A stretch of 64,000 nt of DNA, taken from the NCBI RefSeq assembly GCF_001375555.1, contig NZ_CTDZ01000009.1, positions 1,047,758-1,111,757 of the forward strand, read 5' to 3'. The notes under the pieces were generated by a model. The model worked only from the letters and a program-made list of their open reading frames with translations, was not told the DNA's origin and made no database searches. This document shows, one piece after another, positions 1 through 64,000 of this stretch. Within the stretch, counting starts at the first letter, position 1. Every line of letters begins with the position of its first letter. Source of the DNA: Numidum massiliense. GTDB lineage: Bacteria; Bacillota; Bacilli; Thermoactinomycetales; Novibacillaceae. The translations under genes and the position numbers were made by a program.

Positions 1-1
1 T

Positions 2-856
2 TGTTTCGTCTTACTCGCCGTCGTGCTCATTCCCGGCGCCGGTATTTTGCGCAACGGGGCGCGCAGTTGGCTCGGCCTCGGCGCGTTCAGCATTCAACCA
101 TCCGAGTTTACAAAATTAGCGCTGATCGTCTTTTTAGCGCATTGGCTACCTACCCGCAAACAAAACTTAACCCGGTTCACGACTGGATTATTGCCGCCGC
201 TCGCGCTTTTAGCCGCAGCGTTTGGACTCATTATGGCGCAACCCGACTTAGGGACGGGGACCGTTTTGTTTGCGACCGGTATGTTGATTATTTTTGTCGC
301 CGGGATGCGCATCAAGCACTTAATGGCGATGGTTGCTTTAGGCTTGGCGGGTTTTACTGCGCTCGTCGCTTCGGCACCGTATCGGATCGACCGCATTACT
401 GCGTTTCTCGATCCGTGGCAAGATCGGCTCGGTTCGGGATACCAGATCATCCAGTCACTGTTTGCGATTGGCCCGGGCCGCTTAATGGGGGTTGGCTACG
501 GCTTAAGTAAACAAAAACATTTGTACTTGCCTGAGCCACAGACGGACTTTATCTTTTCGGTAACGGCGGAGGAGCTCGGTTTTATCGGAGCAGCAACGGT
601 CGTCGTCCTCTTTCTCATTGTCGTCTGGCGCGGCGTGCATATCGCCTTTCGCGCGCCGGATTTGCCGGGGACACTCATGGCGGTCGGAATTACCGGGATG
701 ATCGGCATTCAGGCGTTGATGAATATCGGTGTCGTTACCGGGATGCTGCCGGTGACCGGGATTACGTTACCTTTTTTAAGTTACGGCGGCTCCTCGCTCA
801 CGCTCACACTTGTCGCAGTCGGTATTTTATTGAACATTTCCCGCTACGCCCGCTAA
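2..856 (+). CDS. spoVE: SpoVE/FtsW-type SEDS peptidoglycan polymerase, C-terminal part
   Basis: The frame is open from the window edge, so the N-terminus is missing. SEDS proteins polymerise lipid II glycan strands in the membrane; FtsW works at the septum and SpoVE in the spore cortex. The stretch reading NGARSWLGLG followed by QPSEFTK is the classic SEDS signature, and PVTGITLPFLSYGGSS near the C-terminus is the conserved final loop. Several hydrophobic segments between them are membrane helices. It lies directly upstream of murB, where B. subtilis has spoVE-murG-murB; here there is no murG in between. Sequence alone does not separate SpoVE from FtsW; the position next to murB favours the SpoVE/FtsW slot of the dcw cluster. 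Confidence 0.88.
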   Translation, partial: CFVLLAVVLIPGAGILRNGARSWLGLGAFSIQPSEFTKLALIVFLAHWLPTRKQNLTRFTTGLLPPLALLAAAFGLIMAQPDLGTGTVLFATGMLIIFVAGMRIKHLMAMVALGLAGFTALVASAPYRIDRITAFLDPWQDRLGSGYQIIQSLFAIGPGRLMGVGYGLSKQKHLYLPEPQTDFIFSVTAEELGFIGAATVVVLFLIVVWRGVHIAFRAPDLPGTLMAVGITGMIGIQALMNIGVVTGMLPVTGITLPFLSYGGSSLTLTLVAVGILLNISRYAR

Positions 857-957
857 CGCAGTTGGGCGATTGTCACGTTCTAAAAGCAGCGGGCATAAAC
901 TATGTTATACGTCGCCAAATATCGCACAACCGGTAGAGAAGATGGAGGTTCCAGCCG

Positions 958-1866
958 ATGCAAACCATTAAACGACAATTACAGCAAGCGGGTGTCTCGC
1001 ACGTACTAACCGACGAACCGCTCGTAAAGTATACGACGTGGCGGGTCGGCGGTTCGGCCGACTTGTTTGTATATCCGAAAAGCAAGCGCGAGCTGCAGCA
1101 GACGATGACCGTGCTCCACCGGGAAGGTATTCCGTGGCACGCGATCGGACGCGGTTCTAACCTATTAGTGCGCGATAACGGCATTCGCGGCGCTGTCATC
1201 AAAGTCGGGGAAGGGTTGGATCACCTGACGATCGAGGGGACGAGAGTAACGGCCGGAGGGGGGTACTCCTTCGTCCGCTTGGCGGGCAAGACGGCAAAAG
1301 CAGGTCTCTCCGGTTTGGAATTTGCGAGCGGCATTCCGGGAAACGTCGGCGGGGCGGTGTTTATGAACGCGGGCGCTCACGGTTCCGACGTGTCGCGGAC
1401 GCTCGTGTCGGCAGAAGTGATTCTCGAAGACGGTTCTTTCAAGACGCTGTCAGCGGCTGACTTAAACTTTCGCTACCGTACGACCGCGTTACAAGAGCAC
1501 GTGCACGGAGTCGTGGCGGAAGCGACATTTGCTCTAAAAAAAGGGAACCCTGCACAAATTATGGCTGACGTGCGCGCGTTTAAACAGCGGCGCAATCGGA
1601 CGCAACCGCTGAACCACCCGTGTGCCGGAAGTGTGTTCCGCAATCCCCCTGGCGATCATGCCGGGCGCTTGATCGAAGCTGCGGGCTTAAAAGGTTATCG
1701 CGTCGGAGATGCCGAAGTGTCTACGCTGCACGCGAATTTTATCGTGAACAACGGTAAGGCGACAGCGGCTGACATCTTGACGCTGATCGGCGATGTACAA
1801 AAGACAGTACTAGAAACGTACGGCATCGTTTTACACCCGGAAGTGAGAGTCGTGGGCGAGGAGTAA
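958..1866 (+). CDS. murB: UDP-N-acetylenolpyruvoylglucosamine reductase MurB
   Basis: 302 aa, normal for the shorter type II MurB of Firmicutes. The cytoplasmic flavoenzyme reduces UDP-GlcNAc-enolpyruvate to UDP-MurNAc with NADPH, the second committed step of peptidoglycan synthesis. The FAD-binding motifs are visible: TTWRVGGSADL near residue 26, GRGSNLLV near 64, and GIPGNVGGAVFMNAGAHG near 125. The catalytic serine is S225 in CAGSVFRNP, and the conserved LHANFIVN follows. The ATG at 958 has a GGAGG-type site eight or so bases upstream. It sits between spoVE and murA, so two consecutive lipid II precursor steps are adjacent. Confidence 0.97.
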   Translation: MQTIKRQLQQAGVSHVLTDEPLVKYTTWRVGGSADLFVYPKSKRELQQTMTVLHREGIPWHAIGRGSNLLVRDNGIRGAVIKVGEGLDHLTIEGTRVTAGGGYSFVRLAGKTAKAGLSGLEFASGIPGNVGGAVFMNAGAHGSDVSRTLVSAEVILEDGSFKTLSAADLNFRYRTTALQEHVHGVVAEATFALKKGNPAQIMADVRAFKQRRNRTQPLNHPCAGSVFRNPPGDHAGRLIEAAGLKGYRVGDAEVSTLHANFIVNNGKATAADILTLIGDVQKTVLETYGIVLHPEVRVVGEE

Positions 1867-1880
1867 ACGGGGGTGTAAGT

Positions 1881-3161
1881 TTGGAGCAATTTATCGTTGA
1901 AGGGGGTCGTCCACTGTGTGGCGCCGTCCGCGTGCACGGTGCGAAAAATGCGGCGCTCCCTATATTGGCGGCAACGGTTCTCGCCGCCGGGGAGCACGAA
2001 ATAGACGATGTCCCCGACTTGCTCGACATAAAGGTGATGGTAGACATTCTACGCGCGTTAGGGGCACGCGTCAACCGTTTCGGCGACCGCATCGTCATCG
2101 ATACAACGGCGCTCGGCGCAACGCATATACCTGACGACTTGATGGGTCAAATGCGCTCTTCGATCTTTCTTATGGGGCCGCTCCTCGCACGCTTTCGCGA
2201 AGTGAGCATGACGCGACCTGGGGGCTGTGCCATCGGCGCCCGCCCGATCGATCTCCACTTGCGCGGCTTGCGTGCGCTCGGCGCATCGATTCAGGCGGTT
2301 AACGGCGTGCTTTCGTGTTACACCCGCCGCTTGACGGGTAATACGGTCATTCTCGATTTCCCTAGCGTCGGGGCGACGGAAAACATCATGATGGCCGCGA
2401 CCCTCGCACAGGGGGTTACGGAAATAGTCGGGGCGGCGAAAGAACCGGAAGTCGTCGACCTACAAAACTTCCTCAACCGGATGGGGGCCCGCATTCGAGG
2501 GGCTGGTACTGAGACGATCACCGTGCGCGGGGTGCACGAGTTACACCCTGTCTCTTACACGATTATTCCCGACCGCATCGTCGCCGGCACACTGTGTATC
2601 GGCGCCGCCATAACCCGCGGGAGCGTGCTGCTTAAAAATGTGGAACCCAACCATTTAAAAGCGCTCATCCATTTTTTACGGCAGACGGGCACAAAGGTTG
2701 AGGTGACCGGCGATACATTGCGCGTTGCGCGAAGTGGTCCGCTTAAGCGAATCGCCAAACTAGCGACGGCGCCGCACCCCGGATTTCCGACAGACATGCA
2801 GGCGCAAATGACAGCACTCATGACGATTGCCGACGGTACGAGTATTATTTCTGAGACGGTGTTTGACGGACGGTTTAAGCACGTTAACGAATTGATGCGC
2901 ATGGGGGCAGATATCGTCGTCGACTTACAGTCCGCATTTGTGCGCGGCGTGCCGTATTTATCGGGGGCATACGTCGAGGCGCCCGATTTGCGCGCCGGTG
3001 CCTCCCTCATATTAGCAGGTTTGGCTGCCGAGGGAACGACAGTCGTCCAAGAGATCCAGCACGTCGACCGCGGCTACGAGCAGTTAGAAAACTTGTTGTC
3101 ACAGCTAGGTGCCAAAATCGAACGCGTGTCAGCGCAGCCCGTGACTAAGTCGTTAAAGTAG
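1881..3161 (+). CDS. murA: UDP-N-acetylglucosamine 1-carboxyvinyltransferase MurA
   Basis: 426 aa, full length. It transfers enolpyruvate from PEP to UDP-GlcNAc, the first committed peptidoglycan step and the target of fosfomycin. The substrate-binding lysine-asparagine pair is in HGAKNAALP (K22, N23), and the catalytic cysteine is C116 in RPGGCAIGARPIDLH, so the enzyme should be fosfomycin sensitive. The start is TTG at 1881 after a GGGGGTG site; no better start lies in frame. It begins 15 bp after murB. The gene is followed about 100 bp later by an insertion sequence that separates it from divIB. Confidence 0.97.
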   Translation: MEQFIVEGGRPLCGAVRVHGAKNAALPILAATVLAAGEHEIDDVPDLLDIKVMVDILRALGARVNRFGDRIVIDTTALGATHIPDDLMGQMRSSIFLMGPLLARFREVSMTRPGGCAIGARPIDLHLRGLRALGASIQAVNGVLSCYTRRLTGNTVILDFPSVGATENIMMAATLAQGVTEIVGAAKEPEVVDLQNFLNRMGARIRGAGTETITVRGVHELHPVSYTIIPDRIVAGTLCIGAAITRGSVLLKNVEPNHLKALIHFLRQTGTKVEVTGDTLRVARSGPLKRIAKLATAPHPGFPTDMQAQMTALMTIADGTSIISETVFDGRFKHVNELMRMGADIVVDLQSAFVRGVPYLSGAYVEAPDLRAGASLILAGLAAEGTTVVQEIQHVDRGYEQLENLLSQLGAKIERVSAQPVTKSLK

Positions 3162-3250
3162 TCGCGGGCATTTCGTGTCCGCGATAACGCGATAAAGATA
3201 ACGCGAAAAATGGTACTGAAAAACAAACAGTTTTATAAAATCTTTGTTCG

Positions 3251-3259
3251 ATTTCTTCG
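3251..3259. repeat. 9-bp target-site duplication of IS copy 1, left side
   Basis: ATTTCTTCG at 3251-3259 is repeated exactly at 4876-4884 on the other side of the element. A 9-bp duplication is what the ISLre2 family makes. It fixes the element boundaries and shows that copy 1 arrived by simple transposition. Confidence 0.93.
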
Positions 3260-3367
3260 GTATGTGTAACATTTCTCTCGAAGGGTTTTAGCAGGAATTT
3301 GGAGGGAGAATATAGAAAAGGAAGACCTAAATAGTACTCCTAACCACCACGAAAGGAGAGGTCTTCC

Positions 3368-4768
3368 TTGAAAACCATTATACCAGAAATCGCTACTATC
3401 TTGGAACAGTCTACAGATATGTTGTCGTTTTGGGAAAGCTTACGTATTCGCCTGATGGAAGTGATGGCTGATCTGTTCGGAGAATTTTTGGAGCAGCTCG
3501 ATCAGATGATGACGACGCATTACAAGGAAAAATACGGTTGGAAAAGTGAGCGATTGGACAGCCGGGAGTTCACCAGTTTTTTTGGGACAGTGTCCTATAA
3601 ACGCCACTTGATGTACGACCGAAACGGAAACGCACATTACCCTGTCGATGAGGCAATCGGTTTAAAACGCCGTAAAAGATACAGCCCAGACCTTATGATG
3701 CTCGGAGCAGAGTTAGCTGCAGCGCCGGGAATGACCTACCGCCTCGCCTCAGAGGTCACGCAAAAACTTGCCGGTATAACGATCAGCCATACGACGTTTC
3801 AGCGCTTAGTAAAAGAAGCAGGTGAAGCTCAAGCTGTCATGGATGCTGAAAAAAGGGATCGAATTTTTGAGGATACGGTAATTCCTAACTCTCCGTCCGT
3901 TAAGCACTTATATTGCGAAGCAGATGGCTTATACGTCAAAGGGAGAGGCAAAGGAATAGAGATCAAAAATATGCTTGCCTATACCGGGTGGGAGCAAAAC
4001 GGACAGCGTGTCTCGTTAACAGATCGTCACGTCTTTTCTACCGTTGAATCGGTGGATGACTTTTGGGAAATAGGTTATGCAGCGATTCGACATCGTTGGG
4101 ATCTCTCACATACACATGTGGCGACTAATGCGGATGCGGCTTCATGGATCTCTGAGGAACGCGTTCAAAATACCTTTTCTGAAGCGACATCGGTTGTCCG
4201 CCAATTGGATCCTTTTCACGTAAAGAGGAGTATTCGTCGCGGGTTGAGCCGCCAGCCAAGGCTCATTCCTCAAATTGAAAAGGCAATATCCGAAAAAAAT
4301 AAGGATAGGTTTAAAGCGGTGATTGATACGGCACAGGGAAATGCAGAGACGGAGCGAGAGGAAAAGCGTATCGAGAACATGCAGAAGTATCTTGAAGGGC
4401 ACTGGGAGATCCTCTGCGACTGGCGTGAGGTTAGTCCAGACGTGCCAAAAAATGCTCGTAGGATGGGATGCATGGAATCGAACCAGAGACGTCTGGCATA
4501 CCGCATGAAACGTCGTGGCATGTACTGGAGTGAAGAAGGGGCTCAAGCCATCGCCAAAGTACAACAAGGCGTTACCAATGGGACGTTGAGACAGGCATTA
4601 TTAACTGTCTGGCCCAACCGCCAAGTGACACAAAAACTAAAACGCCATGCGAGGCGAATAGGTAAGTCGGATCACATTGGGGTTCAAGTTGGCAGGATCC
4701 AAGTAGGTGCCGCATCAGCTTCAAGTGCTATTGGGTATTTGGATAAGGTGGTTAATCGCCGTCCTTGA
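3368..4768 (+). CDS. ISLre2-family (UPF0236) transposase, copy 1
   Basis: 466 aa, identical in translation to the copy at 29699-31099. The N-terminal half contains a helical region and RLDSREFTSFFGTVSYKR, the type of sequence seen in UPF0236 proteins. The central part has YCEADGLYVKGRGKG, whose acidic residues fit the catalytic core of this transposase family. The start is TTG at 3368 behind a strong GGAGAGG site. The gene looks intact, so the element should be active. Family placement rests on recognising the protein together with the 9-bp target duplication. Confidence 0.92.
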   Translation: MKTIIPEIATILEQSTDMLSFWESLRIRLMEVMADLFGEFLEQLDQMMTTHYKEKYGWKSERLDSREFTSFFGTVSYKRHLMYDRNGNAHYPVDEAIGLKRRKRYSPDLMMLGAELAAAPGMTYRLASEVTQKLAGITISHTTFQRLVKEAGEAQAVMDAEKRDRIFEDTVIPNSPSVKHLYCEADGLYVKGRGKGIEIKNMLAYTGWEQNGQRVSLTDRHVFSTVESVDDFWEIGYAAIRHRWDLSHTHVATNADAASWISEERVQNTFSEATSVVRQLDPFHVKRSIRRGLSRQPRLIPQIEKAISEKNKDRFKAVIDTAQGNAETEREEKRIENMQKYLEGHWEILCDWREVSPDVPKNARRMGCMESNQRRLAYRMKRRGMYWSEEGAQAIAKVQQGVTNGTLRQALLTVWPNRQVTQKLKRHARRIGKSDHIGVQVGRIQVGAASASSAIGYLDKVVNRRP

Positions 4769-4864
4769 AGAGTTAACTCCTCAAGGGCGGACAACAAGTG
4801 AACGTTAGGGAATGACATATTTAGGTCTTTAAATCCTTGATCCTGTAAGGTCGTCGAGTAAAGC

Positions 4865-4870
4865 TTGACA
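4865..4870 (+). promoter_or_regulatory. Outward-facing TTGACA at the IS right end
   Basis: A perfect -35 hexamer lies five bases inside the right end of the element and points outward. A good -10 at 17 bp is absent here; the nearest candidate, TAGAAT at 4915-4920, is too far away and would need its own poor -35. It could create a hybrid promoter at other insertion sites. Confidence 0.35.
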
Positions 4871-4957
4871 CATACATTTCTTCGCAACACCTTTTGTGAG
4901 CAGTGAAGATTTGTTAGAATAGAAGAGTATGCAGTATTTTATTAGGAGCCGGTGTGT

Positions 4958-5713
4958 ATGCGTGACTCCATGCCTATTTATCGGGAAAAGGAAAAAAACA
5001 AGAGGCGGCCAAACCGGCTTGCTCTCGTGTTTATCGTGTTGTTTTTTCTTTCCCTACTCGTGCTGTTATTTTTTCAATCGCCGCTCAGCAAAATTAGCAC
5101 GATCGACATTAGCGGCAACCGCACGTTAAAAGATGCAGACGTGTTAAAACAAGCATCGCTAAAGAAAGGCAAGCAATTTTTTTCGTGGGATCCACAAGCT
5201 GCGAAAAAACAGTTAATGCAGAACGAACAAGTAAAAGACGTTAAAATCACCAAACGCTTTCCTGGAAAAGTAACGATTAAGTTCGAGGAATGGCCACGAG
5301 TTGCCTTTTGGTTAAAAAAGGATAAGGACGGGAACGCTCAGTTGCGTCCGGTGTTGGCCAACGGAGTCATCGTGGACAAGCAGTGGAAAGGGACAGTAGA
5401 CCGACCGCTCCTCCGCGGCTGGTCTGATGAGTCGGCGGTAGCGAAACTGAGTAAGCAACTGGAACGTGTCGAGCGGGTCACGCTGCGTTCGCTTTCGGAA
5501 GTTCACCCGCAACCGAGCGATATTTACAAGGATCAAGTTCGCGTTTATACGGATGACGGCTATGAGGTAATTACGCGCCTTTCTACGTTTCATGAAAATA
5601 TGAATCAATACCGCAACTACGTCGATCCAGACAAAAAAGGGATCGTTCATATGACTTACGGACGAAACTTTGGCTGGTTTGAACCGTATGAAGAGATAGA
5701 AGCGAAAGAGTGA
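4958..5713 (+). CDS. divIB: Cell division protein DivIB/FtsQ
   Basis: 251 aa. DivIB is a single-pass membrane protein of the divisome that works with DivIC and FtsL to control septal peptidoglycan synthesis. A short basic cytoplasmic tail (about residues 1-20) is followed by one membrane helix (about 21-42) and a POTRA domain starting ISTIDISGNRTL. The ATG at 4958 is chosen because the AGGAG at 4944-4948 sits nine bases away; the GTG at 4952 would be only three bases from it. The IS ends about 80 bp upstream, so the native upstream sequence has been displaced. Confidence 0.9.
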   Translation: MRDSMPIYREKEKNKRRPNRLALVFIVLFFLSLLVLLFFQSPLSKISTIDISGNRTLKDADVLKQASLKKGKQFFSWDPQAAKKQLMQNEQVKDVKITKRFPGKVTIKFEEWPRVAFWLKKDKDGNAQLRPVLANGVIVDKQWKGTVDRPLLRGWSDESAVAKLSKQLERVERVTLRSLSEVHPQPSDIYKDQVRVYTDDGYEVITRLSTFHENMNQYRNYVDPDKKGIVHMTYGRNFGWFEPYEEIEAKE

Positions 5714-5977
5714 TGTACGCGCTGATAAAAGTTGGAAGGAAACTTGTCTGTAAGAGGGAACGTTATGCCGTAATAGCGGACGTTTTCACTTAATGTACAT
5801 ACAACCTGTTTTGTACGCGCCTCTTTTCATTTTCTTGTACATGCGTTAAAGTTTAACTGGATACTACGGGTACAAAATAGTGGGGCTACAAAAAAGAGGA
5901 ATTCGCCTGTTTTCGTAGAAAGTAACTATTATGTCCTCATTCAAATGAGAAGAGGGATAGCTAGGAGGTGCCACCGG

Positions 5978-7213
5978 TTGCATAGTGACTATATAGTTAG
6001 TCTCGACATTGGAAGCGCCAAGGTTCGCGCGATTGTCGGGGAAATAAACAATGGAACCCTTCAAATTGTCGGTGTGGGCACTGCTGAATCCCAGGGAATT
6101 AAAAAAGGGGCAATTGTCGATATAGATCAAACCGTACAGTCGATTAGCGAGGCTGTGGAACAAGCTGGGCAAATCGTCGGGATCGACATCGGACAAGTTA
6201 TCGTCGGTATTAATGGAAACCACATCGAATTACACGCGAGTCACGGTGTCGTCGCCGTGTCTAGCGAAGATCGCGAAATTGGACAAGAAGACATTTCGCG
6301 CGTGTTACAAGCGTCATGCGTCATCGCTACCCCCCCCGAACGGGAGATTATCGATGTCGTCCCCAAACAATACATGGTTGACGGGTTGAGCGGCATTACC
6401 GATCCGCGCGGAATGATCGGTGTTCGTTTGGAAGTGGAAACAACGATTGTCACCGGGTCAAAGACGATTTTACACAATACGATTCGTTGTGTGGAGAAAG
6501 CGGGACTAGGAATTGCCGCTGTTTACTTGTTGCCACTCGCTTGTAGTGAAGTCGCACTGTCTAAAGATGAGAAGCAACTCGGCGTCGTGCTCGCAGATAT
6601 TGGGGCTGGGGCGACGACGATCGCGGTGTTTGAACGCGGCAAACTGGTGGCGACGCGGGTATTGCCGGTTGGCGGAGAGTATATTACGAATGACTTGGCA
6701 ATCGGCTTCCGCACACATTTTGACGTCGCGGAGAAAATTAAACTCACACACGGTTGCGCCGATCTTGATGAAGCGTCGTCTGACACGACGTTTAAAGTTC
6801 CGACCATCGGCAGTGACAAAGAATACGAATTTAGCCAACTCGACTTAGCTGAAATCGTCGAGCCGCGCGTCGAGGAGATCTTTCATTTAATTGCACTGGA
6901 AGTCGAACAGATGGGGTACTCGGAAACGTTTGCCGGCGGCTATGTCCTTACCGGTGGCGTTATGTCCTTACCCGGTGCGCTCACGGTGGCGCGTTCGGTA
7001 CTCGGTTCGTCCGTTCGCAGGGCAGAACCGGACGACGTCGGCGTGAAGGACCCATCTTATACGAGCGGAGTCGGCCTTATTCGCTTCGCCCTAAAAAAAC
7101 AACCGGGTCTCACGCGGGTGTCGCCCACTGCAAACTCGGCAAAAAAGAAACGTCCCGGACGCAAACAGCCTTTTTTTCAGCGCATAAAAGATTGGTTTAA
7201 CGAAATGGTTTAA
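5978..7213 (+). CDS. ftsA: Cell division protein FtsA
   Basis: 411 aa actin-like ATPase that anchors FtsZ filaments to the membrane. Visible are YIVSLDIGSAKVRAIVG (phosphate 1), LADIGAGATTIAVF (phosphate 2) near residue 195, and GGYVLTGGVMSLPG (adenosine motif) near residue 320. The C-terminus ends in a basic amphipathic stretch, FFQRIKDWFNEMV, the membrane-targeting helix. An in-frame ATG at 5945 exists, but the TTG at 5978 has a perfect AGGAGGTG at 5963-5970, seven bases away, and begins at the conserved N-terminus, so it is preferred. FtsZ follows 42 bp later. Confidence 0.95.
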   Translation: MHSDYIVSLDIGSAKVRAIVGEINNGTLQIVGVGTAESQGIKKGAIVDIDQTVQSISEAVEQAGQIVGIDIGQVIVGINGNHIELHASHGVVAVSSEDREIGQEDISRVLQASCVIATPPEREIIDVVPKQYMVDGLSGITDPRGMIGVRLEVETTIVTGSKTILHNTIRCVEKAGLGIAAVYLLPLACSEVALSKDEKQLGVVLADIGAGATTIAVFERGKLVATRVLPVGGEYITNDLAIGFRTHFDVAEKIKLTHGCADLDEASSDTTFKVPTIGSDKEYEFSQLDLAEIVEPRVEEIFHLIALEVEQMGYSETFAGGYVLTGGVMSLPGALTVARSVLGSSVRRAEPDDVGVKDPSYTSGVGLIRFALKKQPGLTRVSPTANSAKKKRPGRKQPFFQRIKDWFNEMV

Positions 7214-7255
7214 GCATTATTTTAGTCAGCTTTGTGACTTCGAGGGGGAGCGACG

Positions 7256-8362
7256 ATGTTAGAATTTGATATTGAAACAGAACAAATTGCGTGTATTAAA
7301 GTAATCGGTGTCGGTGGTGGCGGCGGCAACGCCGTCAACCGCATGATCGAAAGCGGCATTCAAGGGGTCGAGTTTATCGCAGTCAATACTGATGCACAAG
7401 CGTTAAATAGTTCACTCGCCGACACGAAACTGCGCATCGGGGATAAATTGACACGCGGCTTAGGGGCAGGTGCTGATCCAGAAGTAGGTAAAAAAGCTGC
7501 CGAAGAGTCGCGGGAAATGATTGAGCACGCGCTCAACGGTGCCGATATGGTGTTTGTGACGGCAGGCATGGGCGGTGGGACCGGGACAGGAGCGGCGCCA
7601 ACCATCGCTGAAATCGCGCGCGAGCAAGGCGCACTAACTGTAGGGGTCGTGACGCGCCCGTTTACGTTTGAAGGACGGCGCCGTTCGCAACAAGCAATCA
7701 ACGGGATCAGTGTACTTAAAGAGAAAGTCGATACGCTTATTGTCATTCCGAACGACCGATTGTTAGAAATTGTCGACAAGAACACCCCGATGTTAGAAGC
7801 GTTTCAGGAGGCGGACAACGTGTTGCGCCAAGGGGTACAAGGTATTTCTGACCTCATCGCCGTCCCAGGTCTCATTAACCTCGACTTCGCCGACGTGAAG
7901 ACGATTATGACGGAACGCGGTTCGGCACTAATGGGGATTGGCATGGCGACGGGTGAGAACCGCGCGGCCGAAGCAGCGAAAAAGGCGATTTCGAGCCCGC
8001 TACTCGAAACGTCGATCGACGGTGCGCGCGGCGTGCTGATGAACATTACGGGCGGGACGAATTTGAGCTTATACGAAGTGAACGAAGCCGCTGATATCGT
8101 CGCTTCTGCCTCCGACCAAGAAGTGAACATGATTTTTGGGGCGGTCATCCGCGAAGATTTGAAGGACGAATTACTCGTGACCGTTATTGCGACCGGATTT
8201 GAACACCGCGAGCAAGAGCAGCAGGCTAAGCCGACGCGACCGCAAATGCAGCGCAACCGGGTGGCGAATCGGAAAGAGACGAACAAACTCGATATTAAGC
8301 CGTTCGGCTCCGGGGACAAAGACAACCTAGATATCCCGACTTTTTTGCGCCGACCGAGGTAA
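7256..8362 (+). CDS. ftsZ: Cell division GTPase FtsZ
   Basis: 368 aa, normal for Bacillales. This tubulin homologue polymerises into the Z-ring. The GTP-binding signature GGGTGTG is at residues 106-112, the glycine-rich [13 protein letters not shown] near residue 20, and the synergy loop region [11 protein letters not shown] near 208. The extreme C-terminus, [10 protein letters not shown], is the conserved tail that binds FtsA and SepF. ATG at 7256 follows a GAGGGGGAG site. It is the last gene of the cluster; a strong terminator follows. Confidence 0.98.
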
Positions 8363-8424
8363 TTCCTTGCTTCAGACGAGGCGATGGAATTGACGGTGGA
8401 AAAAGTTGAATGAGGGAAGACACG

Positions 8425-8462
8425 ACAGTCCGGTAACGTGTGCCGTTACCGGACTGTTTGTC
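8425..8462 (+). terminator. Terminator after ftsZ
   Basis: A 14-bp perfect stem, 8425-8438 against 8444-8457, with a 5-base loop and a short T-rich tail. It closes the dcw cluster. Confidence 0.85.
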
Positions 8463-8513
8463 GTTCGTCAAAAAGATCGGACGGCGGAGCGTGACTCGCT
8501 CTCGGGCAAAGGG

Positions 8514-9011
8514 TTACAAGTGGCACGAGTGTAAGCCGCGCTTGGCTAAGTACTTCTGATGGTATTCTTCGGCGGGGTAAAACGTCTGTGCCGGCGTTAT
8601 CTCAGTAACGATCGGTTTTTTGTACACTCCCGACTGCGCTAAAGCCTTTTTCGACGCTATGGCAGTCGCTTTTTGAGCCTCGCTATGGTAAAAAATTGCC
8701 GATCGATATTGTGTTCCGACATCGGGACCTTGCCGATTGAGCGTCGTCGGATCGTGGTTTTTCCAAAACAGTTGCAACAGCTCGTCGTACGAAATGACCG
8801 CCTTATCAAAGACGATCTGCACGACTTCAGCGTGCCCCGTCTGATCGGTACAGACGTCTTCGTAGGTTGGGTTAGGTACGGTGCCCCCCATGTAACCGAC
8901 GGCCGTTTCACGCACACCTTCTGTATTCATAAACAGTGCTTCCACACCCCAAAAACAACCTGCGCCAAATGTGGCTGTTTCTAGCGTTTTCGCTCGTTCT
9001 ACTGTTTTCAT
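8514..9011 (-). CDS. msrA: Peptide methionine sulfoxide reductase MsrA
   Basis: 165 aa. MsrA reduces the S-epimer of methionine sulfoxide in oxidised proteins. The catalytic cysteine is in [12 protein letters not shown] (C19), followed by [23 protein letters not shown] and the conserved [23 protein letters not shown] split across residues 78-100. An in-frame extension to 9152 is possible, but the ATG at 9011 has a GAGGGTGT site and gives the family length. It is monocistronic; a minus-strand terminator lies just upstream, so it is not read through from odhB. Confidence 0.95.
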
Positions 9012-9090
9012 GTGCAACACACCCTCGATTTGTTTTTCGCCTGTTTCGTTTTTCTTATTATACCAATTTCTTATGATGCCAAACAGACAT

Positions 9091-9130
9091 AAAAAGATCT
9101 CCACCTTAGTTTTTGCAACTAAAGTGGAGA
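9091..9130 (-). terminator. Terminator between odhB and msrA (minus strand)
   Basis: Stem 9098-9110 against 9118-9130 with one imperfect pair and a TGCAAA-type loop; on the minus strand it is followed by a run of T (9091-9095). It should end the odhA-odhB transcript before msrA. Confidence 0.8.
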
Positions 9131-9178
9131 CATTAGGACATCGCGACTCCATACGGTTTTAACCGTGTGAGTTTGTCG

Positions 9179-9249
9179 GTGCGCCCAGCATGGGCGCAGT
9201 CTAATAGGGTGCAAGTCCCGAACTGTGAAGGCAGAAGTAACAGTTAGCC
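9179..9249 (+). mobile_element. Fragment of a group II intron 5' end
   Basis: The sequence starts GTGCG, the consensus first bases of a group II intron, followed by a GCGCCCAGCATGGGCGC hairpin and then TCTAATAGGGTGCAAGTCCC and GAACTGTGAAGGCAGAAG, which I recognise as the domain I start of bacterial retroelement introns. The similarity stops about where the odhB stop codon begins on the other strand. No intron-encoded protein or domain V is nearby, so it is a truncated relic. The match is from memory of the intron consensus. Confidence 0.55.
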
Positions 9250-10548
9250 TTCTAACAATAGCGATTCCGGATCTTCGAGCATTTGTTTTACTTTTACTAA
9301 GAAGCTCACCGCTTCTTTGCCGTCGACGATGCGGTGATCGTACGAGAGGGCGATGTACATCATCGGGCGCAATTCGATGTCGTCTCCGACGGCAACTGGC
9401 CGTTTCTGGATCGTGTGCATGCCGAGAATACCGACTTGCGGGCCGTTCAAGATCGGCGTCGACAACAAGGAGCCGAAAATGCCGCCGTTCGTAATCGTAA
9501 ACGTGCCGCCTTGTAGGTCTTGTAAGCTCAATTTGTTGCTGCGCGCTTTTTCGGCGAGCGAGGCAATATCGCTTTCGATTTCTGCGAACGAGCGCCGATC
9601 AGCGTCGCGCACGACGGGAACGACGAGTCCAGCGTCTGAGGCGACGGCAATTCCGATATCGTAGTATTTTTTAATTAACATGTCCTGTCCGTCAATTTCG
9701 GCGTTCAGTAGCGGGAATTGCTTTAGCGCGCCGACGACGGCTTTCGTAAAGAAGGACATGAACCCTAGTTTGACGCCGTGCTGTTTAAGGAAAGGCTCTT
9801 TCCACCGTTTGCGGACGTCGAGGATCGCCGTCATGTCGACTTCGTTAAATGTCGTTAACATGGCCGCCGTTTGTTGTACTTCGACGAGGCGGTTGGCGAT
9901 CGTTTGCCGACGGCGGGACATGCGTTCGCGCACGACCGGCTTGCCAGCTTCGCCTTCAACTTGCGGCGCGTTTGCCTGGACTGCTTTTGGCGCAGACGGT
10001 GCCGGTTGCGGCGCAGCCGCTTGTGCCGGTGCATTTGCATGCGCGGCGACGTCTTCCGGAGTGATACGGCCAATGCCTTGCACTTGATTTAAATCGATGC
10101 CGCGTTCACGTGCTAAGCGACGTGTGGCTGGCGAGGCCACTGGCGGTACGCCTGGGCGAGCGGGTTCGGTTACAGTCGGCATCTCGCCTGACAGTCCTTC
10201 TGCCGACGTGGCGAGCGGTGCATCTTGTGCGTCTTGGGCAGCTGGGGCGGGGGTAGGGGTAGCCGTAGGATCTGCAGTTTTAGCGGGTGCGGCGTCACCT
10301 GTTGGAGCTTCTCCGCCCGCAGCGAGAATGGCGATCGTTTCGCCAACTTCCACCGTATCCCCGATTTGTTTTACAATTTTTTGTAACACGCCGTCCGCAG
10401 GCGCATTGACTTCAATGTTCACTTTGTCTGTTTCCAGCTCGGCGACCGGTTCATCTTGTGCGACAGTTTCCCCTTCGCTTTTTAGCCAGTTCGCAATCGT
10501 TCCTTCTGTAATAGACTCGGCGAGTTCTGGTACCTTAATTTCACTCAC
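9244..10548 (-). CDS. odhB: Dihydrolipoyllysine succinyltransferase, E2 of 2-oxoglutarate dehydrogenase
   Basis: 434 aa. E2o forms the core of the 2-oxoglutarate dehydrogenase complex and moves the succinyl group to CoA. The N-terminal lipoyl domain has the target lysine in ETDKVNIEV near residue 43. An Ala/Pro/Thr-rich linker follows, then the E1/E3-binding domain ([16 protein letters not shown] near residue 120, ending GRITPEDV). The catalytic domain ends with [13 protein letters not shown], the HxxxDG motif. The start is GTG at 10548 behind GGAGGG. odhA lies upstream, 157 bp away, on the same strand. Confidence 0.97.
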
Positions 10549-10705
10549 GGTTTTATTCCCTCCAAAGTTGTCGTAAACGAACGGTCGGTTGGACTTTAAT
10601 CGAACGGTCCACCATCCGCTAGCTATATGGCTCGATTGTCGTTTATGATTCGTTGTTCAATGAGTCCTGTTCACGTTGCGATAAGGGATCCGGTAAGGGA
10701 TCCGT

Positions 10706-13549
10706 TTATCGCTCGACGCGCAAGGCCTCCGTCACGATACGCTCTTGCTCGACGGTGTGGATGTCCGGTAGGCCTTCGGCCGTGCTCGCCCGTTCTGGAC
10801 GTCCGACGTAGCGAACCGGGATGCGCGCGTGAACGAGGGCGCGCAATTTGGGCTCGATGTACATCCAGGCCCCCATGTTTTGCGGTTCTTCTTGCACCCA
10901 AACAATTTCCTCTAGCTGGTGGAAACGGCGTACCACTTTTGCCAGTTCTTGTTCAGGGAATGGATACAGTTGTTCCACGCGTGCGATATGCAGCTGTTCA
11001 CTGTCGTACGCTCCCGTCTCAAGAGCGGTTTCCAGGTCGATCGCCACTTTCCCGCTACACAAAATTAACCGTTTCGTTTTCTCCGGCGCTGTGCCGAGCC
11101 CCGTTTGTTCCAAGATCGGCTGGAACTGTCCGTTACCGAGCATCGCACTCGAAGCGGCGACGCGCGGGTTGCGCAGCAAGCTTTTCGGCGACATGAGGAC
11201 GAGCGGGCGAACGTTACCTTCGCGAATGGCAGCTGCTTGGCGACGCAACAGGTGGAAGTACTGCGCCGCACTCGACAAGTTGGCGACCACCCAGTTGTTT
11301 TCCGCAGCAAGCTGCAAAAAGCGCTCTAGGCGAGCACTCGAGTGCTCAGGACCTTGCCCTTCGTAACCGTGGGGTAATAACATGACAAGGCCAGAATCTT
11401 GTCCCCATTTGGCTCGACCGGCCGAAATAAATTGGTCGAACATGACTTGTGCCGCGTTCGCAAAGTCACCGAACTGCGCTTCCCAGAGAACGAGTGTTTC
11501 CGGAGCGAACACGTTATAGCCGTATTCAAACCCGATTACCGCCGCTTCGGAGAGGGGACTGTTGTAAATGTCGAACGACGCCTTAGCTTGTGGCATCGCT
11601 TGTAAGGGGCAATACGTTTCCCCTGTTTCGATATCGTGCACGACGAGGTGGCGGTGGGCGAACGTACCGCGCTCCGAATCTTGTCCCGTCAGGCGGATCG
11701 GTGTGCCGTCGGCAAGGATGGAGGCGAAGGCTAGTGCTTCCGCTAACGCCCAGTCGATTTTTCCGTCTTCATCCAAAGCAGTCGCACGTCGCTGCAAAAT
11801 GCGGTCTAGTTTCGGATACGGTGTAAAGTGTTCTGGGCGTTTTAGCAATTCCGCATTCAATTCCCGTAACTGATCGAGCGGAACAGCTGTTTCAACATCT
11901 ATCGCCGCATCGTCACTCATATCAGGTACGTCGATGCTGTTCTCGTCGCTCGACGTGACCTCATCGTAGGCGGTTTGCAACCGACTGTGTACTTCTTTAT
12001 CGATCTCAGCGATTTTTTCTGCCGAAATGAGTCCTTTTTCGCTAAGCTGATCAGCATACTGTTTGCGTACCGTCGGGTGGTTGCGAATGGTCGCATACGT
12101 CAACGGTTGCGTCACAGTCGGATCGTCCATCTCGTTATGACCCCAGCGGCGGTAACCGACGAGGTCAATCAGAAAGTCTTTATGGAACCGCGCGCGATAT
12201 TCGTAAGCGAGTCGCGCTGCCGCGAGACACGCTTCCGGATCGTCGGCGTTCACGTGGACGATCGGAATTTCGAACCCTTTGGCCAAGTCACTCGCGTATT
12301 GCGTCGAGCGGCCGTCCGTCCGTTCGGTCGTGAAACCGATGCGGTTGTTGGCGATGACGTGGATCGTACCACCCGTATGATAACCGGGTAAGCGGCTTAA
12401 GTTCAACGTCTCTGCTACGACGCCTTCCCCGATAAAGGCAGCGTCGCCGTGTACGAGAATACCGAACGCTTCGCGAACGTTTTGTTTCGGACGACCCGCT
12501 GATTGCCGGTTTTCTTGAGCCGCGCGCGTAAAACCTTCGACGACGGCGTTGACGAACTCGAGGTGGCTCGGGTTGTTCGCCAGAGTAACGCGTGCCGGGG
12601 TGGCGTTTCCGTTGCGAACGGATAAGTCGGCACCGAGGTGATACTTCACGTCACCGGTCCAACCGTAGTTAATCCCCATTGAACCTTCCGACGGAACGAG
12701 TTCTTTATTCGGTGCACGGTGGAATTCGCTAAAAATAATTTTCAAGTCTTTATTGAGGACGTGAGCGAGCACGTTTAGTCGTCCGCGGTGCGCCATGCCG
12801 ACGAGGACGTTGTGCGCGCCGTCTTGCACGCCGGCGTGAATGATTTCGTCGAGCATCGGCACGAGCATGTCGAGCCCTTCGATCGAGAAACGCTTTTGCC
12901 CAACGAACGTCCGGTGTAAAAACGTCTCGAACTGCTCGACCTCAGTCAACCGCTTTAACAACTCGATGCGCTCGACGGCAGGCAAAGAACGGTGGATCGC
13001 GCCGGATTCGACCATGTGGTTTAACCAAAGGCGCTCATCGACGTCATGGACGTGGGTGAACTCATAAGCGAGTGATTGCGTATAAATGCGTTTTAACAGT
13101 TCAAGTGCTTCGCGCGCCGTCTGAATCGTGTCCGGTGCGTCCGACCATACCATTTTGGCCGGTATTTTATCTAAATCCGCTTCCTTTAGTTGATAGCGGG
13201 ATAGGTCAAATATACGCGTGTCTACCGCGCGTTTTTCTAGCGGATAGATCTGGGCGGCTAAGTGGCCATACGTGCGTATGTTGCGTACTAACCGTTCGGC
13301 GGCGACGACGTGTTTCACGTTGAGGCCGTCAGTCGTATGAGTAGTCGCTACGGTGTCTGTAGTCGTTGCCTCAGCCTGAGCACCGTCGATTGGTGGGGAA
13401 CCCCACTGTTCGAACAGCGCGCGCACCGATTCATCGACAGATTGCGCATCCGCCACGTACTGTTCGTATAATTCCATTATGTAGCCAAGGTTAGGACCGT
13501 AATATTTGTACCACGGCGACTGTTTGTCCGGGATACTGTCAGTCGTCAT
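10706..13549 (-). CDS. odhA: 2-oxoglutarate dehydrogenase E1 component
   Basis: 947 aa, full length. This thiamin-diphosphate enzyme decarboxylates 2-oxoglutarate in the TCA cycle. The N-terminus, [18 protein letters not shown], is the peptide that binds the E2 core. [15 protein letters not shown], then [19 protein letters not shown] with the ThDP-binding GDAA, and [20 protein letters not shown] are hallmark E1o segments. ATG at 13549 follows GGAGG at 13561-13565. It forms an operon with odhB; E3 is not in the window. Confidence 0.97.
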
Positions 13550-14001
13550 TCGACTTATACCTCCAACACATTTGTTTTAGTATGTGACACTGTCTTTAAT
13601 ATACTCATTACCAATTGCGACGATTTACACAACAAAAAAACCCCATCCGCTGTCGTTGGAGTTCTAAAACGGCACCGTAACGCTCATTAGCCCATATGAA
13701 CGCTCCTTATTTAAGTTGTATACAAGCAGACACATTTGTCTTCCCTGTCTCCTAGTTAAGCTGTGATGTTAGCGTTGTCTACGAATGTACAGCCGCTTGT
13801 TGCAGCGCAGTACATCGTTACAGCTCTAATGATAAAACAAATTATCTACATTAGCAAGGGACAAGTCTTTATTGTTTCTATTCCGCTAATTGGAGGCGCT
13901 TACTGAGGGTAACGATGTCCATATAGGCGTCTCGTTTCTACCTTAGAACGAGGTTTATTCATAGTGTGCGCAGCTTTTCGTAAAAGGTTTTAAAAAAACA
14001 G
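13550..14001. other. Intergenic region between odhA and erm, no gene seen
   Basis: About 450 bp upstream of odhA on the minus strand. No open frame has a credible start and ribosome binding site. It should hold the odhA promoter on the minus strand, but I could not settle on one pair of hexamers. AT content is higher than in the flanking genes. Confidence 0.5.
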
Positions 14002-14048
14002 CGGAGCAAAGATCGATCCGCAATTTTTCGTGTGAGATCCTTGCTCCG
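13991..14048 (-). terminator. Terminator after erm (minus strand)
   Basis: Stem 14002-14014 against 14036-14048 (one mismatch), followed on the minus strand by a seven-base T run. It ends the erm transcript. Confidence 0.8.
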
Positions 14049-14113
14049 GAATTGTACGACAAACGCTTTCGTTTTGGCACCACTGTTTAGGCACCACTAT
14101 TAATAAGGTAATT

Positions 14114-14977
14114 TTATTTTCGTTTATATATTTTTGGCCAACGAAAGCGGGTGACGTGCGTTTGCATCGTCTGGAAGACGATGCGCCACTGTCGTTCGTT
14201 CAACGTACCGATCGGTGCCTCCTGCGCAACGTCGAGCTGCCTGACCAACCGGGTTACCTGGGGTGGGGTAAACACGCCGTCCAACGCCATATGCAGCGGA
14301 GCGTGCGGAGCCGTTAGGCCGTATGCAGCGAGCGCGGCAAACTGGCGATGATGACGCGCATCGATGGGCGGTGTCTCCTTTCGCCGGATGACGAGGACGG
14401 CTGAATCGACGCGCGGCGGCGGTGAAAAATTGTTAGGAGAGATCGAGCGTCCCCGTTCCAGATGAAACCACATGCGCCATGTCAAAATGCGCGGATCGGT
14501 GATCGGCGTTGCCGTAAAGCGGATCGCAGCGCCCTTTTCGACGACTAATACGGCGCGTTGCAGCGAGTTTGTCGGACGATCGAGTAGTTTCCCGAGAATT
14601 GGGGTCGTAATACTGTACGGAATATTGGCTACGACACAAAATGGCTGCCGCGGCAAACCGATCTCCAAAAAATTTCGTTCGATGACATGAATATTGCTAT
14701 CTTCGGTCGCCCGCCTCAGTTTGTTTGCGAAGTGGGGATCGTTTTCCACAGCGAGTACTTTTGCCGCTTTTTTCGCGAGGGGAAGTGTTAGCGCGCCGGT
14801 ACCCGCGCCAATTTCTAATACGACATCCTCCGGTGTTATATCGGCCATGCCGATTAAATCGGCAATTAACCGCTTATTGTGCATGAGGTGTTGTCCCGGA
14901 AAATTGGTTCTTTTCGTTCCTTTAGTTCCTGCTCTATGCTTGCGAATGCGCCGATGGCGCTTGTTTTGTTTGCTCAC
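14114..14977 (-). CDS. erm: Erm(D)-like 23S rRNA adenine-N6 methyltransferase
   Basis: 287 aa. Erm enzymes methylate A2058 of 23S rRNA and give macrolide-lincosamide-streptogramin B resistance. NFPGQHLMHNKRLI, LEIGAGTGALT (SAM motif I), VLAVENDPHF, NIPYSITTPIL (catalytic motif IV), RMWFHLERGRSIS, FSPPPRVDSAV and the C-terminal GTLNERQWRIVFQTM match the Erm(D) branch closely, unlike the housekeeping KsgA. The N-terminus is very basic, as in Erm(D). The frame extends to 15106, but the GTG at 14977 has GGAGG seven bases upstream and gives the right length. A promoter, leader peptide and two terminator hairpins lie upstream. Confidence 0.92.
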   Translation of the reverse strand: MSKQNKRHRRIRKHRAGTKGTKRTNFPGQHLMHNKRLIADLIGMADITPEDVVLEIGAGTGALTLPLAKKAAKVLAVENDPHFANKLRRATEDSNIHVIERNFLEIGLPRQPFCVVANIPYSITTPILGKLLDRPTNSLQRAVLVVEKGAAIRFTATPITDPRILTWRMWFHLERGRSISPNNFSPPPRVDSAVLVIRRKETPPIDARHHRQFAALAAYGLTAPHAPLHMALDGVFTPPQVTRLVRQLDVAQEAPIGTLNERQWRIVFQTMQTHVTRFRWPKIYKRK

Positions 14978-14991
14978 TTTTTTTGCCTCCG

Positions 14992-15021
14992 TTACTTTTT
15001 CGTCGTTGAGAAAACAACCAT
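14992..15021 (-). CDS. Possible second leader mini-ORF before erm, MVVFSTTKK
   Basis: A nine-codon frame that ends three bases from the erm ribosome binding site and starts right after the second leader hairpin. It has no convincing ribosome binding site of its own. It could couple translation to erm or be chance. Confidence 0.3.
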   Translation of the reverse strand: MVVFSTTKK

Positions 15022-15047
15022 AAAAAAACCACAGTTCACCCGTGGTT
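15021..15047 (-). terminator. Second leader hairpin/terminator of erm
   Basis: Stem 15027-15032 against 15042-15047 with a nine-base loop; on the minus strand it is followed by seven T. It lies between the leader peptide and the erm start, in the place of an attenuator. Confidence 0.6.
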
Positions 15048-15130
15048 CGAGTAATCGGAAGCAGACAAAAGCGACAACGGTGGCGTGGAAAAATGTTGAT
15101 CGCCACAGCAAGCCGCCCTTACCGAATGTT

Positions 15131-15176
15131 TATGCAGAAAAAAACGAAAAGAAGGGAGACAGATTCGTCCCCCTTC
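15131..15176 (-). terminator. First leader terminator/attenuator of erm
   Basis: Ten-pair stem, 15151-15160 against 15167-15176, including one G-U pair, and a six-base loop. On the minus strand it runs into TTTTCGTTTTTTTT. No gene on this strand ends nearby, so the only transcript it can stop is the erm leader. That makes it a transcription attenuator candidate. Confidence 0.75.
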
Positions 15177-15257
15177 AAGTATTAACGATTTTAGGGTTAC
15201 CCCGATTTTAGGCAGACTGATCCCGCATACTCTACCCACGAGTAGAGCCTTTGTGCA

Positions 15258-15308
15258 CTATAAAGTTTGCTGCGCAAAACTTATTGTGCGGAATCGTCCT
15301 GCCATCAT
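15258..15308 (-). CDS. Erm leader peptide with Arg-X-Arg arrest motif
   Basis: Sixteen codons reading MMAGRFRTISFAQQTL, starting ATG at 15308 with GGAGGG nine bases upstream (15318-15323). In Erm(D)-type genes the leader peptide carries an Arg/Lys-X-Arg/Lys motif at which macrolide-bound ribosomes stall; here it is R5-F6-R7. It lies between the putative promoter and two terminator hairpins, the same architecture as the ermK leader of Bacillus licheniformis. The peptide is too short for standard gene finding. Function is inferred from arrangement and motif. Confidence 0.72.
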   Translation of the reverse strand: MMAGRFRTISFAQQTL

Positions 15309-15342
15309 CGGTTGCAACCCTCCGTCCATTAAAAGTATCACA

Positions 15343-15372
15343 ATTTTAACATGGAGTGGTTGCTGTTGTCAA
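15343..15372 (-). promoter_or_regulatory. Promoter of the erm leader
   Basis: On the minus strand TTGACA (15367-15372) and TAAAAT (15343-15348) are 18 bp apart. Transcription would start about 15336, giving a leader of about 360 nt before erm. Confidence 0.65.
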
Positions 15373-15574
15373 CGATAAAAAAACGGTTTCATCGATTGCG
15401 ACATAGCATATGATAGGGTGAAGAAGTCGTAAGCTTTTGGGGGAACATCGCTATTACTTGCCAATTACACGAACCCGCTAATCGGCAATTTGAGCGACAC
15501 CGTCGTCGGCGAATTGCGGGCTGAGTTTCAATTGGTAGCGGGGCACTAAGATTCGATGACAATGAACACCTTGA

Positions 15575-15589
15575 TTATAATGATTATAA
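15575..15589 (+). promoter_or_regulatory. PerR box upstream of catalase
   Basis: TTATAATGATTATAA is a perfect 7-1-7 palindrome and equals the Bacillus PerR consensus. It sits eight bases upstream of the catalase -35, so peroxide-sensitive repression by PerR is expected. Confidence 0.9.
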
Positions 15590-15596
15590 TTTAGTA

Positions 15597-15624
15597 TTGA
15601 CTTTCATATGATTTTTATTATAAT
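15597..15624 (+). promoter_or_regulatory. SigA-type promoter of catalase
   Basis: TTGACT at 15597-15602 and TATAAT at 15619-15624 with a 16-bp spacer, just downstream of the PerR box. Confidence 0.8.
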
Positions 15625-15665
15625 GTGTGTAGGAAGGCGTAGTTATTGAAGAGAGGGGATTCACA

Positions 15666-17126
15666 TTGGATAATCGAAAAAGATTGACCACTGCTTCAGG
15701 CATTCCTGTGGGAGACAACCAAAATTCTATCACGGCAGGTCGACGGGGACCCGTATTGATCCAGGACTTCCACTTACTTGAAAAATTGGCCCACTTCAAC
15801 AGAGAGCGCATTCCGGAGCGTGTCGTTCATGCAAAGGGTGCTGGAGCCTATGGGTATTTTGAAGTTACCAATGATGAAATATCGAAATACACCAAGGCCG
15901 ATTTTCTGAGTGAAAAAGGGAAACGAACTGAGATGTTTGCCCGCTTTTCAACCGTAGCCGGGGAATTGGGCTCGGCTGATACGGTTCGGGACCCCCGGGG
16001 GTTTGCACTGAAGTTTTATACCGATGAGGGGAACTATGATCTGGTCGGTAACAATACCCCCATATTTTTTATCCGGGATGCGATCAAGTTCCCCGATTTC
16101 ATCCATACCCAAAAACGCCACCCGAAAACCGGCCTAAAAGATCCGAACATGGTTTGGGATTTCTGGTCCCTGTCACCGGAATCGTTGCACCAGATCACTT
16201 ATCTGCACGGGGATCGCGGCATTCCGGCAACATACCGTCACATGAACGGTTACGGCAGCCACACTTTTAAATGGGTCAATGATCAAGGGGAAACCTTCTG
16301 GGTGAAGTATCACTTCATCAGTGACCAAGGGGTGAAAGGGCTGGACGTGGACCTGGCTGCCAAACTGGCCGGTGAGCAACCCGATTATCACAGGGCGGAC
16401 CTGTTCAATGCGATTGAGGAGGGTAATCACCCCTCCTGGACGTTGTATGTTCAGATCATCCCTTACGAAGATTATAAAACCTATAAGTGGGATTTGTTTG
16501 ATGTGACCAAGACGGTGTCGAAAAAGGATTATCCGCGGATCGAAGTCGGCAAAATGATCCTTAACCGCAATCCGGAGAATCATTTTGCTGAGGTGGAACA
16601 AGCCGCATTCACTCCGGGTAATCTCGTCCCCGGAATCGAAGCATCGCCGGATAAAATGTTGCAAGGCCGAATCTTCAGCTATGGCGATACCCACCGTTAC
16701 CGCCTGGGGGTCAATCATCAACAAATTCCGGTCAACCGCCCGAAAGCGGATGTCAACCATATGCAGCGCGACGGTTCTATGGCGGTGAACGGAAACGGCG
16801 GCGGTGAACCCAATTATGAGCCGAACAGTTTAAATGGACCGGTGGAAGATCGCCAAAAGAATCTCACGCCATTTGAAGTGTACGGTGAGGCGGACAGCGT
16901 AGCCTATGATAGCGATGATCACTACACACAACCCGGGGATCTCTATCGTCTGATGAGCGAAAACGAAAGAGAACGTCTGGTGAAAAACTTCGCCGATCAT
17001 ATGAGACCCGTCAAAAGTGACGAGATTAAACTTCGTCAGATCGGCCACTTCTACAAGGCCGACCCGGAATGGGGAGAGAGAATCGCCAAACTGCTGGGCT
17101 TATCTATCCCGGCCGGTGTAAAGTGA
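15666..17126 (+). CDS. katA: Haem catalase (clade 3, KatA type)
   Basis: 486 aa, the size of small-subunit catalases. It breaks hydrogen peroxide down to water and oxygen. The active-site histidine region reads [17 protein letters not shown] near residue 50, the essential asparagine region [11 protein letters not shown] near 125, and the proximal haem tyrosine region [15 protein letters not shown] near 340. The start is TTG at 15666 with GAGAGGGGAT upstream; the frame is closed further upstream. The gene is preceded by a PerR box and a SigA promoter and followed by a terminator, so it forms its own transcription unit. Confidence 0.96.
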
Positions 17127-17138
17127 ATGATCTATAAG

Positions 17139-17177
17139 AGCCGATTGGATCCCGTTTAGGATCCAGCCGGCTTTTTT
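17139..17177 (+). terminator. Terminator after catalase
   Basis: AGCCG plus GGATCC pair with GGATCC plus CCGGCT across a short internal bulge, followed by TTTTTT. Confidence 0.85.
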
Positions 17178-17313
17178 CTTGCCGGTAACCCGCCTTCTTC
17201 ATCCAATATAATTGTTCAAAAAGGGTGGACGCGCTTTCGAGACGAGGGAATCGCGCGAGGGATTTAGGGCTATGAGGGGGGAGGGATTTCTTTGTCAGAC
17301 TAGAAACCCTCCA

Positions 17314-17410
17314 TAACAGTCAACCTGTAACGGTCAAACTGTAACAGTCAAAACTGTAACGGTCAAATTGTAACGATCAATCCACAGTGGTCAACCTGTA
17401 ACAGTTAACC
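17314..17410. repeat. Seven degenerate 14-bp tandem repeats
   Basis: Units resemble TGTAACGGTCAAAC, with variants TGTAACAGTCAAAAC and TGTAACGATCAATCC. They lie between the catalase terminator and the 3' end of the XRE-TPR gene. The two-half motif GTAAC-N-GTCAA could be iterated protein binding sites. The rest of 17178-17558 holds a GGAGGGATTTC/GAAACCCTCC hairpin and no clear gene on the plus strand. Confidence 0.75.
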
Positions 17411-17562
17411 CGCCAGATCGTGCAGCTATCCCCCCAAAAAAAAACGTGCAATCTCAAAATCGGTGTCACGTCGTCAGGAGTGTTAACTGGGGGCGTTCGC
17501 GCTGCAATAGCTACCATAGACGGCCAAACAGACTGCCAAACAGGAGGCAAAACTTTTTTCAA
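17377..17562 (-). CDS. Possible small ORF coupled to the RRNPP-like regulator
   Basis: 61 codons starting TTG at 17562 and overlapping the regulator's stop codon. GAGGGGGA lies eight bases upstream of the TTG, an unusually good site for an overlapping frame. The product starts MKKVLPPVWQSVWPS and contains AIAA before a polar tail, loosely like a secreted propeptide. In the PlcR, NprR and Rap systems a pheromone precursor gene follows the receptor in just this way. The hydrophobic core is weak because of prolines, and the 3' part runs into the 14-bp repeats, so coding is uncertain. Confidence 0.3.
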   Translation of the reverse strand: MKKVLPPVWQSVWPSMVAIAARTPPVNTPDDVTPILRLHVFFWGDSCTIWRVNCYRLTTVD

Positions 17563-18905
17563 TGATAAAATCCCCCTCTCATCGAAGACTCAAGCTGTAA
17601 AAGGGCCTTCATCGTTTCATAGTGCTTTTCCTTGTCACCGATCGTGTGGTAATAGTCGATCAACAGGTGGTAAAATTCTTTCGCCTGACTATAAAGATCG
17701 TGTTCGTACGCTAGATTTACGCCTTGCTCACACGTCTCGACGAGACCCGACGAGTCGGTGTGTCGTTCGACGCGCGCTTGAAATAGGAGCAACTGCAGGC
17801 GATCTTTAAAGGTCGTCAGTGCGTCTTGCAAACGCAATGCGCTGTCTAACTGTTGTTTCGCAGCCGCCCAGTGCTCCCTCGCGAGAGACAGTTCGCCTAA
17901 GGCCAAATAAGCTAAAGCCTGACGCCGCTCGTTGCGCGTCAGGTGGCAGATGTCGTGCACGATGTCAAAGGCGAGTGCCGCTTCTGCACAAGTTGCTTCG
18001 TCCCCTTTACTCATTGCCAAATACGTGTACCCTAAGTTTAAATATACTTGACTCGCTAACTCGCGATCGTGGCGACACAACTCGAGCGCTTGTTTGAAGG
18101 CGCCAACGGCGTCATTGTACACGCCCTGTCGTTTTAGAATCGTTCCTTCCAAATTGTACGCAAGCACCATTGTTTGTATGTCGTAATATCGTTCGTCTAA
18201 CTTTTTTAACTCAAGTAGAGAAGCGTAAGCGACAGTGTCCTTACCCAAGTGGAACCAGTATACACTCTTGTTAAAAAGCGCATCCCCTTTTAAATACGGT
18301 TTATAACCCGCAGGGTCAAAGGCAGCAAGCGCCTTGTCCGCATACGCAATTGCCTTCGTACAATCTTGGTTCCCGTAAAACGCACAGGCGGATAGTCGAT
18401 TGTATGTCATGGGAAGCACGTTCAGCTTAGGATCGATCGGCTTAACACGTTGTGCCGAATCGACAACTTCTAGTAATGCGGCATAAGCCTGTTTCCATTG
18501 CTGCTGCCGGCACAATAGGGAGGCAAACGCCAACTGCAGCCTCATTTGTAAACTCTCATCTTCTAGCACGTCGTCGTCTTGTTCGAGCTCGGCGATCATT
18601 TTTTCCGCACGATCATAGAGACCGTTTTCGATCAAATGTTCAATTAAAGATAATCGCTCTTCGAGAAAAGACCGTCTGTTGTCTTCAGAAGCGATCATCT
18701 TTAGTAGCGTGTCATCATCCAGCTTAAGCGCACCTTTTAAATATTGGACTTTGTCGTTGTTTATATGGTGTACAATCCCCCTTTCGATGTTACTAATGGC
18801 AGGGATTGAGATCGTGTCATCAGCTAAATCACTCAACGTTAAGCCGAGTTCCTTCCTACGCTTCCGCAAGATACTACCTAATTCGATGCTATTTATTTTC
18901 TTCAC
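17559..18905 (-). CDS. XRE-family HTH regulator with TPR domain (RRNPP-like)
   Basis: 448 aa from the GTG at 18905, which has AGGGGGAG seven bases upstream; the longer frame to 18944 lacks such a site. Residues about 6-65 form a lambda-repressor-type helix-turn-helix (IELGSILRKRRKELGLTLSDLADD, then ISNIERG). The rest is helical repeats with TPR patterns, for example YLNLGYTYLAMSKGDEATCAEAALAF. This is the layout of the peptide-sensing PlcR/NprR/Rgg regulators of Bacillales. The ligand peptide and targets are unknown. It stands alone on the minus strand next to a divergent TetR-ABC operon. Confidence 0.82.
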   Translation of the reverse strand: MKKINSIELGSILRKRRKELGLTLSDLADDTISIPAISNIERGIVHHINNDKVQYLKGALKLDDDTLLKMIASEDNRRSFLEERLSLIEHLIENGLYDRAEKMIAELEQDDDVLEDESLQMRLQLAFASLLCRQQQWKQAYAALLEVVDSAQRVKPIDPKLNVLPMTYNRLSACAFYGNQDCTKAIAYADKALAAFDPAGYKPYLKGDALFNKSVYWFHLGKDTVAYASLLELKKLDERYYDIQTMVLAYNLEGTILKRQGVYNDAVGAFKQALELCRHDRELASQVYLNLGYTYLAMSKGDEATCAEAALAFDIVHDICHLTRNERRQALAYLALGELSLAREHWAAAKQQLDSALRLQDALTTFKDRLQLLLFQARVERHTDSSGLVETCEQGVNLAYEHDLYSQAKEFYHLLIDYYHTIGDKEKHYETMKALLQLESSMRGGFYH

Positions 18906-18992
18906 CTCTAAACTCCCCCTCAAAACGGATGATATACAGTGCATTCGGCTTATATCAAAAAAAGTCCTGCCTATATTCCGAAAAAACCTTAT

Positions 18993-19034
18993 CTACATGT
19001 TCATCATAAGCGTTAGAGCTTCGAAATCTGTCAT
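18993..19034 (-). CDS. Possible 13-codon leader ORF upstream of the XRE-TPR gene
   Basis: MTDFEALTLMMNM starts ATG at 19034 behind a strong AGGGGGTGAGG. It ends 90 bp before the regulator's GTG. It may be an upstream leader ORF; nothing else supports it. Confidence 0.3.
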   Translation of the reverse strand: MTDFEALTLMMNM

Positions 19035-19056
19035 CGTAGGCCTCACCCCCTTCCAA

Positions 19057-19100
19057 ATGGGGATGAGTTCTCAACTCGCCTGATTGGGAGTTGAGCCCAT
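19057..19100. other. Hairpin upstream of the XRE-TPR gene
   Basis: CTCAACTC (19070-19077) pairs with GAGTTGAG (19088-19095), and an outer ATGGG/CCCAT pair closes it. There is no T run on either strand. It may be an RNA structure in the leader of the minus-strand regulator or a protein site. Otherwise 18906-19233 shows no gene. Confidence 0.4.
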
Positions 19101-19233
19101 GAGAAGAAGCCGATCTATCGATTTTCCGATTATATTATAGCTTCCTATTGAACAATAGCATTTGTGGGAAAAATCTTTTATTCTTTCCGATGCAGAACAC
19201 CATCTTCCTAACGCTTTTTTTATTTGTTCACCT

Positions 19234-19286
19234 ATAGACCGATCTGGTCGACTCGTGTTATAGTCGAATAGACCAGATCGGTCTAT
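19234..19286 (+). promoter_or_regulatory. Paired TetR-type operators around a promoter
   Basis: ATAGACCGATCTGGTC (19234-19249) is the exact reverse complement of 19271-19286. The right site also reads as a palindrome, ATAGACC-N5-GGTCTAT (19268-19286). TAGACC (19235-19240) and TATAGT (19259-19264) with an 18-bp spacer would place the promoter's -35 inside the left site and the -10 between the sites. This fits autorepression by the TetR protein encoded about 150 bp downstream. Confidence 0.75.
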
Positions 19287-19440
19287 ACGTTTAATCCGTC
19301 GGAGATGCTCTCGATGATCGCCGACGTGTCTGAAGAAATCCCCACTACATAGGGAAAACGGAATGGAGAAAACGGAAAACAGCAGTCCATGTAGACAAAG
19401 TCAGCAGAGATGGTTCTGTATAGACAAAGGAGGTGGAAAG

Positions 19441-20061
19441 ATGCAATCGTTTGAAACGTTGGAGGAAGAAAAACGACAGCGCATATTGAACGCAGCGATG
19501 CACGAGTTTGCGGAAAAAGGGTTTGCGCAAGCATCGACGAACGCGATCGTGAAACAGGCGAACATCGGGAAGGGAATGCTTTTTTATTACTTCAATAACA
19601 AACAAACGCTATTCAACTACTTAGTCGGTTATGCGCTTACCGTTGTCGATGAACAGTTTATGCAAAAAATTGACATGAATAACCGCGATTTTATCGATCG
19701 GCTGTACGATGCAGCGAAGAAAAAACTTGCATGTTACCACGCCTATCCGCACGTGTTTACTTTTTTAACAACGGTGATCTTAAAGGAAACGGCGTTGCTG
19801 GATGAAGACTTACAACAACGGATTGTCGCCTTGCAACATGATGGAGAACGTAAACTATACGAAAACATCGATACGACACTGTTTCGCGACGGGATCGATG
19901 TTGACAAAGCGTTGCAACTCATTAAGTGGGCGTTCGAAGGATACCAACAACATCTCATTCAAACGATGGAGACTGAGGTAATTACGACGATTGACTTTGA
20001 TCCGTATTGGAAGGAGTTTGAAGAGTATTTGGCAGTTTTAAAAACTTGTTTTTACGCATAG
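19441..20061 (+). CDS. TetR/AcrR-family transcriptional regulator
   Basis: 206 aa from ATG 19441, which follows a near-perfect AAAGGAGGTGG. The N-terminal helix-turn-helix is clear: RILNAAMHEFAEKGFAQASTNAIVKQANIGKGMLFYYF is split across residues 17-55 with the signature GKGMLFYYF. The C-terminal ligand domain is divergent, as usual. It is the first gene of an operon with an ABC exporter, 12 bp from the ATPase gene, so its likely job is to repress the exporter until a drug or lipid ligand binds. Confidence 0.92.
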   Translation: MQSFETLEEEKRQRILNAAMHEFAEKGFAQASTNAIVKQANIGKGMLFYYFNNKQTLFNYLVGYALTVVDEQFMQKIDMNNRDFIDRLYDAAKKKLACYHAYPHVFTFLTTVILKETALLDEDLQQRIVALQHDGERKLYENIDTTLFRDGIDVDKALQLIKWAFEGYQQHLIQTMETEVITTIDFDPYWKEFEEYLAVLKTCFYA

Positions 20062-20073
20062 GGGGGAACGGAG

Positions 20074-20964
20074 ATGGCGGTTGTAGAAGCGACTGGTATT
20101 GTGAAGACGTTTGGCAAGGTAAGGGCGTTAAGCGGCGTGAACATGAAGGTTGAAGAAGGTGAAGTGTACGGGTTTATCGGCCCGAACGGCGCGGGGAAGT
20201 CGACGACGATTCGCATTTTGCTCGGCATGTTAAAGGCGGATCAAGGCTCGGCGACGATTTTTGGTCGCGACGTTTGGCGCGAGGCGGTGGCGATTCACGA
20301 AGGGCTCGCCTACGTGCCGGGAGATGTCAACTTATGGCCCAACTTAACTGGCGGTGAAGTGCTCGATTTATTCGCCGCGATGAAAAAGCGTTACAGTAAA
20401 GAGCGGGAGCGGTCCCTCATCGAACAATTCGCCTTAGACGTCTCGAAAAAGTGCGGCACCTATTCCAAAGGGAACCGCCAAAAAGTTGCCCTCGTTGCGG
20501 CCTTTGCTTCCGAGGCAGATCTGTATATTTTGGATGAACCGACGTCAGGTCTCGATCCGTTAATGGAGCACACGTTTCAACAATGTGTCTTAGAGGCGAA
20601 GGCGCAGGGCAAAAGCGTTCTCCTGTCGAGCCATATTTTGTCGGAAGTCGAAAAGTTGTGTGACCGCGTCGGTATTATCCGCAGTGGGGAAATCATTGAA
20701 ACGGGGACGCTTCACGAATTGCGGCATTTAACGCGAACGAACCTGCGCCTTAAGACGATGAAGCCGATCGATCGCTTGGAACAGCTGCAAGGTGTGCACG
20801 AAGTGAGCAAAGACGGTGACGTCCTCACCCTCCAAGTCGATACAGAACACCTCGCCGACGTCGTAGCGCACGTCAGTTCCTACGGCGTCACCTCCCTCGA
20901 AAGTGCACCGCCGACGTTAGAAGACTTGTTTATGCGTCATTACGAAGGAAGTGAGCGGCGATGA
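20074..20964 (+). CDS. ABC exporter ATP-binding protein
   Basis: 296 aa. Walker A is GPNGAGKST (residues 36-44), the Q-loop region follows, the signature is YSKGNRQK, and Walker B with the catalytic glutamate is LYILDEPTSG. The D-loop GLDPLMEH and the H-loop LLSSHILSE are intact. The C-terminal extension of about 80 residues is typical of drug-export subunits such as DrrA-like ATPases. It overlaps the permease gene by four bases (ATGA), so the two are translationally coupled. Confidence 0.93.
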   Translation: MAVVEATGIVKTFGKVRALSGVNMKVEEGEVYGFIGPNGAGKSTTIRILLGMLKADQGSATIFGRDVWREAVAIHEGLAYVPGDVNLWPNLTGGEVLDLFAAMKKRYSKERERSLIEQFALDVSKKCGTYSKGNRQKVALVAAFASEADLYILDEPTSGLDPLMEHTFQQCVLEAKAQGKSVLLSSHILSEVEKLCDRVGIIRSGEIIETGTLHELRHLTRTNLRLKTMKPIDRLEQLQGVHEVSKDGDVLTLQVDTEHLADVVAHVSSYGVTSLESAPPTLEDLFMRHYEGSERR

Positions 20965-22676
20965 ACGCACGTACACGGATGAGGTCACCGGACGCCCACG
21001 CGGGGACGAAAGCGCAATACGCACACACGGGGACGATGTCGCGGTTCATCGTTAGGCGCGACCGCCTGCGCCTCGTCATTTGGATCGTCGCCCTCGCCGC
21101 GTTTACGTGGTCGGTCGCCCTCTCTTTTACAGAAATATATGCGACGGAGGCGGAGCGCCAGGCGATCGCGGAGACGATGAAAAATCCGGCGATGACCGCG
21201 ATGGTCGGCAAAGGGTACGGCCTCGCCAATTACACAATCGGGGCGATGATGGCGCATCAAATGCTGCTGTTTACCGCACTTGCCGTCGCGGTGATGAATA
21301 TTTTGCTCGTCGCCCGCCATACGCGCGCGGATGAAGAAGACGGCACGATGGAAATGCTACTCGCCTTGCCGCTAGGGCGACAAGCGAGTTTGGCGGCGAC
21401 GCTGCTCGTCTATGTCGGTGTGAACACACTTGTAGCCCTCGTCATCGGCGGCGGGTTGTATGCGCTTGGCATCGAAAGCCTCGATTTGTCAGGGTCACTT
21501 TTATACGGGGCGGCAGTCGGTGCCGTAGGGTTATTCTTCGCTGCACTCACGGCATTTTTTGCACAGTTGTCGGATAATTTGCGCGGTACGATTGGCTTGT
21601 CGCTCGTCGTGCTAGGCGCCGCTTACGTCCTTCGCGCGGTAGGGGATTTAGGCGGGGGAGAATTAAGCGCGGGTGGCTTAAGTGAAGGTAGTTTAAGTGT
21701 AGGGAGTCGTTTTGGCAATGAAGCGTTAACGGCAATGTCGCCACTCGGCTTAGCGACCTTGACAAAAGTGTACGTACACAACGAATGGTGGGCGCTTGCG
21801 CTATTGGTTGGCAGTGCCGTCGTTCTTGCCGCCCTGGCGTTTTTCTTCCATCGAAAGCGGGACATGGGTGCCGGTTTGTTGCCACACAAAAAAGGTCGCA
21901 GCAATGCGTCCGTCTTTTTACGAGGTCCGCTCGGACTTTTCGCACGCTTGCAGCGGACGGCGATCGCGTCGTGGGCGATCGGGTTATGTTTATTAGGAGC
22001 CGCATACGGTTCCGTGCTCGGAGATATGGAATCTTTTTTTGCAAAAAATGAGTTACTCGCGCAAATGGTACGATCGACAAACGGCGCAGACGACGTGTCC
22101 TTGACGATGACGTTCGTGACGATGATTTTATCTGTGTTGGCGATGCTCTGTACTGTGCCCGTCATCACAACTGTGTATAAATTGAAAAGTGAAGAGAAAA
22201 AAGGTCGCTTGGAACATATGTTTAGTCGTCCGCTGTCGCGCACGCGCATCTTCGGGAGTGTCATCTTGCTCGCGTGTTTCGTCGCTCTCATCACAATGAC
22301 GCTGGCAGCGATCGGCCTCGGCGCTGTCGGCACTGCGGTGATGGCAGAAGAGATGTCGCTCGGGACATTTTTGCATGCGGGCATCGTTTACCTCCCGGCA
22401 ATGCTCGTCATGATGGGCGTCGCTGTGTTATTCGTCGGGGCACTCCCGAAAGGGACGAATGTGCTGTGGATTTACTTGCTGTATTCGTTCATCGTCGTCT
22501 ATATGGGAGGGATGTTGCAACTGCCCGATTGGATGGCGAAACTGTCACCGTTCGGCCACGTGGCACAAGTGCCGGTGGAAGAAATGGACTGGGTAGCGAC
22601 GAGTGTGTTGCTTCTCGTTGCTGCCGGGTGTACGGCGATTGGGATGTTCGGGTATCAGAGGCGGGATGTGGGTTAG
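20961..22676 (+). CDS. ABC-2 type exporter permease, polyketide-antibiotic exporter family
   Basis: 571 aa with about 12 hydrophobic segments, two ABC-2 halves in one chain. The first half starts after a basic cytoplasmic N-terminus (SRFIVRRDRLRLVIWIV), and the second starts near GLFARLQRTAIASWAIG. This length and layout match COG3559-type permeases annotated as exporters of polyketide antibiotics. With the TetR and ATPase genes it makes a complete inducible efflux system. A short glycine/serine/leucine-rich periplasmic loop (GGGELSAGGLSEGSLSVGS) is repetitive. The substrate is not deducible. Confidence 0.9.
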   Translation: MNARTRMRSPDAHAGTKAQYAHTGTMSRFIVRRDRLRLVIWIVALAAFTWSVALSFTEIYATEAERQAIAETMKNPAMTAMVGKGYGLANYTIGAMMAHQMLLFTALAVAVMNILLVARHTRADEEDGTMEMLLALPLGRQASLAATLLVYVGVNTLVALVIGGGLYALGIESLDLSGSLLYGAAVGAVGLFFAALTAFFAQLSDNLRGTIGLSLVVLGAAYVLRAVGDLGGGELSAGGLSEGSLSVGSRFGNEALTAMSPLGLATLTKVYVHNEWWALALLVGSAVVLAALAFFFHRKRDMGAGLLPHKKGRSNASVFLRGPLGLFARLQRTAIASWAIGLCLLGAAYGSVLGDMESFFAKNELLAQMVRSTNGADDVSLTMTFVTMILSVLAMLCTVPVITTVYKLKSEEKKGRLEHMFSRPLSRTRIFGSVILLACFVALITMTLAAIGLGAVGTAVMAEEMSLGTFLHAGIVYLPAMLVMMGVAVLFVGALPKGTNVLWIYLLYSFIVVYMGGMLQLPDWMAKLSPFGHVAQVPVEEMDWVATSVLLLVAAGCTAIGMFGYQRRDVG

Positions 22677-22905
22677 CGGAAAACGATCTCGGCCCAATCT
22701 CCTTAAAATAAGAAAAAGACGCCCATGCGTTCATTGCCCGCTTTACCCCTGCGTTTACCGTGCTGGAGCACATCCAATCTGTACCGAAGCGCGCCTTGCG
22801 CACGTATGTGATTGCATAAAGGAAATTGAACTCGAACACGCCGCTGTAGAGGACGTCGCTGCGATCGTGGAATGGACGCGGAAAAAACGCAAATGCCAAG
22901 CATAA
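22666..22905 (+). CDS. Small cysteine-rich protein at the end of the exporter operon
   Basis: 79 codons starting ATG at 22666, overlapping the permease 3' end by 11 bases, with AGAGG about four bases upstream. Cysteines form CVHCPLYPC (about residues 41-49), then a single C near 59 and CDC near 69, which suggests metal binding. The C-terminal half, IKEIELEHAAVEDVAAIVEW, looks like a real amphipathic helix. The stop codon lies in the stem of the operon terminator. I do not recognise the family; the N-terminal 30 residues may not be translated. Confidence 0.42.
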   Translation: MWVSGKRSRPNLLKIRKRRPCVHCPLYPCVYRAGAHPICTEARLAHVCDCIKEIELEHAAVEDVAAIVEWTRKKRKCQA

Positions 22906-22932
22906 GGGGGAGTTACCCCCTTGTGCTTTTTT
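22900..22932 (+). terminator. Terminator of the TetR-ABC operon
   Basis: GCA plus AAGGGGG pair with CCCCCTT plus TGC around AGTTA (22900-22926), followed by TTTTTT. Confidence 0.88.
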
Positions 22933-23071
22933 GTTTGTAATTGGCGTGTGATGTTCGGGAAGCAAAAAAAGTAACAGTGAACCCAATTTTTTAAAAACTG
23001 ACTTTATCGCGTTTCCGAAGTATGGTAGTATAAATGAATACAAAGGAGAACGAGGGAGAACTAAGGAGATC

Positions 23072-23211
23072 CGTTTATGAGACGGCTGAGAATTCCTTCG
23101 TTAAGTCGGGTAAGGGAAGAGAAAGTGAAGAGTGAGCGAGCGGGCGAGAAATTCTGGAATGAGTAGGGGAAGAGCGGGTGTGTAGGGCATGAGCCTGCAA
23201 GAAGTAGTAAG
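23072..23211. repeat. 140-bp direct repeat, copy A
   Basis: Aligned by eye with 24370-24509 without gaps; about nine mismatches in 140 bp. It brackets the membrane-protein and GNAT genes. Copy A ends just before the GGAGGGG that serves the membrane-protein gene. The sequence between 22933 and 23072 shows no gene. Confidence 0.9.
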
Positions 23212-23222
23212 GAGGGGATTTT

Positions 23223-23774
23223 TTGGAGACTTTCCAAATTACAAGTGTAGTTGTTTACTTTATTTCAATGCTGTTGGGGTCAATAGTATTAGTCAATAGA
23301 CGACCAATTGAACGCGTTTTTTTGAGCGATATTCAGAATGCAATGTACTATCCGGCAATGTACCTCATTCTTACGATCATTATTGTCCCAATCGTTTTTT
23401 TTGTATCTTTCTTGATGTGGTTGATAGAAGGAGAGCCGACAATTCCTCTACAATTGTTATTACTACCACTAGCAATTGGAGCAATATGTTCATATATAAT
23501 TTGCATGATGATCGCAATCTTTAGGGAATTATTTAGGCCTAGCTATCATTATTATATACATCACGAGAAACACGGGAAGCTGTACTTGATTAAATCGCAT
23601 GATAAAGAAAAAATGTTATTATCTAACCGGAGTAGCATCACTAATAACAAGGGTGACTTCGAACTACTCGAAACGAGACAAAATTTACTTTCTAGGAAAA
23701 TATACCGTGAAACAGAAAGAAAAAATTGTAAATTGCGAGATTGGATAGGAATAATTATAATGTGGAAGAAATAG
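23223..23774 (+). CDS. Small membrane protein of unknown function
   Basis: 183 aa starting TTG at 23223 with GGAGGGG five bases upstream. Three hydrophobic segments are clear: about residues 6-25 (VVVYFISMLLGSIVLV), 41-66 (YLILTIIIVPIVFFVSFLMW) and 75-100 (LLLLPLAIGAICSYIICMM). A basic, polar cytoplasmic-type tail follows, with HYYIHHEKHGKLYLIKSHDK. Base composition is clearly more AT-rich than the neighbours, a sign of transfer. I do not recognise the family. It lies between the two 140-bp repeats together with the GNAT gene. Confidence 0.65.
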   Translation: METFQITSVVVYFISMLLGSIVLVNRRPIERVFLSDIQNAMYYPAMYLILTIIIVPIVFFVSFLMWLIEGEPTIPLQLLLLPLAIGAICSYIICMMIAIFRELFRPSYHYYIHHEKHGKLYLIKSHDKEKMLLSNRSSITNNKGDFELLETRQNLLSRKIYRETERKNCKLRDWIGIIIMWKK

Positions 23775-23845
23775 CGTCAAGTATTGATCTGGTCCCTTTC
23801 AAACCTAGGGAGTTTTCTGTATTTATTGCCAGGTAGGTGAGGCTT

Positions 23846-24433
23846 ATGAGGATAGTTATTTATAACGATATTACCGTCAGGAAGCTGGCGGAAGACGACG
23901 CACATTTGCTAGTGAAGTGGCTGAGTGATCCGCGCGTGTTACAATATTACGAAGGTCGCGATCGCCCACATGACCTCGACATGGTGCGACGGCATTTTTA
24001 TGATCGAACACGAGAAGTTACATCGTGTGTTGTTGAATGCGATAGTCTTGCAATCGGATACATCCAGTATTATTTAATAACTGAGAAAGAAAGACAGTTG
24101 TACGGGTTTAATGACTTTGTCGGGGCAATATACGGTATGGACCAGTTCATCGGCGAGGTTACCTACTGGAATAAAGGAATCGGTACCGTGCTCGTACAAT
24201 CGATGGTCGACTTCTTACTAACGAAGCAAAAAGCAGATAAAATCGTGATGGATCCGCAAACGTGGGATACGAGGGCGTTGCATGTGTACGAGAAGTGTGG
24301 GTTTGTAAGGAAGAAGTTGTTACCGGAACACGAGTGGCACGAAGGGCAGTACCGGGACTGCTGGGTAGTCGTTTATGAGGCGGATGAGAATTCCTTCGTT
24401 AAGTCGGGTAAGAGAAGAGAAAGTAAAGAGTGA
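23846..24433 (+). CDS. GNAT acetyltransferase related to AAC(6') aminoglycoside acetyltransferases
   Basis: 195 aa from ATG 23846 with AGGTGA five bases upstream. The GNAT core is visible: VRKLAEDDAHLLVKWLSDPRV at the N-terminus (split over residues 9-29), GMDQFIGEVTYWNKGIGT with the acetyl-CoA loop, MDPQTWDTRALHVYEKCGF in motif B. The GMDQFIGE and MDP...N/T-RA-YEK-GF patterns resemble AAC(6') enzymes, which acetylate aminoglycosides, although many such homologues have other substrates. The last 18 or so residues (from about ENSFVKSGK) are encoded by repeat copy B, so the native C-terminus may have been replaced. Confidence 0.78.
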   Translation: MRIVIYNDITVRKLAEDDAHLLVKWLSDPRVLQYYEGRDRPHDLDMVRRHFYDRTREVTSCVVECDSLAIGYIQYYLITEKERQLYGFNDFVGAIYGMDQFIGEVTYWNKGIGTVLVQSMVDFLLTKQKADKIVMDPQTWDTRALHVYEKCGFVRKKLLPEHEWHEGQYRDCWVVVYEADENSFVKSGKRRESKE

Positions 24434-24509
24434 GCGAACGGGCGAGAAATTGTGGAAAAAGTAGGGGAAGAGCGGGTGTGTAGGGCATAAGCCTGCAAGA
24501 AGTAGTAAG
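24370..24509. repeat. 140-bp direct repeat, copy B
   Basis: Second copy of the repeat at 23072-23211. It supplies the 3' end and stop codon of the GNAT gene and then the space before the next methyltransferase. Confidence 0.9.
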
Positions 24510-24557
24510 TAGGAAATAGAAAAGCAATGCGAGGTGGAAACAAAGTAGGTGGAAACG

Positions 24558-25169
24558 ATGGACGGCGATATTAAAAACAGCTTACAAAAAAGCTACGACG
24601 CCCATGCACAGTTACGAAATCAACAGCAACTGGAGACATGGAAAACGCAGGAGCTAGACACATTTTTATCGCTTTTTAAAGGGAAAGACAGCGTCAACGT
24701 GCTAGACGTCGGTGCCGGTCCTGGAAAGCAGGCGCGCTATTTGCAACAACGTGGGCTTCAGGTGAGTTGTATCGACATGAGTCCGGAAATGGTTCGCCTT
24801 TGTGAGGACAAGGGACTCGCGGCGTATGTGATGGATGTTAACCATTTGACATTTCCGGCGCACACGTTCGACGCCGTATGGTCAATGAATGCTCTTTTAC
24901 ACGTTCCGAAGCAAACGTTTGACCGTGCGCTAACGAGAATAAAAAAGGTGCTCAAACCGGGGGGCTTGTTCTATCTCGGCATGTACGGCGGTTTTGACAG
25001 TGAGGGGGTGTGGGAAGAGGACTTTTACGAGCCAAAGCGATTTTTTTCCTTTTACGAACACGAGGAGATTCAAAAAGTCGTCAGTCGCTATTTTGAGTTG
25101 GTCGATTTTCGCGTGGTGGACATCGAAGGATCGACATTGGATTACCAAGCGCTGCTGTTAAAAAAGTAA
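24558..25169 (+). CDS. Class I SAM-dependent methyltransferase
   Basis: 203 aa from ATG 24558 (AGGTGG five bases upstream). SAM motif I is VLDVGAGPGKQARYL near residue 50, the acidic ribose-binding residue is in VSCIDMSPEMV, and the later motifs FDAVWSMNALLHVPK and LKPGGLFYLGMYGG are typical of methyltransf_11/25 enzymes. The substrate cannot be told. It follows repeat copy B, and a second, unrelated-looking methyltransferase gene lies 115 bp downstream. Confidence 0.85.
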   Translation: MDGDIKNSLQKSYDAHAQLRNQQQLETWKTQELDTFLSLFKGKDSVNVLDVGAGPGKQARYLQQRGLQVSCIDMSPEMVRLCEDKGLAAYVMDVNHLTFPAHTFDAVWSMNALLHVPKQTFDRALTRIKKVLKPGGLFYLGMYGGFDSEGVWEEDFYEPKRFFSFYEHEEIQKVVSRYFELVDFRVVDIEGSTLDYQALLLKK

Positions 25170-25283
25170 GAATGAGTAAAAACGGGACTGCTCTATGGTG
25201 CTTGCAGCCTACTTGGGCGGGGGTCATCAATAGGCATTTCATCGGTTGTCACTAACTTATATTGAGCTGTGGAGGGATGAGAT

Positions 25284-25979
25284 GTGTTCAACGCAAGCGA
25301 AGATTTATACGACCTCATTTACAGTTTTAAAGATTATGAGCGTGAAGCACAGGAGATACGAAATTTTATTTCGCGACATAAGCCGGATGCCGAGTCCGTG
25401 CTAGACGTCGCCTGTGGAACGGGCAAGCATCTCGAATTTTTGACAAAGCACTATGCGGTTGACGGGATTGACCTCAATGAAAGGTTTGTGCAGATCGCCG
25501 CAGAACGAAATCCGTCGTCGAACTTTTGGGTCGCGGATATGACCGCTTTCGATCTACAGAAAACATATGATGTCGTGATGTGTTTGTTTAGTTCCATCGG
25601 TTACGTAAGAACGCACGAGGCAGTCAAACAAACGGTCAAACAATTCAAAAGTCACTTAAACGACGGTGGCATTGTCATCGTCGAACCGTGGTTCACCCCC
25701 GATCAGTGGCAGGCCGGATACGTTTCTGTACTAAATGCGGAACGCGACGATGTAAAAGTTTGCCGGATGTCGCATGCGGAACGGGAAGGAAACCTTTCGG
25801 TATTGAATTTCGAATACTTGGTAGGCACGGAGTCGGGCATTCAGCATTTTCAAGAACGGCATGAACTCGGGCTCTTTTCCCATGAGGAACTGCTACAAAT
25901 ATTTCAAGCGAGCGGGTTGAATGTGGTTTTTGATTCTAAGGGGATTAGTGGCAGGGGTGTATATATATGCTTCATCTGA
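25284..25979 (+). CDS. SAM-dependent methyltransferase, amino-sugar N-methyltransferase-like
   Basis: 231 aa starting GTG at 25284 with GGAGGG seven bases upstream. LYDLIYSFKDYEREAQEI at the N-terminus, VLDVACGTGKHLEFL (motif I), and MCLFSSIGYVRTHE resemble DesVI/TylM1-type enzymes that methylate amino sugars of macrolides, as well as many uncharacterised Bacillus relatives. HLNDGGIVIVEPWFTP is the post-I region. The specificity is inference only. Confidence 0.82.
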   Translation: MFNASEDLYDLIYSFKDYEREAQEIRNFISRHKPDAESVLDVACGTGKHLEFLTKHYAVDGIDLNERFVQIAAERNPSSNFWVADMTAFDLQKTYDVVMCLFSSIGYVRTHEAVKQTVKQFKSHLNDGGIVIVEPWFTPDQWQAGYVSVLNAERDDVKVCRMSHAEREGNLSVLNFEYLVGTESGIQHFQERHELGLFSHEELLQIFQASGLNVVFDSKGISGRGVYICFI

Positions 25980-26120
25980 CGTTCCCTAAAATGTAGATTG
26001 AAACATGGAGTTGTGGAGGTAATCAGTCGATCGACGAACGCATTATTCCTTTTTTGGATAGAAAAACGATGCCATGTTGTTGTACATTTGTTAGTTACTT
26101 TCGATGGATGAGGGATCAGC

Positions 26121-26879
26121 ATGGAAGATATGTTTGATATACAAGTTAATCATCCATTTAACGCCTACGGTCCGTCCCATTTGGTCGCACTCTCGATTTT
26201 TGTCGCGGCGGTCGTCCTCTTGTTCGCATGCCGCAGGTGGTTTCAGCAAGGAGAGCGGCACACCTATGGGCGGTTGGTGCTCGCTGTCGTGCTCATTGTT
26301 AGCGAACTGTCGCTGAACGTCTGGTTCGCGTGGACCGGTAGTTTCAAAATTCGCGACGTGCTTCCGTTGGAATTGTGCACCGTGTCGCTATATGTATGTG
26401 TCGTTATGCTTCTCTTTAGAAGCAGGGCAGTGTTCCAGATCGTATACTTTACCGGGATTGGCGGGGCGCTACAGGCGTTGCTTACACCAGCACTCGACTA
26501 TGCGTTTCCCCATTTTCGCTTTTGGCAATTTTTTATCGCACACGGCGCGATCATTTTAGCGGTTATGTATATGGTATGGGTGGAGAAGCACCGCCCAACG
26601 TTAAAATCAGTTGCGGTGACGATGGGTTTTTTGAACGTGCTCGCTGCCTTTGTTTGGGTCGTCGACGTGTTAACGGATCGGAATTACATGTTTTTGCTGC
26701 GCAAACCGGATACGGCTTCGCTGTTGGACGTGTTGGGGCCGTACCCGTGGTATATTCTCGCCTTGGAAGGCATCGCCTTGCTTACCTTTTTGCTGCTGTA
26801 TGTGCCGTTTGCCTTGGCCGCGCGATGGGGTCGAAAAGTGCCGCGTGAGGTACCGTCGGCAACGTATCGCCCGGATTAG
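26121..26879 (+). CDS. TIGR02206-family integral membrane protein (YwaF-like)
   Basis: 252 aa with seven or so hydrophobic segments, starting ATG at 26121 (GAGGGA upstream). FNAYGPSHLVAL near the N-terminus, LPLELCTVSLYVCVVML in the middle and YPWYILALEGIALLTFLLLY near the end are characteristic of this family, known in B. subtilis as YwaF. Its function is unknown. It stands alone. Confidence 0.8.
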   Translation: MEDMFDIQVNHPFNAYGPSHLVALSIFVAAVVLLFACRRWFQQGERHTYGRLVLAVVLIVSELSLNVWFAWTGSFKIRDVLPLELCTVSLYVCVVMLLFRSRAVFQIVYFTGIGGALQALLTPALDYAFPHFRFWQFFIAHGAIILAVMYMVWVEKHRPTLKSVAVTMGFLNVLAAFVWVVDVLTDRNYMFLLRKPDTASLLDVLGPYPWYILALEGIALLTFLLLYVPFALAARWGRKVPREVPSATYRPD

Positions 26880-27246
26880 GAGGCATCTTCATACGAAAAT
26901 ATTGAGGCAGAATAGTATTGAGGCAGGATCGCGGCGGAATCGTGGCATCGTAAGAACGGGTCATCCCGTTGCTCCAAATTGGAGCGAACAACGAATTATG
27001 TAACGTTGTAGATGATGTCGCGTATGACGGTGTCACTCTTTTACATCTTGTGCGATGTTACACGGTGCAACTCTTATACTCCTCATCCGTCTAAATTGTA
27101 ACGATGTGAGCGTGCTGGTCACGACATACTTCGTGACGATCGACTCTTAGGACGGTACAGTGTCGCTAGCGGCGTAACACAATTTCTGTTTGGACGGCAT
27201 GCGATCGTGACGGCATACAATCGTCAGGATAAAAGGGGGCACTCGG
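26880..27246. other. Intergenic region upstream of the serpin gene
   Basis: No gene seen. It holds a 15-bp palindrome, GCTCCAAATTGGAGC, at 26971-26985 that could be an operator. It also holds two near-identical 16-bp units (GACGGCATGCGATCGT and GACGGCATACAATCGT) shortly before the serpin ribosome binding site. Confidence 0.5.
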
Positions 27247-28587
27247 ATGATGAAGAACGCTCTACTTATTGTCGGCGGTTTGGCACTGCTATTCGTTTCG
27301 GCCTGCGGAACGGTCGATCACCGTTCCGGGACAGGCAGTGGTGCGCCGGCTGACGGCCAGTCTAGCGGAAACGGGCCTGAAAGTGAACAACCCAGTGGGC
27401 AGAAAAACGAAAAGGCCATCGTCAGCGCAAAAAATATCGACAAACGCCTGCTGGAGGCCAACAATGCGTTTGCTTTTCGGTTGTATGAAAACGTGTGGCG
27501 GGAGGATGCCGGGAAGAATGTGTTTCTCTCACCGGTGAGTGTGTCGCTCGCGCTTGCCATGACGTATAACGGGGCAGACGCGGAGACAAAACGGGCAATG
27601 GCCGAGACACTCGGCGTGAAAGATGTAACTGTCGCGAAAGTTAATCGGGGGTATAACGGCTTGCTCAACGTCCTCGCACACGCGGATCCTAGCGTCCAGT
27701 TAAGCATTGCCAATTCACTATGGGGGCGGGAAGGGACGCCGTTTAAAAAAGATTTTCTCAAACGTGCCGAACAGTTTTACGAAGCAAAAGTGACAGCGTT
27801 AGATTTTGACCAGCCACAAGCGGCAGAGACGATTAACGAATGGGTGAGCGAGCGCACAAAGGGCAAAATAAAAGAGATGATCGACAGTGACATCGATCCG
27901 GAAACGATTCTCTTTTTAATTAACGCTATATATTTTAAAGGGTCGTGGACTGAAGCCTTTGACGAGAAAGAAACGAGCGACGATCTGTTTTACCTGTCGG
28001 GCGGAGGACGGAAAACGGTGCCGATGATGGGGCAGTCGGGAATGTTTCCTTATTACAAGGGCGCTGATTTTGCGGCGGTGCAATTGCCTTACGGCAACAA
28101 ACGATTTAGTATGACCGTCGTACTTCCCGACGAGTCTTCGAGTTTGGACAAGTTGCACAAAAAGTTAAATGGGAAAAATTGGCGCCAGTGGCAAACGCAT
28201 TTGAAGTTAACGCAGGGACAGGTGCAACTGCCGCGTTTCCAAGTGACGTATGAGAAGCAGTTAAATGACGTGCTTAAAGCGCTCGGGATGGAAGTGGCGT
28301 TTGACAAAAATCGCGCGAATTTTTCCCGCATTGCAGACATACCACCTAACATTTTCGTCAAAGAAGTGAAACATAAAGCGGTTATTGAAGTAAATGAAAA
28401 AGGTACTGAAGCAGTAGCTGCCACTTCGGTAGAAATGCAAACCGAATCAGCGCCAGTCGATGCGTTTACGATGAAAGTCGACCGCCCGTTTTTGTTTACC
28501 ATTCAGGAAAATGAAACGGGAACGGTGCTGTTTATCGGGGCGGTCGGCGATCCGCAGCAATCTTATCAGGCTGCGGTTCAGCGTTAG
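27247..28587 (+). CDS. Serpin-family protease inhibitor, predicted lipoprotein
   Basis: 446 aa. The N-terminus has a lipoprotein signal (KNALLIVGGLALLFVSAC, lipobox VSAC), then a polar Gly/Ser/Glu linker to about residue 60, then a complete serpin fold. NVFLSPVSVSLALAMTYNGA, LLFLINAIYFKGSW-type (here ILFLINAIYFKGSW) and FTMKVDRPFLF are serpin landmarks. The reactive-loop hinge EKGTEAVAATS (about residues 385-395) has the small residues needed for loop insertion, so it should be inhibitory. By alignment with antitrypsin P1 would be near the EMQTESAP segment, uncertain because the loop is about three residues longer. It would sit on the outer face of the membrane. Confidence 0.93.
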   Translation: MMKNALLIVGGLALLFVSACGTVDHRSGTGSGAPADGQSSGNGPESEQPSGQKNEKAIVSAKNIDKRLLEANNAFAFRLYENVWREDAGKNVFLSPVSVSLALAMTYNGADAETKRAMAETLGVKDVTVAKVNRGYNGLLNVLAHADPSVQLSIANSLWGREGTPFKKDFLKRAEQFYEAKVTALDFDQPQAAETINEWVSERTKGKIKEMIDSDIDPETILFLINAIYFKGSWTEAFDEKETSDDLFYLSGGGRKTVPMMGQSGMFPYYKGADFAAVQLPYGNKRFSMTVVLPDESSSLDKLHKKLNGKNWRQWQTHLKLTQGQVQLPRFQVTYEKQLNDVLKALGMEVAFDKNRANFSRIADIPPNIFVKEVKHKAVIEVNEKGTEAVAATSVEMQTESAPVDAFTMKVDRPFLFTIQENETGTVLFIGAVGDPQQSYQAAVQR

Positions 28588-28617
28588 GCTGAGCCTTGCA
28601 CGTTACAGTGTGGGTTC

Positions 28618-28690
28618 CACTTTGCCTGTTTCGCTTCGCCTGCTTCACTTCGCCCGTTTCACTACTGCCTATTTCACTGCGCCTCCCTTT
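28618..28690. repeat. Low-complexity CTTCGCC/TTTCACT repeat
   Basis: Short alternating units such as TTTCGCTTCGCC and CTTCACTTCGCC between the convergent serpin and methyltransferase genes. No terminator hairpin with a T run is evident here. Confidence 0.5.
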
Positions 28691-28696
28691 GAAAAG

Positions 28697-29488
28697 CTAT
28701 TGGCGTACGTTCTCTTTGAGCCCGTGGAGCAAAACAGCTTTCAGGCAAAAGGTGTGCGGATTGCCGTCCCCATCGAAGGAGAGACAGAATGTTTCGCGGC
28801 ACTGCGGTGGCATGTCGCTTTTGAACAATGTAACAACTTGCTGGCGGCGCTCGGACGGTGTGCGCGCCCGTGCGAGCCAGTCGGAAACGTTCAGCGGCAA
28901 ATCCCACTTGGCAACTTCTCGGTACGCAAAACTGCCCGTGGCAAACAGTGCCCGCCATTCGGAAAGGGTGTACTCGCGGATGTGAGACGGATCGCGCAGC
29001 TTATCTAACGTGTTAATAAAGCGGTCGAGGAGCGGCGCTTCCGGCGCATAGTGGTCGACGAGCAAAAAGTGGCCACCGGGCTTTAGTACGCGAGAAATTT
29101 CGCGTACCGCTTTTTCGACTTGCGGAAAGTGGTGTGCAGCCATGCGACATGTGACGATGTCGAAGGTTGCATCGGGAAAAGGCAGTTGTTCGGCGTCACC
29201 TTGTCGGAAGGTGACGTTCGCCGTACCGTCTGTTTTGGCGTACGCTGTCGCGACGCGCACCATCTCCTCGGTAATGTCGAGACCGATCCCTTCGGCGACA
29301 AAAGGGGCAAAGGCGAGTGCCGTATGTCCTGCCCCGGTGCCGATGTCGAGCAGTTTTTCATTGCCTGTTAAGGGAACGGCTTTTACCATCATTTGTAGGT
29401 CGTCTCCGGAAGCAAAAAATTTCTCGTCGCGATAGTCGGTTGCGTTTTTGGCAAATTGGCGTTGTACGGCTTGTTTTTCTTCAGACAT
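28697..29488 (-). CDS. UbiE/methyltransf_11-type SAM methyltransferase
   Basis: 263 aa, ATG at 29488 behind AGGAGC. LLDIGTGAGHTALAF is SAM motif I, GLDITEEMV carries the ribose-binding aspartate, and FDIVTCRMAAHHFPQ and LKPGGHFLLVDHYAPE are motifs II and III. The FDIVTCRMAAHHF pattern is common in Bacillus YcgJ-like methyltransferases. Substrate unknown. Its upstream region ends at the second IS copy only about 100 bp away. Confidence 0.87.
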   Translation of the reverse strand: MSEEKQAVQRQFAKNATDYRDEKFFASGDDLQMMVKAVPLTGNEKLLDIGTGAGHTALAFAPFVAEGIGLDITEEMVRVATAYAKTDGTANVTFRQGDAEQLPFPDATFDIVTCRMAAHHFPQVEKAVREISRVLKPGGHFLLVDHYAPEAPLLDRFINTLDKLRDPSHIREYTLSEWRALFATGSFAYREVAKWDLPLNVSDWLARARTPSERRQQVVTLFKSDMPPQCRETFCLSFDGDGNPHTFCLKAVLLHGLKENVRQ

Positions 29489-29590
29489 TTAGGTAGCTCC
29501 TCTTCATTTTGTTCAAGACACGCGAATTGAAAGGTGAAAAAAGTTAAAGTTAAAAAACTTTAATGGATCACGGACCGATTACACGTATGA

Positions 29591-31206
29591 GTATGTGTAA
29601 CATTTCTCTCGAAGGGTTTTAGCAGGAATTTGGAGGGAGAATATAGAAAAGGAAGACCTAAATAGTACTCCTAACCACCACGAAAGGAGAGGTCTTCCTT
29701 GAAAACCATTATACCAGAAATCGCTACTATCTTGGAACAGTCTACAGATATGTTGTCGTTTTGGGAAAGCTTACGTATTCGCCTGATGGAAGTGATGGCT
29801 GATCTGTTCGGAGAATTTTTGGAGCAGCTCGATCAGATGATGACGACGCATTACAAGGAAAAATACGGTTGGAAAAGTGAGCGATTGGACAGCCGGGAGT
29901 TCACCAGTTTTTTTGGGACAGTGTCCTATAAACGCCACTTGATGTACGACCGAAACGGAAACGCACATTACCCTGTCGATGAGGCAATCGGTTTAAAACG
30001 CCGTAAAAGATACAGCCCAGACCTTATGATGCTCGGAGCAGAGTTAGCTGCAGCGCCGGGAATGACCTACCGCCTCGCCTCAGAGGTCACGCAAAAACTT
30101 GCCGGTATAACGATCAGCCATACGACGTTTCAGCGCTTAGTAAAAGAAGCAGGTGAAGCTCAAGCTGTCATGGATGCTGAAAAAAGGGATCGAATTTTTG
30201 AGGATACGGTAATTCCTAACTCTCCGTCCGTTAAGCACTTATATTGCGAAGCAGATGGCTTATACGTCAAAGGGAGAGGCAAAGGAATAGAGATCAAAAA
30301 TATGCTTGCCTATACCGGGTGGGAGCAAAACGGACAGCGTGTCTCGTTAACAGATCGTCACGTCTTTTCTACCGTTGAATCGGTGGATGACTTTTGGGAA
30401 ATAGGTTATGCAGCGATTCGACATCGTTGGGATCTCTCACATACACATGTGGCGACTAATGCGGATGCGGCTTCATGGATCTCTGAGGAACGCGTTCAAA
30501 ATACCTTTTCTGAAGCGACATCGGTTGTCCGCCAATTGGATCCTTTTCACGTAAAGAGGAGTATTCGTCGCGGGTTGAGCCGCCAGCCAAGGCTCATTCC
30601 TCAAATTGAAAAGGCAATATCCGAAAAAAATAAGGATAGGTTTAAAGCGGTGATTGATACGGCACAGGGAAATGCAGAGACGGAGCGAGAGGAAAAGCGT
30701 ATCGAGAACATGCAGAAGTATCTTGAAGGGCACTGGGAGATCCTCTGCGACTGGCGTGAGGTTAGTCCAGACGTGCCAAAAAATGCTCGTAGGATGGGAT
30801 GCATGGAATCGAACCAGAGACGTCTGGCATACCGCATGAAACGTCGTGGCATGTACTGGAGTGAAGAAGGGGCTCAAGCCATCGCCAAAGTACAACAAGG
30901 CGTTACCAATGGGACGTTGAGACAGGCATTATTAACTGTCTGGCCCAACCGCCAAGTGACACAAAAACTAAAACGCCATGCGAGGCGAATAGGTAAGTCG
31001 GATCACATTGGGGTTCAAGTTGGCAGGATCCAAGTAGGTGCCGCATCAGCTTCAAGTGCTATTGGGTATTTGGATAAGGTGGTTAATCGCCGTCCTTGAA
31101 GAGTTAACTCCTCAAGGGCGGACAACAAGTGAACGTTAGGGAATGACATATTTAGGTCTTTAAATCCTTGATCCTGTAAGGTCGTCGAGTAAAGCTTGAC
31201 ACATAC
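29591..31206 (+). mobile_element. ISLre2-family insertion sequence, copy 2 (1616 bp)
   Basis: As far as I can compare by eye, identical in length and sequence to copy 1, with the same GTATGTGT ends. Unlike copy 1 it is not flanked by a 9-bp repeat: CACGTATGA precedes it and GACTTCACA follows. This fits recombination with another copy, or a deletion starting at one end, after insertion. It sits between a methyltransferase gene and the nrdJ promoter. Confidence 0.93.
29699..31099 (+). CDS. ISLre2-family (UPF0236) transposase, copy 2
   Basis: 466 aa, the same protein as at 3368-4768, starting TTG behind GGAGAGG. No frameshift or stop is seen, so both elements should be able to move. The perfect identity points to recent transposition or gene conversion. 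Confidence 0.92.
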   Translation: MKTIIPEIATILEQSTDMLSFWESLRIRLMEVMADLFGEFLEQLDQMMTTHYKEKYGWKSERLDSREFTSFFGTVSYKRHLMYDRNGNAHYPVDEAIGLKRRKRYSPDLMMLGAELAAAPGMTYRLASEVTQKLAGITISHTTFQRLVKEAGEAQAVMDAEKRDRIFEDTVIPNSPSVKHLYCEADGLYVKGRGKGIEIKNMLAYTGWEQNGQRVSLTDRHVFSTVESVDDFWEIGYAAIRHRWDLSHTHVATNADAASWISEERVQNTFSEATSVVRQLDPFHVKRSIRRGLSRQPRLIPQIEKAISEKNKDRFKAVIDTAQGNAETEREEKRIENMQKYLEGHWEILCDWREVSPDVPKNARRMGCMESNQRRLAYRMKRRGMYWSEEGAQAIAKVQQGVTNGTLRQALLTVWPNRQVTQKLKRHARRIGKSDHIGVQVGRIQVGAASASSAIGYLDKVVNRRP

Positions 31207-31224
31207 GACTTCACAAAACAGCTC

Positions 31225-31268
31225 ATACTATATATAGTATTGTATATTACATAACCAACCATATATGG
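31225..31268. promoter_or_regulatory. Pair of NrdR boxes upstream of nrdJ
   Basis: ATACTATATATAGTAT (31225-31240) and the core CCATATATGG (31259-31268) are two palindromes whose centres are 31 bp apart, three helical turns. NrdR, the ribonucleotide-reductase repressor, binds paired AT-rich boxes with this spacing. The first box is 18 bp from the end of IS copy 2. Confidence 0.8.
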
Positions 31269-31287
31269 CGCTGATTATACCTACTTA

Positions 31288-31296
31288 TGATATAAT
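31288..31296 (+). promoter_or_regulatory. Extended -10 promoter of nrdJ
   Basis: TGATATAAT (TGn plus perfect TATAAT at 31291-31296) just downstream of the NrdR boxes. The -35 is weak, as usual for extended -10 promoters. NrdR bound to its boxes would block it. Confidence 0.65.
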
Positions 31297-31297
31297 A

Positions 31298-31329
31298 GTT
31301 GTCCTACTACAACGTTGTCCTACTACAAC
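31298..31329. repeat. Perfect 16-bp tandem duplication in the nrdJ leader
   Basis: GTTGTCCTACTACAAC occurs twice without a spacer. Each unit can fold back on itself (GTTGT with ACAAC). It lies between the -10 and the nrdJ start. Confidence 0.85.
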
Positions 31330-31374
31330 GTGACTAACGAATCTGTTCATACATGTATGGTGCGAGGGGGATTT

Positions 31375-34300
31375 ATGTTGCGGATTAGGCGTTATTACAC
31401 GCAAAAAGGGATGGATCCGTATGCGACGGTGACGTACGAGGCGCGCGATTCGCGCATCGTCAATCCAGATGGCTCGGTCGTCTTTGAAATGAAAGGGGCC
31501 GAAATTCCGGAGCAGTGGTCACAAGTTGCCGCGGACATTATGATTTCAAAATACTTTCGTAAAGCGGGTGTGCCACAGTTTGACGAAGACGGTGCACCGC
31601 TTTTGGACGAGAATGGGGAACCGGTCACCGGTCCGGAAAAAAGTGTCAAACAAGTCGTACACCGCTTAGTCGGTTGCTGGCGCGAGTGGGGCGAGCGGCA
31701 CGGTTACTTTGATGGTGAAGAAGACGCCGCAGCGTTTTACGACGAACTCGTCTATATGTTGTTGCACCAAATGGCGGCGCCTAACTCGCCACAGTGGTTT
31801 AATACTGGGCTCGCTTACGCTTACGGTATTACCGGCAAAGCGCAAGGTCACTATTACGTGGACCCGGAGACGGAAAAAATCGAGCGCGGCGAAGATGCGT
31901 ATACACGACCGCAACCGCACGCCTGCTTCATTCAGTCGATTAACGATGACCTCGTAAACGAGGGCGGCATTATGGATTTGTGGGTAAGAGAAGCACGGCT
32001 GTTTAAGTACGGCAGCGGCACGGGGACGAACTTTTCTAACATTCGCGGCAAAGGGGAGCCACTCTCTGGCGGGGGCAGCTCGTCTGGGTTGCTGTCGTTT
32101 TTGAAAATTGGCGACCGTGCGGCCGGGGCGATCAAGTCGGGGGGGACGACGCGCCGCGCGGCAAAAATGGTTTGCCTCGACTTAGATCATCCGGATGTTG
32201 AAGAATTCGTCAACTGGAAGTCTAACGAAGAGAAAAAAGTACGTGCCCTCGTTGCGGCTGGATATGACCCGTCGTTTAACGGCGAAGCGTATGAAACGGT
32301 ATCGGGACAAAACTCGAATAACTCGGTACGGGTGCCGAATGCCTTTTTCAATGCCGTTGAACAAGACGGGGAGTGGGCACTAAAGCGGCGCACCGACGGC
32401 AAGACGAGTAAAGTGCTCGCCGCACGGGATTTGTGGGAGCAAATTGCCCAAGCGGCGTGGGAGTGCGCCGACCCTGGCATACAGTGTGACGATACGATTA
32501 ACGAGTGGCACACGTGTCCCGCGGGTAGCGACGGCGCGTACGGGGCGAAACATAACCGCATTAATGCGTCGAACCCGTGTTCGGAGTACATGTTTCTCGA
32601 CAATACGGCGTGTAACTTAGCCTCGTTGAATTTAGTCAAGTTTTTTGACGCTACGACTCGTACCTTCGACATCGACGGGTTAGCGCATAGCGCGCGCTTG
32701 TGGACGATCGTGCTAGAAATATCCGTATTAATGGCGCAGTTCCCCTCGCAGGAGATCGCGCGCTTGTCGTACGAGTTCCGCACGCTCGGGCTCGGCTACG
32801 CGAACATCGGGACGGTACTGATGCTGTCCGGCATTCCGTACGATTCGCCTGAGGCAGTGGCGATTACCGGCGCCGTGACGGCGATCATCACCGGTAACGC
32901 CTATGCTGCGTCGGCGGAAATGGCGCGTGAGTTAGGCGCGTTTAAAGGATATGCACACAATAAGGAACACATGCTACGCGTCATTCGCAACCACCGTCGC
33001 GCCAGCTACAACGTGCCGGACGACGACTACGAAGGGCTGACGATTAAGCCGCTCGGTATCGATGACGCGTATTGTCCGCAAGATTTACTCACCGCCGCGC
33101 GCGAGAGTTGGGACCGCGCGCTCGATCTTGGCGAACAGTACGGTTATCGGAATGCGCAAGTGACGGTACTCGCTCCGACAGGGACGATCGGCTTGCTCAT
33201 GGATTGTGACACGACGGGGGTGGAGCCCGATTTCGCGCTCGTCAAGTTTAAAAAGCTCGCCGGCGGTGGCTACTTTAAAATCGCCAACCAGTCGATACGT
33301 CCCGCACTGCAAAACTTAGGCTACAGCGACGCACAAATTACCGACATTTTGACGTACGTAACGGGAACATTGCACTTAGACGGCGCGCCGCACATTAACC
33401 GCGAATCGCTTAGCGCCCGCGGCTTTACGGAAGAAGACTTAGCGGCGATCGAACAAACGTTGCCGTCTGTGTTTGAATTGCCGTTCGCATTTAACGTTTG
33501 GACACTCGGGGAGTCGTGTTTAGACCGGCTCGGCTTTACCGCAGCGCAGTACGAGGCGCCCGACTTTGACTTGTTACGAGAACTCGGCTTTACGCGGGCG
33601 CAAATCGAGGAGGCTAACGATCACATTTGCGGCATGTTGACGACGGAAGGGGCACCGCATTTGCGGGAAGAACATTACCCGGTGTTTGACACGGCAAACA
33701 AGTGTGGCAAGCACGGCACGCGCTACATTCATTACATGGGGCACGTACGCATGATGGCAGCAGCCCAGCCGTTTTTAAGCGGCGCGATTTCCAAGACAAT
33801 TAACATGCCGCACGAGGCGACCGTCGCCGACATTCAACACGCTTATTGGGAAAGTTGGAAGCACGGCTTGAAGGCAATGGCGCTCTACCGCGACGGGTCG
33901 AAAAGCTCTCAACCGCTCAATACGACAGGAGACAGCGATGGAGGGGAAACGGACGCGACAGATCCAGAGGGAGCAGAAGACAACTCGGAGGCAGAAGGTG
34001 CTGACATCGCTGCACGTACCACAGGCGAAGGTGATGCTGCCGTCGCGGCGGCGAGTGACGGCGACGGTACGGGTGCCCCTGTCGGCGCTCGAAGTGCCGC
34101 GGTGAACATGACGCCGGACCAAGTCGCAAAGCTGTTATCGGGTGAAATATTTGCCGATCATGAGCAAAAACAGCCCATCGAATCGATCGCTGCAGGGAAA
34201 CCGGGCAGTAGCCGGCGCCGTTTACCGCGGAAGCGGGAGGGCTTCACGCAAGAAGCGCGCGTGGCGGGACACAAAATTTTCGTGCGCACCGGGGAATACG

Positions 34301-34971
34301 ACGACGGGTCGCTCGGCGAGCTGTTCATCGACATGCACAAAGCGGGCACGACGATGCGCGGTATGTTAGACTCGTTCGCTATTGCCGTATCATATGGCTT
34401 GCAACACGGTGTGCCGTTGGAGAAGTTTGTGGACGCCTTTACGTTTACCCGGTTTGAACCGGCTGGCGTCGTCGACCACCCAAACATTAAAATGGCGATG
34501 TCGGTCATCGACTACGTGTTCCGCTTGGTCGGCATGGAGTATTTGGGACGTACCGATTTTGCCCAAGTGCCACCGGCCAAAGATGAACTGCGCGTATACC
34601 AAAACCGAGCAAAGCGCAAGCAGACGGCGGCTGCGGAACTTACACCAACTGCAGGGACAGGGAGTGCCGCACCAAGCGAAGACATGGCGGTGTATCGCGG
34701 AGAAGTGACACTAACCGATCAGCAGCGTCAGTTACAAGATCAGCTGGCTGAACGGCAACCTTCGCGAAAAAATGATGGTCGCGTCGGCGACGCGAGTGGG
34801 CAGCTACCCAGCGACCAACAGCCAGCCCCGAGTGCGCTGCCGCTTAAAGGGCCGCTTGGGATGCAAGCGAGTAACGGCGCCCCGCTCTGTCCCGATTGCG
34901 GTGGCCTGACCAAGCAAAACGGCACGTGCTACGTCTGTCTTGACTGCGGCTCGACCACCGGTTGTTCTTAA
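31375..34971 (+). CDS. nrdJ: Adenosylcobalamin-dependent (class II) ribonucleotide reductase
   Basis: 1198 aa from ATG 31375 (GAGGGGG four to five bases upstream; the longer frame from 31315 has no such site). It makes deoxyribonucleotides using a B12-derived radical, without oxygen. The active-site loop NPCSEYMFLDNTACNLASLN, the phosphate-binding APTGTIGLLMDCDTTGVEPDFA, and PHLREEHYPVFDTANKCGKHG are class II landmarks. A Gly/Asp/Ala-rich, low-complexity insert covers about residues 842-905. The tail has CPDCGG and CYVCLDCGSTTGCS, a zinc-ribbon-like cysteine cluster that re-reduces the active site. NrdR boxes upstream suggest dNTP-linked repression. Confidence 0.96.
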   Translation: MLRIRRYYTQKGMDPYATVTYEARDSRIVNPDGSVVFEMKGAEIPEQWSQVAADIMISKYFRKAGVPQFDEDGAPLLDENGEPVTGPEKSVKQVVHRLVGCWREWGERHGYFDGEEDAAAFYDELVYMLLHQMAAPNSPQWFNTGLAYAYGITGKAQGHYYVDPETEKIERGEDAYTRPQPHACFIQSINDDLVNEGGIMDLWVREARLFKYGSGTGTNFSNIRGKGEPLSGGGSSSGLLSFLKIGDRAAGAIKSGGTTRRAAKMVCLDLDHPDVEEFVNWKSNEEKKVRALVAAGYDPSFNGEAYETVSGQNSNNSVRVPNAFFNAVEQDGEWALKRRTDGKTSKVLAARDLWEQIAQAAWECADPGIQCDDTINEWHTCPAGSDGAYGAKHNRINASNPCSEYMFLDNTACNLASLNLVKFFDATTRTFDIDGLAHSARLWTIVLEISVLMAQFPSQEIARLSYEFRTLGLGYANIGTVLMLSGIPYDSPEAVAITGAVTAIITGNAYAASAEMARELGAFKGYAHNKEHMLRVIRNHRRASYNVPDDDYEGLTIKPLGIDDAYCPQDLLTAARESWDRALDLGEQYGYRNAQVTVLAPTGTIGLLMDCDTTGVEPDFALVKFKKLAGGGYFKIANQSIRPALQNLGYSDAQITDILTYVTGTLHLDGAPHINRESLSARGFTEEDLAAIEQTLPSVFELPFAFNVWTLGESCLDRLGFTAAQYEAPDFDLLRELGFTRAQIEEANDHICGMLTTEGAPHLREEHYPVFDTANKCGKHGTRYIHYMGHVRMMAAAQPFLSGAISKTINMPHEATVADIQHAYWESWKHGLKAMALYRDGSKSSQPLNTTGDSDGGETDATDPEGAEDNSEAEGADIAARTTGEGDAAVAAASDGDGTGAPVGARSAAVNMTPDQVAKLLSGEIFADHEQKQPIESIAAGKPGSSRRRLPRKREGFTQEARVAGHKIFVRTGEYDDGSLGELFIDMHKAGTTMRGMLDSFAIAVSYGLQHGVPLEKFVDAFTFTRFEPAGVVDHPNIKMAMSVIDYVFRLVGMEYLGRTDFAQVPPAKDELRVYQNRAKRKQTAAAELTPTAGTGSAAPSEDMAVYRGEVTLTDQQRQLQDQLAERQPSRKNDGRVGDASGQLPSDQQPAPSALPLKGPLGMQASNGAPLCPDCGGLTKQNGTCYVCLDCGSTTGCS

Positions 34972-35078
34972 ATCTTCAATCGTGTCTGTGGCAATGTACG
35001 TAAGCGTTGGTCGCGCCGTTGGCCGTTTAATATCGTTTTGTATATCGTAAATTGTTTGTGGCGCTCCTTTACTTAGGG

Positions 35079-35110
35079 GCGTCACTTTTCTGTTAGGAAA
35101 GTGACGCGTT
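35079..35110 (+). terminator. Terminator after nrdJ
   Basis: GCGTCACTTTTC (35079-35090) pairs with GGAAAGTGACGC (35096-35107) around TGTTA; a weak T-rich tail follows. Confidence 0.7.
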
Positions 35111-35238
35111 TATATGTTTGCCTACGGGAATATTGTTTTCATATCGTTTTTAGAGGTAAGTTCTGTGAAAAATGTTGCAAACAGACAGCATATAGGACAC
35201 AATAATATAAGTGAAGGTAAGACAGGAGACAATCGTGT

Positions 35239-35967
35239 ATGCGTATTTTTGCCATTTCCGACCTACATTTGTCGTTCAATAAAGACGTGTCTCTGTACGG
35301 AATTGACGCCGCGGAAGACCAGACGAAGCCGATGGACGTTTTCGGGTGGGAGCGCCACTTTGACCGCATTCGCGATGCGTGGCTCGCCCAAGTGACGGCG
35401 GACGATGTCGTCCTCATTCCAGGAGATATTAGTTGGGCGATGAACTTAAAGCAGGCACGGCACGATTTTCAGTGGATTGCAGAGCTCCCCGGACAGAAGG
35501 TGTTGTCTCCGGGAAACCACTGTTACTACGTGTCGAGTAAAAAGAAAGTGCGCGCCGCGCTGCCAGAAGGGATGTTCTGGCTAGACGGCGACAGTATGGT
35601 TGTCGGGGAGTACGCCGTCGTGGCGACGCGCGGCTGGAGTTTACCGCAAGATAGAAGTTGGGACGAAGCAAGTGATCGGCGTATATACGAGCGTCAAGTC
35701 GAGCGCCTCAAACTGGCGCTAGAAGATGCTGTCCAAAAAAGTCCCGAGCGCCCACTCATCGCGATGTTACACTTCCCCCCCATCACGACATACGCTAAAA
35801 CGAGTGGTTTTTTCGAACTGCTCAAAACTTACGGGGTTGAATTGTGCGTCTACGGCCATCTACACGGCAATGCCCACCAAGTAGCAGTGAACGAAGTTGT
35901 GAGCGGCGTCGAACTACGGCTCGTCGCTTGCGACTACCTCGACTTTTCGCCACTTCGTCTGCGTTAG
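35239..35967 (+). CDS. Calcineurin-like metallophosphoesterase
   Basis: 242 aa, ATG at 35239. Metal-binding motifs are in order: ISDLHLS (DxH) near residue 6, IPGDISWAM (GD) near 60, GNHCYY (GNH) near 93, and CVYGHLHGNAHQ (GHxH) near 214. The motif usually reads GNHDY in relatives; here the residue after the histidine is cysteine. The asparagine and histidine ligands are kept, so activity is likely. Substrate is unknown. It is followed by mntR on the same strand, with its own intergenic region. Confidence 0.88.
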   Translation: MRIFAISDLHLSFNKDVSLYGIDAAEDQTKPMDVFGWERHFDRIRDAWLAQVTADDVVLIPGDISWAMNLKQARHDFQWIAELPGQKVLSPGNHCYYVSSKKKVRAALPEGMFWLDGDSMVVGEYAVVATRGWSLPQDRSWDEASDRRIYERQVERLKLALEDAVQKSPERPLIAMLHFPPITTYAKTSGFFELLKTYGVELCVYGHLHGNAHQVAVNEVVSGVELRLVACDYLDFSPLRLR

Positions 35968-36080
35968 GGGAAACGGGGCGTGGAGGACGATTCTCATTGG
36001 ACTGATAAGCGAAAAATAGTATATCCTTTTAATAAGGAATGCCGTTTATGACTGTAAGAAGATAAAGGAGGATCTCAACC

Positions 36081-36548
36081 ATGCCGACTCCGAGTATGGA
36101 AGACTATTTAGAACGTATTTACCAGTTAATTGAAGAAAAAGGATACGCTCGCGTATCCGATATCGCTGAATATTTAGATGTGCACCCTTCTTCTGTGACG
36201 AAAATGGTGCAAAAACTGGACCAAGAGAAGTTTTTAATTTATGAAAAGTACCGTGGCCTCGTGTTGACAGCAAAAGGCAAACGGATCGGTAAACGGTTAG
36301 TGGAGCGGCATGAACTGTTGGAAGAATTCCTCCGCGTGATCGGCGTCGATGAAAGCTTAATATACGACGACGTCGAAGGGATTGAACACCATCTCAGCTG
36401 GGAGACGATCGCCCACTTGGAATATTTAGTACAGTACTTTCAGGAAGACTCACAGCGTGTCCACGACTTGCTTGCGTTAAAAGCTGAAGCTGAAGCACAA
36501 GAGGGAAAGGACAGGCAAATAACGGCGGACAAAGAAGTAAAGGAGTAG
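36081..36548 (+). CDS. mntR: Manganese-responsive transcriptional regulator MntR
   Basis: 155 aa, slightly longer than B. subtilis MntR (142) because of a charged tail. The DtxR-family winged helix is [27 protein letters not shown] split over residues 6-32, with recognition helix [12 protein letters not shown]. Metal ligands expected in this family, at MPTPSMEDY (Asp8 region), E and H in [13 protein letters not shown] and EGIEHHLSW, are present. It represses Mn(II) uptake when manganese is plentiful. ATG at 36081 follows AAAGGAGGATCT. The gene order mntR-yqhO is as in B. subtilis. Confidence 0.95.
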
Positions 36549-36601
36549 CAGAAGAAGTAAATAGTAACAGGAGGGAAGAGGAAGTAACAAAAATAGTGAA
36601 G

Positions 36602-36700
36602 GAGTAATAAAAGAAGTAAAAGAGTAACTAAAGAATAATGGAGTAACTAAAGAAGTAAAAGAGTAACTAAAGAAGTAAAAGAGTAACTAAAGAAGTGAAG
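36602..36700. repeat. Five tandem 20-bp repeats downstream of mntR
   Basis: Units of GAGTAACTAAAGAAGTAAAA, the first and last slightly degenerate and one a base shorter. Similar GAAGTAA-rich sequence continues upstream into the mntR stop region (AAAGAAGTAAAGGAGTAG), so the array seems to have grown from the mntR 3' end. It lies between mntR and yqhO; no ORF of interest spans it. Confidence 0.85.
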
Positions 36701-36760
36701 GTGTTAGACACACTGGCCACGCATAAACTGTAACACACACCTTACTGAGGAGGTGCTTGT

Positions 36761-37699
36761 GTGTGGGCCGATGCAGTATTTGAAGGAGGGGGAGTCAAGG
36801 CAATCGGCTTAGTCGGGGCGCTAACAGTCGCCGAGCAACAAGGGTATCGCTGGAAACGGCTGGCGGGGACGTCAGCCGGTGCAATTATTGCCGCGTTACT
36901 GGCGGCCGGGTATAAAGCGAGCGAACTTACGAACATTATGGGCAAAGTAAACTACGCCTCCTTCGTGAGGCCGACGTGGTGGCACCGACTGCCTCTCGTC
37001 GGTCCGACGATTCGCTTATGGGTAAAAAGAGGCTTACACCCCGGCAAAAGCATTGAATGCTGGATTGAGTCGTTACTGCGTAAAAAAGGGGTTCGTACGT
37101 TTGCCGATTTGGCGGATGACAAACTGTACATTGTCGCTTCTGACATTACGCGCGGCCGTTTACTCGTGTTGCCGCGAGACTTAGAACAGTACGGGTTAAA
37201 GCCTCGCGACGTAACGGTCGCCAAAGCCGTACTCATGAGTTGCAGCATTCCTTTTTTCTTCGATCCCGTCCTCCTGCACAGCCGTACCGAACCACAAGTG
37301 AACGTCATCGTGGACGGTAGCGTGCTCAGTAACTTTCCTGTCTGGCTGTTTGACAAACAATCGCCGCGCTGGCCGACACTCGGTTTTCGCCTCGTCGCCA
37401 AGACATCAGCCGCGCCGCGCCGCATTGGCGGCCCGCTGTCACTGTTTTTAGCACTTTTCCAAACGATGATGGACGCACACGATACGCGCCACATGGAAGA
37501 GCAAGATCGGGTGCGGACGATTCTCGTACCGTCTCAAGGTGTAAAGACGACTGACTTCCACATAAGTCCGCAAAAAAGCGAGGCGCTCTATACGAAAGGC
37601 GTTGATGCGGCGGAACAGTTTTTCAAAAATTGGGACTTCCCGCAATACGTCCGTACGTTTCGGCAATCGATGGCGGTGAACATTCGGACGCAACTATAA
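36761..37699 (+). CDS. yqhO: Patatin-like phospholipase (YqhO-like)
   Basis: 312 aa starting GTG at 36761 with GAGGAGGTG just upstream. The oxyanion-hole glycine-rich loop is FEGGGVKAIGLVGAL, the nucleophile elbow is GTSAGAI (GxSxG), and the catalytic aspartate is in DGSVLSNFPVWLF (DG-A/G). These make it a serine acyl hydrolase. B. subtilis has yqhO directly after mntR, as here. Its lipid substrate is not known. Confidence 0.9.
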   Translation: MWADAVFEGGGVKAIGLVGALTVAEQQGYRWKRLAGTSAGAIIAALLAAGYKASELTNIMGKVNYASFVRPTWWHRLPLVGPTIRLWVKRGLHPGKSIECWIESLLRKKGVRTFADLADDKLYIVASDITRGRLLVLPRDLEQYGLKPRDVTVAKAVLMSCSIPFFFDPVLLHSRTEPQVNVIVDGSVLSNFPVWLFDKQSPRWPTLGFRLVAKTSAAPRRIGGPLSLFLALFQTMMDAHDTRHMEEQDRVRTILVPSQGVKTTDFHISPQKSEALYTKGVDAAEQFFKNWDFPQYVRTFRQSMAVNIRTQL

Positions 37700-37714
37700 C
37701 GTTAACGTCCCAAT

Positions 37715-37748
37715 AAAAAACCCAGTACACTGAAGTTACTGGGTTTTT
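37715..37748. terminator. Bidirectional terminator between yqhO and yqhP
   Basis: CCCAGTA (37721-37727) pairs with TACTGGG (37737-37743), with A6 before and T5 after, so it can work on both strands between the convergent genes. Confidence 0.85.
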
Positions 37749-38092
37749 CGGCGCAGTGGGGGATCTTTTTTTTGTCCGTCGATGACGCGTAAGTGCGGGT
37801 GTTTCCGTCGTTTTCGCCGGGGTGCTTTGCGCTCCGGCGAACGGGCGCTCGACTGTGGGCGTTGCGGTTGCTGTGAGCGGTTGCGGTAGCTACTCTGCCT
37901 GTACGCCTGCCGCGGTGGTTGCCCGGTCAAGCGAAGCAGCCAGCGGGGGGGAAACTTATATAAGTAGAAGATCGCCCCGAAGATGATGAGGGGAAGGACA
38001 AGCCGCGCCGGATTAGTGATTAGCATAGAGATCATCCCAATTGCCAGAAAAACGAAAACGGCATACATCCAACCGTGTGCACGATGTCGCAT
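37736..38092 (-). CDS. yqhP: Small membrane protein, YqhP-like
   Basis: 118 aa, ATG at 38092 behind GGAGG. Two hydrophobic segments at about residues 9-26 (MYAVFVFLAIGMISMLI) and 29-46 (LVLPLIIFGAIFYLYKF) are followed by a long Arg/Lys/Pro/Gln-rich cytoplasmic tail. Position between yqhO and yqhQ matches B. subtilis yqhP, which is the main reason for the name. Function unknown. Confidence 0.75.
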   Translation of the reverse strand: MRHRAHGWMYAVFVFLAIGMISMLITNPARLVLPLIIFGAIFYLYKFPPRWLLRLTGQPPRQAYRQSSYRNRSQQPQRPQSSARSPERKAPRRKRRKHPHLRVIDGQKKDPPLRRKTQ

Positions 38093-38275
38093 AAAGATGC
38101 CTCCCTTTCAAGTAGTTATGCTAAAAGTCCGGTTAACGGCGTCGCTGCCGAAGCTTTCACGGTTTTATCTGTCCGTGTATCCACTGATCTAACAAAGTGC
38201 AAGGTTAGTTGATATGTGCCAAATGCGACGTAAGTCTCAAGGTCAGTCGGTGTTGTACGAATGTAAACCATCGAG

Positions 38276-39253
38276 TTAGCCAGTGTGTGCTAAGGAAGAG
38301 GTGGAGGAAGCTGACAATTTTTCCTCTATTTCCTCGTCTAAAGCTCTCATTTTATTAAAGGCGGCGATGGCGACTTCGACCTGATCGTCGTCTGGTTCCA
38401 CCGTCGTTAGCTTTTGAAGCCACAAGCCGGGATACCCTAAATACGTCAAAATCGGTATATCGCGTACAGCATTGGTCAAACGCAAGATTTCGTAAGACAG
38501 TCCGATGACGACAGGCAACAGTAAAATACGTAAATAGACACGCGTCCAAATACTGCCGTCGTATTGAAAAAAGGAGTACAAAATGACGCCGACAATAATT
38601 GAGAGAACGATAAAGCTGCTGCCACACCGGTAGTGTAGGCGGGAAAACTTTTGCACGTTACTTGCGGTGAGTTCGACCCTGTTTTCGTAGGCGTTAATCA
38701 CTTTATGTTCGGCACCGTGGTATTGGAACAGCCGTTTCACGAGCGGTGCGCGGGAGATGGCGTACAAGTAGCCGAGAAGTAAAACGGTTTTAATGACTCC
38801 TTCGAGCAAGTTGTTCACTATTTCGTTAGGGACGATGCGGTCGAACAGTAAGCTTGCCAAAATGGCAGGAACGACTGTAAAAATGAGTTTTCCGACGATG
38901 AATGACAGCACGCTGACGATGGCGACGGCTAAGACGAGTAGCCAGTTGGACGATTTTTCCTCAGGTTCGTCAGCGGTCGGTTCCTCAGCGTCTGGGTCGC
39001 GGTCATACTGTTCAGTGGCGTAATTCAAATGTTTAGCCCCGACGGCACTCGCTTCCACTAACCCGACGACACCGCGAACGAGGGGGATTTTTTTTACCCA
39101 GCGCGGCGTTTTGATTGGTCGTTCGGTCATTTCATAATAATCGATACTTTCGTCTTTGCAGCGAATTGCCGTGACATTGACGTGTTTACCGCCGAACATG
39201 ACCCCCTCGATGACGGCTTGCCCGCCATACAGTGGCTGTCGTTTCGTTGACAT
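38276..39253 (-). CDS. yqhQ: DUF1385 membrane protein YqhQ
   Basis: 325 aa from ATG 39253 (GGTAGGTG six bases upstream; a GTG at 39262 would be inside that site). YGGQAVIEGVMFGGKHVN at the N-terminus, FQYHGAEHKVINAYEN in the middle (HGAEHK) and HYRCGSSFIVLSIIVG are the DUF1385 hallmarks. About four to five hydrophobic segments follow residue 100. The family is conserved in spore formers; its function is unknown. B. subtilis has yqhR between yqhQ and aroQ; here a 346-bp region takes its place. Confidence 0.9.
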   Translation of the reverse strand: MSTKRQPLYGGQAVIEGVMFGGKHVNVTAIRCKDESIDYYEMTERPIKTPRWVKKIPLVRGVVGLVEASAVGAKHLNYATEQYDRDPDAEEPTADEPEEKSSNWLLVLAVAIVSVLSFIVGKLIFTVVPAILASLLFDRIVPNEIVNNLLEGVIKTVLLLGYLYAISRAPLVKRLFQYHGAEHKVINAYENRVELTASNVQKFSRLHYRCGSSFIVLSIIVGVILYSFFQYDGSIWTRVYLRILLLPVVIGLSYEILRLTNAVRDIPILTYLGYPGLWLQKLTTVEPDDDQVEVAIAAFNKMRALDEEIEEKLSASSTSSLAHTG

Positions 39254-39599
39254 CGGCAACACCTACCCTTTCTGCTCGTTCGATTAAAGCGCGATCGTTG
39301 GCGCGAGCTCTGTTCGGTTTGCTTTTTATTTGTGATCGTAAGCACGGTCAATGCGCCACTGCCGGTTCAGTGCATACGATATTAGATTACCCATTTGTTA
39401 ACGTATTGTACGAACTAATCTTTTCCTTATTGTACCCCATCTTTACGTTCGGTGCTACATATGTGTTTAAAATATAGTCGTATTTAGTTGTACACATGCC
39501 CCGATCCACAAAAAAATGCAAAAAGTATCGCGCATCGAGGGGTGCGGCGGCGGTACGGATGTGATAAAATGTGCAAAGGATGAGGTGGGGGGGATTGGC
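39254..39599. other. Intergenic region between yqhQ and aroQ
   Basis: Divergent promoters are expected here but none is convincing. A plus-strand frame (39232-39477) ending in a hydrophobic stretch, FSLLYPIFTFGATYVF, lacks a ribosome binding site. I see no other feature. Confidence 0.45.
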
Positions 39600-40040
39600 A
39601 TGAAAGATGTGCTCGTGTTGCACGGTCCGAACCTCAATTTGTTAGGGACGCGGGAACCAGAGGTGTACGGGACAACGACGCTTAAGCAACTTGACGCGCA
39701 CTTAAAACAGGTAGGGGAAGCGTGGCAGCTCAGGGTGCACACTTTTCAAAGTAATAGCGAAGGTGAACTGGTCGACCGCATTCACGCGGCTAATGGCCAT
39801 TTCGATTACATATTGCTTAACGCTGGCGCCTACACGCATTACAGTTACGCACTCCACGACGCGCTGCGCGCCATCGACGTGCCAGCAATCGAAGTACACC
39901 TTTCCAACATTCACGCGCGTGAATCGTTTCGCGGCAAATCGGTGATCGCCCCGGCTGTCGTCGGGCAAATATCCGGTTTTGGCTGCGATAGTTACGAACT
40001 AGGTCTTTATTTTATTAAAAAACAGCTAGCGACATCATAA
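39600..40040 (+). CDS. aroQ: Type II 3-dehydroquinate dehydratase
   Basis: 146 aa from ATG 39600 with GAGGTGGGGGG upstream. It catalyses the third step of the shikimate pathway. [18 protein letters not shown] carries the catalytic tyrosine on its flexible loop, [13 protein letters not shown] is the substrate loop, [17 protein letters not shown] and [14 protein letters not shown] with the catalytic histidine follow. The position matches yqhS of B. subtilis; pepP follows after 17 bp. Confidence 0.96.
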
Positions 40041-40057
40041 AAAGGAGAGACAAATCG

Positions 40058-41122
40058 GTGCAACGATTACAACGTTTGCAACAGCTACTCGCACAAGAGC
40101 AGTTAGATGCTTTATTGATTACGAATGCAACTAACCGGCGTTATATGACCGGTTTTACCGGAACGGCTGGGTTTGCACTCGTCACGCCGCACACTGCCCA
40201 CTTGATTACGGATTTTCGCTATGTGTCGCAAGCGGGGGAACAAGCACCACAGTACGAAATTGTGGAACACCGCGAAAGTATCTTCAAATCGGTGGCCGAG
40301 CTGTGCGCCAAACTAAAGGTGGAGACGCTAGCTTTTGAAGCGCCGCACACGACGTATCAACAGTACGAGGAATTACGTGAACGCACGGCGCAGGTGACGT
40401 TAAAAGCGACAAGCGGTCTCGTCGAACAGTTGCGCATCGTTAAGGATGAAAATGAGCTGCAAATTATGGAACAGGCAGCTGCCATCGCTGACCGTACATA
40501 CGCACATATGTTGACCGTTCTCCGTCCGGGAATTACGGAGCGGGACGTCGCCCTAGAAATCGAGTTTTTTATGCGCAAACAAGGAGCGACGTCGTCGTCA
40601 TTCGACACGATTGTTGCTTCGGGGGCTAGGGGTGCCCTGCCGCACGGTGTGGCGAGTGATAAACGCATCGAGAGCGGGGATCTCGTGACGATGGACTTCG
40701 GCGCGCTCTATAACGGTTACTGTTCCGATATTACGCGCACAGTCGCTGTCGGCGAACCGTCAGCGAAGCAGCGCGAGCTTTACGAGATTGTACTGGAGGC
40801 GCAATTGCGCGGTGTGGCCGGTTTAAAACCGGGGATCACGGGACGAGAAGCGGATGCGCTGGCGCGCGACGTTATTAAAGCAAAAGGTTATGGGGAATAC
40901 TTCGGTCACAGTACTGGTCACGGGCTCGGCATGGAAGTACACGAAGAACCGCGCCTTGCGGCAAAAAGTGACACCGTGCTCAGACCGGGAATGGTCGTAA
41001 CGGTTGAACCGGGTATTTATCTCGATGGTTTTGGCGGGGTGCGCATTGAAGACGACGTCGTCATCACCGAGACAGGCGCTCGCCGCTTGACGAAGAGTGA
41101 CAAACAGTTAACTGTGCTGTAA
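40058..41122 (+). CDS. yqhT: Xaa-Pro aminopeptidase (M24, YqhT-like)
   Basis: 354 aa starting GTG at 40058 (AGGAGAG upstream). The N-terminal creatinase-like domain is followed by the M24 pita-bread fold with five metal ligands: MDFGALYNGYCSDITRT (two aspartates), STGHGLGMEVHEEP (histidine), TVEPGIYLDGFGGVRIEDDVV split over two ligands (two glutamates). It removes N-terminal residues before proline. Encoded between aroQ and efp as in B. subtilis. Confidence 0.95.
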   Translation: MQRLQRLQQLLAQEQLDALLITNATNRRYMTGFTGTAGFALVTPHTAHLITDFRYVSQAGEQAPQYEIVEHRESIFKSVAELCAKLKVETLAFEAPHTTYQQYEELRERTAQVTLKATSGLVEQLRIVKDENELQIMEQAAAIADRTYAHMLTVLRPGITERDVALEIEFFMRKQGATSSSFDTIVASGARGALPHGVASDKRIESGDLVTMDFGALYNGYCSDITRTVAVGEPSAKQRELYEIVLEAQLRGVAGLKPGITGREADALARDVIKAKGYGEYFGHSTGHGLGMEVHEEPRLAAKSDTVLRPGMVVTVEPGIYLDGFGGVRIEDDVVITETGARRLTKSDKQLTVL

Positions 41123-41253
41123 GTATCATTTCGCACGACCGCTTTCATACGATAGCTCGGTCCCGGAACGCGTTCGTTCGTTAAAGACCACGGTTATGTA
41201 CAGGAAAACACTTCACAGTAACAGTATGCTTGACAGTATAGGAGGAGTAGCGC

Positions 41254-41811
41254 ATGATTTCATCAAACGACTTTCGCCCGGGATTGACCATTGAATTAGA
41301 TGGCGATCCGTGGCAAGTGTTGGAATTCCAACACGTGAAGCCGGGTAAAGGGAGTGCCTTCGTACGCACAAAAATAAAAAATTTGAAACACGGCAACACG
41401 CAGGAGCGGACATTTCGCGCAGGAGAAAAAGTACCGCGCGCTCACGTCGAAACGCGGCAAATGCAATACTTGTACAACAGCGGGGACGAGTACACGTTTA
41501 TGGATAACGAAACGTTTGATCAGGTTAACTTGCCCGCCGCCAACCTGGCGCGCGAAATTAAGTTTTTGAAAGAGAATATGAATGTCTCGCTAATGATCGT
41601 CAAAGGAGAAACGCTCGGCGTCGTCTTGCCGAACACGGTCGAACTCGAAGTCGTCGATACTGAACCAGGCATTAAAGGGGATACGGCTTCCGGTGGCTCC
41701 AAACCGGCGACGATGGAAACCGGATTGATCGTACACGTCCCGTTTTTTATCAATATTGGGGATAAACTGGTCATCGATACGCGCAGCGGCGATTACGTCT
41801 CTCGTGCGTAA
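41254..41811 (+). CDS. efp: Elongation factor P
   Basis: 185 aa, full length. EF-P rescues ribosomes stalled at polyproline stretches. The conserved [16 protein letters not shown] loop carries the lysine (at the KPGKG tip) that some bacteria modify. The C-terminal OB domain ends in [21 protein letters not shown], which is diagnostic. ATG at 41254 follows GGAGGAG. A polyproline peptidase gene is its upstream neighbour. Confidence 0.97.
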
Positions 41812-41851
41812 CGCGGGTGCGTTGTTGTAACGCTCTTTCATTTAGCGAAGA

Positions 41852-41880
41852 GGGGAGTCGCAGCGGCGGCTCCCTTATTT
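41852..41880 (+). terminator. Terminator after efp
   Basis: GGGAGTCGC (41853-41861) pairs with GCGGCTCCC (41866-41874), with one T-G pair, followed by TTATTTATT. Confidence 0.75.
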
Positions 41881-41969
41881 ATTCACTTATACTTTACTTT
41901 TTCACTTTTACTGCGGAAACGGGCGATTACGGATAGACAGAAACTGGAATAAAAGCGTCAAGACAACCG

Positions 41970-42434
41970 TCACAAAAAAAGTCTGAACAAGAAGGAAAAC
42001 AGTTTTAAGAAGAAGGCTGTGATACCGGCGGCCATGAGCGGACCGACGGGTATGCCTCGCATAAAGAGAATGCCAAAAATGGAGCCGATGACGAGCCCGA
42101 CGATTAATTCGGGATCGATTTTTAATAAGTCTAACCCTTTGCCGTTCATATAAGTGGCTAGAGCGCCGCCGACGAGGGATAAAATACCCTGCCAACTCGT
42201 AAAGACGGAGAACACGTCTTTAATCGTAATTTGGCCACTGGCGAACGGGACGAGGACGGCGATCGTCAAAAACAGCAGCCCAATTTCCAGTCCACGGCGC
42301 TCGATCGACGGGAAGTATCGTTCGAGATGAGTCAGTTTTAATATGAGCAGAAAGCTGGCGGCGGTCGCAATAATGGGCGAGCGGCCGACGATGCCGACGA
42401 CGATCAATACGACAAGTAAAATTTCTCCGTACAT
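41970..42434 (-). CDS. DUF441 membrane protein
   Basis: 154 aa from ATG 42434 (AGGGGAT upstream); the longer frame to 42596 runs through the next gene. Four hydrophobic segments, with [21 protein letters not shown] at the start, [16 protein letters not shown], and [26 protein letters not shown] near the end, identify DUF441 (YtwI/YeaL type). Function is unknown. It follows the phosphosulfolactate synthase gene on the same strand. Confidence 0.85.
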
Positions 42435-42498
42435 GACAAATCCCCTGTCCGGTTTGGTATTACCACTGTATGTGGACAAGGGGGCGAATATTATTTTA

Positions 42499-43272
42499 TT
42501 AAATAGGAACTTCTGCTCGGAAATTAAGACTAAACGTATCGGCGCGCAGGCCGCGGCGCAATGCCTCGACCGCGAGCGTACTCCCAGTCGACACATTGCC
42601 TAAGTTGACATCGGGACCGAACAGGCGAATGAGATCGACTTGTTGCGATTTGAGCGGTGCCTCCCACAACAATTTCTTCCCCGTCTCTTTGCGCGCGGCG
42701 AGGACGAACTGCGGATCCAAGCGGCCGTCCGCGTCGTAAATGCCGACGTCCTTGCCTGATTCGCGCCCTTCGACGATGACGTACGACGCCCCGCAGGCGA
42801 TGTCGCTCGCGTACGTTTGCGCCAGTTCTTCTAGTGTCACGTGTGACCCTTTCGTTTTTTTTCCGACTTCCGTTAAGACGTGAAACGACTGACTCGCCGC
42901 GCGCACTATTTGTTCGCGCATCGTCTCAGGGAGGGACAATGTGCCTTCCGATATTTCCACGGCTGGAAAGCCGAGCGCCTCCATTTTTTCTAGATACGTC
43001 TCCCACTGTCCTTTGGCATACGCTAATTCAAAAAAGGTACCACCGGGAAAGAGGAGTACGTCGTGTTTTTTCGCCAGTTCGAGTTTTTGTTGTAAAATGT
43101 GCGGGGCGGTCAGTGCGGTCGTGCCAAACCCTAATTTTACAAAATCGATATAACGGCCAGCGGACTCGAGTAAATCGGCAAATATTCGTGGGCCAATTCC
43201 AGTATCGATGACCATTGTGACGCCGCTAACACGCGGTTTTTCAGCGCGGCGGTTGACCCAATTCCAATCCAT
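42499..43272 (-). CDS. comA: Phosphosulfolactate synthase (ComA/YitD)
   Basis: 257 aa from ATG 43272 with AGGAG seven bases upstream. The enzyme adds sulfite to PEP to give (R)-phosphosulfolactate. In archaea this starts coenzyme M synthesis; in Bacillus the pathway makes the sulfolactate stored in spores. [56 protein letters not shown] and LGNVS are family landmarks. Phosphatase and dehydrogenase partners are not in the window. ComA here is not the competence regulator of the same name. Confidence 0.92.
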
Positions 43273-43372
43273 TCGCACACTCCTTTCCAGTGCCGCCACT
43301 AGGAGCACCTGTTTACAATATATGCTGGCGCGAATGGGTGAGTGCCTATCTCGAGAAATTCCATGTTACATG

Positions 43373-44743
43373 TTACGGATGCTGCACATGTGGACGCGTG
43401 AAAGTACGTTCGTGTCCGTTGTTGCTTTTTAGGCGGTGGGGGCGTTTGATGAACGCGAGCGCAGAGACGCAACTAATCGCACTCACACCGCTAAGTGTGA
43501 GAAATAGGGCGGTTTTCGCATCCATGAACGCCCCGAATACTGGAGGACCTAAGGCGACGCCAAAAAAGCGCACACTGTTGTATAGTGACGTAATAATCCC
43601 CCGTTCTGCCAGCCTCACAGATGACGTAATGAGTGTGTTTAAACATGGTAACACAAGTCCACTACCGATACCGCCGACGACGAGTAGCGCTATGAGGAGC
43701 ACGTTTTGCTTAATAAACGGCACGAGGCCCATGACGATCGTGAGTAGGGCGAGGCCGAAGACGACAAACGGTTTGACGAAGCGGATATGTTTTTGAATAA
43801 AACTGCCGCACCAGTACGACGTCCCACTCATCGCCAGCAGCGGGATCGCTAACACAAGCCCTTTTTTGATGCCGTCTATTTTGTAAGTCTTCTCTAAAAT
43901 ATCCGAGAGGTAAAACAAGACGCCGAAGAGGAGAAACAGTGTCACCGCACCGGCGAGAAAAGCCGCTGTTAACCACTTCCCCTCACTTTTCCAAATGTTT
44001 ACGATGCGTTCTTTGTATTGGTTCAGCGGCGGCGGTTTTTGTCCTGCCGTCGGTTCGCGAATGAACCACCAGACGAACAGGATCGCTGGCAGGCACAACA
44101 GTGGAAAAGCGAAAAAGAGCGCGTACCACGTAATGAGCGCCAAGAGGGAGCCGAGGATTGGGCTTAACACTTTCCCCACCCCGTTAGACGCTTCGATAAT
44201 ACCGAGGGCTTTGCTGCGCTGCTTGCGATCGTACAAATCGCCGACGAGAGTCATCGCAATCGGTGCCGTTCCAGCGGCGCCAATCCCTTGCACGATGCGC
44301 CCGCCGAGTAAGAGGGCGTACGACCCGTCACCGACTGCTGCCGCGAGACCGGCAATAATGCCGCCTAGTCCGTACAAAAACAAGCCAGGGATGATCACTT
44401 TTTTGCGCCCGATGCGGTCAGCGAGAATGCCAGCGAAGATGATGGCAATGCCGGCGGGAACCGAAAAGAGCGTAATTAACAGGCTCACTTGAAACTGACT
44501 AATGTCGAGCGCTTTTTTCGCTTGTGGCAACACGGGGACGATCATCGAGTTTCCGAGTACCATAATGAGCGGAATGAGACTGAGCGTGAGAATGACGCGT
44601 GTTTTCGGCTGTTCGTGTGTGGCGTTCGCTGCGGATGACGGTCCAGAGGTGTCCGGTGACGATACGGCGGAATAATCGTTTGCCGGTTGCTCGTTATTCG
44701 CCCGCTCTGTTTGTTTTGCGGGGCGATTCGTTTGCTCGTTCAT
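43373..44743 (-). CDS. MFS multidrug-type exporter
   Basis: 456 aa, ATG at 44743 behind AAGGAGG. A polar N-terminal tail of about 48 residues precedes 12 membrane segments. The MFS motif A is GILADRIGRKKVI, and the motif C-like stretch is near GLGGIIAGLAAA; IVQGIGAAGTAPIAMTLVGD is typical of drug:H+ antiporters. It resembles YmfD-like exporters of B. subtilis (bacillibactin export), but the substrate cannot be read from sequence. It is a single gene that diverges from spoIIIAA. Confidence 0.87.
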   Translation of the reverse strand: MNEQTNRPAKQTERANNEQPANDYSAVSSPDTSGPSSAANATHEQPKTRVILTLSLIPLIMVLGNSMIVPVLPQAKKALDISQFQVSLLITLFSVPAGIAIIFAGILADRIGRKKVIIPGLFLYGLGGIIAGLAAAVGDGSYALLLGGRIVQGIGAAGTAPIAMTLVGDLYDRKQRSKALGIIEASNGVGKVLSPILGSLLALITWYALFFAFPLLCLPAILFVWWFIREPTAGQKPPPLNQYKERIVNIWKSEGKWLTAAFLAGAVTLFLLFGVLFYLSDILEKTYKIDGIKKGLVLAIPLLAMSGTSYWCGSFIQKHIRFVKPFVVFGLALLTIVMGLVPFIKQNVLLIALLVVGGIGSGLVLPCLNTLITSSVRLAERGIITSLYNSVRFFGVALGPPVFGAFMDAKTALFLTLSGVSAISCVSALAFIKRPHRLKSNNGHERTFTRPHVQHP

Positions 44744-44961
44744 GACGTGCCTCCTTATTCAGTAGCGATAGTCATTGCTTGTGTAGCGTGTGATACGTGA
44801 CAATGTGTGTCGTTGTATGCTAGATTGGTCATCTAGATTGTCGTACAGAGGTGTTCGCGTTTTTTGGGCACACCTTATTCACCTGTATAGCGTAACCGAT
44901 GCGCGCGGAAAGTATGAGCTCCGGGTCGGTTTTCTCGTTCCTATATACTCTTTCCTTTAAG

Positions 44962-44989
44962 GCATAAATGGGCCAAGCGTGCATAATTA
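44962..44989 (+). promoter_or_regulatory. Possible SigE promoter of the spoIIIA operon
   Basis: GCATAAAT (44962-44969) and CATAATTA (44982-44989) resemble the SigE -35 and -10, spaced 12 bp, a base or so short of the usual distance. The operon is SigE-controlled in B. subtilis. Confidence 0.4.
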
Positions 44990-45024
44990 TGGAGTAAAAC
45001 GGAGAGGGACAGGAGGTTCTTTCG

Positions 45025-46026
45025 TTGCGAGCAGAAATCGAAGCGATCTTGCCACCGCCGCTGCGCGACTTCATTCAAGCGATTCCGCCCCGCCTCGCGT
45101 ATCGAGTCGAAGAGATCCGCATCCGTTTAGGCAGGCCGTTAGAGCTCGTCACTTCTGAGGAAGTGCGCTACGTGCTGCCGAACGGCGCGGTGTCTAAATA
45201 TTACGAAGCGGCCTACCTCCCGACTGCGTCCGACTGTGAAAAGTTGCTCAGCCTAATAAGCAACCACTCACTGTACGCGTTAGAGGAAGAGCTGAGGCGA
45301 GGATTTGTCACCGTACGCGGCGGACATCGCGTCGGCCTCGTCGGCAAGGCGGTCGTCGAAGGGGGGCGCGTCAAACATTTAGGGGCGATTAGCGGCTTCA
45401 ACATTCGCATTGCCCGCGAAGTGAAAGGTGTGGCACAGCACGTGCTGCCGTTCGTCGTGGACGAGCAAGGGACATGCTGTAACACGCTGATCATCTCCCC
45501 GCCGCAGTGCGGGAAAACGACGCTATTGCGCGACTTGGCCCGCGCGTTCAGTTACGGGAACGAACAGGTGAGACCGCAAAAAGTCGGTATCGTCGACGAG
45601 CGCTCCGAACTCGCCGGTTCGCTCGACGGGCAGCCGCAGCACGACGTCGGACCGCGTACAGACGTCCTCGACGCTTGCCCGAAAGCGGAAGGGATGATGA
45701 TGATGATCCGCTCGATGTCGCCGGATATTTTAGTCGTCGACGAAATTGGGCGCCCGGAAGACGCGGCGGCGATCGATGAAGCGATCCACGCCGGAGTACA
45801 GCTGATCACGACGGTGCACGGGCGCGACATTCGGGACATCTCACGGCGGACGACCTTGTCGCGGTTGCTCGCGCAAGCGGTGTTTACGCGTTTTATCGTG
45901 TTGAGCAAAAGTCGTGGCACTGGGACCGTCGAAGGGGTTTACGGATCTGACGGGCAGGTCGTTAACAGCGGGCGAATCGGGCAGACAAGTAACAGTGGGC
46001 GCCGTGAGCAGGTGGTTCCGCTGTGA
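45025..46026 (+). CDS. spoIIIAA: Stage III sporulation protein AA (SpoIIIAA)
   Basis: 333 aa, TTG start at 45025 with AGGAGG upstream. It is a secretion-type ATPase of the SpoIIIA-SpoIIQ channel between mother cell and forespore. Walker A is SPPQCGKTTLLRD, and the Walker B region DILVVDEIGRPEDA is intact. HGRDIRDISRR belongs to the conserved C-terminal core. Its tail, from about residue 310, is a polar Ser/Gly-rich extension. The next gene overlaps by four bases. Confidence 0.96.
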   Translation: MRAEIEAILPPPLRDFIQAIPPRLAYRVEEIRIRLGRPLELVTSEEVRYVLPNGAVSKYYEAAYLPTASDCEKLLSLISNHSLYALEEELRRGFVTVRGGHRVGLVGKAVVEGGRVKHLGAISGFNIRIAREVKGVAQHVLPFVVDEQGTCCNTLIISPPQCGKTTLLRDLARAFSYGNEQVRPQKVGIVDERSELAGSLDGQPQHDVGPRTDVLDACPKAEGMMMMIRSMSPDILVVDEIGRPEDAAAIDEAIHAGVQLITTVHGRDIRDISRRTTLSRLLAQAVFTRFIVLSKSRGTGTVEGVYGSDGQVVNSGRIGQTSNSGRREQVVPL

Positions 46027-46538
46027 AGTTGTTAGGTGCCGTGCTACTGTTTTTCGTCTGTGCGTGTACGGGATTAATTGTCGCGAATCTACTGACGCGG
46101 CGTCCGCAAGAATTGCGACAACTGCGAGGCGCGCTCCACGTTCTCGAAACGGAGATCGCCTACGGGTCACAGCCGCTCGATTCCGCACTACAGCAAATCG
46201 GGGCACGGGAGAACGGGCCCGTCGGGCGTTTTTTCAGCCGCGCAGCCCATTACTTGCAACGAAAGGACGGCACGGCGGCGTATGAGTGTTGGCGGCAAGC
46301 GCTCGCCGATGTGAAGACGGACTTAGCGCTGCGCGAACAGGACCGACACATTTTACTCCGGCTAGGGAGCAAGATCGGTTTGTCCGATCGCCACGATCAA
46401 GTTAACCATTTGCGCCTTGCGCAAGCGACCTTGGAAGCGGAAGAAGCTAAGGCTGTGCACGATCAAGAAAAATACGCAAAAATGTCTCGCAGTTTAGGCG
46501 TGCTCCTCGGGGCGTTACTAGTCATTTTGCTGTATTGA
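46023..46538 (+). CDS. spoIIIAB: Stage III sporulation protein AB
   Basis: 171 aa, GTG start overlapping the spoIIIAA stop. An N-terminal membrane segment (GAVLLFFVCACTGLIVANLL), a helical cytoplasmic domain with ELRQLRGALHVLETEIAYG and ALxQIG-type repeats, and a C-terminal membrane segment (LGVLLGALLVILLY) resemble type II secretion protein F-like SpoIIIAB. Length matches the family. Confidence 0.94.
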   Translation: MKLLGAVLLFFVCACTGLIVANLLTRRPQELRQLRGALHVLETEIAYGSQPLDSALQQIGARENGPVGRFFSRAAHYLQRKDGTAAYECWRQALADVKTDLALREQDRHILLRLGSKIGLSDRHDQVNHLRLAQATLEAEEAKAVHDQEKYAKMSRSLGVLLGALLVILLY

Positions 46539-46576
46539 TTGCCGTACGGATCGCTGTTCTGACGGGAGGGGAGAAG

Positions 46577-46783
46577 GTGAGCATCGACGTCAACGCCATC
46601 TTTCAAATCGCGGGGATCGGCATCATCGTCGCGATGATCCACACCATTCTCAAACAGATGGGAAAAGAGGATTGGGCGCACTGGGTCACTCTGATCGGCT
46701 TTATCGTCGTGTTGTACATGGTTGCCAGCCTAATTAACGAACTGTTTCAAACGATAAAAAACGTGTTTCTGTTTCGGTCTTAA
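46577..46783 (+). CDS. spoIIIAC: Stage III sporulation protein AC
   Basis: 68 aa, the family size, starting GTG at 46577 with GGGAGGGGAG six bases upstream (the longer frame from 46535 overlaps spoIIIAB). Two membrane helices: IFQIAGIGIIVAMIHTIL and WVTLIGFIVVLYMVASLI, linked by KQMGKEDWAHW, the conserved loop. Confidence 0.93.
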   Translation: MSIDVNAIFQIAGIGIIVAMIHTILKQMGKEDWAHWVTLIGFIVVLYMVASLINELFQTIKNVFLFRS

Positions 46784-46798
46784 GGCGGGGGTGGCGGC

Positions 46799-47188
46799 GT
46801 GGATATTTTGCAAATTATCGGTCTCGGGTTAATCACCACCTTCCTCGTCCTCGTCATTAAAGAGCGGCAACCGCTATTTGCTTTGCTGCTCGCGACGTTC
46901 GTCGGCGCGGCCATCTTCTTGAGTCTCATCGGCGAGGTCGGCAAAGTGATTACCTTACTGCAAGATTTGGCGAACAAGGCCAACGTAGATACTGTCTATT
47001 TGGCGACGATCTTAAAAATTATCGGCATCGCCTATATCGTCGAATTCGCAGTACAAATCATGCGTGACGCCGGGCAAGGGGCCATCGCGCAAAAGGTGGA
47101 GTTGGCAGGGAAAATCGTCATTTTGGTTATGGCGATCCCGATCTTGACCGTCCTCGTCGAAACGATCATCCAACTATTCCCACAGTGA
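46799..47188 (+). CDS. spoIIIAD: Stage III sporulation protein AD
   Basis: 129 aa, GTG start at 46799. Four hydrophobic segments; LQIIGLGLITTFLVLVIKE at the start, YLATILKIIGIAYIVEFAVQ and RDAGQGAIAQKVELAGKIVI near the middle are the conserved SpoIIIAD core. It is a membrane subunit of the same channel. Confidence 0.94.
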   Translation: MDILQIIGLGLITTFLVLVIKERQPLFALLLATFVGAAIFLSLIGEVGKVITLLQDLANKANVDTVYLATILKIIGIAYIVEFAVQIMRDAGQGAIAQKVELAGKIVILVMAIPILTVLVETIIQLFPQ

Positions 47189-47274
47189 AGGGCCAGTGGC
47201 AGTGAAGGATCATCGCAAGTGAAGGGTCTGTCACAGTGAAGATCAGCCGTAGCGAAAAAAAAGGGGGGCCGACA

Positions 47275-48591
47275 ATGCCGCTGCACAAACTGAGACAAAT
47301 AATGGCGCTATGCCTCATAAGTCTCCTTAGCTTGCTCTTAAGTTTTTGTTTCGGACGAGTGGCAGTGGCGGAGGCGGAAAAGGCGCCGGAAAGAGGTGCA
47401 AGGGTAGCTCCAGAAGTGGTGGCTGAAACGGCTCAAAGCAAAGAGGACGGTGAGCGGGAGACATCCAGACACGAAGAACAAACGCCGCAAGCATCACTAC
47501 AAAACGAATGGGTAAAAAAACAGTTAGAGGCGCTCGATACAGGACCGATCGAGTCGTTTTGGCAACAAATTTACGATAACTACGATGAATTTTTGCCCGA
47601 AAACAGTGGGCCAAGCTTGGTCGACCTCGTCCTTAGACCAGGGGAAGGGTTTTCCTTCAAAGAAGCGCTGACTGGCTTTATTAAATACTTTTTTTACGAA
47701 ATTGCCCACAGCGGCAAACTGTTGACGTCGATTGCGATGCTGGCACTGTTTTGTACCGTTTTACAGCACATGCAGGCGGCGTTTGAACAGAATGCCGTCA
47801 GTAAAGTCGCTTACGCCGTCGCTTATTTGGTACTCATCATTTTGGCCGTCAACAGTTTTACGGTAGCCTTTCAGGCGGCGCAAGGGGCGATCAGCGCGAT
47901 GGTCAACTTCATGTTGGCGCTCGTGCCACTCGTATTAACGTTGCTCGGCGCGATGGGCGGCATCGCGACTGTCGCCGTCATGCACCCGATCGTCGTCTTT
48001 TTGGTGCACTTTATCGGCACCGCTGTGTATACCGTGCTGTTTCCACTGCTATTTTTTTCCGCAGTGCTCGGGATCGTCAGCGCCTATACGGACAAGTTCC
48101 CGCTGACGAATTTGGCGAAGTTGCTGCGCAATGTCAGTATGAGTGCGCTCGGTATTTTTCTCACCGTGTTTCTCGGCGTCGTCTCGGTGCAAGGGACGGC
48201 GACCGCAGTGACGGACGGCGTGACGATTCGCACCGCCAAGTACGTCACCGGCACATTTGTCCCGGTTGTCGGGGGAATGTTTGCCGACGCGGCAGATACG
48301 GTCGTCGGCGCCTCGCTGTTAGTGAAAAACGCACTCGGCATGACTGGGGTCATTATTTTGCTGCTCATTTGCGCCTTTCCCGCGATCAAAATTTTAGTGC
48401 TGGCACTCGTGTACAACGTGACGGGGGCGGTGATGCAACCGCTCGGCGACAGTCCGATCATCAACTGCCTAGATGTGATCGGCAAAAGCCTCATTTTAAT
48501 CTTTGCGGCGATGGCCACAGTGGGGCTGATGTTTTTTATCGCACTAACTATCATTATTGCTTCTGGCAACGTCTCAGTGATGATGCGGTAG
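47275..48591 (+). CDS. spoIIIAE: Stage III sporulation protein AE
   Basis: 438 aa from ATG 47275 (GGGGGG six bases upstream); a GTG at 47236 would add 13 residues without a site. A signal peptide (ALCLISLLSLLLSFCFG) precedes a polar, Glu-rich linker of about 60 residues and then seven or so membrane segments. LVPLVLTLLGAMGGIATVAV and KYVTGTFVPVVGGMFADA are conserved. It is the largest membrane subunit of the spoIIIA channel. The operon is compact on both sides. Confidence 0.93.
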   Translation: MPLHKLRQIMALCLISLLSLLLSFCFGRVAVAEAEKAPERGARVAPEVVAETAQSKEDGERETSRHEEQTPQASLQNEWVKKQLEALDTGPIESFWQQIYDNYDEFLPENSGPSLVDLVLRPGEGFSFKEALTGFIKYFFYEIAHSGKLLTSIAMLALFCTVLQHMQAAFEQNAVSKVAYAVAYLVLIILAVNSFTVAFQAAQGAISAMVNFMLALVPLVLTLLGAMGGIATVAVMHPIVVFLVHFIGTAVYTVLFPLLFFSAVLGIVSAYTDKFPLTNLAKLLRNVSMSALGIFLTVFLGVVSVQGTATAVTDGVTIRTAKYVTGTFVPVVGGMFADAADTVVGASLLVKNALGMTGVIILLLICAFPAIKILVLALVYNVTGAVMQPLGDSPIINCLDVIGKSLILIFAAMATVGLMFFIALTIIIASGNVSVMMR

Positions 48592-48602
48592 GTGATACGA
48601 AA

Positions 48603-49367
48603 ATGGCGTTTTTAGCGTCTTGGATCAAGCAACTCGTGCTCGTCGTCATTTTGGCGACATTCGTCGATTTGCTGTTGCCGGATAATAAAATGAAACGGTA
48701 CGCCCGCCTAGTCGTCGGACTACTCATTTTACTGCTCATCCTTTCTCCGGTGTTGACGCTGTTCAAGGGCGACTGGTCACCAGAAAGACTGCTCGCGGCA
48801 GAAAACGGCGCTGTGGAGGGGGAACTGGCGAGCTTAGAGGAAATCGAACGACAGACAGAATCGCTGCATGAGAAGCAGCGCCAGCTCGTTGCAAACAATG
48901 CTGCAGAACGGCTCGAGCAAGCGCTCTCCGCGGGGATCGAACAGCAGTTTTCCGTGGCGGTAGCGGACGTCGAAGTGACATTAAACCGCGGCGAAAGTGA
49001 CAGCCAGGCCCATGGGACACTAGGCATCGCGCACGTCGCCATTGCGCTCGCGGACCGTTCCGCGTCACAGGCGCGAGGAGCAGGAGAACGCGAAGCGACT
49101 GGAGACGCAGCAAGTGACCGTGCAGTTGGGCAAAGTACAGCAGAACAAAGCCGAGAAACCGCGAAAAACCGAACAGTCGATGCGGTGAAAGTCGTCGAAC
49201 CGGTGACGATCGGCGACAGCGGAAGAAAAGGGGATGTAGATTACAAAAAAAATACAACGCATCCACCGTTCACTGAGGTGGCGCAAGACGTGCAGCAGTG
49301 GGTGGCGGCACAGTGGCAACTAGACGAAGCGCAAGTTGTCGTACGCACAGCAGGCGAGGAGGGGTGA
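48603..49367 (+). CDS. spoIIIAF: Stage III sporulation protein AF
   Basis: 254 aa from ATG 48603 (AGGTGAT upstream). Two membrane segments near the N-terminus, WIKQLVLVVILATFVDLLLP and RLVVGLLILLLILSPVLTLF, with DNKMKRYARLV between, match SpoIIIAF. The C-terminal domain is long and polar with an Arg/Glu/Ala-rich low-complexity insert at about residues 155-200; the family is normally near 200 aa. Confidence 0.92.
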   Translation: MAFLASWIKQLVLVVILATFVDLLLPDNKMKRYARLVVGLLILLLILSPVLTLFKGDWSPERLLAAENGAVEGELASLEEIERQTESLHEKQRQLVANNAAERLEQALSAGIEQQFSVAVADVEVTLNRGESDSQAHGTLGIAHVAIALADRSASQARGAGEREATGDAASDRAVGQSTAEQSRETAKNRTVDAVKVVEPVTIGDSGRKGDVDYKKNTTHPPFTEVAQDVQQWVAAQWQLDEAQVVVRTAGEEG

Positions 49368-49369
49368 AC

Positions 49370-50014
49370 ATGTTCAAATCGTTGTGGGAACGCATGGAAG
49401 AAGAATGGAAGAAAGGCGCCAAAGGGGCAAAAGGGGCGAAAAAAATGCGCACCTTTCAGTGGCTGTTACTTATCGCCAGTGCAGGTGTCGCCCTAATCCT
49501 CTTCTCCTCCTTTCTCAGTGTGCGTACGGAAGGAATTCCGCCGCGCGACCCGCCCGCCACCGGGCAGGATACCGCGGCAAGTGCCGCTGAGGCGCGGGAG
49601 CCAGAGGCGATGTCGATCGAAGCGTACGAGCAGAAGATCGCTGCCGATTTAAGTGAGTTGTTAGAAAAAGTGGTCGGTCTCGAGCAAGTGTCCGTGCAGG
49701 TGAACTTAAAGTCGACGGAAATGGTCATTTTAGAAAAAAACGTCAATAAAAAACAGCAGGTGACGGAGGAGGCAGATAAACAAGGCGGCAAGCGGAAAGT
49801 AACGGATACGACCGAAGAGAGTCAAGTCGTCGTCATCCCGGGAAAGCACGGCGATCAACCCGTTGTACTTCAACGACTTAAGCCCGATGTGAAAGGAATC
49901 ATTATCGTCGCCCGCGGCGTTGAAAATTTGCAAGTCAAGTCCGCCGTTCTGCAGGCGGTACGAGCATATCTTGACGTGCCCCCACATAAAATTGCGATAC
50001 TACCGAAAGGTTAA
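49370..50014 (+). CDS. spoIIIAG: Stage III sporulation protein AG
   Basis: 214 aa from ATG 49370, behind GAGGAGGGG. It forms the large ring of the feeding-tube channel. A basic, Lys/Gly-rich N-terminus (KKGAKGAKGAKKM) precedes one membrane helix and a ring-building-motif domain; LLEKVVGLEQVSVQVNLKST and the C-terminal GIIIVARGVENLQVKSAVL are conserved. spoIIIAH follows 12 bp later. Confidence 0.94.
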   Translation: MFKSLWERMEEEWKKGAKGAKGAKKMRTFQWLLLIASAGVALILFSSFLSVRTEGIPPRDPPATGQDTAASAAEAREPEAMSIEAYEQKIAADLSELLEKVVGLEQVSVQVNLKSTEMVILEKNVNKKQQVTEEADKQGGKRKVTDTTEESQVVVIPGKHGDQPVVLQRLKPDVKGIIIVARGVENLQVKSAVLQAVRAYLDVPPHKIAILPKG

Positions 50015-50026
50015 GGAGGAAGAAAC

Positions 50027-50854
50027 ATGAGTAAACAAACCATTTGGCTAATCACGATGTTGTCGTTAATGGTCGTCCTATCTGCTTATTACATCGTCAG
50101 TGGTCCAACCGATCCGGTTGATCAAGCGTCGGAAAACGGTGCGGGTGACAAGGCGGGTCAACGTGCGAAAGGGGAGCCGAAGACGACGACGAAAGAAGTT
50201 AATCCGCTCGATACTTCACTGTTCGGAGCGAACACCGACGACAAGGGCAAGAAAGACGATGAAAAGGCGGACGAGCATCGGAATGACGGCGGCAAAGAGA
50301 AGAAAAACAAAGGTCAAGAGGTCGATCAGAGTAACGCTGACGCAAGTGGCAAGAATGCGAGTGGGGACGACGTAAGTGATGCGGATGCAAGTAGCAGTGC
50401 GGACAAGAGCGGCGCGACTGACGCGACGAAAGGTGAGGGTGCGGATGATCTACAGCAAGATGACGGTAAAAAAAGCGGGGAAAAAGACAAACCGGCCCTT
50501 AGCGGCGGCAGCGACTTTTTCCTAGCGACGAAAACGGAGCGCGCCGCCATCGAAAACCAACTAGCAGCTAAGTATTTAGAAATTACGACGAACCCGAACG
50601 CGGACAAGAAAGAGACGGAAGCCGCGAAAGCCGATTTGGAAAAGCTGTACGCCTCGATTGAACTCGTCAACCAAATCGAAGAAATGTTAGCGGATCGCTT
50701 CGGCGACGCCCTCGTCAAACACGACAGCGGCAAGTTTGACATCATGGTTCAAGCAGAAAGTTTAACGAAAAAACAAGTGATCGAGATTATGGAGCTCGTG
50801 CAAAAAGAAGCCGAAGTACCAGCGACAAAACTGACGGTGTCTTACCACCCGTAA
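50027..50854 (+). CDS. spoIIIAH: Stage III sporulation protein AH
   Basis: 275 aa, ATG at 50027 behind AAGGAGG. SpoIIIAH docks with forespore SpoIIQ through its YscJ-like C-terminal domain, seen here as TERAAIENQLAAKYLEI to the end. One membrane helix lies at about residues 6-26. Between them an Asp/Lys/Ser-rich, low-complexity linker of about 110 residues makes this protein longer than the 218-aa B. subtilis form. It ends the spoIIIA operon. Confidence 0.94.
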   Translation: MSKQTIWLITMLSLMVVLSAYYIVSGPTDPVDQASENGAGDKAGQRAKGEPKTTTKEVNPLDTSLFGANTDDKGKKDDEKADEHRNDGGKEKKNKGQEVDQSNADASGKNASGDDVSDADASSSADKSGATDATKGEGADDLQQDDGKKSGEKDKPALSGGSDFFLATKTERAAIENQLAAKYLEITTNPNADKKETEAAKADLEKLYASIELVNQIEEMLADRFGDALVKHDSGKFDIMVQAESLTKKQVIEIMELVQKEAEVPATKLTVSYHP

Positions 50855-50929
50855 CCACCAGGAACGATCCATTCAATAATGCCGGAAACGCGTGCCCTTA
50901 CGCTATCATCAGGCAAAATGATGCACCAT

Positions 50930-50953
50930 CCCTCTTTGGCGAGAGGGTTTTTT
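50930..50953 (+). terminator. Terminator of the spoIIIA operon
   Basis: CCCTCT pairs with AGAGGG around TTGGCG, followed by T6. Confidence 0.85.
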
Positions 50954-51145
50954 GTTTGTCGGTTATAGGCGGCTTTGTGCTTTAAAAATTGTTTTGCCGA
51001 CATCGGCACGGCACTCTTACCGCTCGTTCCCCGGATGTGTTACAATACCGTTAGCGTATTGTGCCAACTTGGCGAAAGCGTTTTTTGGACTAACCTCAAA
51101 AAAGTGTTAATATACAGAAGAGGTATTTTTAGGAGTGATGTCAAA

Positions 51146-51764
51146 GTGAAATTGGAAGATATACGCGAGCTCGTGCAACTGTTAGAAGCGTCGCAACTAG
51201 AAGAATTAGAACTGGAGAAAGAAGGCGCACGGCTTCGTTTGAAGAAAACGGGTGTGACCAGCACACTGCAAGCGCCGCTTGCCGGGCCGCAGTCGATCGC
51301 TCCTGCACAGCCGCTCGCCGCGCAGACAACTTCCGCCGTGACCGGGTGTGACCAGCACACTGCAAGCGCCGCTTGCCGGGCCGCAGTCGATCGCTCCTGC
51401 ACAGCCGCTCGCCGCGCAGACAACTTCCGCCGTGACCGCGGCAGAGGCGCCAGCCGCAGAGTCCACATCGACGACCGATACGGTAGCCGAACAACGCGAG
51501 GAAGGCGTCCTCGACGAAGAAAATTTACATAAAATTGTCGCCCCGATGGTCGGAACGTTTTATCAAGCATCTGCGCCAGACGCTGAGCCGTACGTGCGCA
51601 TCGGCGACCACGTCGACGAGAAGACGGTCGTCTGTATCGTCGAAGCGATGAAACTAATGAACGAAATAGAAGCGGAAGTGAACGGGGAAATTGTAAAAGT
51701 TCTCGTGGAAAACGGACAGCTCGTCGAATACGGGCAACCGTTGTTTTTAGTGAAGACGAACTAG
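51146..51764 (+). pseudogene. accB: Biotin carboxyl carrier protein accB, split by a 94-bp tandem duplication
   Basis: GTG at 51146 (AGGAG ten bases upstream) starts KLEDIRELVQLLEASQLEEL, a normal BCCP N-terminus. After about 68 codons an exact 94-bp duplication (51249-51342 and 51343-51436) shifts the frame by one; the first frame then reads nonsense to 51532. The second frame holds the linker again and the intact biotinyl domain, with the biotin lysine in [12 protein letters not shown], to 51764. Removing one copy gives 525 bp, a clean 174-aa BCCP. accC follows normally. A GTG at 51348 could restart the C-terminal part but has no good ribosome binding site. AccB is normally essential for fatty acid synthesis. 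Confidence 0.9.
51249..51436. repeat. Exact 94-bp tandem duplication in accB
   Basis: Two adjoining 94-bp units, 51249-51342 and 51343-51436, identical base for base by eye. The unit starts CGGGTGTGACCAGC and encodes the Ala/Pro/Gln-rich linker. 94 is not a multiple of three. Confidence 0.95.
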
Positions 51765-51777
51765 AGGGGGGACGACC

Positions 51778-53124
51778 GTGTTCGAAAAAATACTCATTGC
51801 AAACCGCGGTGAAATCGCCGTACGCATTATACGCGCCTGTCGCGAGCTAGGAATTTATACTGTCGCTGTTTACTCCGAGGCAGACCGCGACGCGTTGCAC
51901 GTCACGTTGGCGGACGAAGCGTATTGTATCGGACCGACGCTTTCCCGCGACAGCTACTTAAATTTCGCCAACATTATGAGTGTGGCGACGTTGACCGAGG
52001 CGGACGCCATTCATCCCGGATACGGGTTCTTGGCAGAAAACAGTGATTTTGCCGAAATTTGCGCAGCGTGTGGGATCAAGTTTATTGGGCCGGGCCCGGA
52101 CGCGATTCAAACGATGGGGGAAAAATCGACAGCGCGGGAGACGATGAGGCGTGCGGGCGTTCCGATCGTGCCCGGCAGCGAAGGGCTCGTCGGCAGTAAA
52201 GAAGAGGCGCTCGAGACCGCAGAGGCGATCGGCTACCCAGTACTCGTGAAAGCGACTGCCGGCGGCGGCGGCAGAGGGATTCGCATCGTTAACAGTGAAG
52301 CGGAGTTAACGAAGGCTCTCGTCACGGCGCAACGGGAAGCAGAAGCTAACTTTGGAAATGCTGGCGTCTATTTGGAAAAGTACTTGCAAAATCCGCGTCA
52401 CATTGAAGTGCAAGTCATTGCCGACCAGCACGGACACGCGATCCATCTCGGGGAGCGCGATTGCTCCGTACAGCGGCGCATGCAAAAATTGATTGAAGAA
52501 GCACCGTCTCCCGCACTCGACGAAACGCTGCGCGTACAGATGGGACAGGCGGCCGTACGCGCAGCAGAGGCAGTTAATTACGAAGGTGCGGGAACGGTCG
52601 AGTTTTTATTCGAAGACGGGAAGTTCTATTTTATGGAAATGAACACGCGTATCCAAGTAGAGCACCCTGTGACCGAGATGATCACCGGGATCGATTTGAT
52701 TAAAGAACAAATTCGCGTCGCAGCCGGCGAACCGCTGTCGTACAAACAAGAGGATGTCCAAATTAACGGCTGGGCGATCGAGTGCCGCATTAATGCGGAA
52801 AATCCGGCGAAAGACTTTCGCCCGTCGCCGGGGACAGTCGATTTTTATTTGCCGCCGGGAGGCACGGGCGTCCGCGTCGACAGCTCGGCGTATGCGGGCC
52901 TTAAGATCACGCCTTTTTACGACTCGATGATTGCGAAACTGATCGTCTGGGGAAACGACCGCGAAGAAGCAATTGCCCGCATGAGACGCGCCTTAGACGA
53001 ATTCGTCATCGAGGGGATCGACACGACGATTCCGTTTCACATCGATGTGTTAAACGACGAACGCTTTATGTGCGGCGATGTGACGACGAAATTTTTAGAT
53101 GGAATGAAGGGAAGAATGGACTAG
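51778..53124 (+). CDS. accC: Acetyl-CoA carboxylase, biotin carboxylase subunit
   Basis: 448 aa, full length, GTG start at 51778 with GAGGGGGG upstream. It carboxylates the biotin of BCCP using ATP and bicarbonate. [18 protein letters not shown] at the N-terminus, the ATP-grasp loop [49 protein letters not shown] with the metal-binding glutamates, and the B-subdomain residues are intact. It is 13 bp after accB, so the two form one operon. Confidence 0.97.
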
Positions 53125-53136
53125 GAGGGTTATTGT

Positions 53137-53502
53137 ATGGAACATGCATGGACGCAGTCTGAAGAAACGGTGCTCGGTACGATCGAAATTGCGCCGGAAG
53201 TGGTCGAGTTGATCGCTAGCCTCGCTGCGGTCGAAATCGAAGGGATTCGTGCGATGAGTGGCAGCTTTGTCGGTGACCTTACGGAAAAGATCGGTCGCAA
53301 GAATTTGCGCAAAGGTGTGCGCGTCCACGTAAACGAAGAAGGGGTCGCCGTCGATGTGTCAGTGATCGTCCATTACGGCACATCAATTCCCGATGTCGCG
53401 CGAGAACTACAATATAGCGTGCAAGAGGCGATTGAAGCGATGACTTCTTTACCAGTTAAGCACGTGCGCGTATTCGTCACTGGCGTGGATGTACCGAAGT
53501 AA
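53137..53502 (+). CDS. yqhY: Asp23/Gls24 family protein (YqhY)
   Basis: 121 aa, ATG at 53137 with AGGAGGG upstream. GTIEIAPEVVELIASLAAVEIEGIRAM (split across residues 10-36) and VDVSVIVHYGTSIPDVAREL are family hallmarks. In B. subtilis yqhY follows accB-accC, and its loss disturbs the regulation of acetyl-CoA carboxylase; the same order here supports that link. Cytosolic, without a membrane segment. Confidence 0.94.
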   Translation: MEHAWTQSEETVLGTIEIAPEVVELIASLAAVEIEGIRAMSGSFVGDLTEKIGRKNLRKGVRVHVNEEGVAVDVSVIVHYGTSIPDVARELQYSVQEAIEAMTSLPVKHVRVFVTGVDVPK

Positions 53503-53579
53503 AAGTAGGTAGTAAGGTTAACATCATGTTACGTTAACATTTAGGAAGTAACGTCAACACTTAGTAGGAGACGATCGAA

Positions 53580-53993
53580 ATGTCGCGGAAATCTCGCTTA
53601 ATCTTACTCGGCTTAGGTGTGGTCGGCGGTTCGGTAGCCGTATACTGCGCAGCGGAAAAGCGCCGGCAGATGTGCACCGTCCCACTCGACTCGCACACTA
53701 CAAGCGATGCGGACGATGCACACACTGTCGGTTCGGTTCACCTCACGGCCGGAACGATCGAAAAAATGCTTTATCAATGCTTGGAGGAGATGCGCTACGT
53801 ACGGCCGCGCCGCGTGCGCGTGCGGTTTACTAGCGACCGACTCACAGCTGTCTCGTGTGCGTTCGCGATTGAACGTTCGCGGTTTGCCCCAGAGCCGTTA
53901 GAAATAGAGCGTCGACTACGTCAAAATCTCGCCGCGTGGACGATGATCGATCCTGAACCGATCGCTTGGCATTTAGAAGTCACCGCATCATAA
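53580..53993 (+). CDS. Conserved-position membrane-anchored protein of unknown function
   Basis: 137 aa, ATG at 53580 behind TAGGAGA. One N-terminal hydrophobic segment (LILLGLGVVGGSVAVYCAA, about residues 7-25) with a positively charged start makes it a signal anchor; the rest is soluble, with VRPRRVRVRFTSDRLTAVSC. In many Firmicutes an Asp23-type gene is followed by a small membrane anchor (AmaP or DUF2273), but I cannot show homology. It lies 78 bp after yqhY and before nusB. Confidence 0.65.
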   Translation: MSRKSRLILLGLGVVGGSVAVYCAAEKRRQMCTVPLDSHTTSDADDAHTVGSVHLTAGTIEKMLYQCLEEMRYVRPRRVRVRFTSDRLTAVSCAFAIERSRFAPEPLEIERRLRQNLAAWTMIDPEPIAWHLEVTAS

Positions 53994-54060
53994 TAGAACA
54001 ACGGAGAGAAATATTGTATACATTTATTGCACGTTGCAATGAAAAAAGGATGGTTACAGC

Positions 54061-54489
54061 ATGAGTCGACGGGACGCACGCGAAAAACTTATACAAGCGT
54101 TATATCAACATGAATTTCATACGGAAGATGAAGCGGGGAGCATTATTCCCGAAGATTGGTTAGCGGGGCTGGGCGAACGGGATCGGCGTTTTTACAAGCA
54201 AATGTTGGAAGGAGTCGCGCGCGAGCAGCACGCGGTCGACGCACTGCTTTCGGCGTCGTTACAAGGCTGGTCACTCGGTCGGTTGAACGCAGTCGATCGC
54301 GCCATCTTGCGTTTAGGGGTGTATGAACTGTGTTACGTCGAGGACATCCCTGCCGCCGTGACGATCAACGAGGCGGTCGAATTGGCAAAACTGTTCAGCA
54401 CCGACAAGTCGGCGCGCTACATAAACGGTGTACTCAGTGACGTGCGCCGGACGCAAACGAATAAAACGGGTGAGAAGGCAGGCGAATGA
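54061..54489 (+). CDS. nusB: Transcription antitermination protein NusB
   Basis: 142 aa, ATG at 54061. NusB binds boxA RNA with NusE during rRNA transcription. SRRDAREKLIQALYQHEF at the start, LLSASLQGWSLGRLNAVDRAIL (split), and DIPAAVTINEAVELAKLFST and SARYINGVL at the end are the conserved features. It overlaps the next gene by four bases (ATGA). Confidence 0.96.
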   Translation: MSRRDAREKLIQALYQHEFHTEDEAGSIIPEDWLAGLGERDRRFYKQMLEGVAREQHAVDALLSASLQGWSLGRLNAVDRAILRLGVYELCYVEDIPAAVTINEAVELAKLFSTDKSARYINGVLSDVRRTQTNKTGEKAGE

Positions 54490-55460
54490 ACGGCTACATA
54501 CTAGGGATCGATACGAGCAACTACTGTACGTCACTCTGTTTGTTAGATGCAGCAGGCGACATCGTCGCCGAGCGGCGGAAGTGGCTTCCCGTCCCGCGCG
54601 GTGCACGCGGCTTGCGACAAGGTGAAGGGGTGTTTCACCACGTGCAGCAACTCGGCGAGCTTTGGTGTAGCATCGACTTGCCAGTTGAAGGAGCACTCGT
54701 CGGCGTTTGTGCGAGTACGGCGCCGCGCCCTTCCGAAAAGTCGTACATGCCTGTCTTTACTGTCGGGCGGAACTGGGGGCAGTCGCTTGCCCACCTACAG
54801 CGCGTGCCGTTTTTTGAGACGACGCACCAGGAGGGGCATATTGCCGCGGCGCTCGGAACGGCCGACCGCCCGCTGGACCGTATACAGTCTTTCACCGCGC
54901 TGCACTTGTCTGGGGGCACGTCGGACATGCTGTACGTGGAGCGAACAGGCGACGGTTATGCGATTGAGAAAGTCGGCGGATCGACCGATTCATACGCTGG
55001 ACAACTCGTTGACCGGGTCGGGGTGGCTCTCGGGTTGCCCTTTCCCGCGGGAGGCGCCTTAGAAAAGTTGGCCCGCAATTGTAGCGGAAGGCTTTCGGTT
55101 CCGACAGCAGTGGACGGCACGACATTTTCGTTTTCCGGACCGGAAACGGCTCTGTTGCGGCTGATCGCAAGTGATGAAGCACCGCAAGACATCGCACGAG
55201 CTGCGGAAAACGCCATCGCAAAAACAGTGGAAAAGGCGCTGCTGAACGCCTTTGCCCACGGATTGCCGAAACGAGTACTACTCGTCGGCGGCGTCGCAGC
55301 GAACGTGTACATTCGCCAGCGGCTCAAACACCGCTTAGAACATCGCGCCGTCGGGGCCGCGTTATCTTTTGCAGACGTGCGCTACTCCGGCGACAACGCC
55401 TACGGTGTGGCTGCAATAGGTTGGGCTAAGCATAAACGAAGGAGTATCAGTGAACGATGA
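54486..55460 (+). CDS. TsaD/Kae1-like protein (paralogue of the tRNA t6A enzyme)
   Basis: 324 aa, ATG overlapping the nusB stop. The ASKHA ATPase fold is seen in ILGIDTSNYCTSLCLL (phosphate 1), and in HLSGGTSDML and LLVGGVAANVYIRQRL near the C-terminus. The metal-binding HxxxH is HQEGH (H114, H118), as in TsaD. It is more divergent than housekeeping TsaD and lacks the usual neighbours tsaB and tsaE, so I take it as a second, Kae1-like copy. It sits in an operon with nusB and folD (four-base overlaps on both sides). Its substrate is unknown. Confidence 0.85.
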   Translation: MNGYILGIDTSNYCTSLCLLDAAGDIVAERRKWLPVPRGARGLRQGEGVFHHVQQLGELWCSIDLPVEGALVGVCASTAPRPSEKSYMPVFTVGRNWGQSLAHLQRVPFFETTHQEGHIAAALGTADRPLDRIQSFTALHLSGGTSDMLYVERTGDGYAIEKVGGSTDSYAGQLVDRVGVALGLPFPAGGALEKLARNCSGRLSVPTAVDGTTFSFSGPETALLRLIASDEAPQDIARAAENAIAKTVEKALLNAFAHGLPKRVLLVGGVAANVYIRQRLKHRLEHRAVGAALSFADVRYSGDNAYGVAAIGWAKHKRRSISER

Positions 55461-56305
55461 CAGCAACGATTATTGACGGCAAACAGCTTGCCGCCCAAAA
55501 ACGGAAACAACTAACCACCCGGGTAGAAGCGCTTGTACAACGAGGAGTAACGCCCGGATTGACCGTCATTCTCGTCGGCGACGATCCAGCGTCGGCGACG
55601 TACGTACGCGGGAAGGAGAAAGCGTGTCAAGCGGTCGGGATCAACTCCCGCGTCGTTCGCCTGCCGGCAGCGACGAGTGAAGCAGAGCTGCTCGCCCACG
55701 TGCATGCGTGTAACGAAGACGCATCTGTCGACGGTATTCTCGTGCAGCTACCCCTCCCGCGACACATCGATGAGCGGAAAATTATTCAAGCGATCGATCC
55801 GGCGAAGGACGTCGACGGGTTTCACCCGGTCAACATGGGAAACTTGGTGATCGGCACACCAGGTTTTCTGCCGTGTACCCCTTACGGCATTATGGAAATG
55901 TTTAAAGCGTACGACATTTCCCTTGCCGGCAAACACGCCGTCGTGATTGGGCGTAGCAACATCGTCGGCAAGCCGATCGCTTTGCTCATGCAGCGCGAAC
56001 ACGCGACGGTGACAATGTGTCATTCGCGTACACAAGACTTGGCCGAAGTGACGCGCACGGCGGATGTCGTCGTCGCTGCTGTCGGCCGAGCCCACCTCGT
56101 CACCGGCGACTTTATTAAACCGGGCGCCGTCGTCATCGACGTCGGCATGAACCGCCTACCGAACGGTAAACTGACAGGCGACGTCGCTTACGACGATGTA
56201 AAGGAGACCGCGGCATACATGACACCTGTTCCCGGCGGGGTCGGTCCGATGACGATTGCGATGTTGTTGTACAATACGGTGCAAAGTGCGGAGCAGCGGC
56301 TATAA
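55457..56305 (+). CDS. folD: Methylenetetrahydrofolate dehydrogenase/cyclohydrolase FolD
   Basis: 282 aa, ATG overlapping the previous stop by four bases. The bifunctional enzyme interconverts methylene- and formyl-THF. The catalytic YVRGKEKA region has tyrosine and lysine, GILVQLPLPRH and DPAKDVDGFHPVN are FolD signatures, and VIGRSNIVGKPIALLM is the NADP-binding loop. The C-terminal TPVPGGVGPMTIAMLL is fully conserved. Confidence 0.97.
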   Translation: MTATIIDGKQLAAQKRKQLTTRVEALVQRGVTPGLTVILVGDDPASATYVRGKEKACQAVGINSRVVRLPAATSEAELLAHVHACNEDASVDGILVQLPLPRHIDERKIIQAIDPAKDVDGFHPVNMGNLVIGTPGFLPCTPYGIMEMFKAYDISLAGKHAVVIGRSNIVGKPIALLMQREHATVTMCHSRTQDLAEVTRTADVVVAAVGRAHLVTGDFIKPGAVVIDVGMNRLPNGKLTGDVAYDDVKETAAYMTPVPGGVGPMTIAMLLYNTVQSAEQRL

Positions 56306-56355
56306 GTGGCAGCGCTGAGCAAATAACTTCACATTTTGCGGAGAGGAGAAGAGGT

Positions 56356-57753
56356 GTGACACAAGTGACTGTCGATGAGCGAAACGTGTGGACGATTGCC
56401 AACTTGAACCGCTACATTCGCGAGACACTCGACCGCGAGGTGCCGCTACAGTCGCTGTGGGTACGCGGCGAAATTTCTAACTTTAAACACCACGCGCGCG
56501 GTCACATGTATTTTACGTTAAAGGACGAAAGCAGCCGCATCAATGCCGTCATGTTTATGCGACAAAACCGTTTCCTCAAATTTAGGCCGAAAAATGGGGA
56601 CAACGTTCTCGTCCGCTGTAGCGTTTCCATGTATGAAATTGGCGGGCACGTGCAGCTGTACGTACAGGAGATGCAACCGGACGGTGTCGGCAGCTTATTC
56701 CTCGCCTTTGAGCAATTGAAGGAACGGTTGGCGCAAGAAGGGTTATTCGCTAGCGAGCGAAAGCGGGCACTCCCGCTGCACCCGCGGACGATCGGTGTCG
56801 TCACGTCTGCCACTGGGGCGGTCGTGCGCGACATCGTCACGACGACGCGCCGCCGCTCGCCGCATACGAACATTTTGCTGTTTCCGGCCGTCGTGCAAGG
56901 GGAGTATGCACCGCAGTCGATCGTGCAGGCGATCGCTCGTGCGAACGCAGACTACGGCGAGGAAATCGACGTGCTCATCGTCGGGCGCGGCGGTGGCTCG
57001 CTCGAAGAGTTGTGGGCGTTTAACGAAGAAATTGTCGCCCGCAGCATTTACGAATCGCACATCCCCGTCATTTCCGCTGTCGGCCATGAAACGGACGTGA
57101 CGATTGCCGACTTTGTGGCGGACGTGCGCGCGGCGACGCCTACCGCTGCGGCAGAACTAGCCGTCCCGTCAGCGCGGGAACTTAAGGAACGCGTCAACCG
57201 CGCGACAGGGCAGCTGCACGTCACTGTGGAACGGCGCCTTAGCGAGGCGCGCGAGCGACTGATGCGCTATCAGCAGTCGCCGGTTCTCAAGCGGCCGCTG
57301 ACGAGTTTGCGAGAATACGAACAGCGAGTCGACCACTTACATACTGCACTGCTACGGGTAGCGGCGACAGGCGTACAGCAGCGGCGAGCCGAACTCGCGC
57401 GCTGGCGAGACCGCCTGCAAGTGACGCGCCTTTACGCGCGGCAGCGCGTGCTGCAAAAAGAGTACGTCCGCCTACAAAATCGCTTACAGCAGCGAGTTGC
57501 GGACATTGCGCGGCAAAAGCGGATCTTCTTCGAAGCGAAGCTCGCACAGTTAGACGCGCTCAGTCCGCTGAAGGTGATGCAGCGCGGCTATTCGATCGCG
57601 TATCGGGAAAGCGATGGCCACATCGTCAAGCAACTGAACGACGTACAGCTAGGTGATATTGTACACGTCCACGTCGCCGACGGAAAATTAGATTGTCAAG
57701 TGTGGGGAATGGAGGAGATCGCGCATGACGGAAAACACACGGGAAAAAATTGA
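56356..57753 (+). CDS. xseA: Exodeoxyribonuclease VII large subunit
   Basis: 465 aa, GTG at 56356 with GGAGAGGAGAAGAGG upstream. An N-terminal OB fold (LWVRGEISNFKHHARGHMYF), the catalytic core with TSATGAVVRDIVTT, VGRGGGSLEELWAFNEE and SAVGHETDVTIADFVADVRA, and a long helical/coiled C-terminal region identify XseA. It overlaps xseB by 29 bp. ExoVII degrades single-stranded DNA in repair. Confidence 0.96.
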   Translation: MTQVTVDERNVWTIANLNRYIRETLDREVPLQSLWVRGEISNFKHHARGHMYFTLKDESSRINAVMFMRQNRFLKFRPKNGDNVLVRCSVSMYEIGGHVQLYVQEMQPDGVGSLFLAFEQLKERLAQEGLFASERKRALPLHPRTIGVVTSATGAVVRDIVTTTRRRSPHTNILLFPAVVQGEYAPQSIVQAIARANADYGEEIDVLIVGRGGGSLEELWAFNEEIVARSIYESHIPVISAVGHETDVTIADFVADVRAATPTAAAELAVPSARELKERVNRATGQLHVTVERRLSEARERLMRYQQSPVLKRPLTSLREYEQRVDHLHTALLRVAATGVQQRRAELARWRDRLQVTRLYARQRVLQKEYVRLQNRLQQRVADIARQKRIFFEAKLAQLDALSPLKVMQRGYSIAYRESDGHIVKQLNDVQLGDIVHVHVADGKLDCQVWGMEEIAHDGKHTGKN

Positions 57754-57976
57754 GCAGTTAACGTTTGAAGAAGCGATTGAGCGGTTAGAAACAGTCGTGC
57801 ACCAATTGGAGGACGGCGAAGTGCCGCTGGAGCAAGCGATCGAACTGTTTCAGGAAGGAATGACGTTGTCCAAGCAGTGTAGTGAAAAACTAGACAGCGT
57901 CGAGAGCCGCATCGAAATGTTAATCGAAGAGAATGGGGAATGGGTGAAGAAACCACTTGCTCCTGAGGAGGACTAG
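57725..57976 (+). CDS. xseB: Exodeoxyribonuclease VII small subunit
   Basis: 83 aa. LTFEEAIERLETVVHQLEDG and LEQAIELFQEGMTLSKQC are the conserved XseB helices; the C-terminus is acidic. It starts inside xseA (29-bp overlap) with GGAGGAG upstream, so translation is coupled. Confidence 0.94.
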   Translation: MTENTREKIEQLTFEEAIERLETVVHQLEDGEVPLEQAIELFQEGMTLSKQCSEKLDSVESRIEMLIEENGEWVKKPLAPEED

Positions 57977-57982
57977 CCGTCA

Positions 57983-58882
57983 TTGAATAATGATCTTCGT
58001 TTATTTTTACAAGAGCAGCGCACGCTCGTCGAGCGGGCGTTACAACAAGAAATCGCATCGCAGCGGGACGTGCCGACGATTTTACAAGAGGCGATGACAT
58101 ATTCCCTCTTAGGGGGAGGGAAACGGCTGCGCGCGATTCTCACCATCGCTACAGCGGAGGCGTTAGGTGCGGCGCCGACGGACGTCCTTCCGTTTGCTTG
58201 TGCCATCGAAATGATTCATACCTATTCGCTGATCCACGACGATTTGCCGGCCATGGACGACGACGACATGCGGCGCGGCAAACCGACAAACCACCGCGTG
58301 TACGGCGAAGCGACGGCAATTTTGGCCGGGGATGCGTTGCTGACAAAAGCGTTCGGCCTTATGAGTAAAAGTGTGCACACGTCTAAAGTAACGGCGGAAG
58401 ATCTATTGTATCTGATTGACGAAGCAGCGCGTGCTGCGGGAGCAGAGGGGATGGTCGGCGGGCAAGTCGACGACTTACTCGGCGAGAAGCGACAACTTGT
58501 GTTAGACGAACTCGTCCACATCCACCGGCGCAAAACAGGGGCGCTCCTTAAGCTGTCAGTGCGTGCGGGTGCGATTTTGGCAGCCGCGAGCGAGGTGCAG
58601 CTGGCTGCGCTCAGTCGTTACGCGGAAAATGTCGGGCTCGCGTTTCAAATTCAAGACGACATTCTCGACGTCGTCGGCGACCAACAAGTGATCGGCAAAC
58701 CGGTCGGCAGTGACGCTGCGCGAGAAAAAGCGACGTTCCCTGCCTTGCTCGGTTTGGAACAATCGCGGCAAAAAGTGTTGGCACTCGTCTCCGAAGCGAA
58801 AGAAGGGATTCGTAACGTGTCGGGGATTGCCGCTGACCGCCTTTGCGACCTCGCCGACTACGTCATTACACGTAACTACTAA
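57983..58882 (+). CDS. ispA: Farnesyl/geranyl diphosphate synthase (IspA)
   Basis: 299 aa, TTG start at 57983 with GAGGAGG upstream. The prenyl synthase motifs are GGGKRLRAILT, the first Asp-rich motif HDDLPAMDDDDMRRG, GDALLTKAF, and the second Asp-rich motif FQIQDDILDVVGD. The residues before the first motif (IHTYSL, no bulky F/Y pair) fit a C15 product. It makes the isoprenoid precursors for menaquinone and undecaprenyl carriers; dxs, which feeds it, lies 1.4 kb downstream past OLE RNA. Confidence 0.96.
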   Translation: MNNDLRLFLQEQRTLVERALQQEIASQRDVPTILQEAMTYSLLGGGKRLRAILTIATAEALGAAPTDVLPFACAIEMIHTYSLIHDDLPAMDDDDMRRGKPTNHRVYGEATAILAGDALLTKAFGLMSKSVHTSKVTAEDLLYLIDEAARAAGAEGMVGGQVDDLLGEKRQLVLDELVHIHRRKTGALLKLSVRAGAILAAASEVQLAALSRYAENVGLAFQIQDDILDVVGDQQVIGKPVGSDAAREKATFPALLGLEQSRQKVLALVSEAKEGIRNVSGIAADRLCDLADYVITRNY

Positions 58883-58943
58883 TTACGCGTAACTACTAAA
58901 TGGAGCTGTGTTAATTTTGTGTCATTATTCCAGCTATCCCCGA

Positions 58944-58973
58944 TTGAAAGGGCGATTTAACTTGTGTTATAAT
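58944..58973 (+). promoter_or_regulatory. Promoter of OLE RNA
   Basis: TTGAAA (58944-58949) and TATAAT (58968-58973) with an 18-bp spacer, between the ispA stop and the first conserved OLE bases. Transcription would start near 58980. Confidence 0.7.
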
Positions 58974-58979
58974 TGCCCT

Positions 58980-59600
58980 AATGCGATGGTGGAGTGGTGC
59001 ATTATCCTAGTCAGTCTAACCCTGTCGAAGACGGGGCTAAAAATCCGTTAAGGGCACATCGATGAAGTTCCTGGTGTTGGCTTGAGGCGCCCAGCTTTGG
59101 GCTGATGCTGGGAGTTAAGGTTGAAGGGCGATCCACAAGGGCATGTGGGCGACGACCCTTCTTCCGTGGAGACTCATGTTTGTCGCGCGAGGCCACCGCG
59201 CCGAAGGCGACGACTTGGGAATGAACCTGCATGCGGGGATTAAAACTTGTGTGTAGCGTAGCCTGCCTTGAGTGGGCGCGGAGGGGATTATCTTATTAAA
59301 AACGATGACTTCTCGGCCAAGAAGCGACTCGTTGATCGAGATATGAAATCCGCCCTGCAAAAGAGGCTAGAAGGTTTGTTAGACTGTTGAGGAAAACTCC
59401 TAGGCTGTCTGCTTTAGCAGGATTGTGCGAGGATTATAGTGCGGACTAAGTGGCAATCCAGTCCGACGCGGGGAAACCCCGTCGAGTAATGCTTAAAGGG
59501 AAACCGTCCAGGACGGCGACGCCTGGGTGCATTGCTGGGAAAACCTACTGGACCTAAGCCGTAATTTTTACTTGCGCAATTACCACTCCCCAAATGTACT
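58980..59600 (+). ncRNA. ole: OLE RNA (ornate large extremophilic RNA)
   Basis: About 620 nt between ispA and oapA without a credible protein frame, rich in stems and GA-rich joining segments, for example CCCAGCTTTGGGCTG near 59090, GTCCAGGACGGCGAC near 59508, and GGGTGCATTGCTGGGAAAAC near 59525. The place is exactly where OLE RNA is known: inside the isoprenoid/DNA-repair cluster nusB-folD-xseA-xseB-ispA and right upstream of the gene for its membrane partner OapA. OLE forms a membrane-bound ribonucleoprotein linked to tolerance of alcohols, cold and magnesium stress in Bacillus halodurans. Ends are approximate: the 5' end comes from the promoter, the 3' end from loss of structure near 59600. 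Confidence 0.9.
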
Positions 59601-59712
59601 TAATCTCGGCTCTTGTACCGAACCGTCTAAGGGACTGTTGTATATTATGGCCTTACAGGCCACAGAATATAACCATTGTACACGTTTTGCACAGACGACG
59701 GAGGCCTATTTA

Positions 59713-60324
59713 ATGATCCAACTATTTCGCGGATCGTTTCGTTGGACGGTCATCGTCACAGCTGTGACGTTTGTATTGGCCGCTATTTTCTCGGTAACGT
59801 CAAGCGTTTTTTTAAACGGGCTCCCATGGGGAATCGCTTTGTTACTGTTGTTCGTCATTGTCTCCTTTGGCATCGTCTTCGACGTCATCGGCATTGCGGC
59901 GACTGCGGCGGAGGAGAAACCGTTTCACTCGATGGCCGCGCAGAAAGTGCCGGGCGCTAAGCAAGCGATCGGGATCATCCGCAAGGCGGACCAAGTTGCC
60001 AACTTTTGTAACGACGTCGTCGGCGACGTCAGCGGGATCATTAGCGGTGCCGTGGCGCTTGCCGTTGTCACACAAATGGTAAGCTCGCTCCAACATCCGA
60101 CAAGTACCGTACAAGTTCTCATTAATACACTTTTAACGGCGATCGTCGCCGCGGTGACCGTCGGTGGCAAAGCGCTCGGAAAAACGTTTGCGATCCGCTA
60201 TGCGAATGAAATCGTCTTCCGCGTGGCCAAAATCTTTCACCTTTTAGACGTGCAGTTTAACATTAAACTGTTTGACATTCGTGCGCAAAAGCGCAAAAAA
60301 AAGAAACAGAAAGCGGGAAGTTAA
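59713..60324 (+). CDS. oapA: OLE-associated membrane protein OapA
   Basis: 203 aa from ATG 59713, with GGAGG at 59700-59704. In-frame sequence runs on upstream into the OLE RNA region and is not coding. Four hydrophobic segments: about residues 10-32, 35-57, near 120-140 and 145-165. KSV-type DVIGIAATAAEEKPFHSMAA with its conserved acidic stretch, and KAIGIIRKADQVANFCNDVVGD-like AIGIIRKADQVANFCNDV, resemble OapA of B. halodurans. The C-terminus is strongly basic (RAQKRKKKKQK), as expected for RNA binding at the membrane. dxs follows three bases later. Confidence 0.9.
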   Translation: MIQLFRGSFRWTVIVTAVTFVLAAIFSVTSSVFLNGLPWGIALLLLFVIVSFGIVFDVIGIAATAAEEKPFHSMAAQKVPGAKQAIGIIRKADQVANFCNDVVGDVSGIISGAVALAVVTQMVSSLQHPTSTVQVLINTLLTAIVAAVTVGGKALGKTFAIRYANEIVFRVAKIFHLLDVQFNIKLFDIRAQKRKKKKQKAGS

Positions 60325-60327
60325 AGA

Positions 60328-62226
60328 GTGTTCACTAATCAAATCGACTCACCCGACAAGTTAAAACAGCTGTCCCCCGAGGAGTTACCACAGGTAGCCA
60401 CCGAAATCCGCGAGTTTATCGTTGAACAGCTCAAATTTACCGGTGGACATTTGGGGGCCAATCTCGGTGTAGTTGAACTGACACTTGCGATGCACTACGT
60501 ATTTGACAGTCCCCGCGACAAGTTTATTTGGGACGTCGGTCACCAAGCTTACGTTCATAAAATACTGACCGGACGCGCCGACCAGTTCGATACGCTGCGT
60601 CAGTATAAAGGGCTTTGCGGCTTTCCGAAACGATCGGAAAGTGAGCACGACGTATGGGAAACGGGGCACAGTAGTACGTCCTTGTCTGCAGCGATGGGGA
60701 TGGCGGTAGCCCGCGACCTGAAAGGTGACGATTACAACATCGTCGCAGTCATCGGCGACGGTGCGATGACTGGTGGCATGGCGTTCGAAGCGCTCAACAA
60801 CATCGGTCACGAACAGAAAGACGTCATGATCGTCCTCAACGACAACGAAATGTCTATTGAGCAAAACGTCGGCGCGATGCACCACTATTTAGGGAAACTG
60901 CGCACCGACAAGCATTACAAAAAAGTAAAAGAAGAAGTCGAAACGTTGCTCAAACGCATTCCAGCGATTGGCGGACGAGTGGCGAAAACGATGGAGCGCC
61001 TTAAAGACAGTATCAAGTATATGCTCGTCTCTGGCGTTATTTTTGAAGAGTTAGGATTTACGTATTTAGGGCCGATCGACGGGCACAACGTGAAAGACGT
61101 CATAAAAACGTTAAAGCAGGGTGCCGATACGAAAGGGCCGGTACTCGTGCACGTCGTAACAAAAAAAGGCAAAGGGTATAAACCTGCCGAAGAAGCGACA
61201 GACAACATGCATGGCATCGGCGCCATTAAAGTTGAATCGGGTGCACTTAAAAGCACTCCGAAAGGCCCTAACTACAAAAACGTGTTCACCGATACACTGA
61301 TGGAACTGGCGGCAAAAGACGAACGCATCGTGGCGCTTACCCCGGCGATGCTCGGCGGCAGCGGACTGACGAAGTTTGCGAAGCGCTTTCCGGACCGTTG
61401 CTTCGACGTCGGCATTGCCGAACAGCATGCGGTGACGATGGCCGGCGGCATTGCCACGCAAGGGCTGAAACCGGTCGTCGCCATCTACTCGACTTTTTTG
61501 CAACGCGGCTACGACCAAGTTATTCACGATATCGTGCGTCAAAACTTAAACGTGTTTTTCGCGATTGACCGGGCGGGGTTCGTCGGTGCTGACGGCGAAA
61601 CGCACCAAGGGGTGTACGACATCGCCTTTTTGCGCTGTCTGCCAAACATTACGATTATGGCTCCGAAAGACGAAAATGAATTCCGGCACATGATTTACAC
61701 CGCGATCGAAGCGGATGGACCGACCGCCGTACGTTATCCGCGCGGCGAAGGGCTAGGCATACCGCTCGACGAGACGCTACAGGCGATTCCGGTTGGACAG
61801 TCAGAAGTGTTGCGCGAAGGGCGCGATGTCGCGTTAGTCGCCCTCGGCACGATGGTCCCGCTCGCTGTCGAAGCTGCGGAACTGCTTCAGCGCGAAGGAA
61901 TTAGTGCACGCGTCATTAACGCCCGCTTCGTCAAGCCGCTCGACGAGCAAATGATACTGAAGCAAGCGCGCGACAACATGCCGATCGTGACGATCGAAGA
62001 AGGGGTGCGACAAGGCGGATTCGGCAGTGCCGTCTTAGAGTTTCTCGCCGAGCGCCACATTCGCCACCTTGCGGTAGAGGTGATTGGGACACCGGACTAT
62101 TTCGTCGAACACGGCAGCGTGTCCGACTTGTATCGCGAAGTCGGTCTCACGCCAGAAAACATTGCTGCGCGGGCGCGCACGATAGCTTTAAAACGAGGGC
62201 GGCGAGCGCGAATTGCAGCAAAATAA
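60328..62226 (+). CDS. dxs: 1-deoxy-D-xylulose-5-phosphate synthase
   Basis: 632 aa, GTG start at 60328 (only a weak site upstream; it starts three bases after oapA, so coupling is likely). It condenses pyruvate and glyceraldehyde-3-phosphate, the entry to the MEP isoprenoid route. [47 protein letters not shown] with the ThDP motif, and [16 protein letters not shown] with the catalytic glutamate are all present. It links to ispA across OLE RNA. The next gene overlaps its 3' end by 14 bases. Confidence 0.97.
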
Positions 62227-63037
62227 GCAGCGCATCGACACGTTACTCGTAGAAAAAGGTTTGTTTGCGACGCGGGAAAAAGCGAAAGCGGCGCTCATGG
62301 CAGGTCTCGTCCGCGTAGGCGGGGAACTCGTCGACAAGGCGGGGACGAAAGTGCCCGTACATGCCGATGTGCAAGTGACGGGAGCGCCTCATCCGTACGT
62401 CAGTCGTGGCGGGCTTAAATTGGAAGAGGCGTTGCGCGCCTTTGCGTACGACATGACGGGACGCGTCGTCATCGACGTCGGCGCGTCGACTGGCGGCTTT
62501 ACCGACTGTGCCCTGCAGCACGGCGCCACCCACGTGTACGCGGTCGACGTCGGCTACGGTCAACTCGACTGGAAGCTGCGGCAAGATGAACGTGTCACAG
62601 TGATGGAGCGAACGAACTTTCGCCATGTCGACCCCGACTGTTTTTCCGATCCCCGGCCCGACGTCGCCCTCATCGACGTCTCTTTTATATCTTTAGATAA
62701 AATTTTACCGAAATTGGGTGAGATTTTGCCGGAAGGCGGGACGATTCTCTCGTTAGTTAAACCGCAGTTTGAGGCCGGGCGAGAAAGCGTCGGCAAAAAA
62801 GGGATCGTGCGCGATCCCGCGGTGCATCGGGAAGTGTTAGCGCGCACCGTGCACATGGCGGAGACGCACGGCTTCCGCATGAGCGACGTGGCGTTTTCCC
62901 CAATTACCGGCAGCGAAGGGAACATCGAGTTTTTAGTCGCATGGCGCAAAGTAGCGCGAGCGTTACTGTCTGTAGACGACATCGCGCACCGCGTCGAGGA
63001 AACGGTCTCCCGTGCGCACCGCGAATTATCGCACTAA
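62213..63037 (+). CDS. yqxC: TlyA-family rRNA 2'-O-methyltransferase/haemolysin (YqxC-like)
   Basis: 274 aa, TTG start at 62213 inside the dxs 3' end. An N-terminal S4 RNA-binding domain ([21 protein letters not shown] split over residues 7-27) is followed by an FtsJ-type methyltransferase: [18 protein letters not shown] is the SAM motif, [16 protein letters not shown] and [17 protein letters not shown] are typical. TlyA methylates 16S and/or 23S rRNA in mycobacteria and thereby affects capreomycin sensitivity; Bacillus YqxC is less studied. B. subtilis also has yqxC after dxs. Confidence 0.95.
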
Positions 63038-63043
63038 TTTATG

Positions 63044-63075
63044 AACAGCTCCCACCGCGAGGAGGGGGCTGTTGG
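63044..63075 (+). terminator. Possible terminator after yqxC
   Basis: AACAGCTCCC pairs with GGGGGCTGTT across a ten-base loop with one mismatch, but no T run follows. GTGTCT-type short repeats (63077-63157) fill the rest of the gap to the next gene. Confidence 0.45.
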
Positions 63076-63182
63076 TGTGTCTCGGCGTGTCTAATCGGAA
63101 TGCCGGCGAGGGATAAGACGAACGTGAGCGCGTGTCTCAGCGTGTCTTAGCATGTCTTTAATTAGGGAAGGGAGAAATTGTG

Positions 63183-64000
63183 ATGGATTACAAACCGTTA
63201 GTTGAGGCGTATCGGGGCGGTACTTTGGAGAATGTGCACCACGGTGTCATTTGCGGTGTGTCCGATCGCGGTGAAGTCATTTATTCTGTCGGGGATGAAA
63301 ATCATTTGACGTTTCTGCGCTCCGCTGCGAAACCGTTACAGGCGATTCCTGCAATCACGCACGGTGTAGACAAAAAATTTGCTTTGTCCGCTCGCGAAGC
63401 GGCGCTGTTTGCCGCCTCGCACAGAGGTGAAACGTATCATATCGAAGCGCTCGATCGGATGGCGCAAAAAATGGGCATTGACGAAGCGGAGCTGCACTGT
63501 TTGCCGACATACCCGCTAAACGACGAACCGAAAGCAGCGTGTATTTACAATCACTTACCTAAACGGCGGATGTATCACAACTGTTCGGGTAAACATTTAG
63601 GCATGATCGGCTTGTGTAAACTGTTAGGGTACAGCGTCGACGGCTACTGGGAACAGGAACATCCCGTACAGAAAAAAATATTGCAGGTACTCGCAGCAAT
63701 GGCTGACTTCCCGCAACAGTCGATTAAACAAGGGATTGACGGATGTGGCGTACCAGTTTTTGCCCTGCCGCTCAAGCATTTAGCGCTTGCCTATATGAAA
63801 ATGGCCTGTCCGGACTTAATAGCCGACGAGGCGATGCGTTCGGCAGTGCAACGGATCGTTTCACTCATGAACGATCATCCTGAGATGATCGCGAGTTGGG
63901 GGTTTACATGTACAGCCCTCTTACTTGACGACAACATCGTCGCGAAAGGCGGCGCTCAAGGTGTATACTGCTTCGGATTGAAGAGAGAACGGCTCAGTTT
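63183..64000 (+). CDS. Asparaginase II family protein, N-terminal part
   Basis: The frame is open to the window edge (272 residues so far), ATG at 63183 with AGGGAG upstream. PLVEAYRGGTLENVHHGVI and FLRSAAKPLQAIPAI open the family (PF06089), and YHNCSGKHLGMIGLC carries the motif typical of these L-asparaginases. GIDGCGVPVFALPLKHLALAY follows as in the family. It should hydrolyse asparagine. It starts a new transcription unit about 145 bp after yqxC. Confidence 0.87.
   Translation, partial: MDYKPLVEAYRGGTLENVHHGVICGVSDRGEVIYSVGDENHLTFLRSAAKPLQAIPAITHGVDKKFALSAREAALFAASHRGETYHIEALDRMAQKMGIDEAELHCLPTYPLNDEPKAACIYNHLPKRRMYHNCSGKHLGMIGLCKLLGYSVDGYWEQEHPVQKKILQVLAAMADFPQQSIKQGIDGCGVPVFALPLKHLALAYMKMACPDLIADEAMRSAVQRIVSLMNDHPEMIASWGFTCTALLLDDNIVAKGGAQGVYCFGLKRERLS

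Follow-up and report, generated by a model that had tools for sequence, protein, structure and literature searches.

An exact 94-bp doubling that splits accB in the Numidum massiliense genome assembly is probably a scaffolding or gap-closing artefact

In the genome assembly of Numidum massiliense, accB, the gene for the biotin carboxyl carrier protein (BCCP) of acetyl-CoA carboxylase, is divided between two reading frames by an exact 94-bp tandem doubling, and we consider this doubling an artefact of scaffolding or gap closing, with a probability of about 0.9. One of the two units is most likely false, and which of them cannot be told; in the living cell, accB is most likely a normal gene with a single unit. 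The locus lies in a stretch of 64,000 nucleotides (hereafter the window), whose initial annotation had offered four readings of the broken gene: an assembly error, a reversible slippage switch, expression in two pieces and a second accB elsewhere in the genome. It is the first of these that our evidence supports, and the other three did not hold up. The weight of the case is carried by a gap mark found between the copies of a sister doubling, by the base composition of the doubled sites and by the genes they affect.

The features of the locus, in window coordinates, are the following.

51146..51532, + strand: N-terminal frame of accB, starting at GTG 51146; residues 1-66 are BCCP-like and are followed by out-of-frame residues to the stop
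51249..51342, + strand: first 94-bp unit, coding for the linker, G+C 70%
51343..51436, + strand: second 94-bp unit, identical to the first
51342..51764, + strand: C-terminal (biotinyl) frame of accB, with the motif EAMKLMN and a match to the TIGR00531 profile
51778..53124, + strand: accC, intact, immediately downstream of accB (TIGR00514, 764 bits)

As first annotated, the two units adjoin, agree at 94/94 bases and shift the frame by one. Tandem Repeats Finder, which returned 16 tandem rows over the window, placed the repeat at 51249-51438 (period 94, 2.0 copies, 100% match), the end at 51438 reflecting a match that exceeds two units by 2 bases. Its score of 380 is the highest of all rows, against 175 for the runner-up, and the repeat is therefore not a product of chance. 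Simple arithmetic bears out the earlier expectation of an intact 174-residue BCCP: 51146-51764 less one unit is 525 bp, or 174 codons and a stop. The NCBIfam profile TIGR00531 (BCCP, 156 positions) matches both pieces, the N-terminal one over profile positions 1-69 with 32.2 bits and the C-terminal one over 43-155 with 140 bits (cut-off 115.2), but in different frames, and no single open frame covering the full profile was found at accB as assembled. The gene thus resembles other members of this family in having N-terminal and biotinyl parts, the EAMKLMN biotinylation site (in its C-terminal frame) and a place upstream of accC, and differs from them in that its two parts occupy different frames in this assembly. 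Its start at GTG 51146 has a good ribosome-binding site, with a Shine-Dalgarno duplex of -10.0 kcal/mol. The description of accC as normal was also correct, and on contig C8 both accA (open frame 346) and accD (294) are intact, so that the enzyme needing AccB is otherwise complete.

Doublings of the same kind occur elsewhere in this assembly. We sampled the genome as 60 pieces (six of them contigs wholly of N) together with the window, amounting to 1,127,784 non-N bases or 30% of 3,755,739, and scanned the sample for adjoining copies, exact or nearly so, with a period of 30-2000 and a match run of at least the period minus 2. Six rows were returned, of which five are clean two-copy doublings (94, 96, 44, 78 and 256 bp) and the sixth belongs to an array at L151 with a 41-bp unit. 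Besides that in accB, the clean doublings are these.

L137:2038-2229 (C9:902038-902229): 96-bp exact doubling in the gene of a BrnQ-type branched-chain amino acid carrier, which repeats 32 residues and keeps the frame
L152:8540-8627 (C9:568540-568627): 44-bp exact doubling that divides the gene of an octanoyl-[GcvH]:protein N-octanoyltransferase between two frames
L192:4854-5013 (C9:3304854-3305013): 78-bp exact doubling in L-threonylcarbamoyladenylate synthase (tsaC), 26 residues doubled
L153:5501-6013 (C9:675501-676013): 256-bp doubling, copies 256/256 identical, with a single N exactly between them (L153:5757)

The doublings at accB, L137, L152 and L192 fall in conserved genes and break the frame in two of them, accB and the octanoyltransferase, whose two pieces both match NF053589 (profile positions 4-185 and 161-275 of 276); in tsaC the doubled residues include the PSANRSG stretch, which we take to be conserved in this enzyme. 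The 256-bp doubling looks like the unmerged overlap of two contig ends with the placeholder still in place, and no such gap mark is present at accB. The 44- and 78-bp doublings are probably the same assembly error as that in accB. The assembly is made up of a 3.61-Mb piece, a second of 130 kb and seven small ones (0.9-3.8 kb), and contains in the sampled part two isolated single Ns (L153:5757 and L133:8278), as expected of scaffolded short reads. The second of these, on C8, has no overlap across it and the frame changes there; from its sequence, the reading frame in which it sits appears transposase-like. Two further features were considered and set aside. The extra matching bases at the four doublings that lack an N (0, 0, 2 at accB and 4 at tsaC) do not decide between explanations, so microhomology is of no use as a discriminator, and a fixed overlap set by the k-mer of an assembler does not agree with sizes that vary from 44 through 78, 94 and 96 to 256 bp.

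The five doubled sites share an extreme base composition. Their units have G+C contents of 0.70, 0.71, 0.68, 0.73 and 0.68 against a genome mean of 0.51, which puts them at percentiles 0.997, 0.998, 0.961, 0.999 and 1.000 among genome stretches of equal length; if percentiles are independent and random, the chance of 5/5 at 0.961 or above is about 9e-8. Thirteen other repeat rows of the same genome, a mixed set of 20-246 bp that are exact or diverged, in part mutually overlapping, and include exact repeats of 20-24 bp, lie at percentiles 0.012-0.806. At accB the doubled piece is indeed the flexible linker, as had been annotated, and it coincides with the G+C peak of 50900-51900. Coverage with common short-read kits depends on composition, according to two studies (PMC9330563, PMC6796507); the first of these places its emphasis on low-G+C species, so that a dropout of short reads at the G+C-rich doubled sites of the present genome is something we infer.

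Three relatives assembled as single contigs served as controls, and 80 stretches of these (1.6 Mb), scanned identically, gave eight rows, seven within repeat arrays of reading frames and one clean two-copy doubling. Six of the seven belong to multi-copy arrays of repetitive reading frames (L218, L231 twice and L234 three times), and the other, L257, is a 36-bp repeat in the array of another reading frame, at G+C percentile 0.967. The clean doubling, L249, measures 52 bp and lies at percentile 0.694; being part of a single-contig genome, it indicates that real exact doublings exist. A cluster of clean doublings like that of N. massiliense was not seen in the 1.6 Mb of controls. The contrast in rate, five in 1.13 Mb versus one in 1.6 Mb, is weak and borderline when taken alone (conditional binomial 0.048).

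The doubling could have arisen as follows. Short reads would have covered the G+C-rich linker of accB poorly, and two contigs may have ended in it, sharing 94 bp that were not merged by the assembler. A scaffolder would then have set one contig after the other; the placeholder between them might later have been removed, either by gap closing or in manual finishing, so that the overlap remained in two copies. Unmerged contig overlaps are probably the source of all the 44-256-bp doublings described here. A paper on another gut bacillus, presumably by the research group behind this genome, describes a MiSeq mate-pair library and the use of SPAdes, SSPACE, Opera and GapFiller, with manual finishing that gave 'contigs without gaps' (PMC4627390), and it is our guess that the present genome went through the same pipeline; the passages available from PMC7424261 and PMC10228379 hold nothing on its assembly. 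GapFiller closes a gap where the extensions from left and right share an overlap of 10 nucleotides or more and the length of the insert agrees with the estimate (PMC3446322); under such a rule, the overlap could end up in two copies where contigs are joined across a gap that is in truth negative. False duplications reported from other assemblies (PMC9516828, PMC2864568) are similar in their adjoining copies, in the gap that often separates the copies or has been wrongly filled (in vertebrates: PMC9516828) and in the corruption of gene models. They differ in that they come from vertebrates and involve largely differing parental copies, while the doublings described here are of 44-256 bp in a haploid bacterium.

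A DNA search of 31 genomes (N. massiliense and 30 others) matched accB in 29 of them, the exceptions being G014, which is 67% complete, and G025. Among the 29 accB-like loci fetched from 28 relatives, each carries the biotinyl motif within an open frame that measures 162-222 codons, 28 have the N-terminal motif in that same frame, and none contains an exact tandem doubling of at least 30 bp. G001, the one further genome from this family among those searched, contributes two accB-like loci, L015 and L038, and it is L015 that lacks the N-terminal motif searched for. For the best 80 of 261 loci from a named genome collection, the biotinyl motif lies in a frame of less than 400 codons in 73; 26 of those 73 have the N-terminal motif. 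For remote phyla the N-terminal pattern is narrow, and many of these rows are remote, so that the counts are given no weight here.

In heteromeric acetyl-CoA carboxylases, a fixed break of accB should be lethal. We ran the profiles TIGR00531 and PF00364 over the whole genome (3,755,739 bp). The second accB that had been suggested did not emerge: apart from the gene in the window, nothing in the genome matched TIGR00531 above the cut-off, and the remaining six rows are accB's own N-terminal piece and weak matches to other biotinyl or lipoyl domains. With no accB-type BCCP above that cut-off besides the one in the window, a fixed break of this gene should be lethal here as well. PF00364 matched at eight places, accB and a stand-alone biotinyl protein among them, and the remaining ones are taken, from their sequence and length, as pyruvate carboxylase, E2 enzymes and a GcvH-like protein. 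The stand-alone protein, of 70 residues and encoded at C9:1288585, matches NF006079 (acetyl-CoA carboxylase BCCP subunit) with 113.7 bits (cut-off 95), and a second carboxyltransferase (514 residues) lies 2.4 kb downstream of its gene (cluster C9:1288585-1292462). The family search there was made for the carboxyltransferase; the other neighbours, named from their first residues, resemble acyl-CoA dehydrogenase, acyl-CoA ligase, HMG-CoA lyase and enoyl-CoA hydratase and look like an acyl-CoA breakdown cluster. The biotinyl protein covers only TIGR00531 positions 101-152, without the N-terminal part of a BCCP, and was rejected as a second accB on this ground and for its place in another carboxylase cluster; we take it to belong to the adjacent acyl-CoA carboxylase rather than to the enzyme of AccB. 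Together with the second carboxyltransferase it could in principle soften a loss of AccB. That accB is dead and bypassed, with this protein, AccC and a carboxyltransferase making malonyl-CoA, is nevertheless scarcely credible, given the apparent breakdown function of the cluster and the intact accA, accC and accD, which a dead AccB would make useless.

The other explanations take the doubling as real. A recent tandem duplication may have been present in the culture that was sequenced, its frequency low or mixed, with accB broken in a minority of cells or the cells saved by frequent reversion. The 94-bp doubling, exact and with 2 further matching bases, has the look of a fresh event, and there is a precedent in the control L249. 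We regard this explanation as unlikely, because the same lesion recurs in unrelated genes of one assembly, with an N between copies in one case and extreme G+C in 5/5, and because a fixed break of the only accB should kill. Quite unlikely, too, is the wider proposal that all five doublings are real, as frequent fresh duplications at G+C-rich sites, the accB break being tolerated because rapid copy loss, translation restart or the stand-alone biotinyl protein would keep malonyl-CoA sufficient. Some observations do count against an artefact: the extra matches at accB and tsaC (2 and 4) would also be given by microhomology-mediated duplication, G+C-rich stretches could favour real slippage as well, and among the controls L249 is a clean doubling and L257 a repeat of high G+C. 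The earlier idea of a reversible slippage switch, in which gain or loss of a unit turns fatty-acid synthesis off or on, has in its favour that 94 cannot be divided by three and each such change would therefore toggle the frame. In phase-variable tandem-repeat genes, many short units vary in number at the level of the population. The likeness to these is that repeat copy number shifts the frame; here, in contrast, there are two units of 94 bp, with sister doublings in unrelated genes. We found no support for a switch and hold it to be very unlikely: the exact doubling is seen in 0/29 loci of relatives, similar doublings affect a carrier, a lipoylation enzyme and a tRNA-modification enzyme that have nothing evident in common but G+C, those of 96 and 78 bp, being divisible by three, would have no frame to switch, and there is no evident benefit in turning off an essential step.

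Expression of BCCP in two pieces would require the biotinyl domain to be restarted at GTG 51348, as was once proposed, or a +1 ribosomal frameshift within the 190-nt overlap of the frames. The biotinyl frame has a TGA at 51339 and is open from 51342. Both frames are open over 51342-51529, the whole biotinyl domain is kept in the C-terminal frame, and the overlap holds three homopolymer codons of the upstream frame (GGG 51344, AAA 51521 and TTT 51524), all of which would suit such expression. However, GTG 51348, the first ATG, GTG or TTG of the biotinyl frame, has no Shine-Dalgarno sequence, its duplex of -3.8 kcal/mol being close to the random mean of -3.4 (5th percentile -8.6), and GTG 51432 (-0.4) and ATG 51546 (+1.0 kcal/mol) likewise lack a ribosome-binding site. 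Only CTG 51360, among the codons of this frame examined up to 51560, reaches -8.0, short of the 5th percentile, and a scan covering simple frameshift signals found that TGA follows none of the three homopolymer codons. We thus judge two-piece expression highly improbable. Among the matches to a literature search on accB or biotin carboxyl carrier protein with tandem duplication, only plant work appeared.

A real doubling would interrupt an essential gene in a striking manner. As a probable artefact it is recorded here as a warning: claims of gene loss or pseudogenes from this genome need to be checked against reads, and further false doublings that split or lengthen conserved genes are probably present, since five in 30% of the genome scale, by hand, to some 15 to 20 in all.

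Elsewhere in the window, a 20-bp tandem array of 8.6 copies with 76% match extends over 36531-36701.
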